From Arenicella xantha (GTDB lineage: Bacteria > Pseudomonadota > Gammaproteobacteria > Arenicellales > Arenicellaceae), in NCBI RefSeq assembly GCF_003315245.1, contig NZ_QNRT01000002.1:1-64000 (forward strand): a stretch of DNA of 64,000 nucleotides, given 5' to 3'. Positions 1 to 64,000 of this stretch are shown here, piece after piece; the first letter of the stretch is position 1, and each line of letters begins with the position of its first letter. The notes under the pieces are model-generated. The model was given only the letters and a program-made list of their open reading frames with translations. It searched no databases and was not told the origin of the DNA. A program made the position numbers and the translations under genes.

Positions 1-113
1 GTCTTGCATATGGTTATAGCAGCCTAAAACTCCCAATCCGGCTATTTACGCATCACTTCTAACCGAAACGACTCGGTCGATTTTGCAAGCAAGGTGAGGG
101 ACTGGTTTTAGTT

Positions 114-200
114 TTGCAAACCATTCTTACGATGGATGTCCTTATATATTTTTGACTCGGTCGTTGCAAACCATTCTTACGATGGGTGTCCTTATATATT
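114..200. repeat. Direct repeat pair, 37 bp, period 50 bp
   Basis: Two copies of a 37-bp sequence starting TTGCAAACCATTCTTACG lie at 114-150 and 164-200. They differ at one base (136 versus 186). A 10-bp block GACTCGGTCG precedes the second copy (154-163) and also occurs upstream at 70-79. The rest of 1-370 has no gene I can support. The repeats lie about 170 bp upstream of the GMC oxidoreductase start, so they could be tandem regulator sites or leftovers of a duplication. Confidence 0.75.
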
Positions 201-370
201 AATGTTAACTGGCGGTGACTCCTCGACGTCAAATTATGGCTCAATCAAACCATTTTGATTATACTCGTGTAAAATGCGTCACGTTCAATTAATCGCCCTA
301 CCAACCCTTAATTAACGCAAACAAAAATTGCTGTACGCCGGCCAATAGAAAATGCAAAAAGGAACACAAA

Positions 371-1846
371 ATGATCATCGATCTTGAGACATCGCCTCTG
401 GGGAAAAAAGAAGTAAAAGCACAAGCCTGTATTGTTGGCGCGGGCCCAGCAGGAATAACTCTGGCGCTCGAATTAGCGCGAGCTCGACCGGACTGGAAGA
501 TTGTGCTGTGTGAAGCCGGCGGGCAAAACTTAGCGACGAATAGAGAGAAACAAATTTACAAAGCATCGCTAGGTGAAAAAAAGTACGCCGTCCTCGACAT
601 TTCTCGACGCCGGAAACTTGGCGGCACATCAACTCATTGGGGTGGGTGGTGCAAACCCCTCGATACCACTGACTATGAAGACAATCATGCATGGGACGTT
701 CCGGCATGGCCTTTCTCTGAGAAAGAGCTAGAGCCCTTCTTCCAACAAACTCAAAAATGGTTAGAGATTAAAGGCGACTTTTACGACATAGAGAAAATTC
801 GCGACCGACACGCTGAGAAGCTTCTTGAGCTCCGACCGAACACTCGGGTTAGCCAACATCTATTTCGTTTCAGCCCCCCGACCCGGTTCGCAGAGCGGTA
901 TGTCGATGAGCTTGAAAAACAGGACAACCTCACTTGTTTACTTCACGCAAACCTGCACGACCTGTCCCGTAATGGAGATCGTATTTCGGCTGCGCATGTA
1001 CGCGCATTAGATGGCGAGTCTATTACGATTACAGCCGATAACTTTGTATTGGCAATGGGCGGAATGGAAACGACGAGACAACTACTAAATATGCAGGAGA
1101 ATAATACCGCTCAAGGCGAAGGTATATATTCAAACCACCTAGGTCGTTATTTTGCAGACCATTACGGCGCTCGACCTGGAGAATTACTAGCAATTGAAAA
1201 CTTGCAATATAGCCGCTTTCTAGATGGTGACGCACCAGTGATGCCGGTACTAACATTTTCAAAAAATGATATCAGAGCTGCTGGCCAACATAATTCATGC
1301 ATGATGCTGCGACCAAAACCTTCTTCCGATTCGCTTTTATCTAACTACGGTGGTAACACAGGCCTAGGCTTTAAGTCTAGTGAATATTGGCACTATGATA
1401 TCCAATCAATCGTCGAACCACGCCCCAACCCTTCGAGCAGAATTGTATTAACCGATGAACGCTGCGAACTAGGCTTACGTAAGATGAAGCTTGACTGGAA
1501 GCTACATCCTGGCGACTATAAATCCGCTTATGAGCTCTTAGGCGCATTAGGCGACGAGCTCTCAGCTTCTGGACTTGGTCGCGCTCGCATGGCTGACACA
1601 AACACGCCTAAATCTATCGCTGCAGCCAACGGAGCATGCCACCACCTTGGCACCACCAGAATGGCTGCCAACGCCGAAGACGGCGTGGTGGATCCAAACC
1701 TCAGGGTCTTCGACCATGAAAATTTGTACGTTGCCAGCTCATCGGTTTTTCCTCGTTACGGCTATTCTAATCCTACTTTCACAATTGTCGCACTATCGAT
1801 ACGACTGGCTAACCACTTAGCAAAACAAAATGGAGAAAAGGCATGA
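371..1846 (+). CDS. GMC-family FAD-dependent oxidoreductase
   Basis: A 491-residue flavoprotein. The N-terminus carries the Rossmann dinucleotide-binding motif GAGPAG (residues 23-28) with the ribose-binding acidic residue at E48 in VLCEAGG. The C-terminus (about 421-485) has the GMC signature with CHHLGTTRM and a later NPT (N467), which place the active-site His/Asn region. There is no signal peptide. AAGGA lies a normal distance upstream of the ATG. GMC enzymes oxidise alcohols or sugars; this clade resembles gluconate/fructose dehydrogenase large subunits and pyranose-oxidase-like enzymes, but the substrate cannot be read from sequence. The stop overlaps the next start by 4 bp, and that next gene encodes a Tat-signal protein, so the enzyme may be exported as a complex by hitch-hiking. 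Confidence 0.9.
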   Translation: MIIDLETSPLGKKEVKAQACIVGAGPAGITLALELARARPDWKIVLCEAGGQNLATNREKQIYKASLGEKKYAVLDISRRRKLGGTSTHWGGWCKPLDTTDYEDNHAWDVPAWPFSEKELEPFFQQTQKWLEIKGDFYDIEKIRDRHAEKLLELRPNTRVSQHLFRFSPPTRFAERYVDELEKQDNLTCLLHANLHDLSRNGDRISAAHVRALDGESITITADNFVLAMGGMETTRQLLNMQENNTAQGEGIYSNHLGRYFADHYGARPGELLAIENLQYSRFLDGDAPVMPVLTFSKNDIRAAGQHNSCMMLRPKPSSDSLLSNYGGNTGLGFKSSEYWHYDIQSIVEPRPNPSSRIVLTDERCELGLRKMKLDWKLHPGDYKSAYELLGALGDELSASGLGRARMADTNTPKSIAAANGACHHLGTTRMAANAEDGVVDPNLRVFDHENLYVASSSVFPRYGYSNPTFTIVALSIRLANHLAKQNGEKA

Positions 1847-2940
1847 TTAATCGTCGAGATTTCATGGTGGCGGGGTTGTCCGCTGGCGCAACCACTGCGC
1901 TATTTTCGGTCACTGACTTCAACTGTTTACCACCCGAAAAAGCAACAACGTCAATAGAGCAAGTCGCGCCAACCTACACCCTTGCCACCGGGCTAGGGGA
2001 AAAAATGGACACCTTTTTGTTATCGCTCGAGGGCACCGAACAGGTAGGGAAAGCATGGGTCACTTCATTTAGTACGCCGCCAACCTTAGCGCAGACCGCG
2101 CAAGCCGTGGGCGCACGGATTAAAGTTGATGCGGGTGACTTACCCGCAATTACCTCGTCTCGCATATTAAAAGATTTTTCTGAAAATAAATTATGCGAGT
2201 TAAATGGCTGGAAGCTTAGTCTGATGGAGTGCCAATTGGCGGGCCTTCGGCATTTGGCTATCGAAGCCAACCCTGAAAATCTTAAGATATCGACTGCAAC
2301 TGAGAAGATGTCACTAATAGATCAATTGACACCTGGCATTATTGCACCGCTTAATAAATGGGGTCCACAATCAACAACTGAAGGTAAAAAGTTTAACGAA
2401 CAACGAGATGGCCATAGCGGAATGTGGTTTCAGTTTGATGGTGCGCCATCCCATGCGAAAATAATGATCGACGGGCAGCTACTCAAAACTGCAGTGAATG
2501 AAAAAGTATTAACTTCCGGCCTATTTGGAGAAATGCAAGATCGAATTCTCGCCACTCCAGGAAGCTATGAGGTGGCACTGGTCGATCCTATCCGTAAAAT
2601 CAAGCAGCCGATCGGCGAGCTAGTTATTAAAGCAGACCCAAGCAAAAGAGAGACGGGCTTTTGTGAGGTTACAAAATGGGGGCCACAACGAACCGTAGCC
2701 GGCACTGCCACCAACCCTCAGCCGGATGGTTCGATGGGCATTTGGGCTCACACTGATTGCTTACCCGAAAAAGCCCAGCTACTGTTAGTGGACGACCGAC
2801 TCGAGCTTTCGCCCCGAAAATTCGGCTTCGTTTCATCAATACCTCTTGCCTTGTTAGAAACTCCAGGTAAAAAGCCCTTAATTATTTACGATGAAGTATC
2901 GAAGAAAAAGCACACAATAGGTTTCGTGACCATTGAATAG
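1843..2940 (+). CDS. Tat-signal protein with two C-terminal repeats, partner of the GMC oxidoreductase
   Basis: 365 residues beginning INRRDFMVAGLSAG, a twin-arginine type signal with a Cys at residue 28 that might be lipidated. The middle (about 100-140) has a short block NGWKLSLMECQLAGLRHL. The C-terminal half is an internal duplication: residues about 172-262 and 278-365 both start with KWGPQ, have a conserved Gly/Asp-Gly core (DGHSGMW versus DGSMGIW), and continue as beta-rich segments. The gene overlaps the oxidoreductase by ATGA, so the two are translationally coupled. Small Tat subunits are typical partners of membrane GMC dehydrogenases, although this one has a different architecture from the known gamma subunits. 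The function beyond partner or chaperone is unknown. Confidence 0.8.
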   Translation: MINRRDFMVAGLSAGATTALFSVTDFNCLPPEKATTSIEQVAPTYTLATGLGEKMDTFLLSLEGTEQVGKAWVTSFSTPPTLAQTAQAVGARIKVDAGDLPAITSSRILKDFSENKLCELNGWKLSLMECQLAGLRHLAIEANPENLKISTATEKMSLIDQLTPGIIAPLNKWGPQSTTEGKKFNEQRDGHSGMWFQFDGAPSHAKIMIDGQLLKTAVNEKVLTSGLFGEMQDRILATPGSYEVALVDPIRKIKQPIGELVIKADPSKRETGFCEVTKWGPQRTVAGTATNPQPDGSMGIWAHTDCLPEKAQLLLVDDRLELSPRKFGFVSSIPLALLETPGKKPLIIYDEVSKKKHTIGFVTIE

Positions 2941-3188
2941 CCACGTGATATTACGTTACTTGGCGCAATAACGATGATCATCATGATTAAATTGAGCAGC
3001 AATGCAGCCATATAGATCATTACGCTGCCTAGACGGATTGATAAATCAGGCGCTGATTATTTGCTGGCATCGCGACGTCGGCTTGTAATGCAAACCCAGC
3101 GCCTACAGTAAGCGCGTCGACGAATTCGAAATCACGAATTGCGCGCCCTTAAGTCCTGATCGAAGCGGCAATAGACTAAAGTGCCTTA

Positions 3189-4499
3189 ATGTACTATGGT
3201 CAAGGTGAAATGATGTACTCCTGGGCGGTGCGAATGCTGGAAGCACGATGTGCGGTACTGCTTGAGCAAGATAAAGAGTGTGTTGCGATACCCACGAGCT
3301 CAGAGCAAATGCGCAGTAACTCATCACTACATCGAACTGCCATGCTTGATTTATTTCGAGACAACGTAGAACGTTTGGTTCTGGAACACAGTTCACCCAG
3401 TAGTCTTAATCGTAATTTTCTACATGAAGACGCGATCAACGTTTTCATCTCGGCGGATTTTTTTGCTGCGATACACCTGCCAAATCGCCAAGGCATGCGC
3501 GGACGTGTTATCTCCGCCGGCGATGCTTTTTCTGGCACGCTTTCGATTAATAAAAAGAGTATCAAAGCGGAACGGGCACGCACCATAACCAGCTCTGCAG
3601 ATATAGACTGGTGGACCCGCTCCGCCGCCAACAAACCATATACCGAGGTTCATTTTGCACCTGCATGGCGTATTTACGACGTTGTTTTAGATGCTTCCGA
3701 TAACGAGAAACTCGAAATTGACAGCCCATTGCCTTGGCACACCGGCCCTTTCGAGTTGAAAAAAATTGATACGCTAACCGGCGAAATAGTGACAGACGAA
3801 ACAGCCAAAGAAGGCGTAATAGCTTTCGGCGCATTTACCGCTATTGCGCGAGCTGGCGGTGCGTATGCCATGATGAACAATGCTTGGCCTGTGAACTTTG
3901 GCGAAGATACTGGCCCCAATAACTATGGAACTCGAACTCAGCCTGTGGTAATTGCGTCCGAATCAGCAAACGTTATCTATAACTCTTCAAAAATCTTTGA
4001 AGGCACTGCTGGCAAACAGGATTTTGATACAAAATGGTTAGTGAGACGTGTCGCCCCAATCACCATAGTCGACGGCGGTAATATCACCATCCATGGCCAT
4101 TTTGGTGATGCCGAAGCGGCGCGTGCAGGCAGATCTAATAAGCAACGACGGTCATTTATTCCAGTTGACACCGCACTCTATTACGATATTGATTTTCGTA
4201 AAACGACGGTCAGCAGTTCCTCCAATATGTACTTACGTACCGCGGCAATCTTTAGCCGAAAGCAAGGCTACAATCAATTAGGTTGGAGCCATGAGAATTC
4301 GTTCTCAGCGCGGCATCAAGGCTCAGTATCGCATGAGGGTTCTCGCAGTACCAAAGTAAAGTACTCCGCAGGTGCCAAGCTGAACGTGAGTCTTCTAGCT
4401 GAATTCCGAGGCACCATTTACTCAACCGGCTGGGACGCGACGCCTTACACGCTTTTTGCTGGTATCGCACCAACCGCGTTGTATTTTACGCGGGATTAG
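3189..4499 (+). CDS. Hypothetical protein, 436 aa
   Basis: I do not recognise a family. The protein has no signal peptide or membrane segment with this start. The ATGs at 3210 and 3213 sit right behind AAGGTGA (3202-3208); the second is better spaced and would give a 428-residue product. Residues about 80-250 are a mixed, beta-rich region (ISADFFAAIHLPNRQGMRGR, WHTGPFELKK). The C-terminal part is rich in Ser, aromatic residues and Gly, and ends ALYFTRD. Four Cys or fewer and no repeated motif are visible. It stands alone between the GMC operon and a terminator hairpin. Codon use and length argue that it is a real gene. Confidence 0.65.
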   Translation: MYYGQGEMMYSWAVRMLEARCAVLLEQDKECVAIPTSSEQMRSNSSLHRTAMLDLFRDNVERLVLEHSSPSSLNRNFLHEDAINVFISADFFAAIHLPNRQGMRGRVISAGDAFSGTLSINKKSIKAERARTITSSADIDWWTRSAANKPYTEVHFAPAWRIYDVVLDASDNEKLEIDSPLPWHTGPFELKKIDTLTGEIVTDETAKEGVIAFGAFTAIARAGGAYAMMNNAWPVNFGEDTGPNNYGTRTQPVVIASESANVIYNSSKIFEGTAGKQDFDTKWLVRRVAPITIVDGGNITIHGHFGDAEAARAGRSNKQRRSFIPVDTALYYDIDFRKTTVSSSSNMYLRTAAIFSRKQGYNQLGWSHENSFSARHQGSVSHEGSRSTKVKYSAGAKLNVSLLAEFRGTIYSTGWDATPYTLFAGIAPTALYFTRD

Positions 4500-4564
4500 T
4501 GCCGTTAGACGTGCAACGCAAAGGCTTAGAACAGGACCAACCTAAGTCAACGCGGTGACATTTA

Positions 4565-4603
4565 TGACTTGGCCTTAGTCATTCCGATGCAAAGGCCAAG
4601 TCA
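4565..4603 (+). terminator. Hairpin terminator after the 436-aa gene
   Basis: A perfect 12-bp stem, TGACTTGGCCTT (4565-4576) pairing with AAGGCCAAGTCA (4592-4603), has a 15-base loop and is followed by CTTATTTAG. It lies 65 bp past the upstream stop codon and also faces the convergent gene ending at 4872. I see nothing else in 4500-4871. Confidence 0.7.
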
Positions 4604-4871
4604 CTTATTTAGTGCGTTCTGCCACCAATGGCGGTGCGACTATGTACCCAAGCATATTCCTCAAAGGTGGCGTCGGCAGTGGTATTGGCTACGTGGCTCG
4701 TCTTGAATTCAACATTTGATCGAGCGAACCTACCCGAAGCCTAAGAAACCAGAAGTCAGCCTAATTTCTAGGAATAAATACGGGCAGAAAAGTAGATTGG
4801 AATACCCCTGTAATCTCAGTTTTGAGTAGAGGATTTCAGATGCATTCAGTTTCAAGATTTGAGTTACTTCA

Positions 4872-6107
4872 TCAGTCGTCGATTTCGACCCGCATGATTC
4901 GGTTGGTAGCGCTTTGATGTATGAGCAAATCGCCATTACGGCTGGGGCGCATGTGACGCACGATGCCGGAGTGAATTCCGCCTGATGGTATAGGCCAGCT
5001 CTGAAAAGTCTTTGTTTTGATATCAAAACGCACCAGAGCATCCGGGCGCATCCCAGACTCGTTGTACCAGACTGCCCCATCGACGACCGCTATCGCGTAG
5101 GGGTGAGAGAGCGGACCACTCGGTGAGGGCCACTCCTGAACCTCGCCGCTACGCGGATTATAGCGCCCTAGGCGGCCGCGACTGGAGTTAACGTACCAGA
5201 TCATGCCGTCGGCGGCGATATCAAGCCGCCGCACTTTAGTCCCCTTATGGGGAAGCTCGATTTCGGTGAGGGCCATAGTCTTGGGGTCGACCCGCACCAG
5301 ACAATTGCGCCCGTTGCACGCGACCCAGGGCGTACCCGAAGCATCAATTTTGATTCCGTACGGACGTGAACCAGCAGCCGGCATGGTTACCAACTTGATT
5401 TTACCGCTTCGCGGGTCGAGGCGACCAATGCGGTTGGCGTGCTGAAGTGTGAACCAGAGGATGCCGTCAGAATCGAAAACTGCCGTATGTGGGTCGCGCG
5501 CCGCGGGGTCGGGCATATCGTAGACTCTGATTTCCCCATTGGCGGCGTCGAGCCGGCCAATCGTTCCGTTTTTATTACCCGTATACCAAACGCCGCCGTC
5601 GGGATCCAGCGTTACCGAGTGCGGCATTGCCCCTGTCGGCAATGGGTATTCACGCAGTTTCCCGGTGCTCGGATCAATTGACCCGACCAAATTGCCCCAC
5701 TGGCCTGCCCACCAAATCTTGCCATCTGGTGCCTCTACTGGGTCGCGCGAGCGTTGACCTAGCGTTGGAACCACCCATTCTTTAAAAGAAATACGAGTGC
5801 CACCATCAACGATATTCGGCAAGCGGCGATTGTTAGGTGGAAAGTGTTCGGCGAGGTACTCTACGATGGTATTCCCGTGCGCGGGATCGGCCGACAGGTC
5901 GACCATGGTAGCGGCCAGTTCCAGCCAGCCCTCACGGTTATAGCCAAGGCTGTGGGTTATCCGATTAACAGAGTGACACACCGAGCATTGTGCTTCAACG
6001 GCCTCCCTGCCCTTGCCATTAGGCAGACCCTCGCCGTAAGCCGCTGTCGAGGCGACAGCGAAACATATCGCGAGCCGCAAAACATGGGTATTCAAGTGCC
6101 TATTCAT
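4872..6107 (-). CDS. Secreted cytochrome c-like / Vgb-type beta-propeller fusion
   Basis: 411 residues from the ATG at 6107, chosen over an upstream in-frame ATG (6176) because GGAG lies 7 nt before it and a signal peptide follows directly (LRLAICFAVASTAAYGEG). Residues 41-45 are CSVCH, a haem c attachment motif, within a small helical domain (about 30-95). The remaining 300 residues form a propeller of the streptogramin-lyase/SMP-30 type, with blades marked by repeated DG.(I/V)W and (I/L)GR(L/Y)(D/N)P elements. It is probably periplasmic. Whether it is a lyase, an electron carrier or a sensor is open. Vgb-like proteins with an attached CxxCH domain occur in environmental bacteria near quinoprotein-type enzymes; here the downstream neighbour is unrelated. 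Confidence 0.8.
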   Translation of the reverse strand: MNRHLNTHVLRLAICFAVASTAAYGEGLPNGKGREAVEAQCSVCHSVNRITHSLGYNREGWLELAATMVDLSADPAHGNTIVEYLAEHFPPNNRRLPNIVDGGTRISFKEWVVPTLGQRSRDPVEAPDGKIWWAGQWGNLVGSIDPSTGKLREYPLPTGAMPHSVTLDPDGGVWYTGNKNGTIGRLDAANGEIRVYDMPDPAARDPHTAVFDSDGILWFTLQHANRIGRLDPRSGKIKLVTMPAAGSRPYGIKIDASGTPWVACNGRNCLVRVDPKTMALTEIELPHKGTKVRRLDIAADGMIWYVNSSRGRLGRYNPRSGEVQEWPSPSGPLSHPYAIAVVDGAVWYNESGMRPDALVRFDIKTKTFQSWPIPSGGIHSGIVRHMRPSRNGDLLIHQSATNRIMRVEIDD

Positions 6108-7165
6108 AAGCCATCTCCAAGTGCACCGTGCGGACTTAGTGTTTTTTATACTATGCTTGCCGGTCACACACGTCAACGGCTCTATAAGTAATCAAAGTCA
6201 GAGTAAAATTAGAAATCAGTGTTACATTGCTAAAAATTATAGTTGGACACTCACTTACCTAAAAGCCGACAAATTCATGTGGGATTCTTACTTCACCAGC
6301 AAGGCCCTACTCAATTCAGGGCCAGACCAACTATTTTTGTGATCAATGATAAATAAAATTGTTGCATAACAATTGTCACAACTCAAACCGCGCTTCGACC
6401 AACCCCATCACTCGGCGTACGGTAGGAATTCGTTTACCGACAACCAGCTCTTTAGTGCGGACTTGGTACGTTCCAAATGATGACTATAGTGTGATCGATT
6501 TCGGTACAGGGATGTGGAAACATCAGTACCATGGAGCATTGATTTATTAAGCCGGGGCGGCCACTGAACTGGCAACGCGAATGATACTCTGGTTGACTTG
6601 TATGGCTATCGAATTAAAAATAATCGGGCGAAAAACTGAGTGCCAGCAGATTGAACAGCATTATCACTTAAGGCACGTAGCGCACCGAGTAAGACCAGAA
6701 GTTGGCGTACTCACAGGCTTCTAGATCATAACTACCCCACTGGAGTGTGGTGTGCGCCAATGTATAAACCTAGTCACGTTCTTAGGTATTGCGCTTTTAT
6801 GCAACGGAATTACATTAGCAAATCCAAAAGTGGTGGTTCCATTAGAGTTCGATGGAGTGACACCTATAGTTAAAGAACTAGAGCAAAGTAATGCTAGCCA
6901 TTTGGGAACTTCTGCGTGCGCTAGCAGTCGCCGCCTTACGTAGTGGCTCATTTGGTATTTACCATACAAAAGTTGAAGCGTCGCCAAGCTAGCTACAATG
7001 TAGGCTCAAACTCCGCGAGGACCTTTGGATCTGCTAGACTCATAGCTTAAACAAGGCCCTGTATAAGCTTGCTGAACAAGGTTTAAAACCTCTCACACAA
7101 GATTCACGACAGTCAACCCTCTACCAATAAAGTACAATACACAAAAAACCTAGATAAACGCCACC
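6108..7165. other. Intergenic kilobase with degenerate coding traces
   Basis: No convincing long gene. A 7-4-7 palindrome AATTGTTGCATAACAATT lies at 6357-6374 and looks like an operator or small hairpin. On the minus strand, just below 6470, about 33 codons ending at a TGA at 6377-6379 read as plausible protein (KELVVGKRIPTVRRVMGLVE), preceded by a stop in that frame. This may be the tail of a decayed gene. A weak small ORF at 6752-6943 is listed separately. The promoter of the parvulin gene must lie near the right end. Confidence 0.4.
6752..6943 (+). CDS. Possible small exported protein, 63 aa
   Basis: A GTG start with TGGAG 6 nt upstream. The first 24 residues look like a signal peptide (NLVTFLGIALLCNGITLA before NPK). 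The rest is short and featureless and ends in a low-complexity tail. No family recognised. It could equally be the 5' remnant of a longer exported-protein gene, since the surrounding kilobase holds no intact gene. Confidence 0.28.
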   Translation: MRQCINLVTFLGIALLCNGITLANPKVVVPLEFDGVTPIVKELEQSNASHLGTSACASSRRLT

Positions 7166-7453
7166 ATGTCAAAAATAGCCTGCGCTTCACACATTCTTGT
7201 CAGAACAGAAAAAGACGCCAAATCTATTAGTCAGCAGTTACGCAAAGGCGGAGATTTTGCTGCACTGGCGAAAAAGCACTCTACATGCCCATCTAAAAAT
7301 AAAGGCGGTGATTTAGGCGAGTTTAAAAAAGGCACCATGGTCAAGCAGTTTGACAATGCGGTGTTCACCAAAGGCAGTGAAGACAAACCATTTTTGGGGC
7401 CTATCAAAACCCGCTTTGGCTACCACCTGATTCAAGTTTTGTACAAGTCTTAG
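7166..7453 (+). CDS. ppiC: Parvulin-type peptidyl-prolyl cis-trans isomerase
   Basis: 95 residues that make up one complete parvulin domain with nothing added: ASHILV near the N-terminus, FAALAKKHSTCPSKNKGGDLGEF in the middle and FGYHLIQV at the end, the last holding the active-site His. The length equals that of E. coli PpiC (about 93). There is no signal peptide, so it is cytoplasmic and would catalyse prolyl isomerisation in folding proteins. No strong Shine-Dalgarno sequence is seen. It is flanked by a non-coding kilobase on the left and a convergent unknown gene on the right. Confidence 0.93.
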   Translation: MSKIACASHILVRTEKDAKSISQQLRKGGDFAALAKKHSTCPSKNKGGDLGEFKKGTMVKQFDNAVFTKGSEDKPFLGPIKTRFGYHLIQVLYKS

Positions 7454-7541
7454 GCTAGGTGACCCTCAAACCGCAGTAACTAAATTCGATTTCTTCACTC
7501 TTATCAAAAAAGGTATTACTAGTGATCTGTGAACAATAAAT

Positions 7542-8570
7542 CTACCACCACTTTAAACTTGAGCAGCAATTTTTATTATTCCTGACTAATTGATTAGCAA
7601 AAGCTTCAGCAGCTAATGTTTCTGCAGGTCCAAGCTGTGAGCCATAATATGCAGCACGCTGATCAACAGCATCAAAGAACCTACTCATAACCTTGTCGTT
7701 ATAGTCAGAGTGAAATTTTGTAATTGAGGCTTCTTTGATCATCTTATAGGCATGGTTGTAAGCATATGCTTTTTCGAAATCTGGTTCTTTTTGTCCTCTT
7801 GAGTCTTCATTGATCCCCATTGAATAATGAATAGCCATATCACTTAGGGCATCAACATCCCCAAAGACTTCCCATGACTTATTGAGCCATTTGACGGCTT
7901 CTTTTGAGTCTCTACCTGCTTTCAATTGAAGCAGCTTTATTGCACCAAAATCACCTTGATCCGCCGCAATTTCTGCCCACTTAGCAACTTCTGACAATGC
8001 TCGTTGTGATGGAGTGATATCTGCACAACGTTCATAATCCTCGGTCAATTCTGATACAAGCAGAGTGATCATCTCAGCGCTTTCTCGGCTCACGTCAACC
8101 TCATACTCCCTATCAGATTCAAGGTTCGGATGAGCCAATACCTTTTCTTCGTCAATCCGCTTTATAGCCCCGTCTAGGGCTTCACGACTATCGTATGCAA
8201 AATTACACTGATATAGTTCAAAAGCTAAATTTCGAGCAGAGCCAACATCACCGTCCAGAGCTTTACTAACAAGTTCGTCATACACATTAGCCAAGTTTTT
8301 GGGTTGGATTCCATGGTCAGTAAACTCAATATTTTTATATTTAATACCATCTAAAAACGAAAGCTCATCCTCTAATCCAACATTACTTTTGATCGCGTCT
8401 CTAGTTTTGGTTTCCCCCAGTACTTCAGGCTTGTTTGTTGAGATATTTACTTGTTGAAAGTCATGTGACGTTGAATTTGGTAGATATTTATCCTGTACTA
8501 AGAAATAAATACAGATTGATATGCTTGTAACAATACCGCATGGCAATAAAATGCGTTTATTTGATTTCAT
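7542..8570 (-). CDS. Membrane-anchored helical-repeat protein of unknown function
   Basis: 342 residues. An N-terminal hydrophobic segment (about residues 6-26) acts as a signal anchor or uncleaved signal. The body is acidic and helical, with Sel1/TPR-like units such as AADQGDFGAIKLLQLKAG and KEAVKWLNKSWEVFGDVDAL. It ends with KNCCSSLKWW. The base composition is clearly more AT-rich than the neighbours, which may reflect transfer. No partner is apparent: the gene is convergent with ppiC and divergent from the next gene. Sel1-like proteins usually act as adaptors, but this assignment rests on pattern only. Confidence 0.65.
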   Translation of the reverse strand: MKSNKRILLPCGIVTSISICIYFLVQDKYLPNSTSHDFQQVNISTNKPEVLGETKTRDAIKSNVGLEDELSFLDGIKYKNIEFTDHGIQPKNLANVYDELVSKALDGDVGSARNLAFELYQCNFAYDSREALDGAIKRIDEEKVLAHPNLESDREYEVDVSRESAEMITLLVSELTEDYERCADITPSQRALSEVAKWAEIAADQGDFGAIKLLQLKAGRDSKEAVKWLNKSWEVFGDVDALSDMAIHYSMGINEDSRGQKEPDFEKAYAYNHAYKMIKEASITKFHSDYNDKVMSRFFDAVDQRAAYYGSQLGPAETLAAEAFANQLVRNNKNCCSSLKWW

Positions 8571-8690
8571 CGGCTTTTCTTCTTAGTAAAATTAAACACA
8601 TGGCTAACACCGCCCTGCTTCTCTAGCTTCGACATAAACTACGCTTTGTATGACTTTTTTGTGTAGTGTTTTTCCTTGAGGGAATTGACT

Positions 8691-8718
8691 TTGTCACGAC
8701 TGAGCGCCAAAGTATAGT
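8691..8718 (+). promoter_or_regulatory. Candidate sigma-70 promoter
   Basis: TTGTCA (8691-8696) and TATAGT (8713-8718) are separated by 16 bp. Transcription from here would begin near 8725, which favours the ATG at 8746 over the ATG at 8725 as the start of the following gene. Confidence 0.4.
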
Positions 8719-8745
8719 AGGTATATGTCTACTAATGGTTCACCT

Positions 8746-10239
8746 ATGAAAAGGATTCTTTGGCTCATAAGCCTGCTTTTACTCAATTGCGACATTTCGT
8801 TTGCGCAACACTACACCGCTGACACCATCTTTAGCTTCCCTGGGAATAAAGTCTATGCAGGTGGATTCGCCAAAGTAAATGATGACCTATTTATTACGTA
8901 TAAGGATGGTCATGAGGGTAAGGGTGTGTACGCCCAGAGTCGCACAAGTGGGAATTCAGAACTCATTCTGGCTAATAATAGTTTCTTTGGCACCGATAGA
9001 ATCTGGGATTCGTATTTCCATTCACTAAAAAATGGTGCGCTGATAGATATTTTCGGCAAGCTTTACTTCACCGATGGGACGCGAGCAGGAACTCGGTTTA
9101 TTGCTGACTTTGGATACACGGGCATTGGCGGGTCGTTAGGGTATGATTTTTCTCGGATATTACAAGTCGTTCAGGCTGGGCGCTTCGTATACCTGTTTCA
9201 GTCAAGGTTCTTGGAATACGGCGAGAGCACAGATCAGGAGGAACCTGCGCTCTGGCGCATTGATCTGCGTAACTTGAGTCGAACAAAGATTTACCAAGAT
9301 GAGGGTTCCGAATATAGACAAACCAAAATTTTGGATAGCGATGATAACGGCGAGACTGTGATCGTGTTTGCAGACAGAGGTGATGCTGGAACTGGATTGT
9401 GGCTAGCGTCTCCGAATAGGAATGACATTGAGCCTTTAGCATTGTTCGATAATGCCGAAGGTCGTTTTTTACGAGTATCACAGTGGCAGTGGAGTGTTCG
9501 AAATCGGGCTGGGCTGTTTTTTTGTCGTAAAGGCATAGACCAAGGAGAAGGCTCCGACGGGATGGTTAAAGACTCTGTATGGAGACTTTCAAATTCCAAT
9601 ACTTTGGCGCGTATTGCTGAAAATTGTGGCGATTATGATGATGCGGCGGTGAGTTCCGATAAAGAAATGCTTTACTTCACTCTCAACGATGGTCGGGAAA
9701 TTTGGCAAAATTCAGGACCTACAACGTCAAACCGGTTGCTTAAACTGGTGCCTGCGGGCAATGGAGCATTCTCAGACCTGTGTACCGCCGGTAATTATTT
9801 GGTTGCGAACTATATTGATTACAATGATTGGGAAGTTATTAACGGTCAGTATCAATTTGAATATCGAGTGGATATTTTTTCGCGCGACGGCTCCCAGCAG
9901 TCGTTGCCTAATGTGGAGGCAAGATGCATCGGTGACAAGGTTTTGTTGGCCGGCCCTGATTCACGAGGTTTGATGGCTTACGAGTACGACTACGTGTTTA
10001 CCCCAGAAGATAGTCAGCGCACTAAAATTTATGGCACAAGCTCGGGCGAAGGTTTGTTGACATACCAGCAGTTTTCGGATGACGTATTATTCCTATACCG
10101 ACGACAAGTGAGCGATACTGGGTTGTTTGAAAATAGATATCGAGACCGGCTAGTTAGCTTAGCGTTCAACGTAGGGAACTACACAGCATTCTTACCAAGT
10201 GTGATGCATTTGCTGGAAGAGCAGGACGACAGCGAATGA
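8746..10239 (+). CDS. Secreted beta-propeller-like protein with an ELWxxDGT-type element
   Basis: 497 residues from the ATG at 8746, which directly begins a signal peptide (MKRILWLISLLLLNCDISFA, cleaved before QHY). The block KLYFTDGTRAGTRFIADFG matches the 'DGTxxGTxxVxD' repeat found in secreted bacterial and metazoan-like propellers. Further beta-rich segments (LWRIDLRNLSRTKIYQDEG, GTGLWLASPNRNDIEPLALF) suggest a propeller of several blades. No catalytic motif is visible. It is monocistronic and convergent with the choice-of-anchor gene. The function is unknown and the location is probably periplasmic or surface. Confidence 0.7.
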   Translation: MKRILWLISLLLLNCDISFAQHYTADTIFSFPGNKVYAGGFAKVNDDLFITYKDGHEGKGVYAQSRTSGNSELILANNSFFGTDRIWDSYFHSLKNGALIDIFGKLYFTDGTRAGTRFIADFGYTGIGGSLGYDFSRILQVVQAGRFVYLFQSRFLEYGESTDQEEPALWRIDLRNLSRTKIYQDEGSEYRQTKILDSDDNGETVIVFADRGDAGTGLWLASPNRNDIEPLALFDNAEGRFLRVSQWQWSVRNRAGLFFCRKGIDQGEGSDGMVKDSVWRLSNSNTLARIAENCGDYDDAAVSSDKEMLYFTLNDGREIWQNSGPTTSNRLLKLVPAGNGAFSDLCTAGNYLVANYIDYNDWEVINGQYQFEYRVDIFSRDGSQQSLPNVEARCIGDKVLLAGPDSRGLMAYEYDYVFTPEDSQRTKIYGTSSGEGLLTYQQFSDDVLFLYRRQVSDTGLFENRYRDRLVSLAFNVGNYTAFLPSVMHLLEEQDDSE

Positions 10240-10503
10240 GGTAAAACAGTCAAAGATCGAGGGGTATCCAGTAAGTCAACTTGCGACATTAGGTCGAGCC
10301 TATCGCATATCGGTGACTGCTTGATCCACGCTAACACTTTTACTCATATGCATTGGATGTCTTTAGCATTTACTCCCATTGTGTGGAAAGGTTAAATCAC
10401 CGTTGTTTGCCGCCCTACTTCCCTCGGCTAATTACCCCTCCTTGGATTTGGTTGCGCATCCTTGCGCTAGTGCGCCCCTGAAAAGACCGATCATTTTTTG
10501 TTG

Positions 10504-12021
10504 TTAAAGCCCAAAAATAACCGACTTTCCGTTTTTAAGAGGCACCACAAAGAAGCTGGTGTCGACAAATTCAAATGCGCCTACGTCGCACAGTGAGTCG
10601 CGTGTTGCCCCTCGTTGGTCGGTGTCGGTGCAGTTGCTAATGTTGCCGGTGTTGATAGCCATGCTGTTAGCGGCTAGAGCATGTGTTTGGGTTGGGCCGC
10701 CGTTATTCGCTAAGCGTAATAAGCCAGGGTCGCCAGAACGGTTTGCGTTGCATGATCCGTCTTCGATGATGCTGGCTGAGTCGATAATTACCGGTGCGGA
10801 AGTTCGTCGATAATAGCAGTCACCGCCAGCGGAATTGGCGATAATGCTATTGTTAAGGGTGAGCGTTCCTGTGTCGTTAAACCCATGGGATGCAACGATT
10901 CCCGCACCACCTGTAGCGGCGGAATTTGCAGACAGTGTCGTTTGGTTTAATATTACTGTAGAACCGTATGAGTTGATGCCTCCGCCGCGACTTGCCGCTG
11001 AGTTGCCAGAGAGGGTACTGTTGTTCAATGTTAGGGTGGTCGCTCGCGGGGTTAGGTAACCGACAACCCAAATGCCGCCGCCGCGACTTGCCGCTGAGTT
11101 GTCAGAGAGGGTGCTGTTGTTCACCGAAATAGTTGGTCCACTTAGGGCGGCAATGGCTCCACCATCCTGCGCTGAGTTTCCCGACAAAGTACTGTTATTG
11201 ACCGTCAAGCTTGCCTGATTGCGAATGTGAATTGCCCCTCCTTCACTAAAATTTTGATCTAAAGCTGCGTTACTCCTCATTACACTATGGCTTAGCGTTA
11301 CGTTGACGCTGCTGGCATAAATTCCACCAACACGAAACGCGGTATTGCCCGATACCGTGCTGTTAGTGATATTGATGCTACCAGCGGTTCCCGCAGAAAT
11401 TCCACCACCATTCGCACCGGTGCTCTCACCACCAGTACTTAAATTATTGTTCACGGCGCTGTCATACAGATTAATGGTGCTGGAGGCAGCCGCTATACCG
11501 CCACCGCGGCGGGAAGCCGTGTTGCCAGATACGGTAGTGTTATTGAGCGTTAGGGTAGAAGAATAAGCCAGCACGCCTCCGCCATTCGACTCACCGCCTT
11601 CGATAAGCCCGCCTGTGAGAGTCAAATTGTCGAGTGTTAAAGATGACGAGTTAACCGTCAGCACACGTGAAGCTTTGTTGGCGTTAATCGTAATGCCATC
11701 GGTATTGGCGCTGGCATTAATCGCAATATCTTTATTGGGGCTAACCAATATACGACCATTAACTAAGGTGATGGTATTAGATGGCAGACCGTTTGAAAAC
11801 GTAATGGTATCGGTACCTGAGTTGCTGCCAAGCGCACAACCATTGTTTTGGTCGACCGAGGTGTTGGCCGATACAATGGCCTCGCGCAAGGTGCAGCCAA
11901 CGCCATCGTCGGTGTTTGAATTAACGACAATGGTGGTTGCATGCGACAATGAAGGTAAGGCTAGCAACTGACTGATGGCTAGTGCGACACAGGTTTTACT
12001 CATTGGGCTCAATGGCGGCAT
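10504..12021 (-). CDS. Choice-of-anchor Q domain surface protein with beta-helix repeats
   Basis: 505 residues. After a signal peptide (SKTCVALAISQLLALPSLSHA) comes the typical opening CTLREAIVSAN with a Cys pair. There follow about ten polymorphic-membrane-protein-like units (LTLNNSTLSGNSA..GGG) that build a parallel beta-helix. The C-terminus holds NNGGPTQTHAL and then LCDVGAFEF, the choice-of-anchor Q signature. The last 16 residues, FFVVPLKNGKSVIFGL, recur in a decayed gene at 28.9 kb. The repeats are visible in DNA (for example 10980-11038 versus 11072-11130). The start at 12021 is preceded by AGAGAG. It is expected at the cell surface; adhesin or matrix roles are usual guesses. Confidence 0.88.
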   Translation of the reverse strand: MPPLSPMSKTCVALAISQLLALPSLSHATTIVVNSNTDDGVGCTLREAIVSANTSVDQNNGCALGSNSGTDTITFSNGLPSNTITLVNGRILVSPNKDIAINASANTDGITINANKASRVLTVNSSSLTLDNLTLTGGLIEGGESNGGGVLAYSSTLTLNNTTVSGNTASRRGGGIAAASSTINLYDSAVNNNLSTGGESTGANGGGISAGTAGSINITNSTVSGNTAFRVGGIYASSVNVTLSHSVMRSNAALDQNFSEGGAIHIRNQASLTVNNSTLSGNSAQDGGAIAALSGPTISVNNSTLSDNSAASRGGGIWVVGYLTPRATTLTLNNSTLSGNSAASRGGGINSYGSTVILNQTTLSANSAATGGAGIVASHGFNDTGTLTLNNSIIANSAGGDCYYRRTSAPVIIDSASIIEDGSCNANRSGDPGLLRLANNGGPTQTHALAANSMAINTGNISNCTDTDQRGATRDSLCDVGAFEFVDTSFFVVPLKNGKSVIFGL

Positions 12022-12167
12022 ATGTACTCTCTTAACTAGGTTTCTTATTGGCGAATTCAGTGGATCTTTAGATCCACTATTCTCGTTAGTGCCAGAAAGT
12101 CAGTTAATGGTTCAATGGTTGAGAAAAAAAGGTCGGGCTGGATTAACGTTATTTACGTTTGCGTAAA

Positions 12168-12206
12168 AGTTGCTAGATACCCGCCTTTGCGGGTATGACA
12201 GGAGCT
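12168..12206. repeat. REP-like palindromic element
   Basis: A perfect 8-bp stem ATACCCGC (12177-12184) / GCGGGTAT (12189-12196) with loop CTTT, flanked by CTAG on one side and GACAGG on the other. Read on the minus strand it resembles the dispersed 'TGTCAT(T/A)CCCGC..GCGGG(A/T)ATCTAG' repeats of proteobacteria. It has no T-run, so a repeat is more likely than a terminator. The rest of 12022-12419 contains the promoter region of the anchor-Q gene and nothing else I can name. Confidence 0.55.
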
Positions 12207-12419
12207 AAAGAAAGTGATTTATGACTTTTTGCATTAAGCCCTAAATGTTCGCTTCGAGTGTGCGACGGCTTTGATCTAGAGTTTTTTCTGATAGGAAGTC
12301 GGAAGATCACATTGGTTTGACCGCCAGATCATGCAATTCAGATAATTCAAGCGGCGAGAACAAAGGTACTAGCTCGATTCTACGTTCGAAAAGTGCACTC
12401 TGGTTCTGTGTGCGTCGTG

Positions 12420-13004
12420 CTAAAAGCTGTAACTGAGGCCGCCACCAACACTTAGAATATCAAAATCGGAATTCAGTTGAATATTATCTATGGCCACTTG
12501 AAAGCCGATTCGGTTGCCTGGCTGGTATCGCCAACCAACGGTAAGACCCAAACCAGTGCCATTTTCAGATATAGAAGACTCACCGTTTAAAAGTAAATTG
12601 ACGTCATACCTTAGTACTGACACGTCGGCGAAAAACGCTTGTCGCTGAGACAAAAGATACTGGTAGCCTCCTTTAACATAAATAGCATCATAGACAAGTT
12701 CGTCTTCTCCAAACAAGTCGTCAACTAGAGACAAACTTCCGCTCTCTCCGTCTAGGTAGCCAATGCCAGTGTAGAAACCACTATCAAATTTATAATTATA
12801 AGACAAACTATAGTGCTTTGTATCTTCGTCATTAAAACCTAGTTGAGCAAGGTCGGAATCTAACTCTCCTGCCAAGAGATTGATTTCTAGTGAGTGCCGT
12901 GACTCCAATTTGGCGTTATTTTCTGCCAACGCAGGCTGGCTAATTACTGATAAAAAGAAGAGTTTTAGCGATAGAGGTATTAGATATTTGGTTTTCAAAT
13001 TCAT
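12420..13004 (-). CDS. Outer-membrane beta-barrel protein, 194 aa
   Basis: A signal peptide (residues 1-27, ending QPALA) precedes about 165 residues of alternating amphipathic strands (HYSLSYNYKFDSGFYTGIGY, AIYVKGGYQYLLSQRQAFF, LGLTVGWRYQPGNRIGFQ). The chain ends LSYSF, a terminal Phe that suits BAM-dependent insertion. The size fits an 8-stranded OmpA/opacity-type barrel. Role unknown. It follows the methyltransferase gene on the same strand after 109 bp and probably has its own promoter. Confidence 0.8.
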   Translation of the reverse strand: MNLKTKYLIPLSLKLFFLSVISQPALAENNAKLESRHSLEINLLAGELDSDLAQLGFNDEDTKHYSLSYNYKFDSGFYTGIGYLDGESGSLSLVDDLFGEDELVYDAIYVKGGYQYLLSQRQAFFADVSVLRYDVNLLLNGESSISENGTGLGLTVGWRYQPGNRIGFQVAIDNIQLNSDFDILSVGGGLSYSF

Positions 13005-13113
13005 GTTTCTGTCCTGTTAGAGTGTAATTAATTGATTCTTCGTATGGCCAATTGAAAGATTACTGATGTCTGCAACACTCCCAAAAGCTTTTGCGATAGT
13101 TCTTAGTCATGAG

Positions 13114-13761
13114 CTATTTGTTTTTTTTCGCGACGATAAAAACCCACAGAGCTTTAGCTGGTCGCCATTGGTAGTCGATTTCGAAACCGGCGGCTACTAA
13201 ACTGTTCACTAAGCTTCGGACTGAAACAAATTTTACGGTTGGAACTTGCCCAAACAGCTTTCCAAGCCAGAGTAAGGGCCAGAGTAGAATGTAATAGCCT
13301 TCACGTAAGCAGGCACTGCTAGTGATGAATACACCGCCGGGTTTAACGAGCTCAAATGACTTTGCAATCGCGGCCTCCCTGTCGTCGAGTAAGTGAAGCA
13401 CACTCAACCCCAATACAGCATCATAAGACTCGGGAGCCGCGACGAAGTTATCAATAGATGCTTTTTCAAACCGGACATTAGTGATTTTTTCTTTGTCTGC
13501 CTTCGACTTTGCGATATCGATCATATTTTCTGAGAAGTCAATAGCATGAATATGTTCAACGTAAGGCGCATGGATCAAAGCGGTCGAGCCGGTACCACAA
13601 CCAAATTCGAACACTCTTGATTGAGCGCTTAGATAACGCCGACTAACTTCAAGCTTCTTCTCATAACTTGGCACATCTGAAATTGCTTGCTTGGAATACT
13701 TGTTTGACGCTTTATCCCAAAATTTACTTGCTTTTGAATTCGTATTCTTATGGCTGGTCAT
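13114..13761 (-). CDS. Class I SAM-dependent methyltransferase
   Basis: 215 residues from the ATG at 13761 (an upstream ATG at 13818 would only add a poorly structured leader into the divergent promoter). Motif I is VFEFGCGTGS, followed by the acidic end of strand 2 in HAIDFSENMI and a motif-IV-like segment YDAVLGLSVLHLL. The C-terminal hydrophobic stretch YYILLWPLLWLGKLFG is probably a substrate-pocket cap. The substrate is unknown; the family (methyltransferase type 11/25) acts on small molecules or lipids. It is divergent from a LysR regulator, which probably controls it. Confidence 0.85.
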   Translation of the reverse strand: MTSHKNTNSKASKFWDKASNKYSKQAISDVPSYEKKLEVSRRYLSAQSRVFEFGCGTGSTALIHAPYVEHIHAIDFSENMIDIAKSKADKEKITNVRFEKASIDNFVAAPESYDAVLGLSVLHLLDDREAAIAKSFELVKPGGVFITSSACLREGYYILLWPLLWLGKLFGQVPTVKFVSVRSLVNSLVAAGFEIDYQWRPAKALWVFIVAKKNK

Positions 13762-13825
13762 AATTGATTTTTCGCTATTTTGCGAAGAGATACCGTCGCT
13801 GTATTGGACATTAATCAATTATATT

Positions 13826-13840
13826 GGTTTATATTAAACC
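13826..13840. promoter_or_regulatory. Putative LysR operator dyad
   Basis: GGTTTA TAT TAAACC is a perfect 6-3-6 inverted repeat with AT-rich centre, in the shared region between the divergent methyltransferase (start 13761) and LysR (start 13881) genes. LysR proteins usually bind such T-N11-A dyads. Assignment is by position and symmetry only. Confidence 0.45.
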
Positions 13841-13880
13841 TTTACAGATCTATAATTGCATGTTTTCTATGCGTATTTGT

Positions 13881-14768
13881 ATGAAAAAGGATTCTTTAAA
13901 ATTTGATTGGAATCACGCGCGAGCATTCCTAGTTACCGCTGAACAGGGTTCGTTGTCGGCAGCGGCCCGTGTTTTAGGGCTCACACAACCGACCCTAGGA
14001 AGACAAGTGAACGCCTTAGAAAGAGAATTAGATGTCACTCTTTTTGAACGCGTAGGACGAGGCTTGACGCTGACACAGAGTGGCCTTTATTTGCTTGAGC
14101 ATGTCACGTCGATGGGCATGGCGGCAGAGCATGTTTCGTTGGCCGCAATGGGGCAGTCGCAATCTGTCTCGGGCACCGTCTGCATCTCAGTAGGTGAGAT
14201 TTATGGTTCGTTGGTGATGCCTAAGATTGTTAAAAAAATCAAAGATGAAGAGCCTGGAATCACAATTGAAATCGTCGCATCAAATGAGACCAGTGATCTA
14301 CAAAAGCGCGAAGCTGATATTGCTGTTCGCGCCTTTCGACCTACACAAACTGAGCTGATCACCAAAAAGATCAAAGAGATGAGCGGAACTTTTTACGCTA
14401 CGCCCTCTTATCTAAAAACGCTAGGCCCGATCAACACAGTTCAAGAGTTGGGGCGTGCTAGTTTTGTTTCGCTAGGTAGCCGCGAGACTTATTTAAAGGC
14501 GATGGCTGGATTCGGTCTAACTCTCACAGACGAGAATATTTCAGTGCTTTGTGAGAATCATATTGTCCACTGGGAGATGACTAAAATCGGCTTAGGAATT
14601 GGTGTTGCACCGCAAGACATCGGAGATACGGAACCGCTGGTACAGCGCGTAATTCCAGATTTCGACCTGGTACAGTTTCCGATTTGGTTAACCACACACC
14701 GTGAACTTCGCACCAGCAAAAAAATTCGACTGGTATTTGACTTGCTTGCCGAAGCACTTGCGCGCTAA
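13881..14768 (+). CDS. LysR-family transcriptional regulator
   Basis: 295 residues from the ATG at 13881 (upstream in-frame ATGs at 13824, 13860 and 13869 overlap the putative operator). The N-terminal winged helix is clear: FLVTAEQGSLSAAARVLGLT then QPTLGRQVNALERELDVTLF, followed by ER.GRGLTLTQSG. Residues about 90-290 are a periplasmic-binding-fold effector domain. Divergent transcription with a methyltransferase suggests local control. The effector is unknown. Confidence 0.92.
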   Translation: MKKDSLKFDWNHARAFLVTAEQGSLSAAARVLGLTQPTLGRQVNALERELDVTLFERVGRGLTLTQSGLYLLEHVTSMGMAAEHVSLAAMGQSQSVSGTVCISVGEIYGSLVMPKIVKKIKDEEPGITIEIVASNETSDLQKREADIAVRAFRPTQTELITKKIKEMSGTFYATPSYLKTLGPINTVQELGRASFVSLGSRETYLKAMAGFGLTLTDENISVLCENHIVHWEMTKIGLGIGVAPQDIGDTEPLVQRVIPDFDLVQFPIWLTTHRELRTSKKIRLVFDLLAEALAR

Positions 14769-15359
14769 GAGACTATTACTAACAAACTCGTGAGAGGAGT
14801 AAGACCTAATTACGCTGGGGAAAATGTGCCCGGTAAATGCTGAACATCTACTTTCCTCTTAACGATAATCTAAGCCTCCCTAATTCTTGATGACTTTCTG
14901 CTGGAACGGAGGATATTGATATTAACTTATTCATAACCCTAGATTCTTTCGCTGCACACCGGTCGTTGGTTGAAAATTAGGTATTGTTGCCACCAATATT
15001 GAGTATTACTGCGAGTTTGAACATTGCTAAGATTTGTGGGGCGCATTAAGAGTTACCTTCACTACCAAAATGAATACTGACACTCACGCTCCCCGTGCTT
15101 CGAACAGGTGCTCGGAAATTGAAGTGGCTCGTTGCTGGAATGCTTTGTTAGCGCAGACAGGTTTCACAACGGTGTTAAATGCCGAATCAATAAATGAGCA
15201 TGCGAGGGAATTTTTACGAAGACACGTTAGGCGTTGCCGGCTACGCATGAAGGATATTTCGCGACGTATCGTATGCTCTTAGCGATCAATTGATTTATAT
15301 ATGTGCGCGCCCGATAATGCTTGAACCATAATCATAGCCACCTACCTACCACTAACACT
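14769..15359. other. Intergenic region, no supported gene
   Basis: About 590 bp between the LysR gene and the G8-domain gene. A weak 70-codon frame starting at 15070 was considered and not accepted. No hairpin with a T-run and no clear promoter was found. Confidence 0.5.
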
Positions 15360-18077
15360 ATGAAATCACTAGAATTTTTGAGTCCTGCGCGCTCCCTATT
15401 ACTCGCCCTACCCTTCATTTTGGGCATGCCGTCTCAGCTCGTTGCCGGCCCAGAAGCAGCAAAATATATCAGTGCAATTATGCTGTTGCTGGATGAACAA
15501 GAGCTTGACCTGTGCGCTCACGCGGTCGGCGACCCGAGTCTGCCAGACCTAGGTGAAAACCCTATGCCGGGGCATACCGACCCAGGCAAAATGGCTGAGC
15601 ATATGGCAATTTTTGATTTTGTCGACTATGACAACGCCACTCACGTAGCAGTGCAAAGCGGTAACTGGAGCAGTCAAAGCACTTGGTACGCGGGGCGAAT
15701 CCCGACTGACTGCGCTAAGGTGGTGATTCCGGTGGACACTACGGTAAGTTATGACATTGACAGCGATGTACGCTTACATACAGTTCGAGTGGACGGAAAC
15801 CTGAATTTTTCAACCTCAAGTTCGACCCGCATGGTACTGGACACGCTCGTTGTTGACCCTCGTGGCGTGTTACAAATAGGCACTAAAGCAAACCCGATGC
15901 CGGCCAATCGATCCGCCGAAATAGTGATCGCGGATAACGGTGATATTAATGTTCAACATGACCCCATGCTGCTAAGTCGCGGTGTGGTTGCACATGGCAC
16001 CACTCGCATCCATGGCGCGGTCAAAACAACGCACCTAAAAGTAGCTAGCGATCCGCTGGCGGGCCAAACTTCATTGACTCTTACTGAGAGCCCAATTGGT
16101 TGGCGTATTGGCGATAAGCTGGTGATTGCCGGCACTTACTATCTTGGCTGGAAATGGGACAATGACATTCGTGCCGTACGTTACTTTGGTACGCAGGATG
16201 AAGTGCGTACCATTGAGTCTATTGCAGGCAACAGCATCACCTTGGATTCAGCACTGGCATTCGACCATACTTCGCCACGCGCCGATTTAAAAACCAGCGT
16301 TGCGAATTTTACTCGGAACGTGGCAATTCGAACTGAAAACGCAGATTCGGTAGCTGTTCACCAGCGCGGCCACGTGATGTTTATGCACAGCAATAAGGTG
16401 GATGTTCGGTACGCCGAATTTGATGAATTGGGCCGCACGGACAAATCCGTTCCTAGCCTTGATATCAGCAATGTGTCACCCGTTAGCGCGAACAGCAATG
16501 TACAGGGGCGCTACAGTTTTCACTTTCATAGAACCGGCACAGCCGATCAACGTCAGCCTGCGGTCGCGGTCGGTAATGCTGTATTCGGCTCGCCAGGATG
16601 GGGCTACACACATCACGACAGTCATGCAGACTTCCACGACAATGCGTCGTTCAATACCTTTGGCGCAGGATTTGTTGCGGAGACCGGCAATGAAACCGGA
16701 ATTTGGTCAGGCAATATTGCGATTAAAGCTGAGGGTAACTCCGCATTCAATCCAAAGAATGGCAACGACCGAGAAGGCTTTGACATGGGGCGAACCGGAG
16801 ACGGGTTCTGGTTCCAAGGCCGACTGGTAAGAAGTATTGATAATATCGCCGCAAGCGTGAATCATGGCTTTGTATACCTGCATCGCGGGTCGGGAATGCT
16901 GAATTTTCCACCGGACCGGTTTATGTTGCCTGAGGCTCTAGGCCTTGGAAGTGACGCGACGCCTGACGATGCACCGATTAGGGACTTTGACAACAATGAG
17001 GCGTTCGCGAACACCGTTGGGCTCTATATTGTTAAAGCAAACCCGAACCAAGAACACGACATAATGACAACCCTCAGTGACTTTACTGCTTGGAATGTGC
17101 GCGCAGGAGCGGCAATTGAATATACCTCGCATTACCTTGTTAATAACTTTGATCTAATCGCCGCGCCCAGCAATCTTGCGCCGTTCTATGCACCTGCATT
17201 TGGCTTAGAGTTTGGCACCAATACTACTGACATGGTCGCTAAGGATATTCATATTAACGGCTTTCCTGAAGGCATTCTATTGAGCAAACATCAGACGAAT
17301 TCTGAGGATTCAGGTAGAGATCAATTTGTTGTGATCGGTGGCTCTTTTACCAATGTTGGTACCCATTTCGTGGAACAAGACGCCACCGATCTAATCATTA
17401 GTAATGACGATTTGGTGCCGGGTAGATTCAGCGTAGACGTGAATAACAACGGTGGTCGATTTGAATACCTGTCCGCTGCGACCTCCGCCGGCGCCGGTGT
17501 GTCTTATACGGGCTTTAAAACCGATAGCATCGGGCAGACGCCTGTGCCGGCTGGAGTTGACACCTATGGCATCTTTGTTCGCGACATGATTGCCAATGTT
17601 GAGATTAATGGCTACTACCACGACACCGATTCTGGAGATATTTACACTGTAGTTGAAAATTATTTCAGTGATCGCGCCACTGGCGAGATTCATAAGGTTG
17701 GCTTTAAGACGTTTCTCGGCCCAGATGTTGTGTCCGTGTTAGGCAATCAATTCCATGCTTGGGCAGACGCCGTAGACATGGGCGACATCAATATAGCGAG
17801 TGCGTCGCCAACGGCTATCGATGATGCAGCGAGCACCACGGTAGAAACCGCCGTACAACTTAACCTCACAACCAATGACACTGATCCAGAAAACGACTCC
17901 TTGTATGTGGATGGCATTGTGCAACCTAGAGACGGAAGGGTATTCCAAGATTCGGCTAGCAGTGTTACCTACATGCCCAATTTTGGATTTACCGGCGTAG
18001 ACACCTTTTATTACTGGGTAAGCGATGGCAACGGCAATTTCAGCAAAGGCCATGTCAACGTTACCGTGTCAAACTAG
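15360..18077 (+). CDS. Secreted G8-domain / parallel beta-helix protein with C-terminal Ig-like domain
   Basis: 905 residues from the ATG at 15360, which leads into a signal peptide (SLLLALPFILGMPSQLVAG); a TTG at 15321 is a poor alternative. An acidic spacer is followed by a G8 domain (about residues 100-230 of the product: GNWSSQSTWYAGRIP, VRVDGNLNF, PRGVLQIG, AHGTTRIHG). A long right-handed beta-helix follows with the RYSFHFHRTG motif that is characteristic of the CEMIP/TMEM2 family. The last about 85 residues are a cadherin/Ig-like domain (AIDDAASTTVETAVQLNL, FTGVDTFYYWVSDGNG). G8 proteins bind or degrade extracellular glycans such as hyaluronan, and the bacterial role is not settled. Monocistronic, with its own terminator. 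Confidence 0.85.
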   Translation: MKSLEFLSPARSLLLALPFILGMPSQLVAGPEAAKYISAIMLLLDEQELDLCAHAVGDPSLPDLGENPMPGHTDPGKMAEHMAIFDFVDYDNATHVAVQSGNWSSQSTWYAGRIPTDCAKVVIPVDTTVSYDIDSDVRLHTVRVDGNLNFSTSSSTRMVLDTLVVDPRGVLQIGTKANPMPANRSAEIVIADNGDINVQHDPMLLSRGVVAHGTTRIHGAVKTTHLKVASDPLAGQTSLTLTESPIGWRIGDKLVIAGTYYLGWKWDNDIRAVRYFGTQDEVRTIESIAGNSITLDSALAFDHTSPRADLKTSVANFTRNVAIRTENADSVAVHQRGHVMFMHSNKVDVRYAEFDELGRTDKSVPSLDISNVSPVSANSNVQGRYSFHFHRTGTADQRQPAVAVGNAVFGSPGWGYTHHDSHADFHDNASFNTFGAGFVAETGNETGIWSGNIAIKAEGNSAFNPKNGNDREGFDMGRTGDGFWFQGRLVRSIDNIAASVNHGFVYLHRGSGMLNFPPDRFMLPEALGLGSDATPDDAPIRDFDNNEAFANTVGLYIVKANPNQEHDIMTTLSDFTAWNVRAGAAIEYTSHYLVNNFDLIAAPSNLAPFYAPAFGLEFGTNTTDMVAKDIHINGFPEGILLSKHQTNSEDSGRDQFVVIGGSFTNVGTHFVEQDATDLIISNDDLVPGRFSVDVNNNGGRFEYLSAATSAGAGVSYTGFKTDSIGQTPVPAGVDTYGIFVRDMIANVEINGYYHDTDSGDIYTVVENYFSDRATGEIHKVGFKTFLGPDVVSVLGNQFHAWADAVDMGDINIASASPTAIDDAASTTVETAVQLNLTTNDTDPENDSLYVDGIVQPRDGRVFQDSASSVTYMPNFGFTGVDTFYYWVSDGNGNFSKGHVNVTVSN

Positions 18078-18105
18078 GCCTGGCTATGCGGTGAAAAAAA
18101 TCAAC

Positions 18106-18145
18106 GAGTAGCTCTGGGTTTATAAGAGCTGCTCTGAGATTTTTT
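18106..18145 (+). terminator. Rho-independent terminator after the G8 gene
   Basis: GAGTAGCTCT (18106-18115) pairs with AGAGCTGCTC (18125-18134) with one G-U pair. A T-rich tract ends in six Ts (18140-18145). It starts 29 bp after the stop codon. Confidence 0.8.
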
Positions 18146-18200
18146 AAATTAGCTTAGGGCTTGAACAGTGTTTAAGCCTTGAAAGCCTGCCCTATTCTGC

Positions 18201-18364
18201 GCAGGTTACATCCATGGACCAGTGGTCTTGTCCACACATGCGGTAGATCCGTAACCTGCCACCACGCTTGTTTGGCGGAAGACCCACCGAAGTTGCTTTT
18301 TATCCCGCGGCGTCTTAGTTCCGCGGTCTTAGTTCCGCGCTCTTAGTTCCGTGGTCTTAGTTCC
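18201..18364. repeat. Inverted repeat and 14-bp tandem repeat upstream of the GST pair
   Basis: GCAGGTTAC (18201-18209) and GTAACCTGC (18251-18259) form a 9-bp inverted repeat enclosing a further self-complementary stretch. After it, TCTTAGTTCC occurs four times at exact 14-bp spacing (18313, 18327, 18341, 18355), separated by CGCGG-like linkers. The following GST gene starts at 18452, so these may belong to its control region or to an unstable non-coding block. Confidence 0.6.
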
Positions 18365-18451
18365 AACACAAATATATAATTTGACAGTCTGTGTTAGATT
18401 GTCGGCTACCACTGACTCTGATAACTGTATTAAATTTAAGGTAACTCACTA

Positions 18452-19123
18452 ATGTCAATAATCATTCATGGGTCTATTCTGTCCCCGTTCGTTCGTAAAG
18501 TCAGCTTAGTTGCGGCGGAAAAAAATATCGCGATTGAACGACAAGACCTAAACCCTTTTGCACCACCTGCGAACTTTGAAGAAATAAGTCCGTTACGCCG
18601 TATTCCAGTCCTTGAAGAAGATGGTTTTTTTCTGGCTGACAGCTCGGCAATTGTGGCTTACCTTGATGCAAAACAGCCCTCTCCTGCTTTACTGTCATCT
18701 GAGCCTAAAGCTCGCGGTCAGGCTTTGTGGATTGAAGAATACGCTGACACGGCTTTGGCTTCTGACATTGGTCTGGGTGTGTTTCGTCCGGCCTTAATTA
18801 AACCAATGATGGGCAAGCCGGTTGATCTTGAGGCTATCAAAGAGGCTTTGACGGTTACTTTGCCTCCAAGGTTTGCGTATTTAGAAGCACAAATCGATGG
18901 TAAGGAGTGGTTCGCAGGTTCCGAACTAGGGGTAGCCGATATAGCCGTCTATTCACAAATTACAAGCTTGTTGCACACCGGTCACCTTCCAGAAGCTGAG
19001 TTGTACCCTTCACTCATGGCGCACTTCGCCAAAATACAAGCGCGACCAACATCACAAGAATTATTGCAAACCGAGATCGCTGTTATCAGCGCCGTTAAAG
19101 AAAAAATACAGGGTTCGAAATGA
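18452..19123 (+). CDS. Glutathione S-transferase family protein
   Basis: 223 residues. An N-terminal thioredoxin fold (1-75) has [14 protein letters not shown] as the glutathione-site helix, the cis-Pro loop [10 protein letters not shown] and the conserved [12 protein letters not shown] helical C-terminal domain (85-210) contains [12 protein letters not shown], the N-capping-box region. The catalytic Ser/Cys position is held by Ser10 or nearby (SPF). It would conjugate or reduce electrophiles with glutathione in the cytoplasm. The stop overlaps the next GST start by ATGA, so the two are co-translated. Confidence 0.9.
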
Positions 19124-19797
19124 TCGATTTATACACCGCACCAACGCCTAATGGCCATAAGGTATCGGTCACGTTAGAAGAGCTGGGGCTAGATTACACC
19201 GTTCACCTTTTAAGCCTGACTGACGGAGATCAAAAGAAGGATTCGTTTTTAAAAATAAACCCGAATGGTCGTATTCCAGCAATCATTGACCATGACTTAG
19301 ACGGGCTGGCTATTTTTGAATCTGGCGCAATTATGATTCATCTGGCTGAAAAGACAGGACGTTTGATGCCAAGTGGCGCTAAAGGCCGTTCTCAAGTTAT
19401 GCAATGGCTTATGTTCCAAATGGGGGGACTCGGACCAATGATGGGTCAAGCGAACGTTTTTCATCGTTACTTCCCTGAGAAAATCCAAGTCGTGATTGAT
19501 CGATACCAGAACGAATCAACCCGTCTTTTGGGCGTATTGGATAAACACTTATCAGACCATGAGTACTTGGCTGGCGACTACTCCATAGCCGATATTGCCA
19601 ATTGGTGTTGGGCAAGAATTCATAATTGGTCCGGCGCAGATATTACCGGTTTAGATAACCTACAACGCTGGATGCAACAAATCGATGAACGCCCAGCCGC
19701 AATTGCAGGCATTAAAGTGCCTATCGATTTGGCCGCGTTAATGGCGAGTAAAAAAGAACAAGAAGCCTTTAAAAAAGGTGGTCAGTCCTTGCTCTAA
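19120..19797 (+). CDS. Glutathione S-transferase, YfcG/Nu-class-like
   Basis: 225 residues. The opening [21 protein letters not shown] has the TPNG(H/R)KV element seen in YfcG-type disulfide-bond oxidoreductases. The cis-Pro loop is [11 protein letters not shown], followed by [14 protein letters not shown]. The C-terminal domain carries [16 protein letters not shown]. YfcG-like enzymes bind glutathione disulfide and show disulfide reductase activity. It is coupled to the upstream GST of a different subclass. A hairpin follows the stop. Confidence 0.9.
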
Positions 19798-19811
19798 ACT
19801 CCTCGAATGTT

Positions 19812-19861
19812 AAGCACTTTAGTAGAACTGCCATTTTTGAGGGCAGTCAGCTAAAGTGCTT
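19812..19861 (+). terminator. Long imperfect hairpin after the GST pair
   Basis: AAGCACTTTA (19812-19821) pairs perfectly with TAAAGTGCTT (19852-19861). An inner ACTGCC/GGCAGT stem (19827-19832, 19842-19847) surrounds ATTTTTGAG. No long T-run follows, so it may end the transcript or stabilise its 3' end. Confidence 0.55.
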
Positions 19862-20544
19862 GAGTTATGAACAGGGATGGCTCACGCAACGAGCTGACAT
19901 AGAACGGAACCGGCTTTAGCCGTCTGAGAAGTTGTTCGTGGCAGCAGAGTATGGCTTAGCGTCGATATTCAAATAGATTCTAGGCAATGTTCAGCTTGTG
20001 TTGACCGTATATGAGTCGCACGTAGGCAGCTTCGGCAGGCTCGCCGTTGATTGCCGCTTTAATGAGAGGAGCAATGTGTGTCGACGAGCTATTTATACTT
20101 GTCCACACAACCTGTGGATAACATTGTTTGTAACTTTTGTATCGCTATATTCGACGCCAATATTTCGCGATTGACTCATTTTTAAGCAGAGGACTATCTC
20201 GGGTACTATTTCCCTCAAGTATGCCTTTCAAACCTCCGAATTAAGTGTTCGCTTTGTCTATTATCGCTAACCTCAGAAGCACGGATAATATCTAGATTCT
20301 CGCTAATACGCCGCACCTACTTTTGTTGTTACCTGATTTTTAAGCTGAGATTGTCTCTGTAACATACTGATTAATAGTGTTTATTTTTCATGTCAGCAAG
20401 AAGTCAGGTGAAAATCATTTGAACTTCATGTGATTTAAGTCTTGATGCCCTAAAGTCGATTCTAGTGTTTCGCTTTCAATAAAGAGAACTTAGATCATGG
20501 GCTGTAGGTAAACGCCTTAAATTCGAACTGACTCGAGGAAATTT
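19862..20544. other. Intergenic region with two DnaA-box-like sites and a coding trace
   Basis: TTGTCCACA (20099-20107) and TGTGGATAA (20113-20121, a perfect TTATCCACA on the minus strand) face each other 5 bp apart. On the minus strand, about 45 codons below 20120 read as plausible protein (APLIKAAINGEPAEAAYV) up to a stop near 19984, without a start or a longer frame, possibly the tail of a lost gene. GAGGAAA at 20535 is the ribosome site of the next gene. Confidence 0.4.
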
Positions 20545-21165
20545 ATGAAAAATATGTCAATACTGGTGCTATTGGGCGCTGCCCTATTACTCGTAAATAC
20601 TGATGCTAGTTATTCCAAAGCTATTACCATTAACCCGACCGGCACAGCTGCGCTATTGGACGGCCGATGCGGCAATGATGATGAATGGCACGCAGCAACA
20701 AAACTTGAGCTACCACACCAGGCATTCGTGTACCTAATGCATGATGACGAGTCCTTTTATATTTGTGCCAAAGGAGAGGCAACAGACACGGCGGTTTTAG
20801 ATCTTTACATAGAGCATGCAGAAACCGGCTATCTTCACAAATTTCACCTTTCCGCTCAAATGGGAGAGCGGGTATTCACCGACCAAGGGTGGAGCGACCC
20901 CGAAACATGGATTCTCAAAGATTGGGCCGGATTCTGGGTACCCTATTTTGGCAATGAAGATTCTGAAAATGGAAAGCGCCCTAAGTTCTATACAGGGTTA
21001 CACAGGCAGGTTCAGGTGTTACGCAAAAAGTTCCCCGGGAATACTTGGAATATGATGTTTGGCGTGAGTATTAAGCGTGATGGTAAGTGGATGGATTTAC
21101 GGTACCCAGAAAAAGCGGAAGATGAAGATAAGTCGACTTGGGCGACGTTTGCGTTCTCGGAGTAA
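20545..21165 (+). CDS. Exported CBM9/DOMON-like protein
   Basis: 206 residues with a signal peptide (MSILVLLGAALLLVNTDASYSKA). The ATG is preceded by GAGGAAATTT. The mature part opens with a DGRCGNDDEWHAATKL segment, then FVYLMHDDESFYICAKGEA and LDLYIEHAETGYLHKFHLS. That strand order is typical of the family-9 carbohydrate-binding-like fold (DOMON relatives). It contains one Cys pair (C41 and C72 region). No catalytic residues are expected. Probably periplasmic or lipid-free secreted; ligand unknown. Monocistronic. Confidence 0.7.
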   Translation: MKNMSILVLLGAALLLVNTDASYSKAITINPTGTAALLDGRCGNDDEWHAATKLELPHQAFVYLMHDDESFYICAKGEATDTAVLDLYIEHAETGYLHKFHLSAQMGERVFTDQGWSDPETWILKDWAGFWVPYFGNEDSENGKRPKFYTGLHRQVQVLRKKFPGNTWNMMFGVSIKRDGKWMDLRYPEKAEDEDKSTWATFAFSE

Positions 21166-21227
21166 CAGCGTCGATTTCTAATCTTTAGTAATAACTAACC
21201 GCTTATTTATCGCGGGACTCCTAATCA

Positions 21228-21790
21228 TCAACAAACAGCTGAAACCGCTGCTTGGCTGCTAATCGGAAAGTGGAGATCGCTGGTCTTTTCTGACGTTGTT
21301 GGTCGCACGATGTCAATATCTGATGGTGTTGGGTTCTCCAAGGCGCTCCATATCTAGTTGGTCAGCGTCCTGATTGTCGGCAGCGTGCGGAAGTATTCGC
21401 GCCGTTCAATATCGCAGTACGCATATCGTTGCTAATTCTTTCTTGATATGGCCAAGGCCGCAGTGGTTCGATTGATGGCATATCGAAACCTGGGTCGCTC
21501 CAGAGTGATCCATCTATACCGGTCTTATTGGTAATATTGGCGCCGATTCGGTCGCCCTCTTCCCCAGCTGAGTGTAAGTTTGAGTTGGCCTCAAGGAGCG
21601 GCTGGTGCTGCAGACCGTTGTCACGTGAGTCACTTGACACTAAGCCGATGGCCGAGCAACCAACCCCGCCCTTGATGGCATTCTCAAAACAGTTGTTGAA
21701 TGAATTAGTGATCACGCCATCGCCTGTGTTTTGGGTATTAAAAGCGTATTCGGTAACGTCTAAAATAATTGAGTAAACGATGTGCTCTCA
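21228..21790 (-). pseudogene. Decayed 3' end of a right-handed beta-helix surface protein
   Basis: Read on the minus strand from 21790, the frame gives a beta-helix coil (EYAFNTQNTGDGVITNSFNN, CFENAIKGG) and then DRIGANITNKTGIDGSLW, DPGFD and PWPYQERISNDM, the ending block of secreted beta-helix proteins with 'LWPWPNE.RIK.DM'. The frame then shifts. In the new frame LTN*IWSALENPTPSD follows, matching the usual LT.YIW.YLGNP.P.D except for a TAG in place of Tyr. A TGA blocks the 5' side at about 21791 and no N-terminus is present. The gene is truncated, frameshifted and interrupted by stop codons. Confidence 0.7.
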
Positions 21791-21838
21791 GAGACTATTC
21801 GGATCGATAGCCGAGATTGTCTAGTTATTGATTGATCA

Positions 21839-22789
21839 TTACAGCCCTAGAGGGTCTGTTGAGACAATATCGAACTTTGCTTCATCAACAAAGGCATCGT
21901 TTATAAAAAATCGAACGTAATAACGTCCTGGTTCTGCCCAACCTTTCGGGAGGTTTTCGTACTTCTGCATTTTAATATGAGTTGATGCGTATCGATGATC
22001 AAAGGCAAATGCTTGTCTCCATGGGCGCTCGCGCTCGATTTGAACCTCTCCATTTCTAAGCCACTGCAGCCTAAATTTAGTTCCCGGTTCTACTTCCGTG
22101 ATCGCTTCAAAGCTCAAATAAATCTTTTTGTGTGTTGTAGTGAAAACGCGCTGATCGGATTTACATTGATTGTGCGGTAAGTACGCGAAATTCTCATTCG
22201 AACAAAATCGTATTTCGCCAAATACAGTGCCGAAACCTTCACCTTCATGATGTTTCTGTACCGACTTGGCCACCACAATAGCCGCCAAGGCAACAAAAAA
22301 CACGAGAATATACTTAATGGCAGTACTGGACTTTATAGAACGAGGTCCTTTTTCAAAGGGAGGCGAAGGTAAGGCTAGGCTTTTTTCGATTCCCGCTAAG
22401 GTGATTGTGCGCATACCAGCCAATTTTGGCAATATTACATCTCGACCAGACGTTTTTCCGAATCGTGATATTCCGAAATAGCGCCTCCTATCTGCAGAGC
22501 GTTTTCCCTTGCGGGACGCGGCATGAGAGATCAAGGTTGCCCATTCCTGACTGTAAGCTTCACCTGAGGTAACCAATTGAGTGAATCTGACTAGGCTTTC
22601 ACTACTCATGCCTGGAGGTTGTTCGTACCAATGGCGGATTTGACTTATGGCTAAATGCTCGGAAATCTCGGACTCAGTCCAGGAATCCGTCTCCGAGTCA
22701 GACTTTCCTAGCCCGACCTTGAGGCAAACATCCATTACTAGGCCTAAGGGCCACTCTAGTGCAATGGCTGGTGGTGGTCGGTGGTACAT
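21839..22789 (-). CDS. Single-span membrane protein with C-terminal periplasmic domain
   Basis: 316 residues, no recognised name. The N-terminal about 155 residues are soluble and probably cytoplasmic, including a WTESEISEHLAISQIRHWYE region and a basic stretch RKGKRSADRRR. A transmembrane helix lies at about 160-178 (YILVFFVALAAIVVA). The C-terminal about 135 residues are beta-rich (KKIYLSFEAITEVEPGTKFR, LQWLRNGEVQ, EPGRYYVRFFINDAFVDEAK), resembling DUF2914-like extracytoplasmic domains. That layout fits a signalling or envelope-sensing protein, but no partner gene is adjacent. Confidence 0.6.
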   Translation of the reverse strand: MYHRPPPAIALEWPLGLVMDVCLKVGLGKSDSETDSWTESEISEHLAISQIRHWYEQPPGMSSESLVRFTQLVTSGEAYSQEWATLISHAASRKGKRSADRRRYFGISRFGKTSGRDVILPKLAGMRTITLAGIEKSLALPSPPFEKGPRSIKSSTAIKYILVFFVALAAIVVAKSVQKHHEGEGFGTVFGEIRFCSNENFAYLPHNQCKSDQRVFTTTHKKIYLSFEAITEVEPGTKFRLQWLRNGEVQIERERPWRQAFAFDHRYASTHIKMQKYENLPKGWAEPGRYYVRFFINDAFVDEAKFDIVSTDPLGL

Positions 22790-23055
22790 CTGCCAATATC
22801 CGTTTAATTAAGTTTCTACAGCTATTTTTAACAGATTTAGTCGAATATAACGTCGAATAACAAAAAAATAACAGAAATATTTCCGCTGTTATAGAAGATT
22901 GGTGTCGTTCAAGCCCGCTGGCTAATAATTAATAGTAAAAACGGATGCACTTGGGCAAACCTTGCTATTGGGTAATAAGGGCGACAACGACTAAATCGGC
23001 CTTCACAAACTCAATGTTTCTCAACAGTCTCATTATAGTTACAAAGGAGAATTGA

Positions 23056-23697
23056 ATGAATTTAAGCGGAAAGATAATTGTAGTTGCAGGATTTTTGCTG
23101 TTGCTTGCTGGTTGTACGGCCGTACCGGCATTGATCCTAGAAGGGACGAGAGCTTCAGTGCAAAGTAGTCAGAATAAGTTCAAAGATATAGAAATTGTGT
23201 TTCGACAAGGGTTTGACTATTCCTCAATTCAGTCCGTGAAATCCGCAAGCTTTCTGGTTGCGGAAGGTGGTAATAATCCATTCTCACCTGGAGCCGGAAC
23301 TACTCTTGCAGACAATCTGGCGAAGGAGTTTTTGATGAAAGGGCTAAATGTAGAGGAGTACACAATGCTAGAGAGCCTCGTGTTAGAAAACAAGCTAGGC
23401 TCAGACACAGGCTCGCTTTTGGTGGCGGCTGAAATGGCTGGTGTGGATGCGATTTTCTCAGGTTCAGTTGAAGTGGGGCAGGATTTTAACTCAGGCTTTA
23501 TGGGGATTGGTATGGGAATGAAACAAGGAATAACAGGGGCGACTCTCAAGTTAATTGACGTTAAATCAAAAAAAATAATTTTAGTTGTGTCTTCGAATTA
23601 TAAGAAGCCCAAATCATCAAATGACGTGGCGAGCGATATCGCGGAAGCATTTTATGCGAGCCAATCGACAGCATCAGATCAACCTAAGGATGGGTAG
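23056..23697 (+). CDS. Lipoprotein with CsgG/LpoB-like fold features
   Basis: 213 residues with a lipobox LLAGC (Cys19). AAAGGAGAATTG stands in front of the ATG. The mature part holds ASFLVAEGG, TTLADNLAKEFLMKGLNVEE and VAAEMAGVDAIFSGSVEVG, then ATLKLIDVKSKKIILVVSSN. That order (a helix after 'LADNLA', a strand pair ending in 'D..SGS') is shared with CsgG-type and penicillin-binding-protein-activator lipoproteins. It lacks the pore signature, so a periplasmic outer-membrane lipoprotein is more likely. The next gene on the strand encodes a barrel, 150 bp downstream. Confidence 0.75.
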   Translation: MNLSGKIIVVAGFLLLLAGCTAVPALILEGTRASVQSSQNKFKDIEIVFRQGFDYSSIQSVKSASFLVAEGGNNPFSPGAGTTLADNLAKEFLMKGLNVEEYTMLESLVLENKLGSDTGSLLVAAEMAGVDAIFSGSVEVGQDFNSGFMGIGMGMKQGITGATLKLIDVKSKKIILVVSSNYKKPKSSNDVASDIAEAFYASQSTASDQPKDG

Positions 23698-23850
23698 CTT
23701 GTTGGTTGATGTGTAGATCGAATTAGTGTTCGTAAGTATGCGTTAAAAAACGCGAAAATCGTAGAGTTGATGACAAAACGTAGCTCATCTTTATGGGCGC
23801 ATATCAATCTTGATCAAGAAAATTAAAATAACAATGTATAGGTATATCCA

Positions 23851-24429
23851 ATGAAAAAAATCATTAAGCTTTTAGTTAGTATGACTCTAATAATGTTTGT
23901 TTTGAATGCACAGGCCGAAAAATTATTCGAGTTGTCTGCTGGACAAGTCGAGATCGGGAATGGCGATACTGAATTTGCACAACTCGCATATGGCTTTGAG
24001 CTCGAGAGTTATCCAGTAGCAGTTCTCATTCGATTGGGAGCGGCTCTGGACGACATAGAAAATGAGACCAATTTAGGGCTTGGAGGTGAGGCTGCTGAAG
24101 CCCGCGGTTATACGTCGACTTTGAGTGAAACAGCTGCGGATTTGAAGTTTGCGTCACTCTTGGCATCACCGGATTTGGCTTTGACTGACAATTTTTCAGT
24201 GTACGGGCTAGCAGGATACAGCCTGATTAGTGCCGACGTCCAGACCATAGGTCGAGTAAATGGAATTGCTGTAGTTGACGGAAGTTTAGGTGAAATTGAC
24301 GGAGGGTATTTTTCATACGGGGCAGGTCTTAGGCTCAACTTCATTGAGAGCTTTTCTATCAAAGCAGAGTACTTTGCTTTGTCTAGTGATATCTCTACCA
24401 CCAGTGTCGGCTTCGCATGGCACTTTTAA
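23851..24429 (+). CDS. Outer-membrane beta-barrel protein, 192 aa
   Basis: A signal peptide (ending NAQA, residue 22) is followed by strands such as FAQLAYGFELESYPVAVLIR, DNFSVYGLAGYSLISADV and YFSYGAGLRLNFIESFSIKA. The chain ends VGFAWHF, with the terminal Phe needed for BAM recognition. Size and pattern fit an 8-stranded opacity/OmpA-type barrel. It probably belongs with the preceding lipoprotein. Function unknown. Confidence 0.8.
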   Translation: MKKIIKLLVSMTLIMFVLNAQAEKLFELSAGQVEIGNGDTEFAQLAYGFELESYPVAVLIRLGAALDDIENETNLGLGGEAAEARGYTSTLSETAADLKFASLLASPDLALTDNFSVYGLAGYSLISADVQTIGRVNGIAVVDGSLGEIDGGYFSYGAGLRLNFIESFSIKAEYFALSSDISTTSVGFAWHF

Positions 24430-24461
24430 AGCAGCCAATAACAAACGAATCGGAGGTTAAC

Positions 24462-24731
24462 ATGAGTAACACAAGCAGCGCTTACCAAACCAGTTCCGCA
24501 CTCGGTGGGTTTGTATCATTTCTAGGTTGGTCCGTCATTATATTATCCTGTACAGCACCTATCTTTATGATCCAAAAGGCTGGTCAGGTTGGGCTAATAG
24601 CCATTCCAATATCGATCGCTATTAGTTTGTTCGGATTACTATTAGTGGTTGCAGGTCAGTCACTTCACGCTCAGTTAGCCACGGCAAATTACAGTAAACA
24701 GATACTAGATATAATGAAAGTGGACTCTTGA
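24462..24731 (+). CDS. Small two-helix membrane protein, 89 aa
   Basis: The start at 24462 is set by GGAGG (24452-24456) five bases upstream; an earlier ATG at 24417 overlaps the barrel gene out of frame. Two hydrophobic helices lie at about residues 15-37 (FVSFLGWSVIILSCTAPIFM) and 43-66 (GLIAIPISIAISLFGLLLVV). The tail is short and polar. It probably sits in the inner membrane and follows the barrel gene by 32 bp, likely in one transcript. No family is recognised. Confidence 0.7.
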   Translation: MSNTSSAYQTSSALGGFVSFLGWSVIILSCTAPIFMIQKAGQVGLIAIPISIAISLFGLLLVVAGQSLHAQLATANYSKQILDIMKVDS

Positions 24732-24984
24732 CTTAGGTGTCGCAATGCCTCGTTCACGAGCGCCTCTGCTATTATAGAGTTGGGACTTTCAATGCCGTGG
24801 TTTAGACTTGGCCTACTCGCCTAAGCGGTAACTTTACCTATTTCTTCCATTGCCGCTATCCGATGCCCTTTCATATGTGAGAGGGCTTAAACCTGAAGCC
24901 AAGGATGATGCTTCGAGCGTAGACCAGCAGTTTACGGCTCACTCTAAGTTTTTTATATTGGCCTTTGAATAATCCTTAAATATG

Positions 24985-25020
24985 AAAAAAATATGACGGC
25001 AAGAGCTGTTATATTTTTTT
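24985..25020. terminator. Bidirectional hairpin terminator
   Basis: A 16-bp stem with two G-U pairs (24985-25000 with 25005-25020), loop AAGA, flanked by A7 on the left and T7 on the right. It ends transcription from the left, about 250 bp past the last stop. I see nothing else in 24732-25148 apart from the promoter region of the next gene. Confidence 0.85.
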
Positions 25021-25148
25021 GACCCTGTTCGCGTTTCAGACAGAACTTGTATGCTAACAAGCAACCTTCAATAATCTGGTGTTACTGACTATGGTCGTAT
25101 TTCAGCATTATTTAGCCCTACTTCACCGCGTATTGTGTCCGCTGAGCA

Positions 25149-25808
25149 ATGCGCAAGTGTAGCTACTATCTGGTTTTGGTAGCCCTGCTTGGGAGCATCG
25201 GGCTAGCTGGTGTAGTGCTGCTTGAAATAAGCCCTACTACCGACCTCACGTTACCTCTCACGCATTCACTACCGCTTACCGCTAAATCTAATCAGTCACC
25301 GCCCTCTTCCGAGCTCGAGTCAGGCGCTAAATCAAGCCCATCGGAGTTTGTCAAAGTGCCAGACTGGCAAGCCTTCATAGCCGACCTTAACGCGCCGTAT
25401 GGTTTTGCAATTGAGCCTATTGGTAACCGCTTGATCTGGAGCAGTTCCGGGGACGCGACCTTTAAAACAGCAAATCAAGATGGGTCGCAAGTAACTAGCC
25501 TGTTGTCAAATTTTGAAAACCCTTTCGAGCTTTTGGTCGAGTCTTCATTTGGACATACTCGATACTTGTATCTCGACGGCGCAATTCAAGTGCAGACAGT
25601 CGATACTGAACTGGATACGCGAGATGATCGAGTGCTGCTAAACCTGCCTTCTCAACCACTCCATGGAATGGGGTTTGATGAAGCAACCAACACGCTGTAT
25701 CTCGGAGATCAGTACGGCCGACCGGCTTTGGCGATTGATTTGTCCGCGAATACCCCGCCGTTTATAAAAAAAATAACTCTGATCAATATTCCATCACAGG
25801 AGAAATAA
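25149..25808 (+). CDS. Signal-anchored beta-propeller fragment-like protein
   Basis: 219 residues. A signal peptide or anchor (residues 7-26) is followed by a Ser/Pro-rich linker (to about residue 70), then strands of an LDL-receptor YWTD/SMP-30-like propeller: GFAIEPIGNRLIWSSSGDAT, RYLYLDGAIQVQTV, MGFDEATNTLYLGDQYGR. The propeller region is short (about three blades), so it may assemble as a dimer or be truncated. The TAA is followed at once by the ATG of the M19 dipeptidase gene, and its end supplies that gene's ribosome site (GGAG). The two form an operon. Confidence 0.65.
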   Translation: MRKCSYYLVLVALLGSIGLAGVVLLEISPTTDLTLPLTHSLPLTAKSNQSPPSSELESGAKSSPSEFVKVPDWQAFIADLNAPYGFAIEPIGNRLIWSSSGDATFKTANQDGSQVTSLLSNFENPFELLVESSFGHTRYLYLDGAIQVQTVDTELDTRDDRVLLNLPSQPLHGMGFDEATNTLYLGDQYGRPALAIDLSANTPPFIKKITLINIPSQEK

Positions 25809-27356
25809 ATGAAAACCCTATCATCTAGTTACCGGCCACAATGGCTGACCTTAGTATTTACGATTATGCTCGGCTTTCTTCTTCTCACCAAGCCGATACA
25901 TTCGCAAGCGCAGCCTATTGTTGGCTTTGCAGATCTACACTCACACTTAATGGCCGAACATACCTTTGGTGGCAGTTGGTATTGGGGAACGGTCGAAGGA
26001 TCAATTGACTGGGCCTTGCGTCGATGTGATGGCAACCCAGCCCAGAGCCACGGCGCTATTGCCAATTTACCCGGAATAGCCGAGTTCATCGCAACCGATA
26101 CTGGAATTCATTTAGGCAAGCGACGTGGCTACGACCGACGCAAGTGTAAAAAGGTATTCGGCATTACAATTCCAGGCACCTGTCCACGCCCTCATTTTGA
26201 ACACTGGCCACGTCATGATGGTTTAGCGCATCAACAGATGTGGCATGGGCACCTTCGTCAAGCATTCGACGGTGGAATGAAGGTTATGGTTGTATCACTC
26301 GCGGAATCCAATTTCCTATGTCGCAATACACCATCTTCAAAACGTCTGTATAACTGCGATGAAATGGCCTCTGTGCATCGCCAAATAGACAAACTAAATC
26401 AGTTTGTGGCTAATCATTCAAGCTGGGTTGGCATTGCCAGATCACCAGCGGAAGCGCGTAGCCTAGCGTCACAAAACAAGCTCGCCTTAGTTGTCGCGGT
26501 GGAGGTCAGCAATTTGATTCCGAGCGGTAGTATTACGACTCAGCTTGACCAGCTTTACAATAAAGGTGTTCGCTCAGTGCAATTGGTTCATCACCATAAT
26601 AATCGCTTTTCAGGTGCAGCGCCGATTCCCAAGCTAGTGCAAACAGTGAACTTGGTTGAGGTCGTTAAAGGTGAAATGAGCCCGATTAACGATGTGAGTT
26701 GCGGGAACGATTGTGATGGTGACACGCACCTAAACTCGCAAGGGCTGACTGGCGATGGGTCGCTGTTGGTGAATGCTATGATCGATCGCGGTATGTTAGT
26801 TGATGTGGCGCACGTGTCGCGCTTATCACTTACACAAATTCACTCGATTTTGGCGCAGAATAGTAACTACCCAATGTTCTATTCTCACGCACATCTATTC
26901 AATTCGATAGATGGGAGCAAAGACCAACGGAATGAGAAGCACATCAAACCGAGCGAAATCAGTTTAATCAACGCGACTGGCGGTATGGTTGGCTTACGCA
27001 CTGGGTTGGAAGCTACCACCACGCATAACGCGAACATTGGGAACTATTGCGATGGTTCAATACGATCTTTTGCGCAATCCTTAATGGCTGGCGTTGATCA
27101 AGGGCTTAGTTTGGGGTTTGGCGCAGACCTGAACGGGTTCATAACGCAAATGAAACCTCGTTGCTACCCCGACAATGACCCCGCGACGCAAGATGTGCAA
27201 CGCAAAGGGCTGGCGCACGTAGGTTTGCTACCCCAGTTAATGCAGGATCTAGAGAATATTGGTGTGCCGCAGCAGTACATTGATCATTTGGATGGTTCTG
27301 CTGAGCGGTTTGTGACCATGTGGGAACGCGCTGAATCAATTGCTGCATCGAACTGA
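25809..27356 (+). CDS. Exported membrane-dipeptidase-like amidohydrolase (M19 family)
   Basis: 515 residues with a signal peptide (about 1-35). The metal site of renal-dipeptidase-like enzymes is visible: ADLHSHLM near the mature N-terminus (HxH), VVAVEVSN (metal-bridging Glu), SVQLVHHHNN, GMLVDVAHVS and MFYSHAH (His ligands), LGFGADLNGF (Asp). It is about 100 residues longer than standard enzymes, mainly by an insertion after the first metal motif that includes Cys-rich segments (RRCDGN, KCKKVFG, GTCPRP). It should hydrolyse dipeptides or related amides in the periplasm. It is coupled to the preceding propeller gene. Confidence 0.85.
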   Translation: MKTLSSSYRPQWLTLVFTIMLGFLLLTKPIHSQAQPIVGFADLHSHLMAEHTFGGSWYWGTVEGSIDWALRRCDGNPAQSHGAIANLPGIAEFIATDTGIHLGKRRGYDRRKCKKVFGITIPGTCPRPHFEHWPRHDGLAHQQMWHGHLRQAFDGGMKVMVVSLAESNFLCRNTPSSKRLYNCDEMASVHRQIDKLNQFVANHSSWVGIARSPAEARSLASQNKLALVVAVEVSNLIPSGSITTQLDQLYNKGVRSVQLVHHHNNRFSGAAPIPKLVQTVNLVEVVKGEMSPINDVSCGNDCDGDTHLNSQGLTGDGSLLVNAMIDRGMLVDVAHVSRLSLTQIHSILAQNSNYPMFYSHAHLFNSIDGSKDQRNEKHIKPSEISLINATGGMVGLRTGLEATTTHNANIGNYCDGSIRSFAQSLMAGVDQGLSLGFGADLNGFITQMKPRCYPDNDPATQDVQRKGLAHVGLLPQLMQDLENIGVPQQYIDHLDGSAERFVTMWERAESIAASN

Positions 27357-27410
27357 TTCTTCATCTGAAGCCTTGTCGGTAAGCCGAGATCGGCAGTGAC
27401 GAGCATAAAA

Positions 27411-27448
27411 ATTAGCGTTGACCAGGTTATAAGCTGGTTAACGCTAAT
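27411..27448. terminator. Bidirectional hairpin between convergent genes
   Basis: ATTAGCGTTGACCAG (27411-27425) pairs with CTGGTTAACGCTAAT (27434-27448) with one G-U pair and an 8-base loop. AAAAA lies immediately left of the stem (27406-27411), giving a T-run for the minus-strand AraC gene. Confidence 0.8.
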
Positions 27449-27460
27449 GTCGTTAAGGGG

Positions 27461-28441
27461 CTATTTTGCAGGAATATCACTTGAGATTGGAATACTCACG
27501 AGTACTTGAAATGTTCCGATCTTCGCCAAACTTAAGCCAAGACCGTCGCGTAGCACGCATTGAGTTGACCCAATATGGTTAGTCGCTGTGGCCTGCATAA
27601 ATTGCGTGAGCGATATCTGTTGCGATCGCATTAATACTGGGCGTGTTCGATCCAGCGAGAAATCACTGGAAGGCAACCAATCGAACAAGCTTAGGTTTAA
27701 GGTTTGCTCAGGCAGAATTCCTTGGTGTTCAAAGGTAGCGTATAAGCCCCCAGAAACGTGAATAGAATGATCTTTAATCGAATCGGGTATTTGGCCATCT
27801 AATACTTCAACGGCCGCCATTTTGATGCCCTGCTCTAAACGCGTTAGGTCCATGATGTCGCGTGCCAAGTAAATTGCTTGGTTTGCCACGGTTAATTGCC
27901 CTTTTAAACCGCTAAGCAAATCACACAATTGGGTCATAGCATTCCATAAGGTGTGATCAAAGCGAGATGACATGTAACCTTGGGCGGTGCACATCAGCAG
28001 GTGCCGAGGTGGTAGCTGCTCGAGTGTTGGCGCTAATGCCGTCTTGCGACATCGCATGCGTTCATTCATCGGGGGGAATGAGTCCCCAAAATGCTCAGTT
28101 CTGAACTTGGCTGGTGATAGCCGGAACCGATCTTTGAATGCACGAGTAAAGTTCGCCTGACTCGAAAATCCGGCTAACGCGGCGATATCTAATAGTTTTT
28201 CATGGGTATTGGTTAGCCTGCTAGCAGCCAGAAAAAGTCGATTTCGTGACACATATTCAAAGAATGTTTCGCCCAAGTAGTCAGCAAACAGAGCCTGAAA
28301 GTGCGCAGGCGAGTAGCAGCTAAAATCGGCTGCCTGTTGTAATGAGATCGATCGATCCAATGATTCCAAAACGTAAGATACCGATGTGTCTAAACGCTGG
28401 CGATGACGCAGCTCAGTGGTGTAGTTCAGACGGCCTTCCAT
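27461..28441 (-). CDS. AraC-family regulator with C-terminal effector domain (Rob-like layout)
   Basis: 326 residues. The two AraC helix-turn-helices are at the N-terminus: SISLQQAADFSCYSPAHFQA and LLDIAALAGFSSQANFTRAF, followed by RFRLSPAKFR (to about residue 112). The C-terminal about 200 residues (from LLMCTAQGYMSSRFD) look like a GyrI-type ligand-binding domain with a strand ending YATFEHQGIL. This N-terminal HTH plus GyrI arrangement is that of Rob and related drug-responsive regulators. The gene is convergent with the dipeptidase. A dyad in front of its start may be its own operator. Confidence 0.88.
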   Translation of the reverse strand: MEGRLNYTTELRHRQRLDTSVSYVLESLDRSISLQQAADFSCYSPAHFQALFADYLGETFFEYVSRNRLFLAASRLTNTHEKLLDIAALAGFSSQANFTRAFKDRFRLSPAKFRTEHFGDSFPPMNERMRCRKTALAPTLEQLPPRHLLMCTAQGYMSSRFDHTLWNAMTQLCDLLSGLKGQLTVANQAIYLARDIMDLTRLEQGIKMAAVEVLDGQIPDSIKDHSIHVSGGLYATFEHQGILPEQTLNLSLFDWLPSSDFSLDRTRPVLMRSQQISLTQFMQATATNHIGSTQCVLRDGLGLSLAKIGTFQVLVSIPISSDIPAK

Positions 28442-28455
28442 ATTCCATTAGGTAC

Positions 28456-28477
28456 TGGTTGATATGTCGATCAACCA
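28456..28477. promoter_or_regulatory. 8-6-8 dyad upstream of the AraC regulator
   Basis: TGGTTGAT (28456-28463) and ATCAACCA (28470-28477) form a perfect inverted repeat 15 bp upstream of the AraC start codon (28441). It could be an autoregulatory site or a leader hairpin. The remaining part of 28478-28748 holds no gene that I can support. Confidence 0.4.
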
Positions 28478-28748
28478 AACGTCTCACAAGATCTGGGCGC
28501 ATGCAACCGCTACACTCACAATTGTCTATTTGGCGGCCCGTTTCGGCATTCGATCAGATCTCTAGTCTTGTCGAGTACTCAAGATATAGCGAAGAACGAA
28601 AAGTGTTGCATACCTCGTGCCAGCCACAATTATTCCTGCCCTTTTTAGGCTGCGTTTTTCAAATCACTCTGTCGTAGGAAAATATCGCAACCACGGGCGG
28701 ACAAGCCCTTGAAGATGGACAAGATGTTGCGGTCGAATTTACGCACGA

Positions 28749-28805
28749 ACTACAAAATGGCACTACAAAATGGCACTGCAAAATGACACTGCAAAATGAC
28801 ACTAC
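28749..28805. repeat. 13-bp tandem repeat, 4.4 copies
   Basis: ACTACAAAATGGC occurs at 28749-28761 and 28762-28774, and the variant ACTGCAAAATGAC at 28775-28787 and 28788-28800, followed by ACTAC. A 13-bp unit shifts frame with each copy, so it does not encode a peptide repeat. It abuts the decayed anchor-Q gene and probably arose by slippage. Confidence 0.8.
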
Positions 28806-28998
28806 GGAATACCAGCGTCACCGGAAACGCAGCGGTCCTCGGCAGCGTTCTATCGGCTATTAATAACAGCATTGTTGCCGCCTGTGTAGTGACTTCAGCG
28901 ACGGTTTCTGTGATGTGGGGGCTCTCGAAGTTTTTTAAGTCGAAACGTTCTTTATCATTCCTTTAGAGAATGGCAAGTTGGTCACTTTTGCGCTGTAA
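28796..28998 (+). pseudogene. Decayed 3' end of a choice-of-anchor Q protein
   Basis: From 28796 the frame reads TLRNTSVTGNAA, close to the beta-helix unit LTLNNTTVSGNTA of the intact gene at 10504-12021. It continues as SAINNSIVAAC (the usual 'SPAIN..' near the end of these proteins). After a frame change come FCDVGALEVF, then an in-frame TAA (28936-28938), then ETFFIIPLENGKLVTFAL and TAA (28996-28998). The last part matches the intact protein's tail FFVVPLKNGKSVIFGL. The piece is frameshifted and lacks the 5' part of such a gene, so it is a remnant of a paralogue. Confidence 0.72.
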
Positions 28999-29253
28999 GA
29001 AAGCCAGATAACTTCGATAAGCTTCATTCGCCATTAATTCTAAGTCGACTGGCTTTGTGTTTGGTGTTTTTTCGCTGCATTTACAAAAAAATTAATCCAA
29101 GTGAACCGAACCGACAGTCTCCGACACTAATACATAACTGCCGAACCTCGAACCAGGCTCGGACGTAAGTACTATTCAAAAGCACTCTCATCTAAACAAC
29201 CACTCACTGGCAAACTATACGATGTCAGTGGATAACCTGAGACAAATGAAAAC

Positions 29254-30012
29254 ATGGACAAGAATTCAAATAAACCGACCCATCATGCCGCGCAAAACTC
29301 ACTAGCGGATGCACAGCCAATCGCTACTGATCGACGTAAAGCGGTGCGCACTATTTTGGCCGGTAGCGGAATAACGGCGGCGGCAACAGTAGGTAATTGG
29401 TCGAAACCACTACTCGATGCAGTGATATTGCCGGCCCACGCACAAACTTCAGTCGTCTCCGTAGTGCTTGCTGGTAATGTTGGCTTAACGCCAGTTGTTA
29501 ATAACACTAGTCAAAAAACGAATGGTATTCTTGATTTTTTCGTTGGGACTGCCTATGCACAAGAGAGTGAGCCAAATTTGGGCGGCGCATGTCTGACAAT
29601 GAGCATCACCGGCAGCGTGTTTACAGTTGATTTAGAGTTTGTTGCGGAACCAAAGATCATCATCGAAGGCGCGGTGTCAGGCAATGCTTTTACTGGCAGC
29701 GGACAAGGTGTCACAATTTCGGGTACCGTCGACCTTAGCCCTAGCGCTGAAACCGCAGTAGGCAACATAAGTAATTCTAGCAGCTCATTTGATTTTTCAA
29801 TTAATTCAAATGCAGGTGCTTGCGAGGCGATCGCTCCGACTACGACTAGTGCTCCGACCACGACCAGTGCGCCGACTACGACCAGTGCCCCGACTACGAC
29901 CAGTGCTCCGACTACGACCAGTGCCCCGACTACGACCAGTGCCCCGACTACGACCAGTGCCCCGACTACGACTAGTGCCCCGACTACGACGCCATCACCG
30001 GCCAACAGCTAA
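29254..30012 (+). CDS. Tat-exported protein with C-terminal mucin-like (APTTTS)n domain
   Basis: 252 residues. A twin-arginine signal lies at 27-63 (DRRKAVRTILAGSG ... LPAHAQTS; the WSKP...LPAHAQ ending is a known pattern in such exported proteins). The middle (about 64-192) is Gly/Ser/Val-rich and beta-like, with a Cys pair (CLTMSITGS ... AGACEA). Residues 194-247 are nine consecutive hexapeptides APTTTS, the last ending in PSP. That sequence has the Pro-spaced Thr/Ser clusters of eukaryotic mucin tandem repeats. The stop is 13 bp before a two-domain glycosyltransferase gene, which makes this protein a likely glycosylation substrate. No homologous family recognised. Confidence 0.8.
   Translation: MDKNSNKPTHHAAQNSLADAQPIATDRRKAVRTILAGSGITAAATVGNWSKPLLDAVILPAHAQTSVVSVVLAGNVGLTPVVNNTSQKTNGILDFFVGTAYAQESEPNLGGACLTMSITGSVFTVDLEFVAEPKIIIEGAVSGNAFTGSGQGVTISGTVDLSPSAETAVGNISNSSSSFDFSINSNAGACEAIAPTTTSAPTTTSAPTTTSAPTTTSAPTTTSAPTTTSAPTTTSAPTTTSAPTTTPSPANS
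29833..29994 (+). repeat. 18-bp tandem repeat, nine copies, coding for APTTTS
   Basis: Nine adjacent 18-bp units of the form GC(N)CCGACTACGACCAGT, differing mainly at synonymous positions, at 29833, 29851, 29869 and onward to 29994. The last unit ends differently (ACGCCA). The unit is a multiple of three, so slippage would change the number of Thr-rich hexapeptides without breaking the frame. Long frames on the other strand and in the +2 frame across this block are by-products of the repeat. Confidence 0.95.
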
Positions 30013-30025
30013 CTATTCTGAGTCG

Positions 30026-32446
30026 ATGCCTGAATCAATATCTAAAGCAATTTGTCTTGCCATATTCATCAAGCCAAATACGCAAATATCTGAAGCCTCG
30101 TTGCTCACTGCTAAGCCATTTATTGACCGTTGGATCATTAGCGGTGAAAGCTTGGAAGCGCAACAAGAGGGTCTTATCCGTAACGCGCTCGCGGGGGTCG
30201 AAGGTCATTTCGTAGGCAATGCTAAAAATGACTACGGCCAAGCAAAATGCGCATTACTGCGTGAAGCACAACTATCTGCCGATTGGGTTTTAATGCTCGA
30301 TGCAAACGAAGAACTTTGTGTTTTTACGCCGAGGCTGCAAATTCCTGAAGCTGCTGACATTGGCTTGCTCGATATAAAAAGAGGTAAATCGGTCACCTCC
30401 GAGGCAAGATTATTTAGCGCCAACGCTAAGGTAACATTTAGCTATCCGGTGGCAGAGTATCCGAGCGCAAATGGCGACAACTCGGTTCAGGTATCAGGCT
30501 GCGCAGTACGCAGTCATACGCCATCACAAAGCTTGCTTGAAGATCGTGTAGTTAACCGGTTTCTGCTCGATTCGGTACTCGGAAAATACCCGCGAAGTGC
30601 TGAGCTATCGTTGTTATTAGGCAAGGTTGAACTTGCGAATGGTCAGCTTAAACCAGCGTTGCTGCACTTTGAGGCGATTCGAGACTTAATGGCATCGGAC
30701 ACAATTTCATGGACGGCTCACTATTTAGCTGGCGTGATTTGTTCCGCTCAACGAAACCTAGTTCGCGCAATCTATCACTGGCAAGCGGCATTTGATCTTA
30801 TGCCCGATCGAGCAGAACCACTGATGCGGCTCGCTGAATTACACTATACCGAAGAAGACTATGGCTCCGCCGCTCGGCTCACGGCCGAGATAGCCGACAT
30901 GGATCGACCCGTCTCGGTGGATTACTACGAACCTGATATTTATAGGTATACAGCGGAGGTTTTAAAAGCACACGCTTGGCATAAGTTAGGTCGAAGTGAA
31001 GAGGCTATTGCATGTCTGAATGACCTGATAGCGCCGCAGTTGAATCTCAGCGTCAAGACTGACGTGCGCGTGGCATTAGGTGATATTGAGCACGAAGTAG
31101 CCTTAGCAAGCGCCGAAAAAGAGACGTCGGCTCAAGTAGGCCAAACGAGCAACTGTCAAACCCTGACGACACAAGCATCATCCCCCTACCCGTCACCTCA
31201 GCCAAAGCTTACGATTGGTATGGCTACCCACGACGACTACGATGGCGTTTACTTTAGTGTAATGAGCTTGGTGCTGTATCACCGCGACCACTTGAACGAC
31301 GTTGAGATTCTCATCATCGACAACAACCCAGATTCTAAACATGGTGAAGCGGTTCGCGGCTTGGCTCAGCGAGTTAAACAGATTCGGTATGTTGCTGCGC
31401 AAGAGTATCGTGGAACGGCCATTCGTGAACGAGTGTTTCAGGAAGCAAAAGGCAAATACGTTCTCTGTATGGATTGTCATGTATTTCTGCACACGGGCTC
31501 ATTGGGCCGTTTGATCGACTACTTTGATGCGAATCCAAATTCTCCTGATATTCTACACGGCCCAATTTATTACGACGATCACAATAACTTCAGTACGCAC
31601 ATGACCGCAGATTGGTATGACGGTTTTTACGGGCGTTGGGGTAGTAATCCGCAAGGTGGCAATTCTGACAACCCGCCCTTTGAAATACCAATGCAAGGGC
31701 TTGGACTGTTTGCTTGTGTCAAGTCTCAGTGGCCAGGCTTTAATCTAAAGTTTCGCGGCTTTGGCGGCGAAGAAGGCTATATTCATGAAAAATTCCGTCA
31801 ACGCGGTGGCAGAGCTCTGTGCTTACCATTCTTACGTTGGACACATAGATTTGACCGCCCTAATTCACCAACTTATACCAACTCATGGGAAGATCGTATT
31901 CGAAACTACCTTATTGGATGGGATGAGCTAGGCTTGGATACCAGCCAAATTTTACAACACTTTTCGCAGACGCTCGGAGAGGTTAATACCAGCGCGAATT
32001 ACGCGCGCTTTCTAACCGAGAAACAGAGCCCACTTTGGGGCTACGACACCGTTTACCTGTATTCCGCTATCCCTTTTGGCTCAGAGGTTCTAACTGGTTT
32101 AGGTGTTCAGAGGATCATTCAAACAGCATCGTCTAAAGATATGCTGACAAGCTTATTGCGTCAGTCAGTAAAGCACGGCCTCCCCAATGTATTGGTACTG
32201 ATAGCGAAAACTGATAGCAAGTTGGAGTTTGAAACAGCGATTTATAATTCACTTCCCAACTTCGAAAGCTTTCAAACAGGTGGCGACGATATTCAAATTA
32301 TTGAGTCGCCTAAGTTCCAAGCAAATTTGATCACATCTGCAGGATTTTTAACGGCTGCTGATTGCATAACGGAAGAATGTTTGTTGAGTGCTGACAAGTT
32401 ACATAAAATGTCGACGAGTTTTCGTGAATTGATGGTGGATGTATGA
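30026..32446 (+). CDS. Bimodular TPR-linked glycosyltransferase, C-terminal module GT2/GT27-like
   Basis: 806 residues from the ATG at 30026; the longer open frame runs back into the APTTTS repeat and is not coding. Residues 5-165 look like a GT-A domain of the SunS/TPR-transferase sort, with DANEEL (92-97) as the metal-site motif. About 190-360 are TPR-like helices. Residues 393-640 are a second GT-A domain: TIGMATHDDYD, IIDNNPDS (nucleotide site), CMDCHV (D483-C-H485, a DxH metal motif), GFGGEEGYIHEKFRQRGG (578-595) and RWTHRFDRP. DxH plus a GGEE..-type helix plus a following His is the arrangement in polypeptide GalNAc-transferases. It overlaps the next gene by ATGA and lies 13 bp after a mucin-like protein gene. 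Confidence 0.85.
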   Translation: MPESISKAICLAIFIKPNTQISEASLLTAKPFIDRWIISGESLEAQQEGLIRNALAGVEGHFVGNAKNDYGQAKCALLREAQLSADWVLMLDANEELCVFTPRLQIPEAADIGLLDIKRGKSVTSEARLFSANAKVTFSYPVAEYPSANGDNSVQVSGCAVRSHTPSQSLLEDRVVNRFLLDSVLGKYPRSAELSLLLGKVELANGQLKPALLHFEAIRDLMASDTISWTAHYLAGVICSAQRNLVRAIYHWQAAFDLMPDRAEPLMRLAELHYTEEDYGSAARLTAEIADMDRPVSVDYYEPDIYRYTAEVLKAHAWHKLGRSEEAIACLNDLIAPQLNLSVKTDVRVALGDIEHEVALASAEKETSAQVGQTSNCQTLTTQASSPYPSPQPKLTIGMATHDDYDGVYFSVMSLVLYHRDHLNDVEILIIDNNPDSKHGEAVRGLAQRVKQIRYVAAQEYRGTAIRERVFQEAKGKYVLCMDCHVFLHTGSLGRLIDYFDANPNSPDILHGPIYYDDHNNFSTHMTADWYDGFYGRWGSNPQGGNSDNPPFEIPMQGLGLFACVKSQWPGFNLKFRGFGGEEGYIHEKFRQRGGRALCLPFLRWTHRFDRPNSPTYTNSWEDRIRNYLIGWDELGLDTSQILQHFSQTLGEVNTSANYARFLTEKQSPLWGYDTVYLYSAIPFGSEVLTGLGVQRIIQTASSKDMLTSLLRQSVKHGLPNVLVLIAKTDSKLEFETAIYNSLPNFESFQTGGDDIQIIESPKFQANLITSAGFLTAADCITEECLLSADKLHKMSTSFRELMVDV

Positions 32447-33159
32447 TTACCTACGTATGTTCATATTGGTTGTCGCCAGCAGCTGGAGAAGCGAGAGAAG
32501 CCGAATTGAAACGCTATTTCGACTTACATTGCTATTTAAAACAGCGCATGGGGAGTCAGCAAATAATTTTAACTAATTTGGATTATCCCGGCGCCATAGA
32601 GTTAAAGGTTCCGCCAAATTTCACCGAGAAATATGCTTTTTTTGCACGATACTTTGGCCTCAAACAACTAATTGAAAGTGGTGTTCAATTACCTATTTGC
32701 TTACACGATCATGACTTTTTTAATGCGAAAGACTTACCCTATGACGAAAACGCAATCCTAGTGGGTTCAATGGTGGATGGATACTTTTCGGAGCAAGCGG
32801 TTGTTTATCCAGAAATAGCTAAGCAGGCGATTATGGCGTTTACTGACAAGTTGTGGAGCTTAGACTTCACTGCCGGATTACAATATGGCTATGGAACGGA
32901 AGTGCGTCATGAAGGGCTGTATTCGACCGAGCAAACGATGAGTGACTTGGCCCTACAACCCTTTAAGTCAATACCGATGCGCCAAGGGTTTAACGTTAAA
33001 GACCAAGTAAGTTTCGATATTGTGTCGCACCACTCACTTGATGCGGCATCTATTGCGAGCACAGAGATCCCATCTGGGTCGCACGGGATTCATGGGCATT
33101 TGAACAAAGGTCAAGCCACCGAGGTAATGCTCGATTGGCTTGCGGAAAATTTGAGCTAG
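32443..33159 (+). CDS. Putative glycosyltransferase-like protein with DxD motif
   Basis: 238 residues, no named family recognised. The segment VQLPICLHDHDFF (D89-H-D91) follows a strand and looks like the DxD metal site of a GT-A fold; it is preceded by FARYFGLKQLIESG, as in capsular and other small sugar transferases. A late HHSLDAAS and HGIHGHL region is His-rich. No signal or membrane segment. It overlaps the upstream glycosyltransferase gene by 4 bp, which indicates that the two products work together, for instance by extending the same glycan. Confidence 0.65.
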   Translation: MITYVCSYWLSPAAGEAREAELKRYFDLHCYLKQRMGSQQIILTNLDYPGAIELKVPPNFTEKYAFFARYFGLKQLIESGVQLPICLHDHDFFNAKDLPYDENAILVGSMVDGYFSEQAVVYPEIAKQAIMAFTDKLWSLDFTAGLQYGYGTEVRHEGLYSTEQTMSDLALQPFKSIPMRQGFNVKDQVSFDIVSHHSLDAASIASTEIPSGSHGIHGHLNKGQATEVMLDWLAENLS

Positions 33160-33384
33160 AGCCGGACCGGTTAAAGTGATGCCTGACCATAGCCCACCCT
33201 ATTCCCATTGCGCTGTGTGATATGTTCTTCCGATGTTGCGCTGCGCTTTCAAATGATTGCTAGGTCCAAGAATTCGGATCCCTATTGAACCATTTGCTCC
33301 GATCGAGGCACTAACTGATAACAAGCTGTTAGAAGTGGCAGGCTAGGCCTACAATAATACAATTTTTATAAGCACAGGATTCTC

Positions 33385-33975
33385 GTGGCTGACAGAGTAA
33401 ATGATAGTGATGCAGCTCAACATAACAACTACCGCTCAATTGAAGACGATAAACTTTTGAATTTAATTGGAGACAAAAAAGACCGTATGGCGTTGACTGA
33501 GCTCTATGAGCGCTACCAGCGGCCGGTCAGGAATTTTTTGTTGCGCGGCATGCGCGAAGTCAAATTAATCGACGAAGTCTATAACGACGTAATGCTTACT
33601 ATTTGGCACAAGGCAAATAGTTTTCGAGGCGAGTCAAAGGTGTCGACTTGGATATTTTCCATTGCGTATCGGCAGCGTATGGCTCACTCACGAAAAGAAA
33701 GCAAGCACGCGCAGCTGAGCGCAGTCGAACAACAGCTTGAGTTCGAGACTGATTCCCATGTATCGCAAGCTGAAACACTGCAAGCGGCAATGGCGGAGTT
33801 ATCGGAACATCACAGGGCCGTTATTGAATTAATGTATTTTCATGGGTACAGCACAAGTGAAATTGGGGTCATCTTAGCTTGCCCTCAAAACACCGTTAAA
33901 ACGCGGTTATTTCATGCGCGAAAAAAACTTAAAGCAACCTTAGAGGTCGGCTATTCAATGCTGGGGGCTCATTGA
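33385..33975 (+). CDS. ECF-type RNA polymerase sigma factor
   Basis: 196 residues with a GTG start; AGGA is 6 nt upstream. Region 2 spans about 28-100 (ALTELYERYQRPVRNFLLR, DEVYNDVMLTIWHKANSFRG, KVSTWIFSIAYRQRM). Region 4 spans about 135-185 (ELSEHHRAVIELMYFHGYST, SEIGVILACPQNTVKTRLFH, ARKKLK). It directs RNA polymerase to a specific promoter set. The stop shares a base with the ATG of the next gene (TGATG), a membrane protein that is probably its anti-sigma factor. Length is normal for the family. Confidence 0.93.
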   Translation: MADRVNDSDAAQHNNYRSIEDDKLLNLIGDKKDRMALTELYERYQRPVRNFLLRGMREVKLIDEVYNDVMLTIWHKANSFRGESKVSTWIFSIAYRQRMAHSRKESKHAQLSAVEQQLEFETDSHVSQAETLQAAMAELSEHHRAVIELMYFHGYSTSEIGVILACPQNTVKTRLFHARKKLKATLEVGYSMLGAH

Positions 33976-34661
33976 TGAAAAATATTAAAGCGAGTGAACA
34001 TAGTGATATTTTTAGCGAATCTATGATTGTCGACTATGTCGGAGGTCACATTGAAGACGATACAGTACGTGCCGACTTTGAAAAAAAGTTAGCAAATAAC
34101 GCAAGGCTTAAGCGAGCTGTCGATGAAGAACGTCAATTGCGAGATGCCCTGCACTCACTTGAGCACGCCAGCGCTGAGCACGAAGTTACTAGTAGCGAAG
34201 ATGGGCTTGAGAAGCTGTTCGCGAAACTAGATGAGGTAGAAGACGACGCTGCTATTCAGCAACACCAAGACTCTAAAACTGGTTTCAGGGTTGTTAGTCG
34301 GAACTGGTTCGCTGGCGCTGGCATCGCCGCTAGCTTAGCGTTTGTCGCCATGCTGTTGGTTGGGACCGAGGTGACTACGACTACTTCTGATTTCACGCTA
34401 CTAAGTGATCCACAAAGTGCGACTCAGGCGGATTTTAATGACTTGGTTAAAGCTCGCCGAGTTGCTCAAGTGTGGCTTGTGAATGAATTGCCGGCGGCTG
34501 AATTGACTCGTCTTTTTGGTCAATATCAGCTTACCTTGATTAGCCGTGCCGGCGCGGCCTGGATCGTTGCATCGTCGACTCCGCTGTCTGACCAACAGTT
34601 AACACAACTTGAAGCCGTAGCGAGTTTCAAACAGGTCAGTCTGATCTCGTACAATAACTAA
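33975..34661 (+). CDS. Probable membrane-bound anti-sigma factor
   Basis: 228 residues from the ATG at 33975. The N-terminal about 110 residues are acidic and helical, beginning with MIVDYVGGHIEDD, typical of an anti-sigma-like cytoplasmic domain, but without the zinc HxxxCxxC motif. A single transmembrane helix lies at about 113-131 (WFAGAGIAASLAFVAMLLVG). The outer part (about 135-228) is a small alpha/beta domain (VAQVWLVNELPAAELTRLF, GAAWIVASSTPLSDQQLTQL). Coupling to the sigma gene and the single-span layout support the role. The outer domain could be the sensor or a protease target, and a protease gene follows. Confidence 0.78.
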   Translation: MKNIKASEHSDIFSESMIVDYVGGHIEDDTVRADFEKKLANNARLKRAVDEERQLRDALHSLEHASAEHEVTSSEDGLEKLFAKLDEVEDDAAIQQHQDSKTGFRVVSRNWFAGAGIAASLAFVAMLLVGTEVTTTTSDFTLLSDPQSATQADFNDLVKARRVAQVWLVNELPAAELTRLFGQYQLTLISRAGAAWIVASSTPLSDQQLTQLEAVASFKQVSLISYNN

Positions 34662-34702
34662 ACAAGTGTGAGTAATTACACGCAAAGCAACGGTATTGAT
34701 AA

Positions 34703-35956
34703 GTGAATATATATAGCAAAGTTTTATTAGCTATTGTGGTTGGTATATCGTCGGTTTCAATTAATGCTCAACCGCAGACTTCTGAGTGGGTTGTGGTGCT
34801 CAATGACCCTCGCCCTGAACGCCTTAAAGGTTGGCAACGTGATCAATACTCGGGAGATGGTCATTATCGCAATGCTTTAGAACTCAAGCGCGCTAGCCGA
34901 CGCGTAGCCGATAAACATGATCTGGCCATTCGTGCAGAGTGGTTTATAGAAAGTCTTGGGGTTTACTGTTTGGTCGCGGCGATTAATGGCGATCAAGCGC
35001 TAACCTTGGATCGTTTAAGATCGGACGCTAATGTGAAGTCAGTGCAAGCATCAAACAGCTTCGAGCTGTTACGAGCCGAAATATTACCCGTTGTTGAACT
35101 CGCTAGCATCGATGCGAAGTTGTCTTCTAACCTAACAAAGCTACTCGCTCCGCCAGAGTTGCAACTGCCCCCATCTATTGATGGGCGTAGAGTTGCCATC
35201 GCATTGGTGGACTCAGCGGTGGACGATACCCATCCTGAAATTAGCAAGCAGGTCATTAAAAACCTTGATTTTGTTGATGATGAGAACTATCCAGCCACTA
35301 CTGATGTACACGGAACCGCAGTAGCTGGAGTAATTGTCGCTGATCAAACCAGTGATATTGGCGTTACTGGCGTAGCGCCTGGCGCAAGCCTCTCGGCGTA
35401 TCGAGGTTGTTGGGAGCGCGCAGAGAGTCATACTGGGGCACGTGATGCTACAAATTGCAACACCCTAACTCTCGCGCGCGCTTTGGACGCGGTAGCGATG
35501 AGCAACGAGGCAGACATTCTAAATTTGAGTCTGTCTGGCCCCAAAGATGAATTACTAGATCAGCTTGTGAAACAGATTGTGTCACAGGGCACGATAGTGG
35601 TCATTGCTTTTGACCCGACCCGATTAGCCACCGATCGCTTTCCGTCAGTCTCAACTGGCGTAGTGACGGTTCGCGCTGATTCCCTCAATCAGGACCAGAC
35701 AGAGATTTTTTCTGCGCCCGGTGAAAAAATAGTGGCTGCACCTCGAAAACGTGCCAACTTTATGCAGGGCCACTCGGTTGCAGCGGCTTATACCAGCGGT
35801 ATATTGGCGCTATGTATACAAGTTGAAGAACAGTTAAATAAGAAGATTTGCACACCTGAGCTCTTTGCGCAACTCAGTCGTAATAACACCAACAACCTAC
35901 ATCAACTCGCCAACGAGTTAGCTAAGAAATTAGATTCTGCAACCCCAGATTATTAG
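34703..35956 (+). CDS. Subtilisin-like (S8) protease with Asp at the oxyanion-hole position
   Basis: 417 residues, GTG start, signal peptide to about residue 22 (VGISSVSINA). Residues about 28-120 resemble an I9-type propeptide. The catalytic domain has D170 (IALVDSAVDDTHP), H203 (DVHGTAVAGVI) and S358 (QGHSVAAAYTSGIL). The usual oxyanion Asn in 'AAGN' is replaced: GTIVVIAFDP puts Asp304 there. The Thr normally before the catalytic Ser is His. Proprotein convertase 2 also has Asp at this site and stays active, so the change does not prove loss of activity. It follows the sigma/anti-sigma pair by 41 bp, which suggests it acts on the anti-sigma factor or on an exported target of the regulon. 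Confidence 0.88.
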   Translation: MNIYSKVLLAIVVGISSVSINAQPQTSEWVVVLNDPRPERLKGWQRDQYSGDGHYRNALELKRASRRVADKHDLAIRAEWFIESLGVYCLVAAINGDQALTLDRLRSDANVKSVQASNSFELLRAEILPVVELASIDAKLSSNLTKLLAPPELQLPPSIDGRRVAIALVDSAVDDTHPEISKQVIKNLDFVDDENYPATTDVHGTAVAGVIVADQTSDIGVTGVAPGASLSAYRGCWERAESHTGARDATNCNTLTLARALDAVAMSNEADILNLSLSGPKDELLDQLVKQIVSQGTIVVIAFDPTRLATDRFPSVSTGVVTVRADSLNQDQTEIFSAPGEKIVAAPRKRANFMQGHSVAAAYTSGILALCIQVEEQLNKKICTPELFAQLSRNNTNNLHQLANELAKKLDSATPDY

Positions 35957-35971
35957 CTCTTAAATATCAGC

Positions 35972-36673
35972 CTAGTAGATTCGATAACGAACGTTTATCG
36001 CGACTTCCGGTTGTTCAATATTCAGCTTAACGAAGCGCTTATAGTCTGAGCTGCTTAGCATAAACTTTAACTCCGTTGTCCAACGTGATTGGGCATATTC
36101 AATGCCAAGCTGACCGTACTCCAGAGAGTCTACTGGCGCGGAGCTCTGTAGCGAGGTTAGGCCGGCCTCGAGCTTCAGTCGCCAGTTATCACGTAATGGT
36201 TGAGAAAATTGCAACGAGGTCGTTACTCCAGATGCTCCCTGCCCTAGCAATGAGTCAGTTGCCTTTACTGCTAGCGTGTAACGCTTGCCTAAATGCCATT
36301 TAGCGCTGGCCGTGGTGTACTCCCACCCTTTTAGAGTTGAACTTGAGTAATCGTGTCGAGAAACTGCGAAGCTAATCGCCTGGCGTTCATTGAGTGGAGT
36401 GAACCAGCCAAGTTTGGCGTCACAACCTCGCTGAATAACTACTCGATTAACGTTCTCACCAGCAAAGCATGAGAGCGCGGCAAAGCCTCCACCGTTTGCA
36501 GACCATTCACCGGACAGAGCGACTGTTGGATAGTTACTCGTGAGGTTTACGCCATCGATAAAGCGGCCCGATTCCAGGCCACCAGTGAACTCTATGACGT
36601 CCGCTCGCGCGGTATTGACGATGATAAAACAAACTACAAAGGTGATTGAGGATAAAACGTTACGTACTTGCAT
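35972..36673 (-). CDS. Outer-membrane beta-barrel / TorF-like putative porin
   Basis: 233 residues from the ATG at 36673, chosen because a signal peptide follows directly (VLSSITFVVCFIIVNTARA). Strands include VIEFTGGLESGRFIDGVNL, TSLQFSQPLRDNWRLKLEAG and QLGIEYAQSRWTTELKFMLS. The chain ends VAINVRYRIY, with Tyr instead of Phe. TGGLxSxxxxDG near the start recalls TorF-family putative porins. One Cys pair is present (CFAGE ... RGCD). It converges with the protease gene with only 15 bp between the stops. Confidence 0.72.
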   Translation of the reverse strand: MQVRNVLSSITFVVCFIIVNTARADVIEFTGGLESGRFIDGVNLTSNYPTVALSGEWSANGGGFAALSCFAGENVNRVVIQRGCDAKLGWFTPLNERQAISFAVSRHDYSSSTLKGWEYTTASAKWHLGKRYTLAVKATDSLLGQGASGVTTSLQFSQPLRDNWRLKLEAGLTSLQSSAPVDSLEYGQLGIEYAQSRWTTELKFMLSSSDYKRFVKLNIEQPEVAINVRYRIY

Positions 36674-36820
36674 GCATGAGGACCGACGGTATTTCTCTGA
36701 GTCTTGGCTTGATGCCAATATTGCACAGGAGTCTAGTTTAGACTGCGTGTAATTGAAAGCGTAGAGCTAATCCGATTCGTAAAACCAAAGGCTAAATTCG
36801 AAGGTGCTAGTCATGTTGTT

Positions 36821-36842
36821 CGCTGTGGTCGGGATCACAGCG
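36821..36842 (-). terminator. Hairpin downstream of the exported propeller gene
   Basis: CGCTGTG (36821-36827) pairs with CACAGCG (36836-36842), 8-base loop. It is 40 bp past the stop of the minus-strand gene at 36883. No T-run, so it is a weak candidate. Confidence 0.3.
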
Positions 36843-36882
36843 GTGATTCGGGACGACTATCAATAACGTAGATTCTGGCTGG

Positions 36883-37761
36883 TCATTGCTTAGGTCTCAG
36901 CGCTTCGATGATCTGCGCGTCGACCCAGAATATATCCACATTACCTTGTGGCGATGAATCTATCTTTCGATTGAAGAATAGATACTTGCCATCCGGCGTT
37001 ACGCTAGCAGATGCTTCCCACGCTGAGGTGTTTATTTCATCACCCAAGTTAATGGCATCACTCCATGAAGCATCTTGCTGTCGAAAGCTTATGTAGATGT
37101 CAGAGTGACCAAACCCACCTTCTCTTCTACCATCCCAAATAATGTATGACTCATCGGCTGCGATAAACGGATGGGCATTGAATTTTCCGCTGTTAATCTC
37201 TTTACTCAGTGGCCGTGGCGCTTCGCGTTTACCGTCCACGAATCTTGAATAGCGGATTATGCCATCGCCATTAGATGAGCCTATTTCATCAAAGACATAC
37301 GTTCCTTTAGCGGAAGCCGTAAGACGCATGATGCGTATTTCCGCAAATGGTGAACCGAGCCTTTTCACCTCAGACCATCCAGCCTCGTTGCGTTCCATAT
37401 ACTTTTTACCCAGATGCATGGTCTGGCCACTTGGCGAGATAAATGGTTGCCCTACCCTTGGAGATACAATTGTCTCAATCCATTGGCTTCCATCATTTTT
37501 GAGTACCACAAACTCTTGCTTTTTGACGCCATCAACGTCGGCGACCTCTCTGATGAAGTAAAATTCATTTAGTTCCGGTGTGAAAGTGCCTCCATACTCC
37601 CAATTTTCTGTAGTAACTATGCTTGGGGCGAAAGGTTCAGGCGTTATTCCAGGCGGTCGCTGCCCAAGATAAGCGCCAGTCCGGGCTGGGAGCTGATCGA
37701 AGCTATGGCTTTCGGCATTCACTGTAAGCAGCAGTGCGAGATAAAGATAAAACTTTTTCAT
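36883..37761 (-). CDS. Exported TolB-like (PD40) beta-propeller protein
   Basis: 292 residues. Signal peptide at about 1-19. The opening AYLGQRPPGITPEPFAP is a signature of a family of secreted PD40 propellers. Blade elements include GGTFTPELNEFYFIREV, QPFISPSGQTMHLGKKYMER, HPFIAADESYIIWDGRREGG, DIYISFRQQDASWSDAINLG and SASVTPDGKYLFFNRKID. It sits in the periplasm and has no evident catalytic residue. It is followed closely upstream on the same strand by an esterase gene (3-bp gap), so the two are one transcript. Confidence 0.85.
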   Translation of the reverse strand: MKKFYLYLALLLTVNAESHSFDQLPARTGAYLGQRPPGITPEPFAPSIVTTENWEYGGTFTPELNEFYFIREVADVDGVKKQEFVVLKNDGSQWIETIVSPRVGQPFISPSGQTMHLGKKYMERNEAGWSEVKRLGSPFAEIRIMRLTASAKGTYVFDEIGSSNGDGIIRYSRFVDGKREAPRPLSKEINSGKFNAHPFIAADESYIIWDGRREGGFGHSDIYISFRQQDASWSDAINLGDEINTSAWEASASVTPDGKYLFFNRKIDSSPQGNVDIFWVDAQIIEALRPKQ

Positions 37762-37764
37762 GCG

Positions 37765-38619
37765 CTACTCCTTGCCAGCGGTTAAGCCTGATAACCAATT
37801 AACGCCACGGATACTCGTCATTGGGAATGCGGCCTGATGATCCCCTTCAACCACGACATTGGTTAACAACAAACTCTTATCGCTTGTACTCTTCAATATA
37901 TTAATAAACTGTTCCGTGTATTCGCCCAATTGCGTCTCTAGCATGCCATATGAAACAAACACATTAGCGTTTAAGTTTTTATCTTTAGACTTAGACGCAA
38001 GTTCGGAGATCGCTGGAATATCTCTCTTTAACGACGGACTTCCTAGGATATAGTTTTTAAACGTGTCGGGTTGTGTGAATAGTATATAGGCGCCAAATTT
38101 TCCACCGGCTGAGTACCCAAAGTAAGTGCGGTTGTTAGGATCAGTTCGATAGCTGTTTTCTACTTTGGTGATGACAACGTTGCGAATGAAATCTAGATGA
38201 TTGTTAGCTTGTCCAAATTGAATTTTAGCTTGGCGCTCGGGGTTGGCAGATGGTGTCATTGAGTAGTCGCGAAACCGACTAACGTGTTCACCAAACTCTT
38301 TCACCAAATTCTTGTCGATGTTCTTTTGCCAAGAGATACCAACTAAAATGACGTCTTCCATCAAATATTCAGCGGCGGCGGACAAAGCATCGATATGCCA
38401 CTTGGCATCAGTAAAATAGATTACTGGGTATTTTTTATTGGAGTCCTTTGCATAGTCTTCGGGTAATTTTATCAACAATTCATATTGTCGGTTCGAGCTT
38501 GATTCATAAACCGGCACCACCTGGGTTCTCGGCATTTCATAGGGATTATATTCACTCCCCTCAGCAGCTACAGACGGTAGCAGTAGAAGCAAAATCGCTA
38601 ATATCGAAATTTCTTTCAT
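37765..38619 (-). CDS. Exported alpha/beta-hydrolase esterase (IroE/Fes-like)
   Basis: 284 residues with a signal peptide (LAILLLLLPSVAA). The fold starts with YELLIKLPEDY and YPVIYFTDA. The nucleophile elbow is GYSAGG (in RTYFGYSAGGKFGAY), and the likely catalytic His is in VEGDHQAAFP near the C-terminus; the acid is probably in the VFVSYGMLETQLG region. This arrangement matches putative esterases of the D-family (IroE, YbbA, siderophore esterases). The substrate could be a trilactone or another ester in the periplasm. It precedes the propeller gene in an operon. Confidence 0.85.
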   Translation of the reverse strand: MKEISILAILLLLLPSVAAEGSEYNPYEMPRTQVVPVYESSSNRQYELLIKLPEDYAKDSNKKYPVIYFTDAKWHIDALSAAAEYLMEDVILVGISWQKNIDKNLVKEFGEHVSRFRDYSMTPSANPERQAKIQFGQANNHLDFIRNVVITKVENSYRTDPNNRTYFGYSAGGKFGAYILFTQPDTFKNYILGSPSLKRDIPAISELASKSKDKNLNANVFVSYGMLETQLGEYTEQFINILKSTSDKSLLLTNVVVEGDHQAAFPMTSIRGVNWLSGLTAGKE

Positions 38620-38887
38620 GTCTATTTAATTCTCCCTGGTGAAACGCCAACTTTTAATTAGCCAGTGTTTTGTATATAAACTAGAGGGGTCAAACTTAGA
38701 CGGGGCGAAACAAAAATGCCTGAAGTTATGCTGATTTCTGTCTGACTTCCACCTGAATCCAGTTTGGTCTTATATATATCAACTGGTTACGATGGTATGT
38801 TCAAAAATAATTGAGCGTTATACTCAGGCAAGTTCTCATGTTTAGACTTACATTTACGTATAAGCGTTCACCCTAGTTAGAGGTAAT

Positions 38888-41056
38888 ATGTCGGCACAGT
38901 ATTGGGTAGGTGAGTTTTTTATTGATTTATCCCGAAACCAAATCACGCAAAACAAGCAAACTCGCACTATTGCGCCCAAGGCTTTGGCGGTGCTGACCTG
39001 TTTGGCTAAAAACCAGGGAGAAGTGGTAAGCCAAGACGAGCTGTTAGCACAGGTTTGGAAAGACACGGTGGTATCTCCGAATACACTACAGAGAAGCATT
39101 GCCCAGCTACGAAAAGCACTCGGCGACGATGGTAAAGTTCAAGTGCTTATCAAAACTCATGCTAAACAAGGCTACAGCTTAGACTGTGCTGTTCGATGGC
39201 AAGCTAAGCCTAGCTTAGTAACCTCTAAAGATGCTCGGGATACGGTCGACCACACGCATCAAGATAATGTAAGAAACAGCCCGAACAAAGGCTCAAAGCG
39301 AACCAGACCAGTCTTCATTCTGGGCTCAATCGTGGCGACAATAATTACTATAGGTGCTATTAGCTATCAGTATTTTTCACATACGCAGAATCGCGTATTT
39401 AGCGTTGAGGAGATAACTTCGCTGACCGCCACTGACGACAAAGAATTCGATGCAACGTATACGCCTGACGGTAAATACATCGTGTTCCACCGCTATCTGG
39501 ACAAACAATGTGGCAATAAATTATGGGCAAAGGACATTAGCACGCAAAAAGAGATCCAGTTGACCCAAGAGTGGGCCGCTTACGGACGCCATAGTTTTTC
39601 TAATGACGGCAAGAAACTTGTGTTTTTGGCAACTGAAGCGTGTAGCGCACCGGTAACCCAGTCTAGTTGCTACAATTTAATGAGTCTAGATTTTGCACAG
39701 GCAGTGGAAAGCCCACAGCAACCGAGCACCTTAATGCAATGTCAAAATTCAGTGGTAAAGAACCCGGTATGGCTGAACAATAACGATATTGCGTTATTGC
39801 AAAAGCATTCAAATCGGTGGAAATTAATCAGCTATTCGCCAAACAAAAATCGCAGCACCGATATATACGACCTCAAAGATGGGAATTTGATCCACTTTGC
39901 CTATTCGCTTAAAGATGATGTAATCGCCGTTACCAGTATTCACAATGATGGCCAGCAATACATTGAATTACTCAACCCTGATGGGCGGATCATCTCAAGC
40001 CAGAAAATAGAAAGCACGCCGGAAATACCCAATTTTCGTTCGATCTACCCGAGCTTTGATCCGTTAAATGAGCAACTCGTTTTTAGCACCGGTAGACAGC
40101 TTTTTACTCTTTCATATGCCGGAAAAATCACCAAAATTAGCTTAGCTTTTACGGAAAGAATGGTACAGCCACAGTTTCATCCGAACGGCAAACGTATGCT
40201 GATGATCAAAGGCCCGTACGACAGTGATATCGTGTCATTGCCGTTGAGCGAGGTAATCGAGACAAACTCTATTGAGGTAACCGCTCGCGCCGAGTCACAA
40301 CAACCACGAACTACTGCAAGTTTCGAGCGATCAAACCTAGGTGAGGATTACGCTGTTTTTCAACCCAGTGGTGAGTTAATTGCATTCTGGTCGGAGCGTT
40401 CCGGAGAGGAACAGGTTTGGATTAGCGATGGGCACGGTGCGCCACGACAACTTACCGAATTTCCAATTGATACGTATATTCAAGGAATAGATTGGGCGGC
40501 TGACGGCCGGAGTCTTTTAGTAAGTGCCAACAATGTGCTTACTCAAGTGTTTCTGGATGGCAAGCAAATACCTTATCAATTACAACATCCGGTGGCTCGA
40601 CTTCTCCAATGGGATAGCGCAAACCAAAGCGCCTTATTGATCTCACGTGTCAGCGGTATATTCAAACTTGTGGAGGTTGATTTGGATAGCCTAGTAACTA
40701 GGCAGCTAACCGATAAGACCGTTTTGTGGGCACTTAGAAGTGAAGATGGGCGCTTGATCTATAAAGATCGATCTGACCAATTTTGGCAACCTGGCGCCGC
40801 TGAAGATCGACTTATCGAAGCGTTGCTTGGACAAAAATCTAAGGCTAAATCGTTTGTGATAACTGGCAATGTGATTTACGCCATCAATACCGACAATCAA
40901 CTTTGGTCTTATGATCTCAATACGGATACGCTGGAGGTATTAGGCGCGCTACCCGAAGACGTCGATTACCTGACAGATATTAATGAGACGGATATTTTAA
41001 TGACTATTGAAGTTGCGGCGAAAAAGGAAGTGGTTGAACTCGTGTTAAGCGATTAA
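38888..41056 (+). CDS. CadC-like membrane regulator: winged helix, TM helix, TolB-type propeller
   Basis: 722 residues. An OmpR-type winged helix lies at about 1-100 (IDLSRNQIT, APKALAVLTCLAKNQGEVVS, RSIAQLRKALGD, IKTHAKQGYSL). One transmembrane helix lies at 141-160 (PVFILGSIVATIITIGAIS). The outer about 560 residues form a PD40/TolB-like propeller (FDATYTPDGKYIVFHRYLD, RHSFSNDGKKLVFLATEA, DYAVFQPSGELIAFWSERSG, GIDWAADGRSLLVSA). DNA binding in the cytoplasm and ligand sensing in the periplasm are joined in one protein, as in CadC. It is divergent from the esterase/propeller operon, its most likely target. The 268-bp divergent region carries both promoters. Confidence 0.92.
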   Translation: MSAQYWVGEFFIDLSRNQITQNKQTRTIAPKALAVLTCLAKNQGEVVSQDELLAQVWKDTVVSPNTLQRSIAQLRKALGDDGKVQVLIKTHAKQGYSLDCAVRWQAKPSLVTSKDARDTVDHTHQDNVRNSPNKGSKRTRPVFILGSIVATIITIGAISYQYFSHTQNRVFSVEEITSLTATDDKEFDATYTPDGKYIVFHRYLDKQCGNKLWAKDISTQKEIQLTQEWAAYGRHSFSNDGKKLVFLATEACSAPVTQSSCYNLMSLDFAQAVESPQQPSTLMQCQNSVVKNPVWLNNNDIALLQKHSNRWKLISYSPNKNRSTDIYDLKDGNLIHFAYSLKDDVIAVTSIHNDGQQYIELLNPDGRIISSQKIESTPEIPNFRSIYPSFDPLNEQLVFSTGRQLFTLSYAGKITKISLAFTERMVQPQFHPNGKRMLMIKGPYDSDIVSLPLSEVIETNSIEVTARAESQQPRTTASFERSNLGEDYAVFQPSGELIAFWSERSGEEQVWISDGHGAPRQLTEFPIDTYIQGIDWAADGRSLLVSANNVLTQVFLDGKQIPYQLQHPVARLLQWDSANQSALLISRVSGIFKLVEVDLDSLVTRQLTDKTVLWALRSEDGRLIYKDRSDQFWQPGAAEDRLIEALLGQKSKAKSFVITGNVIYAINTDNQLWSYDLNTDTLEVLGALPEDVDYLTDINETDILMTIEVAAKKEVVELVLSD

Positions 41057-41119
41057 GTTGGCAAATACAATCTCGATGGGCGCGCTAACTTGGTAAACCA
41101 AAGCGGCGTTATCTGCTTG

Positions 41120-41146
41120 GATGAGGCCGAACTATTCGGCCTCATC
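41120..41146. terminator. Perfect hairpin between convergent genes
   Basis: GATGAGGCCGA (41120-41130) pairs perfectly with TCGGCCTCATC (41136-41146), 5-base loop. It lies 64 bp past each of the two converging stops. No T-run, so it could act as a structure-dependent block for both strands. Confidence 0.65.
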
Positions 41147-41209
41147 ACGATCATGTTACGCGGGCTTGATCAAACCACGGGGCGACTGCCCTTCAAAAGT
41201 GACACAGTG

Positions 41210-41794
41210 TCATCTGATATGGTCAATCGCAGTTCGTTTTTCGGTTGCTGAAAATACCTTATAAAAACTGGACTTATCTTGAATATTAATCGACAGCTGT
41301 AACATTCTAGATATATCACTGGCCGAAAAAATGCCTCTGATTTGCTTAAGTGTCTGATCTATAACCAAGCAATGTTGCTGGCCGCTGTCTTTGAGTACTT
41401 CTATCACATCGCCAATGGTGGCGTTTGCAAGCTCTTTATACGACAGTGCAACTAACTCACTCTTAGGGCGCATCATGTCGGTGACTACAATGTCTTCACG
41501 CAAGAAACCGTCAGATGCTCTTTGCAACAGCTTTTGGTCTTCTAAGTCTTCGGTGCTGATCACGCCTAGAATTTGATTGCCCTCATTGATTACAAATTTC
41601 AGCTTCACATGCGATTTAATCATCAGATTCTTAACATCAATTGCCGATACAGACGACTCGATCACTAACGGTTTTGTAACTTTGAAATCAGTCAAAAATT
41701 CCAGCGCTCGCGTCTCCATTGAAATATCTTGAATTTCGTTAGGCCATGCTAGTTCACTAACATCTGACGCTGGGTAAAATTTCAGTTTACTCAT
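41210..41794 (-). CDS. CBS-domain pair protein
   Basis: 194 residues. Two CBS domains (about 45-100 and 112-175): VTKPLVIESSVSAIDVKN with FVINEGNQILGVISTEDLED, then DMMRPKSELVALSYKELANA with HCLVIDQTLKQIRGIFSASD. CBS pairs bind adenosine nucleotides and act as sensors. AGGAG is 9 nt before the ATG, inside the preceding small ORF. It overlaps that ORF by 8 bp. Cytoplasmic. Confidence 0.88.
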   Translation of the reverse strand: MSKLKFYPASDVSELAWPNEIQDISMETRALEFLTDFKVTKPLVIESSVSAIDVKNLMIKSHVKLKFVINEGNQILGVISTEDLEDQKLLQRASDGFLREDIVVTDMMRPKSELVALSYKELANATIGDVIEVLKDSGQQHCLVIDQTLKQIRGIFSASDISRMLQLSINIQDKSSFYKVFSATEKRTAIDHIR

Positions 41795-41981
41795 GGATGT
41801 TTGCTCCTAAGATTGTTGGTTCACGAAGTCTGTCAAATGCTTGACGATGTTGATGCAACTTGGCTAATCGTCGGTTTAAATGACTAATTGGCGAATCGTA
41901 ATTTGAAAATGGGCTCGGGTTTTGAGCCGCTTGAGTATTACCTGTATTGGCATTGTAACCACAGGCTATAGAAACAATCAT
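41787..41981 (-). CDS. Small protein co-translated with the CBS protein, 64 aa
   Basis: The ATG at 41981 has AGGAGGG 7-8 nt upstream, one of the strongest ribosome sites in the window. The product is polar, rich in Asn, His and Arg (SHLNRRLAKLHQHRQAFDR). Its 3' end overlaps the CBS gene by 8 bp and supplies that gene's ribosome site, so it may serve partly for translational coupling. No family recognised. Confidence 0.6.
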   Translation of the reverse strand: MIVSIACGYNANTGNTQAAQNPSPFSNYDSPISHLNRRLAKLHQHRQAFDRLREPTILGANIHE

Positions 41982-42023
41982 CAGATTGCCCTCCTAATAA
42001 AGTTTTAATCGTGTGAGATCTAT

Positions 42024-42329
42024 TTACGAATGCTGTAAAACAATATTACTTGGAGGTGCCCTTATCGAATGAAGCTTAAGTGGTTGGTTTTCGCTGAGGT
42101 GAGGAAGTTGTTTGAAGACCAACTGGGATTTGATGTACCGCAATGAGGCTTGCGGTTCGCTGATATGACTCTCGTCGATGTCATCAAACTCAATGTCTTT
42201 TGCGTTCTGAGCATCGTCTAAGAAGACTGAACTCTGATTGACTAGGGAATATTCAGAGTATCGCGCACCTTCCCCATGGCTTGCGCTGGAGACAAGAAGT
42301 AGTGCGAAATAAAGAAATGTTCTTGCCAT
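42024..42329 (-). CDS. Small exported protein, 101 aa
   Basis: The ATG at 42329 starts a clean signal peptide (ARTFLYFALLLVSSASHGEG). The longer frame (42356) would bury it. The mature part is acidic in the middle (DDAQNAKDIEFDDIDES) with a basic hydrophobic C-terminus (SLRYIKSQLVFKQLPHL). Unknown function. It is upstream of the CBS pair on the same strand but probably separately transcribed. No Shine-Dalgarno sequence is clear. Confidence 0.5.
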   Translation of the reverse strand: MARTFLYFALLLVSSASHGEGARYSEYSLVNQSSVFLDDAQNAKDIEFDDIDESHISEPQASLRYIKSQLVFKQLPHLSENQPLKLHSIRAPPSNIVLQHS

Positions 42330-42620
42330 CAGAGTTTTATAATTTATCGAGCACATAGCCCGTCAACAACTCCACTGTATGAGCATATCAACTAAGTCGA
42401 ATCGAAAGTTACTAATATTTCATTGTCGCTAATTCTGTACATTGACTCGTACCTGGGTAAGTATAGCTTGGTTAGTTATCCCTCACTCTTGAGTCCTATC
42501 ACATAATTTCAGATCAGTGATTCTAGCAGTATTCTATTATATTGCTCGAAGCCCGAATGGCAGGTGGTCAACCCTCAACTATCGGATAGTCATAACTAGT
42601 TAACTGCGAAGGCTACGATT

Positions 42621-44123
42621 CTATTTTAATTTTAACTTGTCGTTAACAAATAAACCGACTAGAAATAGGAGTTGGAATAATACAAAAACATCGCCAATGT
42701 AATAATAGATTGTTCTGGTAGATCTCAGAGGCACGTCAGCCACGATATATGTTTGTTTAAACGTATCTGAGGCACTAGCAATCACTTTTCCGTGTGCATC
42801 TATAATCTGACTAGGACCAGTATTAGATGAAATAACTACGGGAACTCCAAATTCAACTGCCCTGAAAATGGAAGCAATATTATGCTGATATGGCGCGGAT
42901 GTCTTTCCAAACCAGTTGTCATTCACGAGGTCAACAATTAGGTTGGTGTCTCTAGATAGCCCCTCGCGTACAAATCTAGTAAAGAGATTTTCCCAACAAA
43001 TTATAGTGCTTGCGACGATACCCGAAGCCCTCATCTCGACAGCTTTATCTCCTGGCTTCAAATTTGAATTCATCGATACAAACCAGGTCGGCCAGTCAAT
43101 AATATCGTCGTAAGGAAGGTATTCTGCAAACGGCATAAGCAACTGTTTGCTATAAATTATAGGCTTGCCGCTGGATGAAATTAAAATGGCTTGATTATAC
43201 TGTTCAGGTTTTGAGTCCGTGCTGGTAGTGAATTTTTCATCCTCTGCGTACCCAGTTAATATGGATACGTTGCCAGTTGATGATAATTGTTGAATTTGTG
43301 AAAAACGACTATCTGAGGCAATGCCTCGCCCCCTCAATGCGCCTTCTGGCCAAACTACAAGTGTGGGATCATAGCTGGCTGCTTCGAGCGTTAAGTCCAA
43401 TAAACGACGAAACCGTTGATTTGGGTCCTGTTCCGAATGAACTTTAGCTAAACCGAAACTAGGTTGTAGAGACGCAATCCTAACAAACAGATCAGGCTGC
43501 GGCTGAACTACATAAGCAAATGCGCCAATAATATGAATCGAAATTACGACAGATGCGCTGACTAACAACACTCTGTTTGATAACCTAGCGGCGTAAAAAA
43601 TAATGACATTTGCACTTATTACGATGAATGCAATACCGTACTCTCCAAACACACTAGCCCATTGAAGTAGCCACTTATTGTCAAATTGAGAATGCGCTAG
43701 CGTGTTCCAAGGAAAAGCCAAAAAGCTCAAGTTTGCCATGATGTAATCCATCAATACCCAAGCGCCTGAGATGCCTATAAGCGTCGTAACAAAAGAAAAT
43801 CTAGCGCGTAATATATAACTTGCGATGGCCGCCCATATAGCCCAGTAAACGGCAAAATACGGAGCCAATATACTCGCGTGCATTAGCTTGAATACTTGAA
43901 CTTGATAAATCCAGAAAAAGTAAATGTTCTCTAAAATCAACGCGATAAGGAACACCACAAAGAACGCCAAAATTGGTTTAGCTTTCTCACAAATTTTCAA
44001 TAAAGGTACATAGCCAACAAAGGCTAGCGGCCAAATAGACAATGGCTCAAAAATTACTGCAAGTCCGATAACCGCAAATATCGACCAGACCGCGAGCACT
44101 AGGTTGTTACTGCGAGTCGTCAA
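42621..44123 (-). CDS. lnt: Apolipoprotein N-acyltransferase (possibly a second copy)
   Basis: 500 residues. Six or seven hydrophobic helices in the first about 200 residues are followed by a nitrilase-like domain and a final helix (VFVLFQLLFLVGLFVND). The catalytic triad is in place: Glu in VVWPEGAL, Lys in IYSKQLLMPFAEYLP, and Cys in STIICWENLF. In E. coli Lnt the residue after the Cys is Tyr, while here it is Trp. The enzyme transfers a third acyl chain to the N-terminus of lipoproteins in the inner membrane. The gene is AT-rich and stands apart from the usual ybeX/corC neighbourhood, so it might be a paralogue of the housekeeping gene. Confidence 0.88.
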   Translation of the reverse strand: MTTRSNNLVLAVWSIFAVIGLAVIFEPLSIWPLAFVGYVPLLKICEKAKPILAFFVVFLIALILENIYFFWIYQVQVFKLMHASILAPYFAVYWAIWAAIASYILRARFSFVTTLIGISGAWVLMDYIMANLSFLAFPWNTLAHSQFDNKWLLQWASVFGEYGIAFIVISANVIIFYAARLSNRVLLVSASVVISIHIIGAFAYVVQPQPDLFVRIASLQPSFGLAKVHSEQDPNQRFRRLLDLTLEAASYDPTLVVWPEGALRGRGIASDSRFSQIQQLSSTGNVSILTGYAEDEKFTTSTDSKPEQYNQAILISSSGKPIIYSKQLLMPFAEYLPYDDIIDWPTWFVSMNSNLKPGDKAVEMRASGIVASTIICWENLFTRFVREGLSRDTNLIVDLVNDNWFGKTSAPYQHNIASIFRAVEFGVPVVISSNTGPSQIIDAHGKVIASASDTFKQTYIVADVPLRSTRTIYYYIGDVFVLFQLLFLVGLFVNDKLKLK

Positions 44124-44214
44124 AATTTGCTACTAAGTAGAGACAGGCTTCTTTTCACCCAGTTTGACTTTGTGAGCGAGCTAATAGCAATACGTATCAC
44201 ACCCAAAGTAACTA

Positions 44215-45024
44215 TTAATTGATAATTGAGCTTAATTCTTGAGCCGTCACTTTTCCATCATTCAAAATACCAAAATCTTCAGGTAACTCCGTTTGTGATT
44301 CGCTTATATAGCCTTCAAGCATAATCTGTCCCCCACGGTTCACACTTTTCACTCTTGCTTTTGGAAACTTTGAGGACAATGCCAATAAGAGGTTATGCTC
44401 AGCAAGCATTGCATCTACCCCGTCCGACGCCCCAGTAGGAAGGCTTAAAGAAACTTTGCAGACACCGGCTTTACAATGAGACGCCGCTACTTCCGCTACA
44501 GGTAAGCCCGACTGACCTGCAGACAACGCATCCAGGATAAATGTCTCTGATTCAATTGCCCATTCGGGATCCTCGGGAAGACCATTAAAGTATTGTTCGG
44601 TTAACACATCCCGATTACGCAGCAACGATTCTGCGTAGTCATTTATTTTCTGTGCTTTATTTGGATCCGAAGCGAGCTGTGAGTATAGTTCAGCCAGTTC
44701 AGCTCTTGCTATCAGATCACTTGGTAGTGGGGAGGTAGCATCTAAACTAGACAAACGATCGATCAACCTCGTTAGTTCGTTTAAACCCTTTTTGACGTCT
44801 GACAACTCAGATCTCAATTCAGCAACCTCTTGATTTAAAGCGCTGTTACTCTCTGCCCTTTCGCTACTATGGATAGTGTCTACTTGAGAATGTTCGACAC
44901 TTAGGTTTGTATTTCTATCTAACGCAATTTCGGTTGGCTTAGTTGATGGAATCAACGATACAACTACGACACTCACTACGATCAGCAGCGACACTACTGA
45001 AGCAATAACTTGTTTTCGACTCAT
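44215..45024 (-). CDS. Membrane-anchored coiled-coil protein of unknown function
   Basis: 269 residues from the ATG at 45024, set by AGGTAGGGG directly upstream (a GTG at 45048 is less likely). A transmembrane helix lies at about 6-24 (VIASVVSLLIVVSVVVVSLI). Residues about 65-95 form a coiled coil (NQEVAELRSELSDVKKGLNE, LTRLIDRLSS). The C-terminal part has a Cys pair (SHCKAGVCKVSLSLP), which suits an oxidising periplasm. No family recognised. Upstream neighbour is an exported protein, downstream is Lnt; a shared transcript is not clear. Confidence 0.65.
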   Translation of the reverse strand: MSRKQVIASVVSLLIVVSVVVVSLIPSTKPTEIALDRNTNLSVEHSQVDTIHSSERAESNSALNQEVAELRSELSDVKKGLNELTRLIDRLSSLDATSPLPSDLIARAELAELYSQLASDPNKAQKINDYAESLLRNRDVLTEQYFNGLPEDPEWAIESETFILDALSAGQSGLPVAEVAASHCKAGVCKVSLSLPTGASDGVDAMLAEHNLLLALSSKFPKARVKSVNRGGQIMLEGYISESQTELPEDFGILNDGKVTAQELSSIIN

Positions 45025-45108
45025 AACACCCCTACCTATGGATACCACTGTGAGCTATACGAAAGCACTATCTATGGCATCAAAGTATATGCTCACTTAC
45101 TATAATTC

Positions 45109-45142
45109 TTACTGCCAGCGAATACCTTTTCACTGGCAGTAA
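45109..45142 (-). terminator. Hairpin after the exported protein gene
   Basis: TTACTGCCAG (45109-45118) pairs perfectly with CTGGCAGTAA (45133-45142), with a 14-base loop. It lies 14 bp beyond the stop codon at 45156 (minus strand). Confidence 0.6.
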
Positions 45143-45155
45143 CGAAACTCACAAC

Positions 45156-45710
45156 CTAAAGAAGAGAGTGTGTAACGCCAAATGCGTTTATACCAGTGCC
45201 TGGTGGTAACAGACATGTAACAGTGAATGATGTAGTACTCATAAGATCTAAGCCATCAAGAGCCACAAACGTAGTGTGTGTTACATTTGGAGTTGGACCA
45301 TCGGCGGTTATTGTTTTGACGACGGAATCATTGGCGACGTCAGTGGTTGCAGTCACTGCCATTTCCCTAAAAATACATGAAACTTCTGCGTCTGGTGCGG
45401 AACCTTCAGCGAAATATGCATAAAGCGACCCAGTTTCTATTATCGAGTAGTTTAAAACTCCGAGCGGTGCAACCATCTGAGGACCAGTGGTTGCTGTGCA
45501 GGTAACAAAGCGAGAGCGAGTATTCCCTGCAGGATTTATTACCCTAGCGTGATTCCACTGTAGCTCAGAGCTTTGAAGTTGGTTAGCTGCAATGCAGGCG
45601 CCACCATTTGCTCCATCAGTTGCAGCAAGCGCTGATCCGGATGCGACCAACGTAAGGCATAGTAATAGAATAGATTTAGATAGAAAAATTCTGGAAATAA
45701 TTGTTTTCAT
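45156..45710 (-). CDS. Exported protein of unknown function, 184 aa
   Basis: A clear signal peptide (residues 1-29, ILLLCLTLVASGSALA). The mature part is Ala/Thr/Val-rich with four Cys (GGACIAAN, RFVTCTATTG, EVSCIFREM, FTVTCLLPPG), likely two disulfides in a beta-sandwich. It ends GINAFGVTHSLL. No catalytic motif. It is monocistronic, with a hairpin after it. Possibly a secreted binding or surface protein; I cannot place it in a family. Confidence 0.7.
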   Translation of the reverse strand: MKTIISRIFLSKSILLLCLTLVASGSALAATDGANGGACIAANQLQSSELQWNHARVINPAGNTRSRFVTCTATTGPQMVAPLGVLNYSIIETGSLYAYFAEGSAPDAEVSCIFREMAVTATTDVANDSVVKTITADGPTPNVTHTTFVALDGLDLMSTTSFTVTCLLPPGTGINAFGVTHSLL

Positions 45711-46461
45711 TTTAAAGCCCCCTTATTTAATGAAATTAGTTTTTTACCAAACTGTCGCTCAATTAAGTCATAACGCTTTTTACTCAGCCTAACCTGAAAA
45801 ACCCAGTCACACCTGAGTCAAAAACGAAGAGTATTTAATCTGCTTACAAGACCAAAAAATCAATTTGATCGAGTCGACCTACAAGCAGAGTACTCTTACT
45901 TAATCTAGCCAAATTATCTTATCGCTGTTAATGATAAAACTCGAGCAATTTCGTGTTTTTTTTATAATCTTGAGCTTATGCAACCCCAAAATTCCTTTTT
46001 TATTACAAATAAATCAATAACTTACCTAATAGGTACCGTGTAAACTTTATCTTTTCAACGGCCAGCCAGTAAAAACGGTTAGCCTGCACTATTCAAACAA
46101 ACGTCTATTATAAGATGGCCTTTGCACATGCATCAGAATTGGATATGACGTGATTTTGATTTCGCGCTAAGTGCGAGTTGATTACAACTTTAACCAACAT
46201 CACCAATCGATTCGGTAGAATTGAAGTTACAAATCCGTATTAGATAAAGGCGCTGGAGAGACTGTTTTAAATAAAATTAACGCGATGCCCAAGAATCTAA
46301 AACCATGTAGAATTATTTGAATTTCTAACGTTTTTTTCAAACACAGAAACACATTAAATCTTTGTATTACGCGTCGCGCCTACACCATACTTAAAGCTAA
46401 TGCAAGTCGAACACTAATTCTTCGAAAGTCCACCAATCATGCTTAACTAGGTTCCCGGAGT
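45711..46461. other. AT-rich intergenic region, no supported gene
   Basis: About 750 bp that is richer in A/T than most of the window and holds no open frame with a ribosome site. TTATC and GATAA face each other at about 45917-45935. The promoter of the exported protein gene must lie at the left end. I see no terminator for the Cus operon. Confidence 0.45.
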
Positions 46462-49400
46462 TCAAACAGTACGACCATCAATGAATTGTCGACCAACCCA
46501 GAGGTAATAGATGGTCGGAATCACAATCAAAGTCAGTAGCAAGGTCGATACCATGCCGCCGATCATAGGCAACGCAATTCGCCGCATGATATCTGCGCCA
46601 AGGCCATCGCTAATAAACACTGGTGCTAGGCCGAGCAGAATAGTCAAAACGGTCATTAGCTTAGGGCGAACTCGCATTACCGCGCCTTGACTTATAGCAT
46701 CACGCAACTCAGTTATATTTTGTGGCACAGCATCTCTCACTTGTGCGTCAATATAGAGCAACATGATGATCGCTGTTTCGATCGCAATACCGCCAAGAGC
46801 GATAAACCCGACCGCTACCGCCACCGAAAGATTGTAGCCTGCTAGCCATACAGTCCAGAGCCCGCCGATCAATCCAAATGGCACAGACAACATGATAATT
46901 AACGTGCGGTCAATGCGGCCAAAATGCAGCATAAGCAACAACAACACCAACGCTATTGCACTTGGAATCGCGATTTTTAGTCGCTCGCGAGCCTGCTGCA
47001 TTTGTTCATACTGTCCGGCAAACTCAACCGCGTAACCAGCTGGTAGGTCGACTGAGTTGTTAACCGCATCGCGGGCTTCACTAACATAGCCACCAAGGTC
47101 CCGCCCAGCTATGTCGACAAATACCCAACCGGTTAACCGTGCATTTTCAGAGCGAATCATCGGCGGTCCTTCGCTGAAGGTGATGCTAGCAACCTCGCCT
47201 AAGGGAATGTGTGCTCCAGTTGGCGTGGGGACTAAGATGCGGTGCAAATCATCGGCTGTTTCGCGGAACTGACGGTCATAGCGTAAGATAATATTGTAGC
47301 GTTCCCGTCCTTCGACTGACTGGGATAACTTCATGCCACCAAGCGCGGTTTGAATAACCGTCTGAAACACACTCATATCAATATTGCGCCGCGCAAGTTC
47401 GGCTCGGTTTGGCTTGATTTCTAGGTATTTTCCACCGAGTACTCGGTCCGCAAATGCCGAACGCGTTCCATTTATATCGCTTACGACTGCTTCTATTTGG
47501 CGCGCAATACGCTCGATTTCGAGCAAATTGTCGCCGGTCACTTTTATGCCGATTGGCGTTCGTACTCCGGTTGACACCATGTCCATACGAATTTTAATTG
47601 GGTATCCCCACGAGTTCACCAGGCCTGGGATTTGTAGCTTCTGGTTTAACTGTTCGACAATGTCATCGACCGATATATTCGGGCGCCATGTCTCTTTAGG
47701 CTTGAGTTTGATCCAGGTCTCAATCATGGTGAGCGGTGCTGGGTCGGTTGCGGTATCGGCTCTACCCGCTTTACCAAATGCACGCTCGACTTCAGGCATC
47801 GACATAAGAATTTTATTCGTTTGCCCGAGTACTTCGCGCATCTTCGTTGAGGAAACGCCGGGTAATGTGGTCGGCATATACAATAGTTCGCCTTCGTACA
47901 GCGAAGGCATGAACTCTGAACCAATGTATTTGATCGGTATTACCACGCTTACCGCGAGCGCTAGTCCAATGGCAATGGTATGCCATTTAAAACGTAATGC
48001 GGTTGCTAGAATGGGGCGGTAAAGACTTACAAATAGTCGATTTATTGGGTTGGCGCTTTCGTGTCGAAATTTACCCCGCATGAGCACTAGCATCAGAACC
48101 GGCACCAGCGTGACTGAAAGAATCGCCGCAAAGGCCATGGCGTAGGTCTTGGTAAAGGCCAGCGGACTGAACAGTCGGTAGCTCTCGCCAGTCAATGCAA
48201 ATACAGGTAGAAAAGACACCGTTATGATCAGCAATGAAAAGAAGATTCCGGGGCCGACCTCTTGCGCCGATGTCAAAATAACTTGATACCTTAACGCTTT
48301 GCTTGGTTTTGAACCCAGTTCTGCTAAACGACGACTTGCGTTCTCAACTAACACTATCGAGGCATCAACCATAGCGCCAATGGCGATAGCGATGCCAGCC
48401 AGGCTCATAATATTTGCGGTAACACCTTGGTATGACATAACTAAAAATGCGCCGAGTACGCCTAATGGCAAAGTGATCAGAGCCACCAACGAAGAGCGAA
48501 CATGCAACAGGAATATGAGAATGATTAGCCCAACGACCAAGCTCTCTTCAAGTAATTTCTCCTTGAGATACTGTACTGCGCCCTCTATGAGCGGTGTGCG
48601 ATCGTATACGGTGACAATTTCGACTCCTGCCGGTAACCCTTTTTGCAACTCAGAAAGCTTAGATTTAACTCGGCGGATCACATCCAAGGCGTTTTCACCG
48701 TCACGCATGATCACAATACCCGCGACCGTTTCGCCCTCGCCATTGAGCTCAACTATTCCTCGTCTGAGTGCCGGACCTTCGACAATACGCGCGACCGAAG
48801 ACAATAAAACCGGGGTACCATCGCTGGCGGTTAGAACCACTTGTTCGAGATCACGTTTGTCGTCAACATAACCTGACGAGCGGATCACGTATTCGGTTTC
48901 GCCTTGCTCCAAGACACGCCCACCTACTTCGCTTGACGCGGCGGTTACCGCCTCGGACACGCGTCGCAATGGAATGTCGAATGAGCGTAGAAGATTAGGG
49001 TCGATCAACACTTGATATTCACGCACAAATCCACCAACAGACGCAACTTCAGACACGCCGTCCACACCCGATAGCTCGAGCTTAACAAACCAGTCTTGCA
49101 ATGACCGCAGTTGGGCTAGATCGGTTGTGCCGCTTTTGTCCACCAGTGCGTACTGATAGACCCAACCTACCCCAGTGGCATCGGGTCCGAGTTTCGGTAC
49201 GGCACCATCCGGTAGCTGAGAGCCCAAGCTAGAGAGCGCTTCTAGCACTCTAGAGCGCGCCCAGTAAAGGTCAACACCGTCTTCAAATATGACGTAAACA
49301 AAGCTAGTGCCAAACATCGATGAGCCACGCACGTCTTTAGTTTTAGGTAGCCCGAGCAAGTTGGTCGACAATGGATAGGTGACTAAGTCCTCGACAATTT

Positions 49401-49632
49401 GCGGGCTCTGACCGGCAAAGTCAGTACGAATAATGACTTGTGTGTCGGTCAAATCTGGCACCGCATCGAGCGCAGTATTCTGGAGCGCTATCCAGCCTGA
49501 AATGCCGAGCGCACTGCACAGAATTAACACGATCAGCTGATTGGCCATTGACCATGCAATCAGTTTGGAAACCAACGATTCTGACGTGTCTTGGGTAGCG
49601 ATAGAGTTGGGTTTGCTGGAGTGATCATTCAT
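46462..49632 (-). CDS. cusA: Cu(I)/Ag(I) efflux RND transporter CusA
   Basis: 1056 residues, the normal size. The Met residues that form the copper/silver site in E. coli CusA (M573, M623, M672) have equivalents in GELLYMPTTLPG, APLTMIETWI and RMDMVSTGVRTPIG. The TM4 acidic residue for proton relay is in IAIGAMVDASIVLVENAS. The N-terminal start is NQLIVLILCSALGISGWIAL. The protein pumps Cu+/Ag+ from periplasm or cytoplasm through the tripartite complex using proton flow. It is the last gene of the cusCBA operon, 9 bp after cusB. Confidence 0.95.
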   Translation of the reverse strand: MNDHSSKPNSIATQDTSESLVSKLIAWSMANQLIVLILCSALGISGWIALQNTALDAVPDLTDTQVIIRTDFAGQSPQIVEDLVTYPLSTNLLGLPKTKDVRGSSMFGTSFVYVIFEDGVDLYWARSRVLEALSSLGSQLPDGAVPKLGPDATGVGWVYQYALVDKSGTTDLAQLRSLQDWFVKLELSGVDGVSEVASVGGFVREYQVLIDPNLLRSFDIPLRRVSEAVTAASSEVGGRVLEQGETEYVIRSSGYVDDKRDLEQVVLTASDGTPVLLSSVARIVEGPALRRGIVELNGEGETVAGIVIMRDGENALDVIRRVKSKLSELQKGLPAGVEIVTVYDRTPLIEGAVQYLKEKLLEESLVVGLIILIFLLHVRSSLVALITLPLGVLGAFLVMSYQGVTANIMSLAGIAIAIGAMVDASIVLVENASRRLAELGSKPSKALRYQVILTSAQEVGPGIFFSLLIITVSFLPVFALTGESYRLFSPLAFTKTYAMAFAAILSVTLVPVLMLVLMRGKFRHESANPINRLFVSLYRPILATALRFKWHTIAIGLALAVSVVIPIKYIGSEFMPSLYEGELLYMPTTLPGVSSTKMREVLGQTNKILMSMPEVERAFGKAGRADTATDPAPLTMIETWIKLKPKETWRPNISVDDIVEQLNQKLQIPGLVNSWGYPIKIRMDMVSTGVRTPIGIKVTGDNLLEIERIARQIEAVVSDINGTRSAFADRVLGGKYLEIKPNRAELARRNIDMSVFQTVIQTALGGMKLSQSVEGRERYNIILRYDRQFRETADDLHRILVPTPTGAHIPLGEVASITFSEGPPMIRSENARLTGWVFVDIAGRDLGGYVSEARDAVNNSVDLPAGYAVEFAGQYEQMQQARERLKIAIPSAIALVLLLLMLHFGRIDRTLIIMLSVPFGLIGGLWTVWLAGYNLSVAVAVGFIALGGIAIETAIIMLLYIDAQVRDAVPQNITELRDAISQGAVMRVRPKLMTVLTILLGLAPVFISDGLGADIMRRIALPMIGGMVSTLLLTLIVIPTIYYLWVGRQFIDGRTV

Positions 49633-49641
49633 GAGATAGCC

Positions 49642-51420
49642 CTACCGATGGCCAGCATGAGGGTCGAGATGCTCACGTGCTGCATTCGGTTCTCTTAAAT
49701 AGCCGGCTTCTGGCCATGATACTTTTTCTGGCGATGTCGTATGGTTTGACGCACTATCTTGGTAAGGGTTTGTCACTGCCCCACCCTTTTGTAACCAGAG
49801 TCGTTGAGTGGTCGATTCACGATACAAAGCCAAGCCTAAGTCGGCATAGTGTTGCGGCGCGCCGTGCAATAGCCAGGGCTCTAGTGCACTCATCAGTCGC
49901 TGCAAATCTGCTGCTAACTCATTGCCATGTAGGTTGGTCTGGGCAGATAGAAGCGCGCTCTTACTGCGTTGCAAGATTACGGCAAGTTCAGTATCGATAT
50001 AGCGCTCTATCAGTTCATCGGCTAACAAAATGGCCGGCTCAACAAATTTCGGATCAATCGAATCTTGCGCTACCAACGTCATATGAAAATACAGCGCCAT
50101 GTCAACGAAATGATCTATTTTTGCTAAGCTACCGGCATCTGGTGTCAATGCTGATAATGGTTGTTTGGCTGCGTTGATTTGCTCATTGTCTGGCCGTGAG
50201 GTGTCTGAAGGTTTTGATGCTGAGAGCTTGCTAAGGCCTTCGCGTAGATTAACCTCACTGTCGAGCATAAATTGCCCGCTAGCTACAACTAGCTCGTCGG
50301 CTTTCAAGCCGCTTAATATCTCGGTTCGACCGTCAGCGGATATGCCTGTTGTTACAGCGCGAGTGCCAAATCGGCCTTGGCCTAAATCGATAATGACGTG
50401 CTCGCCTCGGCTATCACGCAGGATGGCCTCGCTAACAGTAGAGAGTCTCGCGCGCTTAGAGAAACTTAGTGATATATCCGCGTAGGCACCGGGCAGCAAG
50501 TCACCATTTGTATTATCTACTTCTATACGTACCCGTCCGGTTCGAGTGCTTGGGTCGATCGTTGGATAGATATAGTTCACCTTGCCATGCGCTGCGGCGT
50601 CGGGCGCGCTGGGGAAACGTAAACCAGCGGATATACCCAGATCGATAAGCGGTAAATCGGTCTCTGGAATGCTAGCAATAACCCAAACCTGCCGGTACGA
50701 CTGTAGAGTTAGAATTGCCGTTCCTGGCTTAACGTAATCTCCATCTCTAATATTTAACTGCGCGACGATTCCGTCGGACTCGGCATACACCGGCACCTTG
50801 TCGATAACGCTCTTACGCGCCGCAAGCTCTTGTAATGCTTGCTCTTGCATGCCGGTTGACAATAACCTCTGTTTGACAGACATAATCCGCTGCGTATCGC
50901 CGGTCACTAACGCGTTAACGTAGTCTCTTTGCGCCGCAACTAGGTCGGGGCTATAAACTAAATACAAAAGGTCGCCATTATTCACGGCGTCTCCTGCGGC
51001 GCGAACCTTGAGGTTTTCGACCCACCCTTCTAGCCGTGACACACTGACGTTTTCTAGACGTTGATCTGCCTCAACAGTACCGAAGGCGCGTAGCGCTCGA
51101 CCGAATTCAACAATCTGCACCGGCGCGGTCCGAACCCCAATAGTTTGGCGCATTGCGTTCGATACGGTAATCGTAGCGTTGGGCTCGCTGTGTATTTCGC
51201 TCGCACTATTTGGCGACACTGGAACTAAGTCCATGCCACAAATTGGACAGGTGCCATTAGGATCAGTTGAAATATAGTGCGGATGCATCGCACAGGTGTA
51301 TTGCGCGGCTTGCGGCTCTGAACTTAGTTCTTTGCTGGTGTTATTAGGCGGCGATGAGCTACCGCAGCTGCTTATTAGTAAGGTCAATAACAGTATGCTT
51401 GTTAGATATTTTAGTGTCAT
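49642..51420 (-). CDS. cusB: Cu/Ag efflux adaptor CusB with heavy-metal-binding N-terminus
   Basis: 592 residues, a lipoprotein (LISSCG lipobox, Cys19). Residues about 41-69 are the YHS-like heavy-metal-binding domain CAMHPHYIS ... GTCPICGMDLVPV. The adaptor core follows: barrel-sandwich hybrid (GRALRAFGTVEADQRL, GWVENLKVRAAGDAVNNGD), helical hairpin, and LQSYRQVWVIASIPETDLPL. It overlaps the cusC start by 4 bp. It connects CusA to the outer-membrane channel and hands metal over. A C-terminal extension of about 150 residues (FVDMALYFHMTLVAQDSIDP on) goes beyond the E. coli length (407) and is helical; its role is unknown. Confidence 0.93.
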   Translation of the reverse strand: MTLKYLTSILLLTLLISSCGSSSPPNNTSKELSSEPQAAQYTCAMHPHYISTDPNGTCPICGMDLVPVSPNSASEIHSEPNATITVSNAMRQTIGVRTAPVQIVEFGRALRAFGTVEADQRLENVSVSRLEGWVENLKVRAAGDAVNNGDLLYLVYSPDLVAAQRDYVNALVTGDTQRIMSVKQRLLSTGMQEQALQELAARKSVIDKVPVYAESDGIVAQLNIRDGDYVKPGTAILTLQSYRQVWVIASIPETDLPLIDLGISAGLRFPSAPDAAAHGKVNYIYPTIDPSTRTGRVRIEVDNTNGDLLPGAYADISLSFSKRARLSTVSEAILRDSRGEHVIIDLGQGRFGTRAVTTGISADGRTEILSGLKADELVVASGQFMLDSEVNLREGLSKLSASKPSDTSRPDNEQINAAKQPLSALTPDAGSLAKIDHFVDMALYFHMTLVAQDSIDPKFVEPAILLADELIERYIDTELAVILQRSKSALLSAQTNLHGNELAADLQRLMSALEPWLLHGAPQHYADLGLALYRESTTQRLWLQKGGAVTNPYQDSASNHTTSPEKVSWPEAGYLREPNAAREHLDPHAGHR

Positions 51421-52739
51421 GGTGTCACCAATAATGCGTTCATTTGGGCAGCGGCAATGTGGCTAAGGGCTTGCTGAGCGGCAATTTCGGCGCGGAGTTT
51501 CAAGATCACGATTTCGCCATCAATGATTGGCGCATAGTCTCCGGCGCCGGACTCATAAGTTGCGCGCTGCGCTGCTATCTCGTTGCGAATGGCGGTGGTT
51601 TTCAGCTCAAGAATTGCTTGTGCCTGCTTGGCTGCAATATAGCTTGCGCGCGACTGTGCGTATTGTGCCGACGCATGTCGTACTGCGTCATTGAGAGCTG
51701 ATTGGGCAGCTGCTTTGCGTGCCTCAGCGGCTCTTAAGTCGGGCTCTTGTTTGGCCTTAGACCAAAATGGCACGGTGACCGTGACCATCATAGATACCCA
51801 ATCATCACCCGAAAAATTCCGGCCGGCATCGCGTTGTTGGTAGGTGAACTGCGCGCCCCACTCCGGCTTCCACGCTGACTTTGCTTGATCGATACCTGTC
51901 TCACTAATTTTGACGGCGGTATCTGCAACTCGGCTAGCGAGAAAGTCCATTCGGTTACCTGACCAAACGGAGGGTTCAATAGTCGGTGGGCTGGTGTCGG
52001 GAATCATCCCAACTAGATACATTAGTCGCGAGTCAATCTGCGCGCCTTCCGCGCGTAGGTCAATTAAGCTGCGGGCGACGTCTGCGCGCTCGGCTTCAAT
52101 CTCGGCCAAGCGAAATACTGATGAGCGGCCACCGCCAACCTCTGACTCGACCACTTTGATTAGCTGATCGTATTTAGCATCGCGTTGCTCGGCGAGTAGC
52201 GTTTGCTTGTTGATTCGGTCTTTCTGATGCAATAAAGCGATAAGCTCGGCGCGCATCGATACCAATAGTTGTTGACGTATTTCATCAGTTTGGTTCGCCT
52301 GAGCCCGCCCTCCTGCTGAACGTGCTTCTCTGCTCGCGCGACTCGGGAAGCGTTGTTGTAAGCCAATCGCTTTATTGGTTGGCAAAAACTCGTTGAATGA
52401 AGGGTCATATATCGGAAAGTTGTTGATGCCCACTGATAGCACAGGGTCTGGTAGCCCCATCACTGCATCTGACCGTTCTCTATGGGCTTGTGCTTGATAG
52501 CTCATTGATTGCAACTGCGGATGCGCTGACAGCAAGGCCTCGAGTTCTGAGAAACTCTGTGCTTTCAACAGTCCGCTGAATACTATGCAAGTTAGACTGA
52601 TGGCGTAGAGAGCTAGCGCCCGTCTAGACGCACGGTCGCGTTTAAATACAGGCATAGCAGCGTTAATGATGTTTGATCTGATGTCGACAATGCACGCAAG
52701 ACTGCGGCGCCCAATCGACAATATAATATGAGTGGTCAT
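51417..52739 (-). CDS. Outer-membrane efflux channel of the Cus operon (TolC family)
   Basis: 440 residues in the TolC family: paired coiled-coil repeats (LEALLSAHPQLQSMSYQAQA, VMGLPDPVLSVGINN and the matching second half). The ATG at 52739 has AGGAGG 6 nt upstream, yet a signal-like segment only begins after residue 45 (ALALYAISLTCIVFSGLLKA), so a start at 52655 is also possible. It forms the exit duct for the CusAB pump and is co-transcribed with cusB (4-bp overlap). Equivalent in role to CusC, although less similar to it in sequence, so no symbol is given. Confidence 0.88.
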   Translation of the reverse strand: MTTHIILSIGRRSLACIVDIRSNIINAAMPVFKRDRASRRALALYAISLTCIVFSGLLKAQSFSELEALLSAHPQLQSMSYQAQAHRERSDAVMGLPDPVLSVGINNFPIYDPSFNEFLPTNKAIGLQQRFPSRASREARSAGGRAQANQTDEIRQQLLVSMRAELIALLHQKDRINKQTLLAEQRDAKYDQLIKVVESEVGGGRSSVFRLAEIEAERADVARSLIDLRAEGAQIDSRLMYLVGMIPDTSPPTIEPSVWSGNRMDFLASRVADTAVKISETGIDQAKSAWKPEWGAQFTYQQRDAGRNFSGDDWVSMMVTVTVPFWSKAKQEPDLRAAEARKAAAQSALNDAVRHASAQYAQSRASYIAAKQAQAILELKTTAIRNEIAAQRATYESGAGDYAPIIDGEIVILKLRAEIAAQQALSHIAAAQMNALLVTP

Positions 52740-52787
52740 CGGACCCTCCTGACTAATTGTTATGAAAAACGAATTGGTGTCAGAAGT

Positions 52788-53213
52788 CTATTTTGGAGGT
52801 TGGTGCTCGACCGTAGATTGCCTAGTGGTTAGGCTTGCTATGTTGGAGTGAGGTGATGTGGTATGGAAGTCAGCGGCGGAGCCTACTTGCTCGCTAGCCA
52901 GCAGCGCATGAGCGATCGCAGAACAGACAATTTTACAGGTATCAGCCTTCGAGGACTTACTAGCTGTCTGGTGACAGGATTGCATGGCGTCGGCAAGCGG
53001 CTCTAGATTACTAGCGGCGTGGCTACCCGCTGCTAGCGTTTGTTGTTCATTACGGGTGTCTACCGAGTCGGAGTCTGTCGCGTTCAGTGCGATGTTCATA
53101 GAGCCACTTATGCTAGCCGTCATCATTGGCAAGGCATGTGCTGCAGCCATCATCGAGGTTGCTAAATAGCAAGCCATCGAAAGTGCCGCGAATATTTTAG
53201 ACAAAGCGCTCAT
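52788..53213 (-). CDS. Small exported Cys-containing protein leading the Cus operon
   Basis: 141 residues from the ATG at 53213. A hydrophobic signal (FAALSMACYLATSMMAAAHA) precedes a Ser/Ala-rich mature part. Residues about 78-104 contain MQSCHQTASKSSKADTCKIVC (Cys-His, Cys, Cys), followed by HALLASEQ. Small exported proteins of this sort, some with DUF2946, precede copper resistance operons. It likely binds metal or matures with the operon. It is the first gene of the operon with a promoter upstream at 53225-53252. Confidence 0.65.
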   Translation of the reverse strand: MSALSKIFAALSMACYLATSMMAAAHALPMMTASISGSMNIALNATDSDSVDTRNEQQTLAAGSHAASNLEPLADAMQSCHQTASKSSKADTCKIVCSAIAHALLASEQVGSAADFHTTSPHSNIASLTTRQSTVEHQPPK

Positions 53214-53224
53214 AGTCAAACAGC

Positions 53225-53252
53225 ATACTACTTAGACTTGACCGTAGGTCAA
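53225..53252 (-). promoter_or_regulatory. Promoter and palindromic operator of the Cus operon
   Basis: On the minus strand TTGACC (53247-53252) and TAGTAT (53225-53230) are spaced 16 bp apart. The -35 box is one arm of the perfect dyad TTGACC TAC GGTCAA (53238-53252). The start codon at 53213 is close, so the leader would be very short. Confidence 0.5.
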
Positions 53253-53412
53253 ACAATTTACGTCGAAATTGAGGTTTTCTCAGCCTTGGCGACTTTAGTT
53301 AGCGCTCCTTCTACATTGATTTGCTGACTTTCAGACATTCGATTCTCCGCTCCTAGCCGCATATAGGTAGCTAACGATATAGGAGCAGAGACCTAAGAGT
53401 ACAAACCGATTA

Positions 53413-54864
53413 TTACTCTGACGCTGGCGCGTCTGATGCGTTAGCGCCAGCTGGTAATGGGGGCTCGGCCAAATCACCACCGAGGGCAATATATAGCGCG
53501 ATTGCGTTAGTTGTCTGTACACGCTTAGCTTGCAACAACGCTTGTTCAGCGGCAAACAAGTTACGCTCAGCGTCAAGCACTTCAAGGTATCTTACGACGC
53601 CTTCTTTGTAGCGTTTTTGTGCAAGCTCGGCGAGACGACGTTGCGCGATGATGCCGCGTTGTTGTGCGGCAATTTGATCGGCTAAGAATTGACGTGCAGC
53701 TAATGCGTCGGCTACTTCACGGAAAGCGGTCTGTATCGCCTTTTCATATTGAGCAACGGCGATTTTTTCTCGTGCTACGGCGCCTCGTACTGTGGCGCGT
53801 CGACGACCGTAGTCAAATATTGGCAAATCAATGCTGGGCCCAAATCTCCAAGCTCGCCCATCGCTGCCAACCAACGTATCTAACTCGGTCGATGCGTAAC
53901 CGTAGCTGCCAGTTAAACTGATTGATGGAAAATAAGCCGCGCGAGCTACGCCGATATTAGCGCGTGCGGCGATCAATTGTTGTTCCGCAGCTTGGATATC
54001 AGGACGAGACTCAAGTAGTTCTGAAGGCAAACCCGCAGTCAGGCGCGCGGTGTCAACTTGTTTACCAAGCTCAACCACCGTGGTGCTATCTGTGGTTAAC
54101 GCGCCATCGATAGACCCGCCTATCAGTACACTTAGTAGGTTTTTGCTTTGCGCTTGGTTAAGCCTGAGTGCGGCTAATTCAGCTTCGGCCTGCGTCAGCA
54201 GAGTCTCAGCTTGACGGAACTCGAGCTCTGATGTGACCCCGGCGCTTAAGCGTCGTGAAGCAATTCGAACTTGCTCTCCACGCGACTCAACCGTTTGTTC
54301 CGCAAGTGCGATACGCGCGGATGCTTCTAGGTTACTCAAATAGGCGGACGAGACTTCACGGATTAACGCTAAGCGAAACGCGCGAGCGGCTTCTTGACTG
54401 GCCAAGTAATTACTGCGCGCGGATTTAGTAGCATTGCGAACCCGACCCCAAAAGTCGAGCTCGAACGCCGTTACCGACAAGTCCAGCGTGTAAGCTTCGG
54501 AGATTCCAGCTGCTGTTCCTGCGCTTGCGACAGACGTTCTAGACCGCAGTGCGTCAGCGCCAGCGGATACATTTGGCAAGCGCGATGAACGTTGCAGCCC
54601 GTAGGCGGCCATTGCTTCTTCCATACGCAATACGGCAACCGTCATATCACGATTATTTTCAAACGCTTGATTAATCAGTTGTTTTAAACGCTCGTCAATG
54701 AAAAAAGTCTCCCATGCCGTAACCTCGGAACCAGTTTCCGACGTTTTTACGGTGCCGTAATCAGGATACGAGCTGGCAACCGGCAGGTCGGGTCTAATGT
54801 GTGGCGGCGCTAATTGACAAGCACTGAGTAATAGCACCAACGGTAATATCAAAGTGTTACGCAT
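53413..54864 (-). CDS. NodT/OprM-type outer-membrane efflux lipoprotein
   Basis: 483 residues from the ATG at 54864 (the longer frame at 54918 runs into the RND gene). Signal with lipobox LLSAC (Cys16) and the family motif after it, QLAPPHIRPDLP. The two repeated coiled-coil halves carry FELDFWGRVRNATKSAR and LRLNQAQ ... SRPDIQAAEQQLIAARANIG, and ISLTGSYGYAS. It forms the outer-membrane channel for the RND pump encoded just upstream, with which it overlaps by 8 bp. The C-terminus is Ala/Pro-rich. Confidence 0.92.
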   Translation of the reverse strand: MRNTLILPLVLLLSACQLAPPHIRPDLPVASSYPDYGTVKTSETGSEVTAWETFFIDERLKQLINQAFENNRDMTVAVLRMEEAMAAYGLQRSSRLPNVSAGADALRSRTSVASAGTAAGISEAYTLDLSVTAFELDFWGRVRNATKSARSNYLASQEAARAFRLALIREVSSAYLSNLEASARIALAEQTVESRGEQVRIASRRLSAGVTSELEFRQAETLLTQAEAELAALRLNQAQSKNLLSVLIGGSIDGALTTDSTTVVELGKQVDTARLTAGLPSELLESRPDIQAAEQQLIAARANIGVARAAYFPSISLTGSYGYASTELDTLVGSDGRAWRFGPSIDLPIFDYGRRRATVRGAVAREKIAVAQYEKAIQTAFREVADALAARQFLADQIAAQQRGIIAQRRLAELAQKRYKEGVVRYLEVLDAERNLFAAEQALLQAKRVQTTNAIALYIALGGDLAEPPLPAGANASDAPASE

Positions 54865-57800
54865 TGCGCACCTCCGGTTGGTCGGTTGAGTCTTCACTAT
54901 TATGTCGGTCGCCAGCAAGCCAGCGACGGACAGCGAGGTAGCTCAACGGAATAAAGAAAATCCCAAGTATTGTGGCGGTGATCATACCGCCCATAACGCC
55001 GGTGCCCACGGCGATTCGACTCGCGGCGCCAGCACCACTAGAAAGCGCCAGCGGCACCATACCGAGTACAAACGCTAACGACGTCATGATGATTGGTCGA
55101 AGTCGAAGCCGCACAGCATTCATGGTGGCATCAAACAGCCCTTTGCCTTTTTCCTCTTCTTCAATCGCGAACTCGACGATTAATATCGCGTTTTTGGCTG
55201 CTAAACCAATAATCGTAATGAGTCCAACGTTAAAGTAGATATCGGCAGGTAGTCCGCGCATTAGTGAGAATAACACTGCGCCAAAGATACCGAGTGGAAC
55301 GATCAGCAATACCGCAATAGGAATAGACCAGCTCTCGTAAAGCGCCGCTAATAGCAGAAAGACCACCAGTAATGAAAACGCCATCAAGCTGGCAACTTGC
55401 CCCGCGGATTGCTTTTCTTCATATGACAAACCCGTCCACTCAAAGCCGTAGCCTTCAGGTAACTGTTCTGCGAGACGCTCCATTTCATTCATTGCATCAC
55501 CAGTTGAGTAGCCCGATGCCGGAATGCCCGAAATGGTGGTCGATGGATAGCCGTTATAGCGATTTACCTGTGGTGTGCCTGCGGTCCACTCAACCGTAGT
55601 GAATGCGCCAAATGGCACCATTTCACCGTTGGCACTACGTACATGCAAACTGAGTACGTCGTTTGGTGTCATTCGATATTGTGCGTCAGCCTGTACTAAC
55701 ACGCGCAAGATACGGCCCCCACGCGCGAAATCGTTGGCGTAAGCACCGCCCATGGAAATCGACAGAGTTGAGTTGATGTCGCTAATTGCTAGCCCTAGTG
55801 CGCGAGCCTTAGTGCGGTCAATATTGACACGCAGTTGTGGTGCATCGGCTTGCCCCTCGGGTCGAACTTGCGTAAGCAGCGGACTTTGTGCGGCGGCGCC
55901 AAGCAATTGGTTTCGAGCATTAACCAATGCGGCGTTACCATGCCCTGAACGGTCTTGCAAAACGAATGAGAAGCCACTTGCTACGCCCAATTCTCTTATC
56001 GGTGGCGGGTTTAAGGTGAAAATAACCGCACTTTTGACTTGTGATAGTGTTTGCATCGCCCTCCCCGCTAGAGACTGGGCGCTACTCTCAGCATCACCGC
56101 GCTCATCCCACGGCTTGAGTGAAACAAAAGCCATAGCATTCGATTGCCCGCGACCAAAAAAGCTGAATCCACGTACCATTGTCACCGTCTTGATTTCGGG
56201 CTGGTCTTGGTAAAACGCTTCTACTTGTTCAATCGCTTGATTGGTTCGTTCCAACGTGGCACCAGGCGGGGCTTGGATTACAGTAAACACGCTGCCCTGA
56301 TCTTCAGTCGGTAAAAAGCTGGTTGGCAAGCTGCTGAATAACACCGCAGTGATCCCAACTAAACCTAAAAATAACAAGATAAAACGACGAGGCCTACGGA
56401 GAATGCCGCCTACCGAATTCTGGTAGCGGTCAGTGATGCGGTCGAACCCGTTGTTGAAGCGAGCAAAAAAGCCACTGGCTGGACTGCTGTCGTGATCTTC
56501 GTCGCGCGATTTATGCGGTTTCAGGATGGTCGCGCATAACGCTGGCGTTAAGGTGAAGGCAAGCAACGCCGAGAACGCTATGGAAACGGCTAAGGTCAGT
56601 GAGAACTGGCGATAGATACCACCTGTCGATCCCGGGAAAAACGCCATAGGTACAAACACCGCGATCAACACTAGAGTGATCCCGACTATCGCAGAGGTGA
56701 TTTGTTGCATTGCCACCACGGTTGCATCGTAGGCTGATAACTTATCCTCTTCCATGACCCGCTCGACGTTTTCAACCACCACAATGGCATCGTCGACCAG
56801 AATTCCGATAGCCAGTACCATTGCAAAAAGGGTAAGTACATTAATCGAAAAGCCAAAGATCCATAAGCCAATACAGCCACCAGCAAGTGCAATCGGCACC
56901 ACGATTGTTGGGATCAGCGTGGCACGCCAACTTTGTAGAAACAGAAACATCACTAGAACAATCAATAGCATAGCTTCGACTAGTGTTTTGACTACCTCTT
57001 CCACCGATATTTTAATGAATGGCGTGGTATCAAATGGCACGGTCCAACCAATATCTTCAGGAAACGATTGCTCAAGTTCAGCCATGCGCTCGCGTACCCC
57101 ATTGGCAGCTGATAACGCGTTAGCGCCCGAGCTTAGTTGCACAGCCATACCTGCGGCCGCCTTGCCATTGACTTCTATATCAAAAGCATAGCTTTGAGCC
57201 CCTAATTGCACACGCGCGACATCACCGAGTCGTATTGACGAACCATCGGTATTAGAACGCAGAATGATCGAGGAAAATTCCTCAACGGTACTAAACCGAC
57301 TTTGGGTCAGGATTGGTGCCGTGATTTCGTATCCGCTAGCCGTGGGGCGATCGCCCAAAAATCCACCTGGGGATTGGCTATTCTGTTCACGAATGGCAGC
57401 CAAAACCTCAGCGGCAGTCATTGAGTAAGACGATAATTTGTCTGGATTAAGCCAGATACGCATCGCATATTCTGAAGAAAATGAACTGATATCACCAACG
57501 CCTGGAACGCGGCGTAATTCATCAATTACACGGGTAGATGCAAAGTTGCCCAGTTCTAATGTTGTGGTTGCGCCAGTTTTGGAGGTTAGCGCAATAATCA
57601 TCATAAAGCCGGATGACGCTTTGGTGACTTGAATGCCCTGTCGGCGTACTTCCTCGGGTAAGCGTTGCTCAACTGTACGAAGACGATTTTGTACATCCAC
57701 TTGCGCTAAATCGATATCAGTGCCGGATTCAAACGTTACTGTGATGCTCGCACTGCCATTTGACTGGCTTTGCGACGACATATAAAGAAAGCCTTCAACA

Positions 57801-58015
57801 CCGTTGAGTGCCTGCTCGATTACTTGTGTGACATTGGTCTCTAATACTGAGGCCTCGGCGCCTGGGTAGTTTACCGTGACTGATAATGACGGTGGCGCGA
57901 TTGATGGGTATTGTTCAACCGGCAGCGCACGCAGCGCAGTGAAACCGGCCAATAAAATTGTGAGCGCAACGACCCATGCGAAGATGGGGCGATCAATGAA
58001 AAATTTGGGACTCAT
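54857..58015 (-). CDS. RND multidrug efflux transporter (HAE1, AcrB-like)
   Basis: 1052 residues, normal size. It opens MSPKFFIDRPIFAWVVAL with ALPVEQYPSIAPP, which is diagnostic of AcrB/MexB-type pumps. The two adjacent proton-relay Asp residues are in IGILVDDAIVVVENV. Porter and docking domains are complete and 12 TM helices are recognisable. Substrates would be drugs, dyes or bile-type amphiphiles, distinct from the neighbouring CusA. It overlaps the adaptor gene by one base and the channel gene by 8 bp. Cytoplasmic membrane. Confidence 0.95.
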   Translation of the reverse strand: MSPKFFIDRPIFAWVVALTILLAGFTALRALPVEQYPSIAPPSLSVTVNYPGAEASVLETNVTQVIEQALNGVEGFLYMSSQSQSNGSASITVTFESGTDIDLAQVDVQNRLRTVEQRLPEEVRRQGIQVTKASSGFMMIIALTSKTGATTTLELGNFASTRVIDELRRVPGVGDISSFSSEYAMRIWLNPDKLSSYSMTAAEVLAAIREQNSQSPGGFLGDRPTASGYEITAPILTQSRFSTVEEFSSIILRSNTDGSSIRLGDVARVQLGAQSYAFDIEVNGKAAAGMAVQLSSGANALSAANGVRERMAELEQSFPEDIGWTVPFDTTPFIKISVEEVVKTLVEAMLLIVLVMFLFLQSWRATLIPTIVVPIALAGGCIGLWIFGFSINVLTLFAMVLAIGILVDDAIVVVENVERVMEEDKLSAYDATVVAMQQITSAIVGITLVLIAVFVPMAFFPGSTGGIYRQFSLTLAVSIAFSALLAFTLTPALCATILKPHKSRDEDHDSSPASGFFARFNNGFDRITDRYQNSVGGILRRPRRFILLFLGLVGITAVLFSSLPTSFLPTEDQGSVFTVIQAPPGATLERTNQAIEQVEAFYQDQPEIKTVTMVRGFSFFGRGQSNAMAFVSLKPWDERGDAESSAQSLAGRAMQTLSQVKSAVIFTLNPPPIRELGVASGFSFVLQDRSGHGNAALVNARNQLLGAAAQSPLLTQVRPEGQADAPQLRVNIDRTKARALGLAISDINSTLSISMGGAYANDFARGGRILRVLVQADAQYRMTPNDVLSLHVRSANGEMVPFGAFTTVEWTAGTPQVNRYNGYPSTTISGIPASGYSTGDAMNEMERLAEQLPEGYGFEWTGLSYEEKQSAGQVASLMAFSLLVVFLLLAALYESWSIPIAVLLIVPLGIFGAVLFSLMRGLPADIYFNVGLITIIGLAAKNAILIVEFAIEEEEKGKGLFDATMNAVRLRLRPIIMTSLAFVLGMVPLALSSGAGAASRIAVGTGVMGGMITATILGIFFIPLSYLAVRRWLAGDRHNSEDSTDQPEVRNA

Positions 58016-59472
58016 TACTGCTCGCCCTCAGCGGTGTTTGGGTTAACGGTATCGCCGCTGACGGTCTCTTCTGAGACGTCAGCCTGATCAGTCGATGAGT
58101 CAGCGTTTGGTGCTGGAGCGTCGTTTGTCTCCACTACCTCTGCAAGATTTTCACTATCAGTAACATCGGTGCTATTTAAGTCAGTGCTCGCTCCAACGTC
58201 TTGAGTGTCTGCTTCCGGGGCAGTGTTTTGTTCTGGCTCTGAACTCTCTGACGAGCTGCTGGCGTGATGATACGGTTGTGGACTCACCGTTTGACCTGGG
58301 CGCACTTTCTGGACACCTTCGACAATGACTCGTTCACCAGGCTTCAAGCCTTCAGTGACACGCCAGGCGCCTTGATATAATTCGCCCAGGGTAATCGCGC
58401 GAGTTTCGACGACATCCCCCTCGCCTACTATTAACAATGTTGCGCCTTGAGGGGTTAGCTGTACGGCACGTTGCGGGATTAGAATGGAGTCGGGTCGAAC
58501 TCCCGCTAATATTCGAGCTTGTACAAACTGGCCTGGAACCAATATTTGATCTGAATTAGGGAATTCTGCTCGAACAGCCACGGTGCCAGTTGCTGGATCC
58601 ACCGCAAAGTTAAAGAAATCGAGGTGCCCAGTTTGATTGTATTGACGCCCATCTTCTAAGATTAATTCAACGGTGATACGCTCTAATTCTGGTACCTCTA
58701 AGATGCCAAGGGCGATCTCGCGACGCGCTCTAAGCACATCTGAGCTAGATTGAGAAAAGTTCACATACACTGGGTCCAGCTGTTCAATCGTGGTCATTAG
58801 TGTTGCCGATGAGGCACTAACTAGAGCGCCTTCGGTCACTTGAGCTCTACCCGCGCGGCCTTGAATTGGCGCAGCTACAGTGGCGAAGCTAAGGTTCAGT
58901 TCGGCGCTTTCTTGCTGTGCTTTAAACTGAGCCACATCGGCTTCGGCGGTTCTCAAACGAGCCACAGCGGCATCGTATTCTTGCTCGCTAATTGCTTGAT
59001 CGGCGACTAGTCCCTTAAAACGCGCAACGTCTTGCGCTGCGTTGGCTACGGTTGCTTCGGCACGCGCTAATGAAGCGTTAACTCCATTTAGCTTCGCGCG
59101 CAGTTCACGTGGGTCAATTTGAAACAATACCTGACCCTCTTTAACGTCAACGCCCTCGTTATATAAGCGTCGTTCAACGATTCCGGTAACTCTTGCACGT
59201 ACTTCGGCAGTTCGGATCGCCTGAACTCGACCAGGGAACTGTATGACATTCGGGCTCGGCTTAGATTCAGCGACGATGATTTCAACCGGTATCGGCGGCA
59301 TTTGAAGCGGGGTATCGTCGCCGCCACAAGCGGAAATAATCGTGCTGATTAATAATACCAAGGCAAACCTGCTGCTGCGTCTAAGCTTGCTGCTTGCCGT
59401 TGTCATCTTAGTATTGTTAAGAACGTATGTGTTTGCGGTATCGGTGATAGCCGGTTCGCGTGTTAATGTCAT
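58015..59472 (-). CDS. RND efflux periplasmic adaptor with long acidic C-terminal tail
   Basis: 485 residues from the ATG at 59472, set by AGGA 8 nt upstream. A lipobox ISAC lies late (Cys49), so a start at 59406 (463 residues) would give a more ordinary signal. The core is AcrA-like: RTAEVRARVTGIVERRLYNE, GVDVKEGQVLFQIDPRELRA, ASSATLMTTIEQLDPVYVNF. After about residue 405 follows an 80-residue acidic tail rich in Glu, Asp, Ser and Thr (SSESSEPEQNTAPEADTQD and on), absent from AcrA. It joins the RND pump to its channel; the tail function is unknown. Confidence 0.9.
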   Translation of the reverse strand: MTLTREPAITDTANTYVLNNTKMTTASSKLRRSSRFALVLLISTIISACGGDDTPLQMPPIPVEIIVAESKPSPNVIQFPGRVQAIRTAEVRARVTGIVERRLYNEGVDVKEGQVLFQIDPRELRAKLNGVNASLARAEATVANAAQDVARFKGLVADQAISEQEYDAAVARLRTAEADVAQFKAQQESAELNLSFATVAAPIQGRAGRAQVTEGALVSASSATLMTTIEQLDPVYVNFSQSSSDVLRARREIALGILEVPELERITVELILEDGRQYNQTGHLDFFNFAVDPATGTVAVRAEFPNSDQILVPGQFVQARILAGVRPDSILIPQRAVQLTPQGATLLIVGEGDVVETRAITLGELYQGAWRVTEGLKPGERVIVEGVQKVRPGQTVSPQPYHHASSSSESSEPEQNTAPEADTQDVGASTDLNSTDVTDSENLAEVVETNDAPAPNADSSTDQADVSEETVSGDTVNPNTAEGEQ

Positions 59473-59689
59473 TGTGGTGATCCTGTGCTTAGTAAGCTTT
59501 TCAGTATGCAGCCATGCATCTGTTAAGGGATGCATGGCTTGGTAAAAATTGGTGGAGCAAAGGCGTTAGTATTTTATTCCTGCGGTCAACCAAGGGCTGG
59601 TATGGCATATGGTCGGTAACGATGTGCTTCAGTCGTGGTCGCTGGTGTAGGACGCAATATGGTTAAGTAAACCAGCGGCCGATATCCAA

Positions 59690-60145
59690 CTAGAGTATTT
59701 CTTTAAGTTCTTTGATCAATAACTCCGAGTTGCTTTGAGCGGTTTCATAAAACGTTTTGTGGTTCTTTAGGCGCTTCCATGCAAACGAATCTTCAGGAGC
59801 CTTGTTAAGTGTTTTGTCGAGCGCACGTAAATAATTACGCGTGCGCCCAGCAAAACCCTCTATAAGACTTGAGTATGGGTTGTCCGGCAATCTAAAGTAG
59901 TCTTGCCGCTCGCCCATTAATGACACTCGTCTGGCGATTCCTAAACTTTCTAACAACCGAGTATTAGTACTAACACTGCCTCGGCTAACTTGGAGCGTTT
60001 CGGCAATAGATGAAAAACTTAATAAATCATCGCTTATGATTAACAGACCAAATATTCGGCCCGCAATCTTAGGTAGTCCATCAGCCTGCATTGCAAGGCC
60101 GGTGTATTCAATAAACTCTACTTCAAATTCATCTAGTTGTTTCAT
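59690..60145 (-). CDS. GbsR/MarR-type transcriptional regulator
   Basis: 151 residues. A winged helix is built around PKIAGRIFGLLIISDDLLSF, SSIAETLQVSRGSVSTNTRL and LESLGIARRVSLMGERQDYF, the GbsR-type order. A C-terminal helix pair (about 95-151) probably forms the dimer. It lies upstream of the RND operon on the same strand, separated from it by 217 bp, and is the most likely regulator of that pump. Ligand unknown. Confidence 0.88.
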   Translation of the reverse strand: MKQLDEFEVEFIEYTGLAMQADGLPKIAGRIFGLLIISDDLLSFSSIAETLQVSRGSVSTNTRLLESLGIARRVSLMGERQDYFRLPDNPYSSLIEGFAGRTRNYLRALDKTLNKAPEDSFAWKRLKNHKTFYETAQSNSELLIKELKEIL

Positions 60146-60241
60146 CTTATCTCCCCTACGAAAAGGTCACTTATATTTATTTGGTGTGACATCCGTATTA
60201 ATTCTCAATAGTTAAAAAGTTAGGTAAATCACGCCGGTTGT

Positions 60242-60808
60242 TTAGAACTCTAGTTTTACGCCAGCAGACGCAATATCGACACTAAGATCGCTGATGTCGG
60301 TATCTACAACAGAATACTCGGCAAACAAGTTTAGGGTTCCAAGGTCCCATTCAGCACCAAAAGCAGCGAACGGTTCAGTTGCTTCGTCGTCAAATCTAAG
60401 TCGCTGACCAGCAATGAATGAGTCGGCATTTGCATTGACTCTAAACGCACCAGCTTTAACGTAAAGGTCAAGCTGATCAACCACGCTCAAGTTCAGTACT
60501 AGCGCAGCTGAATAGCCATCGGCGTCAAGCTCGATCGCATTATTCGGGCCGTCGCCTGGAGCACTAAACTCGCCTAGATCTAAGTAAGCAACTTCCACGC
60601 CGATCAGATCAGTGAACATATAACCGGCACGTAGGCCGAATGCGTTGTCACTGTCATCGAAATCGATATCACGTATGTCCTCAAAATTAGCACTAGCGCG
60701 ATTAACGCTGGCTGCAATATAAGGTCCGGTGTCGTCAGCCATTGAGACTGTAGGAGCGATCAAACCAGCGCTTAGACTCGCGATGGTGAGTAATTGTCTA
60801 ATAGTCAT
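60242..60808 (-). CDS. Outer-membrane beta-barrel protein, 188 aa
   Basis: Starts at the ATG at 60808, with AGGTGA upstream. Signal peptide (TIASLSAGLIAPTVSMA). Strands ADGYSAALVLNLSVVDQLDL, YVKAGAFRVNANADSF and LGTLNLFAEYSVVDTDISDL mark an OmpA-like 8-stranded barrel, and the end ASAGVKLEF has the terminal Phe. It is preceded on the same strand by the sigma-factor group and followed by the GbsR gene. Its role may be structural or stress-related. No peptidoglycan-binding domain is present. Confidence 0.82.
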   Translation of the reverse strand: MTIRQLLTIASLSAGLIAPTVSMADDTGPYIAASVNRASANFEDIRDIDFDDSDNAFGLRAGYMFTDLIGVEVAYLDLGEFSAPGDGPNNAIELDADGYSAALVLNLSVVDQLDLYVKAGAFRVNANADSFIAGQRLRFDDEATEPFAAFGAEWDLGTLNLFAEYSVVDTDISDLSVDIASAGVKLEF

Positions 60809-61096
60809 GTAAGTCACCTATATGAATGTAATTTGTGAATTTTTCGTTCAGTACTAATTGAACAGTTTGAATAATGGGGGCGACAGTTGAATAAGTCAAT
60901 CACTTTGTTTAGTTTATACTGAACTTACTAATCATCTTTGGAATGACGGTTGAAAACAGAATAATCTACGTATTTAACGTAGCGTGTTGAGCTTACAAAG
61001 CGTTGGATGGTGCAATGACAGCTTGTGTGCATTATCGATGTGGCTGGCTTGGGGGCTTGAGTTGCTTATCGCAAATTCCAGTCCATAACCAGCTTG

Positions 61097-61960
61097 TTAC
61101 GAAAGGCCAAGCTTGTAAGGATTTCGCATCATGTATACCCACGCTATTAGGCCGACCTCATTGATGCCAATGCTTAGTACTGTGTTACGTCGATTATCTC
61201 CGGACACCAGCAATGCGGGTTGCCCATTAACATTTGCTAGTTCTATGGTGCTGTTGCTTGAATATTTGCGCAAAATCGAGAGCAACACACCGGCAACTTC
61301 TGGCGCGCCACTGAGAGGTCGTAGAGCTGCGCGAACGTATCCTCCACCATCGGACACCGACACGACATCTGGCGCTAGTAGCGACAATACTTCGGCATAA
61401 TCCATCGACGCACAAGCTTGCGTGAACTTACTAAGCAATGCGCGCGTTTCGTCTTGTGTTATGTTGAACTTCAGCTTCGTCTCGGCAACTCTTTGTGTGG
61501 CTCGACTAACAATTTTACGACAGTTCGCTTCAGTTTTGCCTAATAGTTCAGATAACTCTGCATAGTCGCTGTCAAACGCTTTACGCAAGATAAAAGCGCT
61601 ACGCTCTTCAGCCGTTAAGCGCTCCATCGCCCACATTAATGCCAATTCACAGTCCTTAGCCAATGCGAAAGCAGCATCTGGGCCAGTTTGTACATCATCG
61701 ATCAATGGTTCGGGCAGCCACGGCCCTACATACACTTCGCGCTTTTTTCTAGCTGATCGCAGTGCGTCGATCGCAAGCCGGCTGGTGACGGTTCGTAACC
61801 AAGCCGGCGGCGACTCGATAACCGTTTTGTCTGCCCTATTCCAAAGTTCCCATGTATCTTGCACTAAATCTTGCGCAGCAGCTCGTTCGCCCAACATTTG
61901 ATAGGCAATAGCCATTAATGCTGGCCTCTCTAACTCAAAGCGTTCAGCGTGATCCTGCAT
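61097..61960 (-). CDS. ECF41-type sigma factor with C-terminal SnoaL-like domain
   Basis: 287 residues. Region 2 is at about 8-70 (LMAIAYQMLGERAAAQDLVQ, DTWELWNRA, PPAWLRTVTSRLAIDALRSA). Region 4 is at about 110-160 (RLTAEERSAFILRKAFDSDY, AELSELLGKTEANCRKIVSR). After it about 110 residues form a SnoaL/NTF2-like domain (LLSKFTQACASMDYAEVLSL, LAPDVVSVSDGGG), typical of the ECF41/SigJ group, in which it controls sigma activity instead of an anti-sigma factor. The gene overlaps an AhpD-like gene by one base. That pairing is standard for ECF41. Confidence 0.92.
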   Translation of the reverse strand: MQDHAERFELERPALMAIAYQMLGERAAAQDLVQDTWELWNRADKTVIESPPAWLRTVTSRLAIDALRSARKKREVYVGPWLPEPLIDDVQTGPDAAFALAKDCELALMWAMERLTAEERSAFILRKAFDSDYAELSELLGKTEANCRKIVSRATQRVAETKLKFNITQDETRALLSKFTQACASMDYAEVLSLLAPDVVSVSDGGGYVRAALRPLSGAPEVAGVLLSILRKYSSNSTIELANVNGQPALLVSGDNRRNTVLSIGINEVGLIAWVYMMRNPYKLGLS

Positions 61961-62499
61961 TAGGATTGTGGCGGCTCGATCACCGCTTGGTACTCACCAA
62001 TCATCAGTTTTTGACATGCTTTTGCTGATCCCAATGCGCGTTTCAGTAAAGGGTAAACCGGATAGCTAACCGTTGCAAAGCTTGCGGCTAACAGCGTTTT
62101 GTCGCCATATTTTTCAACGATTTCGTTCCGCAATAAGTCAAGATTATCTAAGTTATGAAGCGTTGCATGAGCAAAGCGAAAGCCGAGCCCAGTCGTACCT
62201 GCCGTCGGCCAATCGTTATTGATACATGCCGTGAGTTGCTTGGCGTCTACGCCTGCCTCTAATAAACGATCGATTACTAATTGTGCACAGGGGCCACAGT
62301 CTCCATACAAAGTGGCGGCCAACGCAGCCCCGCCCCATATGGGCTTATTGGTTCCAGAATAATTTGTCATGCCCGATAGCATCATCAATCGGGTTGTTGC
62401 ACTTGCAGAAATGGCGTTAATGTCATGCATGTAGCTAGCATCGTAGTCGTAATGAGATTCGAATTTTCTAATCATTTTGCTCAGTATTGATTTAAGCAT
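61960..62499 (-). CDS. AhpD/carboxymuconolactone decarboxylase-like protein linked to ECF41
   Basis: 179 residues from the ATG at 62499 (AGGTG just upstream; an ATG 12 bp earlier is possible). The core holds LAATLYGDCGPCAQLVIDRL with a CxxC redox pair, surrounded by helices as in AhpD-like alkylhydroperoxidase folds, and the later FAHATLHNLDNLDL. Such proteins are the conserved partners of ECF41 sigma factors. It may reduce peroxides or sense redox state. Co-translated with the sigma gene. Confidence 0.85.
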   Translation of the reverse strand: MLKSILSKMIRKFESHYDYDASYMHDINAISASATTRLMMLSGMTNYSGTNKPIWGGAALAATLYGDCGPCAQLVIDRLLEAGVDAKQLTACINNDWPTAGTTGLGFRFAHATLHNLDNLDLLRNEIVEKYGDKTLLAASFATVSYPVYPLLKRALGSAKACQKLMIGEYQAVIEPPQS

Positions 62500-62875
62500 T
62501 GCGCACCTCATTAAATCGAATTGCCAACAACATCACAAGTAAGCCTGGAATAATAACCGCTAGAAAATCTGACACGCTAACACGGTCCACGACGAAGTCT
62601 CGTCTGACCCATATCGTTATATGAAATAGCGCATGTAACAATGGCCATAATGCGCCTATCACCACCGCGAGTTTATTGTGTTGAATCGTGCCCAATTGAA
62701 GCGCGATGCCGCTGGCCAGAAATGCAAATGACACGTCACGGATAAAATGACTGTTGTACGGGCCCATCATCGACACGCCAGGTGTTACCGCATAAAAATG
62801 CGCCGGTGCAAATAACAAGTAGATTCCTAGCAATGTGTAATAGATCCCTAAGCCAAAAAGTAGTTTATTCATCAT
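62492..62875 (-). CDS. Four-helix membrane protein in the ECF41 operon
   Basis: 127 residues with four transmembrane helices (LLFGLGIYYTLLGIYLLF, VSFAFLASGIALQLGTI, KLAVVIGALWPLLHALFHIT, FLAVIIPGLLVMLLAI). A polar loop HFYAVTPGVSMMGPYNSHFI lies between helices 1 and 2. It starts the operon and overlaps the AhpD-like gene by 8 bp. No family name is given; DoxX-like or similar membrane proteins with four helices often stand in this position. Inner membrane. Confidence 0.75.
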   Translation of the reverse strand: MMNKLLFGLGIYYTLLGIYLLFAPAHFYAVTPGVSMMGPYNSHFIRDVSFAFLASGIALQLGTIQHNKLAVVIGALWPLLHALFHITIWVRRDFVVDRVSVSDFLAVIIPGLLVMLLAIRFNEVRNA

Positions 62876-63010
62876 AGATAAGTAAGTAGTTTGTGTATTG
62901 CTATGACGAAATAGCGCAGTAATTTGTGACTCAATTATCGAAAATAGTGTTTTACTTGGTTGGGCATTTAACTAATTGCAGCTGATTGCATTGCAAAGTA
63001 TTGTGTAGTG

Positions 63011-63379
63011 ATGAAAGCGTGTAACTCCTGTGGAAAATGTTGTATCAAATACAGTAATGGTGGCTTGTCGGCTTCTGACCAAGACCTTGAGCTGTGGGAG
63101 ACCTTACGACCAGAGATATTTCGCTATGTACGTAATGGTAATATCTGGATGGATCCGCTAACGGGCGAGCAAATAGAGCTGTGCCCTTGGTTGCGTCGCG
63201 AGCCCGAACAGATCCAGTTTAGCTGTGCCATCTACTTTGATCGACCTGAGGATTGCCGAGTTTATCCGGCCACGGTTAGCGATATGATCAAAGATGAGTG
63301 TGAGATGTTAGAACCGCACGACCTAAGCGATTTGCCACGAGCAACAAGAACTCTTAAAGCGAATTTCACTGACTATTAG
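63011..63379 (+). CDS. YkgJ-family Cys-rich (zinc/iron-chelating) protein
   Basis: 122 residues from the ATG at 63011 (a GTG lies directly before). Cys motifs match the YkgJ family: CNSCGKCC at the start, CPWLRREPEQI and CAIYFDRPEDCRVYP. The N-terminal cluster of eight Cys or near-Cys residues is proposed to bind zinc or an iron-sulfur cluster. Cytoplasmic. It is divergent from the ECF41 operon and convergent with DUF885. Confidence 0.85.
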   Translation: MKACNSCGKCCIKYSNGGLSASDQDLELWETLRPEIFRYVRNGNIWMDPLTGEQIELCPWLRREPEQIQFSCAIYFDRPEDCRVYPATVSDMIKDECEMLEPHDLSDLPRATRTLKANFTDY

Positions 63380-63432
63380 CCGCACACTCACATTGGTTAT
63401 AAAAGTTAGACGCTGAGCTAGCTCCGGGTTTA

Positions 63433-63465
63433 GGCGACGCTCAACCTCATATGGTTCGCGTCGCC
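63433..63465. terminator. Bidirectional hairpin between YkgJ and DUF885 genes
   Basis: GGCGACGC (63433-63440) pairs perfectly with GCGTCGCC (63458-63465), and an inner AACC/GGTT stem lies between them. It sits between two converging stop codons. Confidence 0.7.
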
Positions 63466-63480
63466 ATCTGCAGGCCGTTG

Positions 63481-64000
63481 CTAGGTTAATTTGATTCGAG
63501 CGATATGCTCATCGACAACCCGCTCCAGCACGGTCATTGGCACGGCGCCGCCAAGCACTACAGCATCGTTAAATTGTCGGTAGTCAAATTGTTTACCGAG
63601 AACGCGTTCTGCTTTTGATCGTAACTGGTTGATAGCCGTATGGCCGACTTTATATCCGCAGGCCTGACCCGGCCATGCACAATAACGATCGACTTCGCCA
63701 CGAACTTCCTCTGGATTCGAACCATTATTGGTAACAAACCATGTATTGGCTTCCTCACGAGTCCAGCGTTTAGCGTGTAAGCCAGTATCAACCACCAAAC
63801 GGCATGCTCGGAACGCGAGTGACTGCAGATACCCTAGACGACCGACTGGCGATTCACTGTAAACTCCAAGCTCATCGGCGATTTGCTCGGCGTACAATGC
63901 CCAGCCTTCCGAATATGCATTGAACGCCAACAGAGATCGGATTAATGGTTGTTTGAAGGTGTATTCGCCCTGCCAAACGTGACCCGGAATTGCTTCGTGA
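63481..64000 (-). CDS. DUF885-family protein, C-terminal part (gene runs off the window)
   Basis: About 173 codons up to the window edge; the start lies beyond 64000. At the edge the frame holds HEAIPGH, the metal-site motif of the family (HExxPGH). This is followed by EGWALYAEQIADELGVY, GRLGYLQSLAFRACRLVVDT and GLHAKRWTREEAN, then a helical end. DUF885 proteins are predicted metallopeptidases, often with a signal peptide. Specificity is unknown. A short internal TTG at 63930 is not a start. Confidence 0.9.
   Translation of the reverse strand, partial: HEAIPGHVWQGEYTFKQPLIRSLLAFNAYSEGWALYAEQIADELGVYSESPVGRLGYLQSLAFRACRLVVDTGLHAKRWTREEANTWFVTNNGSNPEEVRGEVDRYCAWPGQACGYKVGHTAINQLRSKAERVLGKQFDYRQFNDAVVLGGAVPMTVLERVVDEHIARIKLT

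Follow-up and report, generated by a model that had tools for sequence, protein, structure and literature searches.

Within the window, by which we mean the whole stretch of 64,000 nucleotides of Arenicella xantha DNA that was analysed, three genes follow one another closely (Table 1): P0001, which encodes a presumed acceptor with a Thr-rich tail, is separated by 13 bp from P0002, which encodes a multidomain glycosyltransferase (GT), and P0002 in turn overlaps P0003 by 4 bp. The original prediction, which had been made without database searches, described this arrangement as a possible self-contained mucin-type glycosylation unit. Its coordinates, the spacing of 13 bases, the length of 806 residues for the second protein and the overlap of the third gene all held; its count of nine APTTTS hexapeptides held in part, as eight of the nine APTTT units continue to APTTTS and the last reads APTTTP.

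Table 1. Genes and features of the P0001–P0003 locus (positions refer to the window).
Feature	Position	Strand	Description	Basis
P0001	29254-30012	+	252 aa; RR-signal (Tat-like) protein with middle part and mucin-like tail; presumed acceptor	sequence; orthologues with T-rich tails (L027, L028, L029)
Tat-like signal of P0001	29332-29445	+	R27R28 to AHA63/Q64	cleavage inferred from sequence
Thr-rich tail of P0001	29833-29991	+	aa 194-246, nine APTTT units	
P0002	30026-32446	+	806 aa, ATG start; multidomain glycosyltransferase	
N-terminal GT2-like module of P0002	30047-30400	+	probably degenerate; approximate limits	script alignment
TPR repeats of P0002	30563-30904	+	aa 180-293	Pfam TPR_19 and TPR_2; TPR match in NCBIfam scan
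Core GT domain of P0002, GT27-like	31208-32065	+	aa 395-680	Pfam GT2 1.4e-10; AlphaFold model; Foldseek
DxH motif of P0002	31472-31480	+	D483-C484-H485	D and H in 103/103 sequences
GGEE of P0002	31763-31774	+	aa 580-583	aligns with WGGE of GalNAc-T7/T10
H607 of P0002	31844-31846	+	aligns with His of GHIYRK in GalNAc-T10	present in 102/103
C-terminal part of P0002	32066-32443	+	like a decayed GT25 domain	script alignment against GT25-type tails of relatives
P0003	32443-33159	+	238 aa; accessory, no function assigned	

Inspection of P0001 by eye reveals an arginine pair, a hydrophobic stretch and an AHA site. The arginine pair is conserved in the orthologues, and P0001 matches nine further places in its genome, mainly via the signal. 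The proposed Tat export is supported by this RR signal and by a TatC encoded in the genome, but DRRKAVR differs from the textbook Tat motif and no NCBIfam model, including TIGR01409 (Tat signal), matches the signal at E ≤ 1; export is an inference. The tail carries 27 Thr codons and is, at a threshold of at least 14 T/S per 30 residues, unique among the 60 non-overlapping ORFs (at least 60 aa) of the window. T-rich linkers are common among secreted proteins. Searching the 4.4 Mb genome with a DNA pattern that represents TTTxxxTTT gave 19 matches: eight fall inside P0001, five in a second protein with an RR signal, encoded close to a GT paralogue, five in one large surface-protein-like ORF and one elsewhere. 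Because the reversed control pattern is equally frequent (19 matches, 12 + 7, whose places were not listed), the genome total is not raised, and the notable feature is the clustering. A chance origin of the tract was rejected on the basis of this clustering and its uniqueness in the window. The P0001 tract is a near-exact 18-bp DNA repeat (94% matches), so that repeat expansion is possible as its origin. The tracts of the second RR-signal protein, which is Thr-rich and forms a second unit with the paralogue (L026), and of two further proteins (L027, L038) use all four Thr codons, which favours selection on the protein.

P0002 is matched by the Pfam family PF00535 (Glycosyltransferase family 2) with 41.8 bits against a cut-off of 23.3. 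The proposed resemblance of its N-terminal part to TPR-linked glycosyltransferases held insofar as TPR repeats were found; the GT2-like module preceding them looks degenerate and, in a script alignment, lacks the DTGSTD stretch found in three relatives (L040, L041, L096). The C-terminal part has no Pfam GT25 match at E ≤ 1. The predicted order of core motifs was confirmed: D483-C484-H485 is followed by GGEEGYIHEKFRQRGG at residues 580–595 and by RWTHRFDRP at residues 604–612. For comparison, the residues named in GALNT1 are D209 and H211 of the DxH motif and a third histidine, H344 (PMC4202792). An AF2 model of residues 379–695 (pLDDT 92.6, pTM 0.89) was compared by Foldseek, as the only aligner, with the PDB: all of the best 50 rows, to which the comparison was confined, are GT27 chains (best match E 1.1e-14, TMq 0.62; identities 13–19% across rows), and the best non-GT27 match ranks below them. 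When profiles of the C-terminal half were run against 177,635 PDB sequences, only GalNAc-T10 and T7 appeared at E ≤ 1, with E values of 0.11–0.46 that are non-significant alone; these alignments superimpose the GGE of P0002 and the histidine 25 residues downstream on their counterparts, the Trp of WGGE being Phe in P0002. No ricin-type lectin domain was detected in P0002 (Pfam, E ≤ 1) or among the 25 of 33 Pfam families listed for 61 GT proteins.

A referee may object that the GT makes a part of a polysaccharide or of LPS, and that the T-rich protein encoded next door has nothing to do with it, its tract being a flexible linker. In favour of this rival, Pfam goes no further than the general GT2 family for the GT; GT25, LicD and sulfotransferase fusions occur among the relatives; and the full-length profile places general GT2 polymer enzymes on top of its PDB matches, headed by a beta-1,3-GlcNAc-transferase (6h1j, E 3.6e-6) and chondroitin synthase (1.7e-4), with GT27 reached only at E 0.42. 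These matches, however, run through the N-terminal half, whereas GT27 is the nearest fold of the core. The original prediction had proposed to compare the domain with GT27 and GT2 structures and had named firm grouping with non-protein transferases as the outcome that would refute it: such grouping was looked for and did not occur. Against the rival stand also the recurrence of the pairing in two lineages, the confinement of T tails to GT-bearing genomes in a sample of 36 signal proteins (both described below), and the presence of PqqD-like parts on enzyme and acceptor alike. We therefore consider it very unlikely.

Conservation was assessed after reducing 155 GT domain sequences to 102 at 80% identity. 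D483, H485, E583, W605, R611 and P612 are invariant in all 103 sequences compared, and E582 and H607 occur in 102 of them. Because FGGEEGY and DDYDGV had served as scan patterns, part of their conservation was built in by the scan; no such effect applies to DxH or to the RWxHRFxRP stretch. Both this conservation and the predicted fold are shown computationally. PF00535 matches 61/61 GT proteins at E ≤ 0.001, six of the 66 non-redundant bacterial proteins having been left out of the domain counts as truncated at a contig end. HprK_rel_A parts are fused to the GT in 28 of the 61, GT25 in 17 and PqqD in nine, and one ORF (L049) carries a GalE domain N-terminal of the GT; another (L074) was discounted as fusion evidence, an X lying inside its ORF. 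The family is sporadic, since only one of 398 genomes of the phylum was positive at E 1e-30, namely that of Arenicella xantha itself.

These fusions invite a second alternative, in which another enzyme, either the HprK-like module or a GT such as P0003, modifies the Thr tracts first and the core GT merely extends the glycan. It is supported by the frequency of the HprK_rel_A and GT25 parts and by the position of P0003 next to P0002. P0003 and its two close orthologues share an HDHD (3/3), and the protein has neither a Pfam nor an NCBIfam match at E ≤ 1; its model is poor (pLDDT 46, from a 3-sequence alignment). The gene is, however, present in only 3/61 genomes, without homologues in the viral contigs, and 79 of 80 viral loci encode the GT as nothing more than the core domain (258–329 aa), in many cases beside a tract gene. 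The alternative is accordingly improbable.

We now return to the preferred reading, in which P0001 and P0002 form an acceptor–enzyme pair, and to the question of how often such pairs occur. Three of 80 bacterial loci (L072, L117 and L119) were set aside because none of their ORFs met the GT profile. Among the other 77, an RR-signal ORF lies within 3 kb of the GT in 36, of which 32 have a Thr/Ser-rich tail, and is absent in the remaining 41. With a threshold of at least 16 T/S per 30 residues, no more than 11 of the 66 non-redundant bacterial loci have a tract ORF within two genes of the GT; tract ORFs make up 10/123 rank-1 neighbours (OR 19 versus rank ≥3, p 9e-6, kinship ignored). Among 37 signal-protein loci, a subset of far more matches, of which one (L244) gave no signal, T-rich tails characterise seven of eight GT-linked and two of 28 unlinked proteins (p 3e-5, again without regard to kinship), and both of the latter sit in GT-bearing genomes. 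The idea that T tails are a general habit of the signal family was rejected, as just 2/28 unlinked proteins have them. Outside this comparison, two GT-linked signal proteins are T-rich (L031, L038) and two are not (L033, L036); the latter two and L224 have weak tails despite GT linkage. Thr-rich proteins with a PqqD-like part were found as well (L100, L101 and, weakly, L102), PqqD_rel_X being weak in the acceptor L100.

The pairing is also seen in viral contigs: a Thr/Ser-tract ORF lies within two genes of the GT in 24 of 36 non-redundant contigs and is missing in 12, and 20/72 rank-1 neighbours are tract ORFs at the same threshold (OR 24 versus rank ≥3, p 6e-12, kinship likewise ignored). As all the viral GTs but L122 (35 of 36) group together in a single clade (support 0.98), the pairing occurs in two lineages. 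Pairing and recurrence are thus shown computationally, and the proposed search for other genomes with a Thr-rich signal protein beside this GT gave a positive answer that extends to phages. Bacterial contamination as the source of the viral loci was rejected, given the single exception to the clade and the fact that a scan of a few proteins from two contigs (L146, L165) returned tail-type and primase matches. The best BFVD fold match of the core is an uncultured Caudovirales protein (A0A6J7WYC1, TMq 0.76, 32% identity), which is named merely as a GTA-type domain protein and likely belongs to the family. In INPHARED phages no match was obtained with the window domain (E 1e-5) or a viral relative (E 1e-3), in a search without positive control.

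We consider it likely that P0001 and P0002 together make up a prokaryotic system for mucin-type O-glycosylation of proteins, the former as acceptor and the latter as enzyme. The original claim of such a system is supported computationally, in the absence of biochemical data; activity, linkage and sugar are inferred. In this view, the core domain, with its predicted GT-A fold like that of polypeptide GalNAc-transferases, would act in the cytoplasm and transfer a sugar from a UDP donor to Thr residues of the APTTT tail, while holding the acceptor may fall to the TPR part, a role that PqqD or HprK-like modules may have in relatives. Glycosylated P0001 would then be exported via Tat: since this pathway takes bulky or folded cargo, RR signals beside the GT make sense, and the earlier idea of cytoplasmic O-glycosylation before export is retained as an inference. 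In phages, the targets of the stand-alone GT would be tail-module gene products with Thr/Ser tracts, whose presence in virions is likewise inferred. That the unit is self-contained was not shown, because no donor-sugar enzyme is seen among P0001–P0003.

The identity of the sugar is a sub-question of this explanation, which leaves it unspecified. The sugar that the GT attaches to the Thr tract might be GlcNAc, Gal or Glc instead of GalNAc, the likeness of the GT to GT27 then reflecting the acceptor type and the metal site, and we see this as about as likely as not. Donor specificity is not predictable from the present data, protist mucin-type glycans typically begin with GlcNAc (PMC8724618), and five of the best 50 BFVD rows are annotated “Glycosyltransferase, GlcNAc”; the GalE domain of L049, on the other hand, hints at UDP-Gal or UDP-GalNAc.

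Initiation of mucin-type O-glycosylation has been described for enzymes of animals and protists (PMC8724618, PMC4202792), and bacterial production of mucin glycans has been described as borrowing an animal enzyme or an O-OST (PMC13345888). With the eukaryotic polypeptide GalNAc-transferases (CAZy GT27) the P0002 family shares the nearest solved folds in the best rows, DxH, GGE with a His 25 residues on, and Thr-rich acceptors; it differs in its bacterial and phage distribution, the lack of a visible ricin-like lectin domain, the low identity, and its bacterial TPR, PqqD, HprK-like and GT25 fusions. The protist polypeptide alpha-GlcNAc-transferases (GT60) resemble it in their GT27-related step, the Skp1 enzyme being soluble in the cytosol (PMC8724618), and in the GlcNAc-annotated viral fold matches, but act on different acceptors; P0002 has no Pfam match at E ≤ 1 to the GlcNAc family (PF11397). 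HPr-rel-A loci (TIGR04352 kinase, TIGR04353 PqqD chaperone) have parallels in the HprK_rel_A fusions and the weak PqqD_rel_X in L100, but individually scanned relatives fall below the curated cut-offs, and neither HprK_rel_A nor PqqD_rel_X matches P0001–P0003. SRR adhesins, flagellin and glycocins are cases of cytoplasmic protein glycosylation with adjacent enzyme and acceptor genes, and mycobacteriophage capsid and tail-tube C-termini bear glycans (PMC12619734). These bacterial and mycobacteriophage glycosylations are not known to involve the enzyme family of P0002, and P0001/P0002 differs from them in its RR signal and GT27-like fold. A prokaryotic or phage GT27-like system was not found in a partial search of the literature that left out preprints and most subscription papers.

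On balance, and by a narrow margin, we also favour a bolder reading: bacteria and large uncultured phages may share an old GT27-like family that decorates mucin-like Thr tracts of Tat-exported mini-proteins or virion proteins and that is possibly ancestral or sister to the enzymes which initiate mucin glycosylation in eukaryotes. If true, such a soluble counterpart in prokaryotes, encoded beside its acceptors, would provide a small test system for Thr-tract glycosylation and a candidate tool for bacterial production of mucin-like proteins. It would moreover explain the RR signals on the acceptors and cast the glycans of phage virions in a new light, and a prokaryotic GT27-like family makes the origin of the mucin-initiating enzymes testable.

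The core domain of P0002, the 806-residue glycosyltransferase (GT), was aligned first across 15 loci and later across 103 sequences, in all of which D483, H485, E583, W605, R611, and P612 are invariant; E582 and H607 are kept in 102/103. Two conserved stretches (FGGEEGY and DDYDGV) served as scan patterns for relatives, so part of their conservation was built in by the search; neither DxH (D483-C484-H485) nor RWxHRFxRP was such a pattern. The structure model of residues 379–695 is confident (pLDDT 92.6), and in a Foldseek search against the PDB the 50 top matches were all GT27 polypeptide GalNAc-transferases: T2, T10, T4, T12, T7, T1, Drosophila PGANT9, and Toxoplasma T3 (best match E 1.1e-14, TMq 0.62; identities 13–19%). 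Profiles of residues 545–625 and 470–640 matched solely GalNAc-T10 and T7 at E ≤ 1, at weak E-values (0.11–0.46), with FGGEEGYIHEKFRQRGG opposite WGGEQYEISFKVWMCGG and the next His opposite the His of GHIYRK; for GALNT1, PMC4202792 names the DxH motif together with two residues in it, plus a third His. The full-length profile placed a β-1,3-GlcNAc-transferase and a chondroitin synthase on top via the general N-terminal half, and P0002 lacks the ricin-like lectin domain of the GT27 family (PMC4202792). Because of the weak E-values, the general GT enzymes topping the full profile, and the absent lectin domain, we call P0002 GT27-like and not a GT27 member. The core domain likely adopts the GT27 fold, as predicted by the model, and probably works like GT27, an activity that is inferred.

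The N-terminal GT2 module of P0002 lacks the DTGSTD stretch found in relatives L040, L041, and L096 and is therefore probably inactive, as inferred from sequence. TPR repeats follow this module, and the C-terminus can be aligned to GT25-type tails of relatives, yet appears decayed. Domain counts over P0002 and 60 of the 66 non-redundant relatives, 61 proteins in total, gave GT2 in 61, HprK_rel_A in 28, GT25 in 17, and PqqD in 9; in L049 a GalE domain shares the ORF with the GT (317.6 bits, cut-off 262.3).

The positions originally predicted for the presumed acceptor P0001, for P0002, and for the downstream protein P0003 all held; P0002 begins 13 bp after P0001 and shares its last 4 bp with P0003. 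The genome (4.44 Mb; G009 and G010 belong to the same genus) encodes one further GT paralogue. P0001 matches 10 places in it at E ≤ 1, itself counted, mostly via the signal; its second-best relative there (C2:70865) carries a PTTT tail and is separated from the GT paralogue by 2.2 kb containing a single gene. The acceptor gene in L028 also adjoins a sigma-factor-like gene (named by eye), and a GT unit of G004 (L029) is flanked by two look-alikes of the genes beside the P0003 paralogue. Contig C5 holds no match to the P0002 GT family.

Features of the Arenicella xantha genome
Feature	Position	Description
P0001	29254-30012	R27R28, hydrophobic stretch, AHA63 followed by QTS, tail of nine APTTT units
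P0002	30026-32446	GT
P0003	32443-33159	238 residues
Downstream genes	33385-35956	ECF-type sigma factor, likely anti-sigma factor, S8 protease (names by eye)
Tandem repeat	28749-28805	13 bp, 4.4 copies
Tandem repeat	18312-18364	14 bp, 3.8 copies
Second unit	C2:70814-76489 (L026:6814-12489)	About 7-12 kb past window end; RR-signal protein with PTTT tail, GT32-like gene (by eye), fused protein (Gly_transf_sug, PqqD, GT2 core, GT25 parts)
P0003 paralogue	C3:211503-212207 (L249:6500-7207)	No GT or acceptor beside it; neighbours ABC-F-like and hydrolase-like
Surface-protein-like ORF	C5:106430-113000 (L214:5430-12000)	2190 aa, truncated by stretch end; own Thr run

The GT family is rare across the phylum (1/398 genomes) and is present in 14/61 relatives' genomes at E 1e-10, two of the 14 matching the N-terminal part only. 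T-rich tails (≥12 T in 30) mark 7/8 GT-adjacent signal proteins against 2/28 elsewhere in relatives (p 3e-5). Both unlinked exceptions, L237 (G024) and L242 (G010), come from genomes with a GT on another contig, and the T-rich part of L242 is an insert absent from its look-alikes L004, L005, L222, L236, and L240. Outside that sample, the GT-linked signal proteins of L031 and L038 are T-rich and those of L033 and L036 are not. All p values for pairing and tails disregard kinship.

Scanning of named genomes yielded 128 confirmed relatives, of which the best 80 were used and 77 gave a usable GT ORF; locus titles include Gammaproteobacteria, Hyphomicrobiales, Desulfobulbaceae, Bryobacterales, Microthrix, Saprospiraceae, and Fraserbacteria. 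Within 1.5 kb of the GT, 22/336 ORFs carry a T/S tract (≥14 of 30), versus 6/442 farther away. At ≥16 of 30, tracts occur in 10/123 rank-1 neighbours of 66 non-redundant loci (OR 19 versus rank ≥3, p 9e-6) and within two genes of the GT at 11 of these loci. A signal profile, whose seeds came partly from the same bacterial loci, found RR-signal ORFs ≤3 kb from the GT in 36/77 loci, with a Thr/Ser-rich stretch (≥8 of 20) after the signal in 32 of the 36 (41/49 ORFs). Many are tiny, consisting of signal and tail only, sometimes with three in succession (L064, L073, L086); in L100, L101, and weakly L102, a PqqD-like part sits on the Thr-rich protein itself.

The viral scan confirmed at least 468 relatives, of which the best 80 were used; in 79/80 of these loci the GT stands alone as a protein of 258–329 residues, and 35/36 viral GTs form a single clade (support 0.98, midpoint-rooted tree). 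T/S-tract ORFs lie ≤1.5 kb from the GT in 57/80 loci (≥14 of 30) and within two genes in 24/36 non-redundant loci (≥16 of 30); at ≥18 of 30, they make up 49/418 near versus 7/617 far ORFs. Rank-1 neighbours in these non-redundant loci carry a tract (≥16 of 30) in 20/72 cases (OR 24, p 6e-12), 12 of the 20 on the same strand 10–13 bp upstream of the GT. A scan of nine proteins from three viral loci gave tail-family matches for one and primase-family matches for two; the tract protein and GT of L146 had no family match. The tract proteins preceding the GT in L126, L128, L129, L145, and L146 share a Cys-containing C-terminal end (CNKLGF, CNKLGY, or CNRLGF type).

No prokaryotic or phage system of GT27-like Thr-tail glycosylation was found in the literature searched. 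In the best and, in our judgement, likely reading, inferred without biochemical data, P0002 would be a cytoplasmic GT27-like Thr O-glycosyltransferase that attaches an as yet unspecified sugar to mucin-like tails.
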